NCBI GenBank assembly: GCA_947175045.1
Contig: CAMWLH010000028.1
Location: 1 to 12,476, forward strand
Length of the DNA stretch: 12,476 nucleotides
Direction: 5' to 3'
Source: an uncultured Clostridia bacterium
Lineage (GTDB): Bacteria > Bacillota > Clostridia > Oscillospirales > Ruminococcaceae
The notes under the pieces are model-generated. The model was not told the DNA's origin. It worked only from the letters and a program-made list of their open reading frames with translations, and searched no databases. Positions 1 through 12,476 of the stretch are shown piece by piece; position 1 is the stretch's first letter; the number at the start of each line of letters is the position of its first letter. The translations under genes and the position numbers were made by a program.

Positions 1-10
1 GATATGGACA

Positions 11-514
11 ATGTCGACTAACGAAAAAAAGGGCGTTACCGTCAAGATTGATGCGGATTTGCACGCTGAAGTCAGGCGGTACATTGAAGAACACGCAATG
101 ACGATGGGAGACTTTGTAAGCATGGCACTTCAGGACGAGCTCCACCCAAAACTTAATATTCAGGAGGTCAAAACTATGGGCAATATGAGAACGATGGCGT
201 TTCAGGTGCCGGAGGAGCTATTCCAAAAGATCAAAGACTATTTGCAGCGCAACAATATGACTCAGAAGCAGTTTGTGATTGGGCTGATCGAAAACGAAAT
301 CGAGCGTGATCTGGCACAGCGACAAACAGTAAGCGAAACGCCAACAGATTCCGAGGAAGTAGAGGAACAACCCGAGGAACGGGAAAGCACCGATTTTTCG
401 GACGATTTCGACGGTGAGAATGAGGAATACGAAAATCCCGAGGAGGATGAAGATTTGGACGAAAGCGAGGATCAAGACGAGTCCGAGGAAATGGGAATGG
501 CTATGAGTATGTAA
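11..514 (+). CDS. Tandem ribbon-helix-helix protein with acidic tail, mobile-element type
   Basis: The 167-residue protein has two ribbon-helix-helix-like segments. Residues about 8-47 have a short beta strand (VTVKID) followed by two helices, and residues about 59-98 repeat the plan (MRTMAFQVPEELF, then a helix ending VIGLIENEI). The tail from about residue 105 is almost entirely Asp/Glu and ends MGMAMSM. RHH proteins bind DNA as dimers through the strand. From memory, proteins of this architecture occur in conjugative elements of Clostridia, where their role is not settled; accessory DNA-processing or regulation is inference. Only ten bases precede the ATG, so its ribosome site cannot be judged. 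A frame reading to a stop at 19-21 may be the end of an upstream gene overlapping this start. A strong internal AGGAGG (162-167) lies seven bases before an in-frame ATG at 175, so a 113-residue form with only the second RHH and the acidic tail may also be made. Confidence 0.75.
   Translation: MSTNEKKGVTVKIDADLHAEVRRYIEEHAMTMGDFVSMALQDELHPKLNIQEVKTMGNMRTMAFQVPEELFQKIKDYLQRNNMTQKQFVIGLIENEIERDLAQRQTVSETPTDSEEVEEQPEERESTDFSDDFDGENEEYENPEEDEDLDESEDQDESEEMGMAMSM
162..177 (+). promoter_or_regulatory. Internal Shine-Dalgarno and in-frame start codon
   Basis: AGGAGG at 162-167, a seven-base spacer and ATG at 175-177 form an ideal initiation site inside the RHH gene, exactly between its two RHH segments. 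It could start a short isoform, or it could mark the ancestral start of the second RHH gene before fusion to the first. Confidence 0.5.
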
Positions 515-522
515 AAAAGACC

Positions 523-551
523 TTGACATTTATATTGTAATATATTATAAT
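523..551 (+). promoter_or_regulatory. Consensus sigma-A promoter reading rightward
   Basis: TTGACA (523-528) and TATAAT (546-551) are separated by 17 bp, a perfect consensus. Transcription would start near 558, just past the RHH stop codon. No intact gene lies downstream on the plus strand before the convergent comEA, so the product would be a short RNA running into the long palindrome and perhaps the transposase remnant. Confidence 0.7.
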
Positions 552-621
552 GTAAATAATAGAATATTGGCGTTTTTGATTGTGGGAAGAAAAAATCTTT
601 TTTGTCAGTGTTTCACAACTA

Positions 622-699
622 ATTGTTACCAAAAAGATATTATGCCCACAAACGGCTGTGCAAAGCCATTTGTGGGCATAATATCTTTTTGGTAACAAT
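622..699. repeat. Near-perfect 36-bp inverted repeat (long hairpin)
   Basis: Arms 622-657 and 664-699 are complementary at 35 of 36 positions (the exception is 653 against 668), with a six-base loop at 658-663. The arms begin and end ATTGTTACC/GGTAACAAT. The hairpin is not followed by a T-run on either strand, so it does not look like a simple intrinsic terminator. A degenerate third copy of the right-arm core (TTGTGGG...ATCTTTTT) lies at 580-604. It could be a palindromic MITE-like insertion, an end structure of the integrative element, or a structured RNA made from the promoter at 523-551. Confidence 0.85.
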
Positions 700-707
700 A
701 TAATAGC

Positions 708-747
708 TTCCCCGACTGGACTTGAACCATTGACCCCTGATTAACAG
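708..747 (-). pseudogene. 3'-half fragment of a tRNA-Asn(GTT) gene, attachment-site-like scar
   Basis: Read on the minus strand from 747 to 708, the sequence starts with the anticodon loop CTGTTAA (GTT, Asn). It continues with the 3' anticodon stem TCAGG, a short variable loop, the T-arm with TTCAAGT loop and CCAGT, and a 3' acceptor strand CGGGGAA. The 5' half (D-arm and 5' acceptor) is missing: bases right of 747 do not pair with it. The T-stem carries a mismatch (AATGG against CCAGT) and no CCA is encoded, so the fragment is decaying. Partial tRNAs running from the anticodon loop to the 3' end are the usual duplicated core left by tyrosine-recombinase elements that integrate in tRNA genes. 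Confidence 0.65.
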
Positions 748-782
748 AAAGAAACTCAACCACTATTGAACATCATAGCACA

Positions 783-1182
783 AGAACGCGGTATTGTTCA
801 CACCAAATTCAGACAAAAATCAGGACTGTAGAATTATTCAGGCAAACGCATGATGTTGAACACGTTATTCGCAAGTACCCCGTCGGCAGAGCGTCTGTGT
901 GCGTTGGAGCAAACGGTATGATGACACGCGTGAATCTTGGAACAGCACCCAAACTCCCACACCGAGCAGTAACTCAAGTGGATAAAAGACTGTTGCAGAC
1001 GCAATCCAAACTTCTATATATGCGAGCTGTACGGCAAGCCGCGAGAGGACAGCGCCTACTCGCGACATCCGGGTTGGCTGTGTCGCGTGTTTATACGGCT
1101 GGGAACGAGGAAAAAGCCCGAATCTACAAAGAAGAAAAGCCGCCGCTTGGGCAAATTGGAAATTATCCGTTGGCATTTGTAA
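783..1182 (+). pseudogene. Truncated, frameshifted DDE (IS481/rve-like) transposase remnant
   Basis: Two reading frames together resemble the N-terminal half of a clostridial DDE transposase. In the frame starting at 783, bases 816-899 give VELFRQTHDVEHVIRKYPVG, the start of a helix-turn-helix. After a frame change near 930, the frame of position 1021 gives HPNSHTEQ, an in-frame stop, LKWIKDCCRRNPN, CELYGKPREDSAYSRHPG, CRVFIRLG and STKKKS, which matches the second helical region that precedes the catalytic core. The DDE catalytic domain is absent: the frame ends in TAA at 1180-1182, directly touching the comEA stop codon on the other strand. Several stops and at least one frameshift make it non-functional. 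The family is assigned from remembered protein resemblance, not a search. Confidence 0.65.
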
Positions 1183-1551
1183 CTAGACGGTAACATGATC
1201 CCGAATTTTTTCGAGCTTTACCTCGCCTATACCCTTGACGTTGATAAGCTCGTCGACCGAGGCGAATTCTCCGTTTTCGGTGCGGTAGTCGATTATTGCC
1301 TGGGCGATCGTGCGGCCGATACCGTCCAGCTTTTTAAGCTCACGAACATTTGCCGTATTTATATTTACGACGAGATCGCTGTCGCTGCTGTTTGAGAAAT
1401 AGATCGTTTCATTTTTGACGCATACCGTTGTGCCGTGAAAAAGATTATACAGCGACATTGCGGCAAGGACTGCCACCAGCAAAGCCTTGGCCGAGAGCTT
1501 AAGAATGATTTTCGTGTCATTTTTCATTACGGGTTCGGGAACGACAGTCAT
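1183..1551 (-). CDS. comEA: ComEA-type helix-hairpin-helix DNA-binding protein
   Basis: The 122-residue protein has one N-terminal membrane segment (about residues 15-38) and a C-terminal ComEA domain (about 62-122). The domain has NINTAN, then LDGIGRTIAQAIIDYR and LINVKGIGEVKLEKI, the paired helix-hairpin-helix motifs. ComEA binds double-stranded DNA at the outer face of the membrane for uptake through the ComEC channel. This short form lacks the SLBB/ligand domain seen between anchor and HhH in many Firmicutes. No comEC, comEB or other competence gene is in the window. The ATG at 1551 has no good ribosome site directly before it. The AGGAGG further upstream fits a three-codon upstream ORF instead, and an internal ATG at residue 9 (MKND) is another possible start. 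It has its own promoter. Confidence 0.88.
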   Translation of the reverse strand: MTVVPEPVMKNDTKIILKLSAKALLVAVLAAMSLYNLFHGTTVCVKNETIYFSNSSDSDLVVNINTANVRELKKLDGIGRTIAQAIIDYRTENGEFASVDELINVKGIGEVKLEKIRDHVTV

Positions 1552-1558
1552 CTGTCAT

Positions 1559-1580
1559 TTACCGACGCATTCACACCTCC
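1559..1580 (-). promoter_or_regulatory. Shine-Dalgarno with three-codon upstream ORF (MRR-stop) before comEA
   Basis: On the minus strand AGGAGG is followed at five bases by ATG (1570-1568), then CGT CGG TAA. The comEA ATG (1551) begins seven bases after this stop and is in another frame, and an in-frame TGA blocks extension of comEA up to the AGGAGG. Translation of comEA may therefore depend on reinitiation after this mini-ORF. Confidence 0.4.
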
Positions 1581-1600
1581 TCTTTAGATAACCTGACCTA

Positions 1601-1629
1601 ATTATAACATAATAAAAGAGGAAAATCAA
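1601..1629 (-). promoter_or_regulatory. comEA promoter
   Basis: On the minus strand TTGATT (1629-1624) and TATAAT (1606-1601) are spaced by 17 bp, and transcription would begin near 1594. The -35 box begins at the last base of the terminator stem of the upstream acetyltransferase gene, so terminator T-tract and promoter share bases. Confidence 0.65.
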
Positions 1630-1662
1630 GCCCGACGCCTGCTGCTTAGCCGGCGTCGGGCT
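1629..1662 (-). terminator. Intrinsic terminator after the acetyltransferase cassette
   Basis: The 11-bp perfect stem AGCCCGACGCC (1629-1639) / GGCGTCGGGCT (1652-1662) has a 12-base loop. On the minus strand it is followed by TTGATTTTCC, a T-rich but interrupted tract. It lies 20 bases past the acetyltransferase stop codon. Confidence 0.75.
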
Positions 1663-1681
1663 CATTTGCGTTGTTATGTTT

Positions 1682-2314
1682 TTATTCTGTTTCCCGCTCA
1701 AACAGGAAGTCCTTTTTGTAAATAGTGTCGTTCTCCGTGATCTTCCTTATAACTCTGCATGGATTACCCGCGGCGAAAACGCCTGAGGGTATATCGCGGG
1801 TAACCACGCTCCCCGCGCCTATCACCGAGCCTTCCCCTATGGTGACCCCGCCGCATATCGTAACGTTCCCCGCTATCCAGCAGCCGTCCTTTACGGTTAT
1901 GGGAGCCGCGTACTCCAGGTCGTAGGGAGTTCCGTCGGATTTAACGCGCATCTTCCTTTCCTCCGCAAGCAGCGGGTGGATAGGCGTAAGTATTGAGCAG
2001 TTCGGTCCGAAAAACACGTCGTTCCCTATCGTAACGGGACAACTGTCCAGCACGGTAAGGTTGAAGTTTGAATAGCAGTTCCTGCCGAATGACGTGAAAA
2101 CTCCGTAATCGAAAATAATGGGCGAAGTGAGTGCCGTTCCATCTCCAAGGTCGGGAATAAGCCGCCGCAAGATATCCGCGCGCTTTTCCTCCTCGTCCTC
2201 GTAGGTGTCGTTGAAATCCTTGCACAGACGGTGAGCCGTAAGACGCTTTTCGGTAAGCTCTTTGTCTGAGGGATCGTAGATCATTCCTTTAAGCATTTTT
2301 TCCTGTTCTGTCAT
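1682..2314 (-). CDS. Maltose/galactoside-type O-acetyltransferase, left-handed beta-helix
   Basis: This 210-residue protein is about the usual length of the Maa/LacA/NodL family, which transfers acetyl from acetyl-CoA to a sugar hydroxyl in the cytoplasm. Residues 1-55 are the helical N-terminal Mac domain (EKMLKGMIYDPSD, LRRLIPDLG). Residues about 60-185 are hexapeptide repeats forming the beta-helix (VTIGNDVFFGPNC, ITVKDGCWIAGNVTICGGVTIG, SVIGAGSVVTRDIP). His113 in TPIHPL matches the catalytic histidine. The end IPSGVFAAGNPCRVIR is typical. The ATG is preceded by AAGGAGA at a good distance. It is the last gene of a cassette with a GNAT enzyme and a P-loop kinase. The true acceptor cannot be told from sequence. 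Confidence 0.9.
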   Translation of the reverse strand: MTEQEKMLKGMIYDPSDKELTEKRLTAHRLCKDFNDTYEDEEEKRADILRRLIPDLGDGTALTSPIIFDYGVFTSFGRNCYSNFNLTVLDSCPVTIGNDVFFGPNCSILTPIHPLLAEERKMRVKSDGTPYDLEYAAPITVKDGCWIAGNVTICGGVTIGEGSVIGAGSVVTRDIPSGVFAAGNPCRVIRKITENDTIYKKDFLFERETE

Positions 2315-2326
2315 TATAGTTCTCCT

Positions 2327-2380
2327 TTACAATGTCTCGGAAAATATCCGCTGAAGTACTTCGCTTACGCTGTCGTTCAC
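2327..2380 (-). CDS. Possible 17-residue small ORF
   Basis: Between the kinase and the acetyltransferase, minus-strand AGGAGG is followed after four bases by GTG (2380-2378) and 17 codons reading MNDSVSEVLQRIFSETL, then TAA. This TAA runs directly into the ribosome site of the acetyltransferase (TAAAGGAG). The kinase stop likewise runs into this ORF's ribosome site. The tight stop/SD tiling on both sides favours translation. It may be a coupling leader, a small protein, or the remains of a deleted gene. No family is recognised. Confidence 0.45.
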   Translation of the reverse strand: MNDSVSEVLQRIFSETL

Positions 2381-2390
2381 TTTTCCTCCT

Positions 2391-2870
2391 TTACTCGTTT
2401 ACAACTATGTCTATCTCACCCTCGTCGGGAGCTTCAAAAATCGAAGCGAATTTCCGGGCGAGATTTTCGTCCACATAATACGCGTCGGTTTTGCCCTCTT
2501 TAACAAGGGCGTTCCTTTTAGCCAGGCGCTGCGCCCAAGTCTCCTCGCTTATGCTTATGCAGCGGAGCTCGCACTTTATATTCCGAGCCGCGTAAAATTC
2601 CCGCGCGTATTTACGCTCCGCCTTAGTCCAGAAGCCCCAGTCGAGGATCACATCTATTCCCGCGCCGATAAACTCCACTGACTTACTGAAAAGGTATTTT
2701 TTGGTTCTCTCCACATATTCATCATGCTTGTCCCCGACGTGCTGTCCGAACATCGCAAGCATTATCTCGTCGACGGAGAGCACCGCCGCGCTGTTTTCGG
2801 CGCGCAGCCGCTGCGCGTAGGTGCTCTTGCCGCAGCATATTTTACCGCATATCATAATGACCTTTGCCAT
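2391..2870 (-). CDS. AAA_33-type P-loop kinase/ATP-binding protein
   Basis: The 159-residue single-domain protein begins MAKVIMICGKICCGKST. The Walker A motif is G9-x4-G14-K15-S16-T17, unusual for carrying Cys12-Cys13. SVDE (32-35, Asp34) would be the substrate or general-base region, VILDWGFW (74-81) is a Walker B-like strand, and WAQRLAKRN (112-120) is a LID-type arginine helix. This layout is that of small ATP-dependent kinases related to polynucleotide kinase, zeta toxin and antibiotic phosphotransferases, often annotated only as AAA family ATPase. The substrate is unknown. It starts nine bases after the GNAT stop codon, so the genes are co-transcribed. Context suggests small-molecule modification, which is inference. 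Confidence 0.85.
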   Translation of the reverse strand: MAKVIMICGKICCGKSTYAQRLRAENSAAVLSVDEIMLAMFGQHVGDKHDEYVERTKKYLFSKSVEFIGAGIDVILDWGFWTKAERKYAREFYAARNIKCELRCISISEETWAQRLAKRNALVKEGKTDAYYVDENLARKFASIFEAPDEGEIDIVVNE

Positions 2871-2879
2871 AAAGACCTC

Positions 2880-3308
2880 CTAAGACCCGAGCTTCTTTTT
2901 AAGGTAATATCGACAATGCCCCTCGGGGCAGTCCTCCAGTGTTCCGAATATCTCATATCCATGCTTAATGTAGAAATCCTTTGCTTGAAAATCAAAGGTG
3001 TCAAGATGGATAAGCGAGCAGTTTTCCTTTACCGCGATATCCTCTGTCTCTTTCAGCAGCCTTGACCCCAGACCGCTTTTCCGATGTGCTTCATCGACCC
3101 ACAGCACGTCTACCCATGCGATATTCCAGCAGTAGATCTCCGCAACGCAGCCCGCTATGACATTGCCGTTTTCGTCCACGATTTTTCTGCTTATATCAAT
3201 GAAATTTTCACACTGAACGCGTGGAACCTGACGCAGATTATATTCGACCAGGCTGCCGCATATAAAATCGATCTCGCTGTCGGTGCAGCTTTTTATTTCA
3301 AAATTCAT
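2880..3308 (-). CDS. GNAT family N-acetyltransferase
   Basis: The 142-residue protein starts at MNFEIKSCTDSEIDF. The ATG at 3308 is preceded by AAAGGA at seven bases and lies downstream of a clear promoter, so a longer in-frame extension starting at 3419 is rejected because it would begin upstream of that promoter. Acetyl-CoA-binding motif A is VDEAHRKSGLGSRLL (71-85, with R76-K-S-G79-L-G81), and motif B is DFYIKHGYEIFG (111-122). It transfers acetyl from acetyl-CoA to an amine; the acceptor cannot be deduced. It is the first gene of the GNAT-kinase-O-acetyltransferase cassette. Confidence 0.9.
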   Translation of the reverse strand: MNFEIKSCTDSEIDFICGSLVEYNLRQVPRVQCENFIDISRKIVDENGNVIAGCVAEIYCWNIAWVDVLWVDEAHRKSGLGSRLLKETEDIAVKENCSLIHLDTFDFQAKDFYIKHGYEIFGTLEDCPEGHCRYYLKKKLGS

Positions 3309-3366
3309 CGGTGTATCCTTTCGGCGCTGCTGTTTTTGTTTACATATGAACCATAATTTCGGTATT

Positions 3367-3395
3367 ATTATATCATACAATACCCGTAAAGTCAA
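3367..3395 (-). promoter_or_regulatory. Promoter of the GNAT-kinase-acetyltransferase cassette
   Basis: On the minus strand TTGACT (3395-3390) and TATAAT (3372-3367) are separated by 17 bp. The predicted start near 3360 gives a leader of about 50 bases before the GNAT ATG. Confidence 0.75.
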
Positions 3396-3403
3396 CACAG
3401 CGC

Positions 3404-3445
3404 AAAAATTCCCCCGCACAGCTAAATGCCGCGCGGGGATTTTTT
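3404..3445. terminator. Bidirectional intrinsic terminator
   Basis: AAAAATTCCCCCGC (3404-3417) pairs with GCGCGGGGATTTTTT (3431-3445), apart from one mismatch and a one-base bulge. This gives a GC-rich stem flanked by A- and T-tracts on both strands. It ends the ABC permease transcript, which stops at 3456 on the minus strand, and insulates the cassette promoter just downstream. Confidence 0.8.
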
Positions 3446-3455
3446 AGGCAGCTCC

Positions 3456-4316
3456 CTAAAACTCGGGCTTATCCTCCTGGTTGTTGATCTTTTTGGCGTT
3501 AAGCACCGCATACGCCATAAAGAACATCAGCACCATCACAACAAGCGAAAGCACCGTGCCCACGCATATGCTGGCGATATTCTCCGAAAGCTCAAAACCG
3601 CCGATGAACATCTCTCCCGTAACCAGCGCTCTTAGCGTAAAGGGGTGGAATTTTGTAAGGTCAAGGCTGGTGAGTATCAGTTCAACAAGAGTCGTTCCCA
3701 AATACACAAGCACCGTTACCACGCCCGGCTTACTGGTGCAAAGCCCTATCGATAGGTAGACCGTGGTGATAAACGCCGCGTAGACCGCGCAGAGCAGCGC
3801 CGCAAGAAACAGCATTCCTATTCCGATCTTTCCCTCGCTGAACAGCATATTGCACAGCCCGCCCGCGGTCAGCGACGCCAGGAACGTTCCGCCGAAAACC
3901 GTCAGCGGATAGATCACGAATTTCGGCACAAGGTAGTTGAAGTATTTCAGCCCGCAGCAGGCGGGGATTATCGTCGCACGCTTTTTCTGCTCGCCGCCCG
4001 CCGGAGACATCAGTATCAGCATTATTATCAGCAGCGATGTCGCGCACAGATCGCCCATTGTCAGCGCGAACACCATCCCTGCGTCGTTTATCATTCCCGA
4101 GACCATCTCGACGGACTCCATGCCGGCAGACATAGTCATCGCCAATGCCATCTGGGGGTACTCCATATTGCTCATATATTCAAGCATTACGTTCAGCAGC
4201 ATATACATAAGCGGGTCTGCCAGTACGAACGAGAATATCGCTATCAGAATGCCGCCGAAGCGGAACGTCCGCAAAAACTGGAACCATTCCTTTTTAAATC
4301 CGTATTTTATCTGCAT
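3456..4316 (-). CDS. ABC-2-type transporter permease
   Basis: The 286-residue membrane protein has about six hydrophobic segments: near 22-46 (GGILIAIFSFVLADPLMYML), 80-110, 132-155, 165-190, 197-213 and 254-278. It has a short cytoplasmic N-terminus and a charged C-terminus (NNQEDKPEF). Size and layout fit the membrane subunit of a two-component ABC-2 exporter. Its ATG follows the ATPase TAA with no intervening base (TAAATG), so translation is coupled to that of the ATPase. A Met-rich stretch (MALAMTMSAGMESVEMVSGM) sits in a periplasm-facing or loop region. The substrate is unknown; antimicrobial peptide or lipid export would be guesses from family size. Confidence 0.8.
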   Translation of the reverse strand: MQIKYGFKKEWFQFLRTFRFGGILIAIFSFVLADPLMYMLLNVMLEYMSNMEYPQMALAMTMSAGMESVEMVSGMINDAGMVFALTMGDLCATSLLIIMLILMSPAGGEQKKRATIIPACCGLKYFNYLVPKFVIYPLTVFGGTFLASLTAGGLCNMLFSEGKIGIGMLFLAALLCAVYAAFITTVYLSIGLCTSKPGVVTVLVYLGTTLVELILTSLDLTKFHPFTLRALVTGEMFIGGFELSENIASICVGTVLSLVVMVLMFFMAYAVLNAKKINNQEDKPEF

Positions 4317-5204
4317 TTAACCCACCACCTTTCCGAATACCTCTTCCAAGGTTGCCGTGCCTATGCTGAAGCTCTCCGCGACAATATCATTGTCCGTCAT
4401 CAGCCGCATTAGCCGTTTTGCGGTGTCCTCCGCGTTCTCCGTTCCGAATCTGAACAAGTCCTCATCGTTATTGTATTCCGCGCGGGCAAAATCCACCGAC
4501 AGCAGCTTTATCTTGTTTTCCTGCGTCAGCCCTCTTACGGTGAGATTTATCACGTCGCCGCCCTGATTTCTCAGCAGCTCCTTAAGGCTGCCCTCCTCGG
4601 CAAGAGTACCGTTTTTCATAATGCCTATGCGGTTAGCTACACGCTCCACGTCCGAGAGGATATGCGTTGAAAGGGCTATCGTGCAGCCCATCGCCTTCAG
4701 GCGGTTGATTATCGCGATGACTTCCGCGCGTCCCTGCGGGTCAAGCGCGGAGGTAGGCTCGTCGAAAATAAGCAGCTCGGGGTTGCCGAGTATCGCCGCG
4801 CCCATTCCCAGGCGCTGGGTCATGCCGCGGGAAAATCCCTTTGCGCGCTGATTCGCGGCGTGCGTCAGCCCGATAACGTCAAGAACCTCTGCGACGCGCC
4901 TGTTCACATCGCCCTCCCATTCGGTGCAGGCAGCTATATATTCGAGGTACTCCCTCGCTGTCATATAGCCGTATATCATGGGGCTCTCGGGGAGATATCC
5001 GACCTTGATCGGCTTTCCGTTTCCCAGGGTTATCTCGCCCTCGTCCTTGGGGATTATGTTGCAGATTATATTCATAGTGGTGGTCTTTCCGCAGCCGTTG
5101 CGCCCAAGAAATCCGTATACGTCGCCGTCCTCGATATTCATGCTCAGACCGTTGAGAACCGGTATCGCGCCGTATTTTTTGCGAAGATCGCGTATTCTTA
5201 CCAT
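4317..5204 (-). CDS. ABC transporter ATP-binding protein
   Basis: The 295-residue nucleotide-binding subunit energises the permease encoded directly after it. Walker A is GRNGCGKTT (34-42), the signature is FSRGMTQRL (124-132, a variant of LSGGQ), Walker B is LLIFDEP (144-150) with Glu149 as likely catalytic base, and the switch histidine is in STHIL (His181). The Q-loop position reads YLPESP, with Glu in place of Gln, as is common in the CcmA/YtrB-like drug and peptide exporter ATPases. Residues after about 215 form the family's C-terminal extension. The ATG follows an AAAGGGA ribosome site. The promoter is immediately upstream. No GntR/YtrA regulator is adjacent. Confidence 0.92.
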   Translation of the reverse strand: MVRIRDLRKKYGAIPVLNGLSMNIEDGDVYGFLGRNGCGKTTTMNIICNIIPKDEGEITLGNGKPIKVGYLPESPMIYGYMTAREYLEYIAACTEWEGDVNRRVAEVLDVIGLTHAANQRAKGFSRGMTQRLGMGAAILGNPELLIFDEPTSALDPQGRAEVIAIINRLKAMGCTIALSTHILSDVERVANRIGIMKNGTLAEEGSLKELLRNQGGDVINLTVRGLTQENKIKLLSVDFARAEYNNDEDLFRFGTENAEDTAKRLMRLMTDNDIVAESFSIGTATLEEVFGKVVG

Positions 5205-5253
5205 ATCATTTCCCTTTCCTTTTCAGTCATATCTGTTAATATTCGATATATAC

Positions 5254-5299
5254 AGTTTAACTCATATAGCTTGATTTGTCAAGGGCTTTTTTATTTTTT
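5254..5299 (-). promoter_or_regulatory. Promoter of the ABC exporter operon with A-tract UP element
   Basis: On the minus strand TTGACA (5282-5277), a 17-bp spacer and TAAACT (5259-5254) form a good promoter with a weaker -10 box. Two A-tracts directly upstream (complement of 5287-5299) resemble an UP element. A partial dyad CTGT...ACAG (5233-5254) straddles the start region and could be an operator. Confidence 0.6.
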
Positions 5300-5396
5300 T
5301 CTCAAAAAACCTCAAATATGTTGCCGACGGGTTTAATTTATGTTGACGAGAAGCTGTTATACTACAGGGCTTTGCAGCTCAATTTTGTTTGCCCCT

Positions 5397-5804
5397 TTAA
5401 TGCGTGGGTTTTATGCCGCTGTTTTTCTCTTCGGTTCTATATTTCAGAATATCCCACGCCGCCGCGACAGCTCCGCCGACAGCGTAGCAAATCAAGTCTT
5501 TGAAATCAAATGTCGAACCCAGTATCACCGCGAGAACGCTCCCCACATGATCCGATATATCCGTAAGCTGAATAAGCTCCACAGCAAAGGCGAGAGCGGT
5601 CACCCAAACCGACAAAAAACGCGGCTTGTTCACAAATACGATACGAGCTCCGCAGTAGACCGTCACCACCGCCAGAACGTCCCCGAGATAGGGGCGCACG
5701 AAGCTGTCGTGAACAAAAAGCGCTATCAGTACCTCAACGCCCAGCAGCACAGCGAACGCCGCCGCGTACAACAGCCTTTTGCGTATGGCGCGCCGCCCGC
5801 TCAT
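5397..5804 (-). CDS. DUF2809 family membrane protein
   Basis: The 135-residue protein starts MSGRRAIRKRLLYAAAF. The ATG at 5804 overlaps the radA TGA (ATGA) and has AGGGGAG before it, so the longer frame starting at 5939 inside radA is rejected. A basic N-terminus precedes about four to five hydrophobic segments (10-30, 39-57, 62-80, 83-95, 101-118). The motifs YLGDVLAVVTVYCGAR, ELIQLTD and HVGSVLAVILGSTFDFKDL, with paired Asp/Glu in membrane segments, are those of the DUF2809 family of unknown function. It is translationally coupled to radA, though a link to DNA repair is not established. I see no convincing terminator after it. Confidence 0.85.
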   Translation of the reverse strand: MSGRRAIRKRLLYAAAFAVLLGVEVLIALFVHDSFVRPYLGDVLAVVTVYCGARIVFVNKPRFLSVWVTALAFAVELIQLTDISDHVGSVLAVILGSTFDFKDLICYAVGGAVAAAWDILKYRTEEKNSGIKPTH

Positions 5805-7195
5805 GTGGAGCTCCCCTGCGGCTTTTTCTCGGCGGCTATGGCGCGGAACGCCTGCTCGAGAGTATTCGCGCCGATTATCTGTATACCGTAGCCCTCCGCC
5901 CTGCTGAGGGAAGAAAAGGACTGCTTGGGGATAATGCACTTTTCAAAGCCCAGACGCGCACCCTCCTTGACCCTCTCGCGGACGTGGGATACGGCTCGTA
6001 TCTCTCCGCCAAGCCCGACCTCGCCGAATACCATAAGCTTGTCGGGGATTATCTTGTCGCACAGCCCCGAGTAAAGCGCCATAGCTACCGCGAGATCGGC
6101 GGCGGGCTCGTCGACACGCAGCCCCCCCACGATGTTGACATACACGTCGACCCCGCCAAAAAAGAAGCCAGTGCGCTTTTCCAACACCGCCAGCAGCATA
6201 TACAGCCTGTTGTAGTCAAAGCCGGTAGCCACGCGGCGCGGCGCGGAGAGGTTGGACTTTGTCACCAGCGCCTGCACCTCCGCAAGAATGGGGCGGGTAC
6301 CCTCCACGGTGCACACCACGGCGCTCCCCGAAATGCTTTTCAGCCGCCCCGACAGCATCATCTCCGACGGGTTCGATACCTCTTTAAGTCCGTCGTCGTC
6401 CATATTGAAAACGCCTATCTCGTTGGTGGAGCCGAAGCGATTCTTGATCGCCCTTAAAATACGGTAGGAAAGCTGCTTTTCGCCCTCGAAATACAAAACC
6501 GTGTCCACTATATGCTCCATGATCTTCGGACCCGCTATGCCGCCGTCCTTATTAACATGGCTGACGATAAATACGGGGATCTCCTCGCTTTTAGCCATTC
6601 TCATAAACGCGTTGGTGCACTCCCTCACCTGCACTATGCTTCCTGCCGAGGACGCCGCGGAGGCGGTCGTGATGGTCTGTATGGAATCTATTATAACTAT
6701 CTCGGGCTTGTTGGAGCATACCGCGTGGATAATGCTCTCGCAGCTGTTGTTGCTGGCGAGGAAAAGATTATCGGAGTTTACTCCGAGACGCTCCGCCCGC
6801 AGCTTTATCTGGCGCTCGCTTTCCTCGCCCGAAACGTACAGAATGGTGTGATCGTTCCCCATAAACCCGCATATTTGCAGCAGCAGAGTGGATTTCCCTA
6901 TCCCCGGGTCGCCGCCTATAAGCACAAGCGAGCCCTTTACAAGCCCGCCGCCGAGCACTCTGTCAAGCTCGGATATGCCCGTGCCGTAGCGAGTTTCGTC
7001 ATCGTAGCTTATCTCGCCTATCCTGCTGTATTTAAATTCCCCGGCGGGAACGGCAGCGCGCCCGCCGCTTCCCACCACGACGGGCGTTGATTCTTCAATG
7101 GCGTTCCACGCGCCGCAGGCGGTGCAGCGCCCGTTCCATTTGGGATATTCCTGTCCGCACTCGCGGCAGATAAACAATGTCCTCGGTTTAGCCAA
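5801..7195 (-). CDS. radA: DNA repair protein RadA
   Basis: The 464-residue RadA promotes branch migration of recombination intermediates with RecA and acts in repair and natural transformation. A C4 zinc finger comes first (Cys10, Cys13, Cys24, Cys27). It is followed by a RecA-like ATPase with Walker A GGDPGIGKST (94-103), Walker B EIVIIDSIQ (165-173) and the RadA-specific KNRFG (251-255), and then a Lon-like C-terminal domain. The chosen start is the TTG at 7195, ten bases after GGAGG and giving MAKPRT at the usual family position. The in-frame ATG at 7285 lies upstream of the promoter and cannot be used by that transcript. Length agrees with the family (about 455-460). It overlaps the downstream DUF2809 gene by four bases. 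Confidence 0.96.
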   Translation of the reverse strand: MAKPRTLFICRECGQEYPKWNGRCTACGAWNAIEESTPVVVGSGGRAAVPAGEFKYSRIGEISYDDETRYGTGISELDRVLGGGLVKGSLVLIGGDPGIGKSTLLLQICGFMGNDHTILYVSGEESERQIKLRAERLGVNSDNLFLASNNSCESIIHAVCSNKPEIVIIDSIQTITTASAASSAGSIVQVRECTNAFMRMAKSEEIPVFIVSHVNKDGGIAGPKIMEHIVDTVLYFEGEKQLSYRILRAIKNRFGSTNEIGVFNMDDDGLKEVSNPSEMMLSGRLKSISGSAVVCTVEGTRPILAEVQALVTKSNLSAPRRVATGFDYNRLYMLLAVLEKRTGFFFGGVDVYVNIVGGLRVDEPAADLAVAMALYSGLCDKIIPDKLMVFGEVGLGGEIRAVSHVRERVKEGARLGFEKCIIPKQSFSSLSRAEGYGIQIIGANTLEQAFRAIAAEKKPQGSST

Positions 7196-7240
7196 AGCAG
7201 TTGAACCTCCAAAATCATCGGTCTGCAAGTATGCACCTTT

Positions 7241-7269
7241 ATTATACTCCGTTTCGGAGGTTTTGTCAA
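7241..7269 (-). promoter_or_regulatory. radA promoter with inverted repeat in the spacer
   Basis: TTGACA (7269-7264), 17 bp and TATAAT (7246-7241) form a perfect consensus on the minus strand. The spacer holds the perfect inverted repeat CTCCG-TTT-CGGAG (7247-7259), placed where a bound repressor would block RNA polymerase. The start site would be near 7234. Confidence 0.8.
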
Positions 7270-7311
7270 TCGGGTGTTGGGGCACGGCGCTTGAGTCGCT
7301 GCGCTGAACGT

Positions 7312-8175
7312 TTATCTCCGATTGAGCCGTCTGTATTCTTTGGGGGTGCAGCCCACGATTCTTCTGAATTGTCTGTTGAAATTTGAAATATTCTTAAAGC
7401 CGCATTCAAAAGCGATCTCCGCAGCGGTTTTGTCTGTTGCGCACAGCAGCTCGCAGGCTTTCTTCAGCCTTATTTGGGACAGATATTCTATCGCGCTCCC
7501 GCCCGACGTTTCCTTGAATCGTCGCATAAAATAGCTTTTGCTCAGGTGAGCTATCTCCGCGAGCCGTTCCACGGTTATATTTTCCGAGAAATTATCGTTC
7601 ATATATTCTATGGCGGGACGTATCGCTTCGCTTCGGCTTATCGTATTCTCGGAGGTTCGGGTAATATCTCCGCTTTCCCGCAGCAGCCAAAAGAACCGCA
7701 GCAGCTCGCTTTTCATCAGCATATCGAGCTGCGCGGTATTCCCCTTTGCACAGGAAAAAATATTCTCCGCCGTGGTTTTAAGCTCGCCGTAATAAATATG
7801 CTCTTTTGTGATATGGGTATTTACCCTTGATCCCCCGTTTGAAAGAGGCTTTATACATTCCGCGGCGCAGCGGTCGCTGTCCGACGCTCCCAGCATTTCG
7901 GGACTGAACACGATGGTGTCGTAAAGCTGTTTGTTATCCCCGTGCGGACAGATCGCATGAAGCATATTCGGCGGGATTACAACTATATCTCCCTCCTCCG
8001 AAACGAATCTGCCGTCGCCGCAGATAAATTCGGCGCAGCCCGAAATTACCAGATTTATCTCAAATTCGCCGTGCCAATGCAAAGGTACGCTTGCGAAATA
8101 ATCCGGGATAAGGCATTTGTAATAACTGAACGGAACAAGCCGCGAGCTGTGCTGCTTTTTTTCCTCAGAGGTCAT
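7312..8175 (-). CDS. AraC family transcriptional regulator
   Basis: The 287-residue protein has an N-terminal cupin sensor (about 15-110, with HWHGEFEI at 33-40 and GDIVVIPPNMLHAI at 62-75) and a C-terminal AraC DNA-binding domain (about 185-285). The latter has two helix-turn-helix units: VERLAEIAHLSKSYFMRRFK and IAFECGFKNISNFNRQFRR, ending GCTPKEYR. Members of this kind usually sense a sugar and activate nearby catabolic genes. It is divergent from the GH13 gene, sharing a 154-bp spacer, and is its most likely regulator. The ATG has GGGAGGGA before it. A TATAAT (8202-8197) without a good -35 box suggests a weak or activated promoter. No clear terminator separates it from the radA promoter. 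Confidence 0.93.
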   Translation of the reverse strand: MTSEEKKQHSSRLVPFSYYKCLIPDYFASVPLHWHGEFEINLVISGCAEFICGDGRFVSEEGDIVVIPPNMLHAICPHGDNKQLYDTIVFSPEMLGASDSDRCAAECIKPLSNGGSRVNTHITKEHIYYGELKTTAENIFSCAKGNTAQLDMLMKSELLRFFWLLRESGDITRTSENTISRSEAIRPAIEYMNDNFSENITVERLAEIAHLSKSYFMRRFKETSGGSAIEYLSQIRLKKACELLCATDKTAAEIAFECGFKNISNFNRQFRRIVGCTPKEYRRLNRR

Positions 8176-8213
8176 TTTATCCCTCCCGATAAAAGTATTA
8201 TAGTATCACAAAA

Positions 8214-8256
8214 GCGTATTATTATGCTTGATTTTCGCGTTATTTTATAGTATTAT
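8214..8256 (+). promoter_or_regulatory. GH13 gene promoter with candidate AraC-type direct repeats
   Basis: TTGATT (8228-8233), 17 bp and TATTAT (8251-8256) drive the GH13 gene. Two similar 12-mers, GCGTATTATTAT (8214-8225) and GCGTTATTTTAT (8237-8248), match at 9 of 12 positions and start 23 bp apart, roughly the two-turn spacing of AraC-family half-sites. The first precedes the -35 box and the second fills the spacer. The operator role is inference. Confidence 0.5.
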
Positions 8257-8329
8257 ATCATATGGGAATACTTTTTTCAAGTATTTGCGGCAGACCGACC
8301 CCAAAATTTATCGAGAAAGGAACCTTATT

Positions 8330-9886
8330 ATGAGCAACAACCAGCCCGCGTGGCTTGACAACGCGATTTTTTACGAGATCTATCCCCAGTCATTCTGCGA
8401 CAGCAACGGCGACGGGATAGGAGATTTCAACGGCATAATCGGCAAGTTGGACTACATAAAGGAGCTTGGCTGCAACGCCATCTGGATGAACCCCTGCTTT
8501 GAATCGCCCTTCGGCGACGCGGGGTACGACGTTTCCGATTATTATTCCGCCGCGCCGCGCTACGGCACGAACGAGGACTTAAAGCGGCTTTTTGAGGAAG
8601 CTCACAAGCGCGGAATGCACGTATTGCTCGACCTTGTTCCGGGGCACACCTCGGTCGAGCACAAGTGGTTCAAGGAATCGATGAAAGCGGAAAGGAATCC
8701 CTATACCGACCGCTACGTCTGGACGGACGACATATGGGAGTCGCCGGAAGGCATGGGCTGCATACGCGGTATTTCCGACAGAGACGGCTCCTGCGCGGTG
8801 AATTTTTTCTCGCACCAGCCCGCGCTGAATTACGGCTTTTACAAGCCCGACCCGGATAAGAAGTGGCAGCAGTCCATGGACAGCGAGGGTGCGAGAGCTA
8901 CCCTCGAGGAGCTGAAAAATATCATGCGCTTCTGGCTGGGAATGGGCTGCGACGGCTTCCGTGTGGATATGGCGGGATCGCTGGTAAAGCACGACGAGAA
9001 CGGCAAGGGAACCATAAAATTGTGGCAGAACGTCCGCGAGTTTTTAGACAGGGAATTTCCGCAGGCGGCAATGGTCTCCGAATGGGGCGAGCCCGACAAG
9101 TCCCTGCAGGGCGGTTTTCATATGGACTTTCTGCTGCACTTTGGACCGTCGCACTATAACGATCTGTTCCGCTGCGCCGAACCGTTCTTCTCAACGCGCG
9201 GCAAGGGTGACGTTTCCGAGTTCGTGAAAAAATATCTCGAAAGCTACGAAAAATCGGAGAAAAAGGGGCTTATGTGCATACCCTCGGGAAACCACGATAT
9301 GGACAGACTTGCCCGCGGCGTTTTCGGGAACGATCTGAAAATCGCCTTTGCGTTTTTGCTGTCGATGCCCGGTGCGCCGTTCATCTATTACGGCGATGAG
9401 ATCGGTATGCGGTATGTTGAGGGTCTGACCTCGGTCGAGGGAGGATACGGCAGAACGGGCTCGCGCTCGCCCATGCAGTGGGACGATTCCACAAACGCGG
9501 GATTCAGCGCCGCGCCTGCGGAAAAGCTCTACATAAAGCTCGACGACAGACCCGGCCGTCCCACGGTAAAGGCGCAGGCATTCGACGAGGACTCCCTTTA
9601 TAATGAAATAAAGCGGCTTATAGCCGTCCGCCAGTCCCGCGCCGCTTTGCAGAGCCGCGGTGAGATAGAGTTCCTGTTCGCGGAAAAGAACGCCTATCCG
9701 CTTGCATACCTGAGAAGCGCGGGCAGCGAGAAAATTCTTGTGATAATAAACCCCGCCGACAGAGAAGTGACGTTCGGCTGCGAATATTCCCTTAAAGAGA
9801 AAATATATTCGATAGGAAACGGACTCTCTGTCAATAACGGAAATATCACCGTTCCGCCCCGATTTGCGGGATTTTATGAGGTGTGA
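8330..9886 (+). CDS. GH13 alpha-amylase family enzyme (alpha-glucosidase-like)
   Basis: The 518-residue retaining glycoside hydrolase acts on alpha-glucosidic bonds. The ATG at 8330 follows AAAGGA at eight bases and gives the typical start WLDNAIFYEIYPQSF; an upstream ATG at 8228 lies within the promoter and is rejected. Visible GH13 features are a calcium-site-like DSNGDGIGD (24-32), region I DLVPGHTS (101-108), region II GFRVDMA with nucleophile Asp213, region III VSEWGEP with acid/base Glu251, and region IV SGNHD with Asp323. Region I has Gly where many GH13 enzymes have Asn. A small beta domain closes the protein (EKILVIINPADREVTF). No signal peptide is seen, so it acts in the cytoplasm on imported maltodextrin or glucosides. 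Exact specificity (alpha-glucosidase, trehalose-type or amylase) is not decidable by eye. Its 3' end overlaps the convergent sirtuin gene by 13 bp. Confidence 0.93.
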   Translation: MSNNQPAWLDNAIFYEIYPQSFCDSNGDGIGDFNGIIGKLDYIKELGCNAIWMNPCFESPFGDAGYDVSDYYSAAPRYGTNEDLKRLFEEAHKRGMHVLLDLVPGHTSVEHKWFKESMKAERNPYTDRYVWTDDIWESPEGMGCIRGISDRDGSCAVNFFSHQPALNYGFYKPDPDKKWQQSMDSEGARATLEELKNIMRFWLGMGCDGFRVDMAGSLVKHDENGKGTIKLWQNVREFLDREFPQAAMVSEWGEPDKSLQGGFHMDFLLHFGPSHYNDLFRCAEPFFSTRGKGDVSEFVKKYLESYEKSEKKGLMCIPSGNHDMDRLARGVFGNDLKIAFAFLLSMPGAPFIYYGDEIGMRYVEGLTSVEGGYGRTGSRSPMQWDDSTNAGFSAAPAEKLYIKLDDRPGRPTVKAQAFDEDSLYNEIKRLIAVRQSRAALQSRGEIEFLFAEKNAYPLAYLRSAGSEKILVIINPADREVTFGCEYSLKEKIYSIGNGLSVNNGNITVPPRFAGFYEV

Positions 9887-10743
9887 CCAAGCACTTCGGC
9901 TATATCCCCGTCAATAAGAATTGCCCGCGCGGCTATCTCGCGCGGGCAGCTTGCTTCGCCGAGATTCACGCAAGCGTATACCGCGCGCGGGTTTGCGGCG
10001 GTGAGCTGCCAAAACGGGTATTTAATTATTGCCGGAGTGTTATAGCCCACCCCGAGCTCCAGATACAGCACGCGCGAATTTTTCCGCGAGCGGATAAAAT
10101 CCGAGTAACGCTCCGCTGCCCTGTGCCAGCCCTCGTCCTCCGCGAAGCCGTCGTCGGCGCGCAGATTCATTGTCAGCGGCTTTCCGCAGTGAGGGCATTT
10201 CGGCAGCAGCTCGGACGGTATCCTCATATCGCATTGCCGCTCATACATCTCTCTAATAATTTCTTCATTATCATAGGTTTCTTGGCGGCAGGGCGCGGAG
10301 CACTGAAACAGCCCGTAATCCCCCTGCGTGTAAAACAATCGTTTTTTATCAAATCCCGACTTCTGAAAGCAGTGATCGACGTTTGTGGTTATCACAAAAT
10401 AATCCTTGCTTCTTACAAGCGAAAACAAGGTGCGATAAACGGGCTCTGGCGGCTCGGAGTAACGGTTTATCATTATATATCTGCTCCAGTATGCCCAAAA
10501 CTCCTCGTCGCTCTCAAAGGGATAAAATCCCCCCGAATACATATCGTGAAATCCGTATTTTTCCTCGAAATCCGCGAAATTCTTGCGAAACCTCTCACCC
10601 GAATAGGTGAACCCCGCCGCTGTCGAAAGCCCCGCTCCCGCGCCTATCACTACCGCGTCGGCGGCTTTCAGGGCGGCTTTCAGGCGCTCAATTTCCGCAG
10701 AGTAATTGCTTGTAGATCGCGCAGTCATCGTCCTTGAACACAT
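9874..10743 (-). CDS. Class M sirtuin (SirTM), predicted protein ADP-ribosyltransferase
   Basis: The 289-residue Sir2-fold protein has the NAD-binding motif VIGAGAGLSTAAGFTY (32-47) and TTNVDHCFQKSG (119-130, Asn121). At the place of the classical catalytic His (HGN) it reads FYTQGDYG, with Gln140. A zinc site is Cys148, Cys152, Cys183 and Cys186. Gln for His and the SGGFYPF and NLRADDGF segments are marks of SirTM, described as NAD-dependent protein ADP-ribosyltransferases rather than deacylases; this gene's activity is inferred from that family. The ATG at 10743 has GAGGTGA six bases upstream, so the gene starts inside the macrodomain gene with 56 bp of overlap. A second ATG (residue 6) has AAGGA only two bases before it. 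In described operons SirTM modifies a GcvH-like lipoyl carrier, which is not present here. Confidence 0.9.
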   Translation of the reverse strand: MCSRTMTARSTSNYSAEIERLKAALKAADAVVIGAGAGLSTAAGFTYSGERFRKNFADFEEKYGFHDMYSGGFYPFESDEEFWAYWSRYIMINRYSEPPEPVYRTLFSLVRSKDYFVITTNVDHCFQKSGFDKKRLFYTQGDYGLFQCSAPCRQETYDNEEIIREMYERQCDMRIPSELLPKCPHCGKPLTMNLRADDGFAEDEGWHRAAERYSDFIRSRKNSRVLYLELGVGYNTPAIIKYPFWQLTAANPRAVYACVNLGEASCPREIAARAILIDGDIAEVLGHTS

Positions 10744-11458
10744 TGAATATCACCTCGATATCGGAATTGCCTTGCAGAAATTCGCTCACTGTTTTGACTG
10801 CAATCTCCGCGGCTTTTTTGTTGGGAAAATGAAATTCTCCCGTTGAGATACAACAGAACGCAATGCTTGAGATACCGTTTTGCACAGCCGTTTTCAGGCA
10901 CTCGCGGTAACAGGCTTCAAGCTGTTCGCAATGCGTTTGCGTGAGCGTTCCTCCGACATACGGTCCTACCGTATGGATAATTTTATAGCAGGGCAGATTA
11001 TACGCGCCGGTTATTTTCGCCCTGCCTATCGGCTCCTCAAAGCCCTGCTTGCGCATTATCTCCGCGCACTCCATGCGCAATTGTACTCCCGCAAAGGTGT
11101 GTATCGCGTTGTCTATGCAGCCGTGACACGGGCAGAAGCAGCCGAGCATCGCGGAGTTCGCAGCGTTGACTATCGCGCCGCACTGAAGCGTCGTTATATC
11201 TCCCTGCCACAGGTAAATCCGCGGTTTTATTGGGGTCAGAGCCTTGTAGTCCACAACGCCCTTTGAGGCGGTCTTTTCTTTAAGAAACTCGTCCTGTATC
11301 GTGAGAAATTCCTCCGAAACGGGCTTCGGAGCGCGCACGTTCGCAAGACCGCGGAACAGCCGGAACCCTTCCTCCGCGCTTTCGGGAATTTTGAAGTTTT
11401 CATAGTCCGCATTCTCATGCAGAAGATATTTTATCAGGTAGTTTAACTTGTCTGTCAT
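10688..11458 (-). CDS. Zinc-type macrodomain protein, predicted ADP-ribosyl hydrolase
   Basis: The 256-residue protein has a helical N-terminal region (about 1-70) that contains FRLFRGLANVRAP, typical of SirTM-linked macrodomains. A macrodomain follows (about 78-255): GDITTLQCGAIVNAANSAM (86-104), a Cys/His-rich loop GCFCPCHGCIDNAIH (106-120: Cys107, Cys109, Cys111, His112, Cys114), IIHTVGP (150-156) and ISTGEFHFP (184-192). The Cys/His loop corresponds to the zinc-bound catalytic loop of Zn-macrodomains, which remove ADP-ribose placed by the partner sirtuin. Four Cys plus His is a rich set, and which ones bind zinc cannot be settled by eye. The ATG has AAAGGAG six bases upstream and lies 26 bp after the MBL-like gene. 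It is the reversal enzyme of the pair and overlaps the sirtuin start. Confidence 0.92.
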   Translation of the reverse strand: MTDKLNYLIKYLLHENADYENFKIPESAEEGFRLFRGLANVRAPKPVSEEFLTIQDEFLKEKTASKGVVDYKALTPIKPRIYLWQGDITTLQCGAIVNAANSAMLGCFCPCHGCIDNAIHTFAGVQLRMECAEIMRKQGFEEPIGRAKITGAYNLPCYKIIHTVGPYVGGTLTQTHCEQLEACYRECLKTAVQNGISSIAFCCISTGEFHFPNKKAAEIAVKTVSEFLQGNSDIEVIFNVFKDDDCAIYKQLLCGN

Positions 11459-11484
11459 AGCGCGCTCCTTTGCCGTTTGCGATC

Positions 11485-12279
11485 TTATTTGCCGAAGAAA
11501 AATCCCGCTGTCATTTCGAGGTAATTTTCGCCGCCGTAATTTGGATATTCGGCTTTGACCGTGGTCTTGAACTCCTCCGCATTTTTGCAGGCCGCGGCGA
11601 TGGCTTTCAGATTTTTGAGGTAATCTATCTTGGTCTGCGCGTCCTTTAAGTCCTCGGGGGTGTAGTGCGAGGTAAGTATAAGATCGTACCCCCTGCCAAT
11701 ATAGTCGTTAAGCTGCTCTATGACCGCGTCCGCGTGCGCCGCTCCCGTAATTATGGAATGGCAGTCGTGCCCCAGCATATGAGTATACACCGCGTTTATT
11801 TCGGGTATCTCCACATCAAACGCGTCGGGCGTCTGAGTGATGATAAAGTCTATTCCGCCAACGGTTATTTTCCCCTCGCCGATAATGTTTGTGATCTTGT
11901 GTACCGAGCTGTCAAAAGCGCTGCCGAATGCACCCGCGAAGTTGTCGATCAGTGCTTTTCCGCCGCCGTGCTCGGAATATTCCCGCGCGTTTTCGGTAGC
12001 GTATTTGGGAACGTCGGGCAGGAAAGAAGCTCCCGCACCGTGATACGCAACGAATATTCCCTCGGTCTTAAACGGCGAGAGATACTCCGCAAGCTCCGCG
12101 CAGTTGTCGAAAAAGCAGGGAGGCTCTATCACAACGGCGCTCCCGTTCTTTTCAACAACGAAAACCTCGTCGTTTATAAGATCGTTGGTCTTGTGGGCGT
12201 GGAGCTTTACCGCGCCGAAATCGTATACGTTTACTTCGCCTTTCGTGAGCTTTACTGTCTCGAATGTGTTCTTGTTCAT
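11485..12279 (-). CDS. Metallo-beta-lactamase-fold-like protein lacking the usual metal motif
   Basis: The 264-residue protein starts MNKNTFETVKLTKGEVNVYDFG. The ATG at 12279 follows AAGGAGG at eight bases, while a start at 12342 would lie at the promoter's -10 box and is rejected. The strand pattern (NDEVFVVEKNGSAVVIEPPCFFDN, then TEGIFVAYHG, then ITVGGIDFIITQTPDAFDV and INAVYTHMLGHDCHS) recalls the MBL fold. Where active members have HxHxDH it reads YHGAGAS (79-85), so only one His is kept. A later HMLGHDCH (177-184) and SHY (204-206) could still hold a metal. The function is unknown: a degenerate hydrolase, a binding protein or a differently metallated enzyme are all possible. It is the first gene of the operon with the macrodomain and SirTM genes. 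Confidence 0.75.
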   Translation of the reverse strand: MNKNTFETVKLTKGEVNVYDFGAVKLHAHKTNDLINDEVFVVEKNGSAVVIEPPCFFDNCAELAEYLSPFKTEGIFVAYHGAGASFLPDVPKYATENAREYSEHGGGKALIDNFAGAFGSAFDSSVHKITNIIGEGKITVGGIDFIITQTPDAFDVEIPEINAVYTHMLGHDCHSIITGAAHADAVIEQLNDYIGRGYDLILTSHYTPEDLKDAQTKIDYLKNLKAIAAACKNAEEFKTTVKAEYPNYGGENYLEMTAGFFFGK

Positions 12280-12337
12280 TATAATATCCTCCTTAAAAAC
12301 ATCGGAAGAATAAAGCGCTTTCTCTTTCCTTGATATT

Positions 12338-12366
12338 ATCATAACACATTTTGCGGCGGCTGTAAA
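12338..12366 (-). promoter_or_regulatory. Promoter of the MBL-like/macrodomain/SirTM operon
   Basis: On the minus strand TTTACA (12366-12361), 17 bp and TATGAT (12343-12338) lie ahead of the MBL-like gene, giving a leader of about 50 bases. The -35 and -10 boxes each deviate by one base from consensus. Confidence 0.65.
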
Positions 12367-12388
12367 GTACGCACTTTTTTAAAACATA

Positions 12389-12408
12389 GTTACTTTTATG
12401 TTACTTTT
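12389..12408. repeat. Pair of 9-bp direct repeats between divergent promoters
   Basis: GTTACTTTT occurs at 12389-12397 and 12400-12408, starts 11 bp apart and so on the same face of the helix. The pair lies about 20 bp upstream of the operon's -35 box and about 35 bp upstream of the rightward promoter's -35, a position suited to a shared regulator. Confidence 0.5.
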
Positions 12409-12443
12409 GCTTGGCGGAGGGAAATATTCATAAAAAAATTTTC

Positions 12444-12472
12444 TTGACTTTTTGGCGGCAATATATTATAAT
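12444..12472 (+). promoter_or_regulatory. Strong promoter reading rightward out of the window
   Basis: TTGACT (12444-12449), 17 bp and TATAAT (12467-12472) differ from consensus at one base. The gene it drives begins beyond the window. Confidence 0.7.
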
Positions 12473-12476
12473 TTAA

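Follow-up and report, generated by a model that had tools for sequence, protein, structure and literature searches.

Gene content of the locus

The window, a 12,476-nt stretch of DNA from a gut bacterium, carries on its minus strand an operon of three genes, arranged 5′ to 3′ as MBL-fold gene, Zn-macrodomain gene and SirTM gene. They encode a predicted metallo-beta-lactamase (MBL)-fold protein (11485..12279, minus strand; 264 aa), a probable ADP-ribosyl hydrolase of the Zn-macrodomain type (10688..11458, minus strand; 256 aa) and a class M sirtuin, SirTM, a probable mono-ADP-ribosyltransferase (9874..10743, minus strand; 289 aa). The first gene is preceded by a ribosome-binding site, AAGGAGG, read from the sequence (12288..12294, minus strand), and lies 26 bp from the macrodomain gene, which in turn shares 56 bp with the SirTM gene. 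Scanning of the window for Rfam families and tRNAs returned no match. The first-pass annotation had described three close minus-strand genes (9874–12279), a sirtuin with Gln140 replacing the catalytic His and a Zn-type macrodomain, and all of these were confirmed; its remark that the window holds no GcvH-like or lipoate ligase gene also stands, as Pfam searches with eight proteins of the window gave neither.

SirTM possesses N121 and Q140 (QG instead of HG), corresponding to the class M pattern, defined by QG replacing HG together with Asn and Arg conserved as in SpySirTM (N118, Q137, R192). Its R195 aligns with an Arg of the 5a3a chain, equated to Arg192 through a deduced numbering offset of 10. 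The protein also contains four probable zinc cysteines, and its gene is linked to that of a Zn-macrodomain, as expected for class M. Across the collected loci QG was matched in 122/132 SirTMs, the remaining 10 giving no pattern match. The macrodomain protein carries a Cx4HxC zinc loop (residues 107–114), NAAN from residue 98, D116 and H120, and aligns to the 8rsi chain from residue 3, including the N-terminal extension; the zinc motif is present in 123/123 macrodomains of the collected loci. Judged by these motifs, the two proteins probably act as a pair attaching and removing ADP-ribose tags.

The MBL fold is assigned by prediction, from an AlphaFold2 model with Foldseek and VIA matches. The classical metal-site motif of the metallo-beta-lactamase superfamily is HxHxDH; this motif was looked for in the MBL-like protein and is absent, YHGAGAS occupying the expected strand end. 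Residues H80, H167, H171, D172, C173, H174, H182 and H205 are invariant in 49/49 aligned rows, and the alignment contains many invariant acidic residues. This conservation may hint at a new metal site. Searches of PDB sequences with the protein and with its profile, as well as a Pfam search at E up to 10, gave nothing credible. One homologous copy, in genome G196, contains two in-frame stops.

Promoters, candidate operator and regulator

The operon is preceded by a promoter (TTTACA, 17-bp spacer, TATGAT, with TG before the second hexamer; 12338..12366, minus strand) with 10/12 consensus matches, which can be aligned with those of relatives. The promoter scan found five promoter-like sites vs 2.7 ± 1.6 in shuffles. 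Overlapping the −35 element is a candidate operator box, AAAAAGTGCGTACTT (12365..12379, minus strand), which occurs as a single copy in its own genome when up to one mismatch is allowed. Two GTAAC half-sites (12389..12404, minus strand) lie upstream of the box, with similar aligned sites in relatives. A divergent promoter (TTGACT, 17 bp, TATAAT; 12444..12472, plus strand; 11/12) faces off the contig end.

An HxlR-type gene is found outside the window, close to the first base of a different contig in the same genome (G000:C61:32-355, plus strand). It begins at base 32 of contig C61 and encodes a protein with an N-terminal Cys and 94% identity to the regulator of genome G020, from which its adjacency to the operon is transferred across the contig break. 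The N-terminal Cys motif is present in the HxlR proteins of 104/107 loci (duplicates counted). In 98 non-redundant loci the interval between HxlR and the operon measures 1.5 kb at most, and 88 of these intervals contain the 10-mer box, giving 88 sites in 34,830 interval bases vs 8 in 2,031,976 strand-bases elsewhere; a reversed-pattern control gave none inside the intervals and 2 outside. Operator conservation and gene linkage are well supported at the sequence level, and the HxlR-type protein is the probable redox-sensing switch of the operon. In the alignment, a bare macro-SirTM operon (G028b), an ACGX operon and MBL operons all have the same promoter-operator in front, although common ancestry of the promoter alone may be the source of the shared operator. 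Regulator, operator and the module swapping described below formed no part of the first-pass interpretation.

Slot contents, gene linkage and the lipoyl carrier

Between the switch and the macro-SirTM core, relatives carry an exchangeable slot. It holds an MBL-like gene, an ACGX-repeat RiPP with a radical SAM enzyme and a nitroreductase, a PPOX-ferredoxin, an NmrA protein, a DUF1848 protein, or nothing; partners of redox type comprise nitroreductase, PPOX, PPOX-ferredoxin and NmrA. Modules swap within the window's own SirTM clade, whose eight rows include four ACGX-type, three MBL-type (one a relic) and one without a module, in a quick tree of 110 rows with 49/107 inner branches open. SirTMs 77–83% identical to that of the window are encoded beside ACGX modules (L030, L031, L033, L035), no module (L034) or an MBL relic (L036). 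In the window's own genome no full-length rSAM_ACGX was found over the cut-off.

The slot was surveyed in 73 SirTM+macro loci, recruited mostly by SirTM and some by MBL, with one duplicate pair (L043/L044) among them; 12 of 85 loci had been dropped, 2 for lack of SirTM and 10 for lack of a macrodomain in the stretch. MBL (10 loci) and radical SAM (14 loci, among them L132 with a 57-residue piece only and L140 in another arrangement) never co-occur there, with about 2 overlaps expected by chance. The same zero overlap is seen between MBL (61) and radical SAM (13) in 121 non-redundant SirTM+macro loci (Fisher p 5e-5), a biased set drawn partly from the best 80 of 241 loci recruited by MBL, after removal of 6 duplicates from 165 loci. 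None of the listed modules is present in 26/73 loci, and the divergent HxlR is missing from the fetched stretch in 30/73 (in 20 of which the upstream sequence covers 2 kb or more; L140, also among the 30, has HxlR in another arrangement), so the switch is common but not universal.

These module-free loci agree with an explanation that we regard as rather unlikely, in which the locus is an ordinary minimal SirTM/Zn-macro pair and the upstream gene a co-transcribed stress gene without any tie to ADP-ribosylation. Parts of PMC11490716 and PMC4518038 describe such lone pairs, and the MBL gene can occur without SirTM. However, the same promoter-operator stands before bare, ACGX and MBL operons, and the slot modules are repeatedly redox-type proteins; taken together, this points to a single common physiology.

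The MBL-like gene is a genuine, recurrent operon partner of the pair. Among 295 sampled genomes of the order, about 62 contain a strong SirTM (E below 1e-20; 61 were used in one computation), including 9/9 of those with the MBL-like gene, 8 of them with both genes on one contig. In GTDB genomes, SirTM and/or the macrodomain lie within a 6-kb flank in 63 of the best 80 of 241 MBL loci. On the basis of this neighbourhood survey, proposed in the first-pass annotation, an accidental association was rejected. Where the MBL gene is unlinked, SirTM was searched for in 17 genomes and gave no match in 14, the completeness of these genomes not being stated, and less than 3 kb downstream of the gene is covered in several of the 17 (L212, L261, L263). 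In G073 the MBL gene lies apart from SirTM, whose operon occupies another contig with its own HxlR, box and PPOX-ferredoxin (L095, L143).

The first-pass annotation had proposed the MBL-like protein as a candidate partner or substrate. Recurrent linkage bears out the first role, as a member of the operon. In the second, the protein would be a dedicated substrate replacing GcvH-L, ADP-ribosylated and switched off by SirTM and switched on again by the Zn-macrodomain, consistent with the position of its gene at the head of the same operon, its flanks in GTDB genomes, its restriction to SirTM-bearing genomes in the sample of the order and its many invariant acidic residues. Nevertheless, closely similar SirTMs sit with ACGX modules, with no module or with an MBL relic, and G073 keeps the two genes apart. 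Given the exchange of modules within a single SirTM clade and the lack of a SirTM match in 14/17 genomes whose MBL gene is unlinked, we consider this role improbable and rejected it as the main reading.

The other option raised in the first-pass annotation, a carrier encoded elsewhere, found no support in the whole-genome search it called for. Profiles PF01597 (GcvH) and PF21948 (LplA/LipB) gave no match in the own genome, which is 78% complete. Across 31 genomes (30 with SirTM; G140 without), PF01597 matched in four and PF21948 exceeded the cut-off in four, neither among the 12 of the genus. These 12, the own genome and 11 SirTM-bearing mates, nine with a completeness of 95% or more, contain no GcvH, and no LplA/LipB over the cut-off, with weak sub-threshold matches in three. 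An overlooked GcvH-L/LplA2 locus serving as the SirTM target is therefore extremely improbable, and a carrier elsewhere in the genome was rejected. The incompleteness of the own genome and the presence of GcvH in some order members (G059 and G128) speak for such a locus; yet in both members GcvH and SirTM occupy different contigs, and the GcvH search was positive in 13/14 control genomes, which shows that it works for GcvH in general rather than for GcvH-L specifically.

Relation to known systems and proposed function

The extended SirTM operon of Lactobacillales and Staphylococcaceae comprises GcvH-L, Zn-macro, SirTM, LplA2, OYE and LLM, according to the parts of PMC4518038 and PMC11490716 consulted. 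Our operon shares with it the adjoining homologous writer and eraser, oxidoreductases beside the pair (here in relatives) and a proposed role in oxidative stress. Unlike it, the present operon lacks GcvH-L and LplA2 (the genome search gave neither GcvH nor LplA/LipB), begins with an MBL-fold gene and has an HxlR-type regulator with a shared operator. The minimal operons of Treponema pedis, Enterococcus faecalis and MorMacro, treated in part of PMC11490716, are closer: a pair without GcvH-L/LplA2, a Cx4HxC macrodomain and a Q-type sirtuin recur here, whereas the exchangeable upstream module (here the MBL-like gene) and the cognate regulator and operator set our operon apart from them as described there. 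The first-pass annotation had proposed the carrier-less pair as a variant of the reversible ADP-ribosylation system; the absence of the carrier holds, but is no novelty in itself, as carrier-less pairs appear in the same two papers. What looks new is the setting, namely the operator-promoter, the HxlR switch and the exchangeable module. In open-licence PMC we found no paper on SirTM with HxlR (and none on HxlR with a macrodomain or sirtuin among the matches listed), on a sirtuin/macrodomain operon with radical SAM or nitroreductase, or on the ACGX-repeat RiPP family (TIGR04340/TIGR04341).

A further parallel is offered by the MarR/DUF24 regulons of B. subtilis (HypR-HypO, YodB-AzoR1/YodC, CatR-CatDE), which likewise combine a small N-terminal-Cys regulator with nitroreductase-type genes. 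As set out in part of PMC6943732, HypR, YodB and CatR use this cysteine to detect HOCl, quinones and diamide, and AzoR1 and the nitroreductase YodC serve in detoxification. The same source describes HxlR itself as more specific for aldehydes, which counts against the reading we prefer. In contrast to those regulons, the operon described here contains an ADP-ribosylation pair with an MBL-fold protein or RiPP cassette.

On balance, we lean towards an operon for thiol/electrophile stress in which a non-lipoyl target is reversibly ADP-ribosylated; it comprises a divergent HxlR-type (MarR/DUF24-like) regulator, an operator over the −35 element, the MBL-fold protein, the Zn-macrodomain and SirTM. 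Here we infer the stress signal, the direction of regulation, the enzyme activities and the target. Under thiol-reactive stress the regulator would free the promoter via its N-terminal cysteine; the MBL-fold protein, like the other slot modules, may handle the reactive compound or the harm that it causes; SirTM, using NAD+, would place one ADP-ribose on its target, which the Zn-macrodomain would strip off once the stress ends. A lipoyl carrier is presumed not to be the target, since the searches in the genus gave none. Because similar SirTMs accompany different modules, the protein that SirTM mainly modifies is probably encoded outside the slot; it may be a housekeeping protein or the regulator.

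The slot invites another explanation, to which we give little credence, in which the lipoyl carrier has been replaced. The ACGX RiPP (TIGR04340 radical SAM, TIGR04341 precursor; NCBIfam), cysteine-rich, acidic and radical-SAM-matured, would be a small redox carrier ADP-ribosylated by SirTM and released by the Zn-macrodomain, and the MBL-fold protein would fill the same slot in window-type operons. Among relatives of the window's operon this slot does hold the RiPP system, unlike in the own genome. If true, ADP-ribosylation would serve more generally to gate redox carriers that can be exchanged, lipoyl-GcvH-L being only one of them.

Ariza et al. 2024 (PMC11490716) name GcvH-L as the sole SirTM target known so far and call those of other SirTM/Zn-macro pairs elusive. 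With no GcvH or lipoate ligase found in 12 genus genomes, the clade lets the question of SirTM targets be asked without a lipoylation background. It provides a natural series of operons with the same writer and eraser and one differing slot, together with a candidate regulator and operator; a predicted inducer class follows, and named strains have the operon, among them Massiliimalia massiliensis (locus L262) and Anaeromassilibacillus sp. An250 (L228). The ACGX RiPP family thereby becomes linked to ADP-ribosylation.

Promoter, operator and divergent regulator

The three minus-strand genes, encoding the MBL-like protein (11485–12279), Zn-macrodomain (10688–11458) and SirTM (9874–10743), are preceded by a predicted promoter (TTTACA, 12366–12361; 17 bp spacer; TATGAT, 12343–12338; minus strand). 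Its -35 element is covered by an operator box, AAAAAGTGCGTACTT (12379–12365, minus strand), present as a single copy in the window's own genome (G000) with up to one mismatch allowed. A divergent promoter (12444–12472, plus strand) is directed off the contig end. In relatives, the next gene is a divergent HxlR-family regulator (Pfam PF01638), whose nearest NCBIfam model is RrpB, with a score under the RrpB cut-off. The own-genome HxlR gene starts at base 32 of contig C61 and is 94% identical to that of relative G020; comparison with G020 suggests a contig break downstream of the divergent promoter and ahead of the HxlR start codon.

Where HxlR and operon are separated by an interval of 1.5 kb or less, 88 of 98 non-redundant loci have the box within it (88 sites per 34,830 interval bases versus 8 per 2,031,976 strand-bases elsewhere); the reversed-pattern control gave 0 sites inside intervals and 2 elsewhere. 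Similar promoter-operators precede MBL operons, bare macro-SirTM operons and those with ACGX, a repeat RiPP precursor accompanied by a radical SAM enzyme. An N-terminal Cys motif is found at 104 of 107 HxlR loci, duplicates counted.

The MBL-like gene and other exchangeable modules

The MBL-like gene, which matches no named family in Pfam or NCBIfam, is a real partner as an operon member. Among 61 relatives it is confined to macro-SirTM neighbourhoods (G000, G020 and a relic in G018). Nine of 295 genomes of the order carry it, and all nine encode a strong SirTM (E below 1e-20), found in about 62 of the 295 overall; in eight, both genes share a contig, about 2 kb apart or less. The G196 copy contains two in-frame stops. 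GTDB-wide, among the best 80 of 241 MBL loci, SirTM and/or macro occur in the stretch at 63, HxlR at 68 and the box at 61, bearing out the association raised in the first-pass annotation. That the upstream gene is merely co-transcribed with an ordinary SirTM/Zn-macro pair appears rather unlikely to us; it draws some support from G073, the ninth genome, where the MBL gene adjoins a contig end, some 6 kb downstream contains no macro or SirTM, and a separate HxlR-PPOX-ferredoxin-macro-SirTM operon occupies another contig.

The position between switch and macro-SirTM is occupied by differing genes. Of 85 loci, 12 were dropped; among the 73 with SirTM and macro, 43 have divergent HxlR, with the box in between in 40. 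Modules may co-occur, so counts overlap: PPOX-ferredoxin 27, rSAM_ACGX 14 (11 with an ACGX-repeat precursor ORF), MBL 10 (G018 relic included), NmrA 8, PPOX 8 and DUF1848 5. Neither a listed module nor a nitroreductase was found at 26, seven of them near a contig end. MBL and rSAM_ACGX never share a locus, either in this set or among 121 loci of a second set. In the SirTM tree (110 rows), the window's protein falls in a starred eight-row clade of four ACGX-type, three MBL-type (one relic) and one module-free member; G018 retains HxlR, box, macro and SirTM, its MBL gene being reduced to a short relic. Full rSAM_ACGX above cut-off occurs in 11 genomes of the order, 10 of them with strong SirTM (Fisher p 7e-7; background 61 of 295), and 5 of 12 copies share a contig with SirTM.

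ACGX precursor, rSAM_ACGX (TIGR04340) and nitroreductase, mostly with PPOX-ferredoxin, stand upstream of Zn-macro/SirTM at L030, L031, L033, L035, L040, L041, L129, L130, L147, L148 and L183. DUF1848 genes lie immediately upstream of macro at L038, L039, L042, L134 and L168. DUF5131 genes, weakly matching a radical SAM mobile-pair model, lie downstream of SirTM at L030, L031, L034, L035, L036, L048, L130, L133 and L136. At L172 (G328:C29), L177 (G175:C22) and L178 (G195:C34), two or three divergent SirTM-like sirtuins, 33–41% identical to the window's, are arrayed in tandem; the stretches fetched there yielded no macrodomain. Elsewhere in the window (1183–1551, minus strand), a short protein resembles, by eye, ComEA-type helix-hairpin-helix DNA-binding proteins.

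Lipoyl carrier, target and proposed role

The alternative that a lipoyl carrier is encoded elsewhere in the genome is unlikely, because searches of genome, genus and SirTM-macro loci found none. A profile search of G000 (78% complete) gave no GcvH match (PF01597). In 31 genomes (30 with SirTM, G140 without; 12 from the window's genus), PF01597 matched four, three above cut-off (G059, G128 and G073, the last over a 35-residue stretch), and none of the genus. The LplA/LipB catalytic domain (PF21948) exceeded cut-off in G059, G128, G196 and G214; the 12 genus genomes gave no more than three weak sub-threshold matches. With a single GcvH and a single LplA from G059 as tblastn queries, no neighbour of the pair was labelled at the 73 loci. 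SirTM and Zn-macro are enzymes of known kinds, and carrier-less pairs have been described before (Rack et al. 2015, PMC4518038; Ariza et al. 2024, PMC11490716); in the latter, a Zn-macro from a minimal pair is reported not to release ADP-ribose from SpyGcvH-L. Neither the HxlR-operator-module-macro-SirTM arrangement nor an ACGX RiPP tie to SirTM/macro turned up among the papers listed by searches of open-access PMC.

B. subtilis regulators of this family use an N-terminal Cys to sense HOCl, quinones and diamide, and azoreductase and nitroreductase genes of their regulons take part in detoxification (PMC6943732). With redox-type genes in the module slot here (nitroreductase, PPOX, ferredoxin-fused PPOX, NmrA), we lean towards an electrophile/disulfide-stress response during which SirTM and Zn-macro would reversibly ADP-ribosylate a target. 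The MBL-like protein had been proposed as substrate, a role that loses ground here: SirTMs 77–83% identical to the window's adjoin differing modules, which makes the module an unlikely target. The simplest candidates would be the HxlR regulator itself or a housekeeping protein.

MBL-like genes apart from SirTM

The MBL-like protein probably also works without ADP-ribosylation, because 14 of the 17 MBL loci (among those best 80) lacking linked SirTM/macro lie in genomes, of unstated completeness, without any SirTM match; L253, among the remaining three, is the G073 locus again.

Solo divergent HxlR and MBL-like pairs, in stretches without macro or SirTM, were observed at L195, L197, L200, L201, L211, L212, L214, L217, L246, L250, L255, L258 and L263, with the operator box in between in 10 of 13. 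These pairs may offer the easiest setting in which to identify what the MBL-like protein does.
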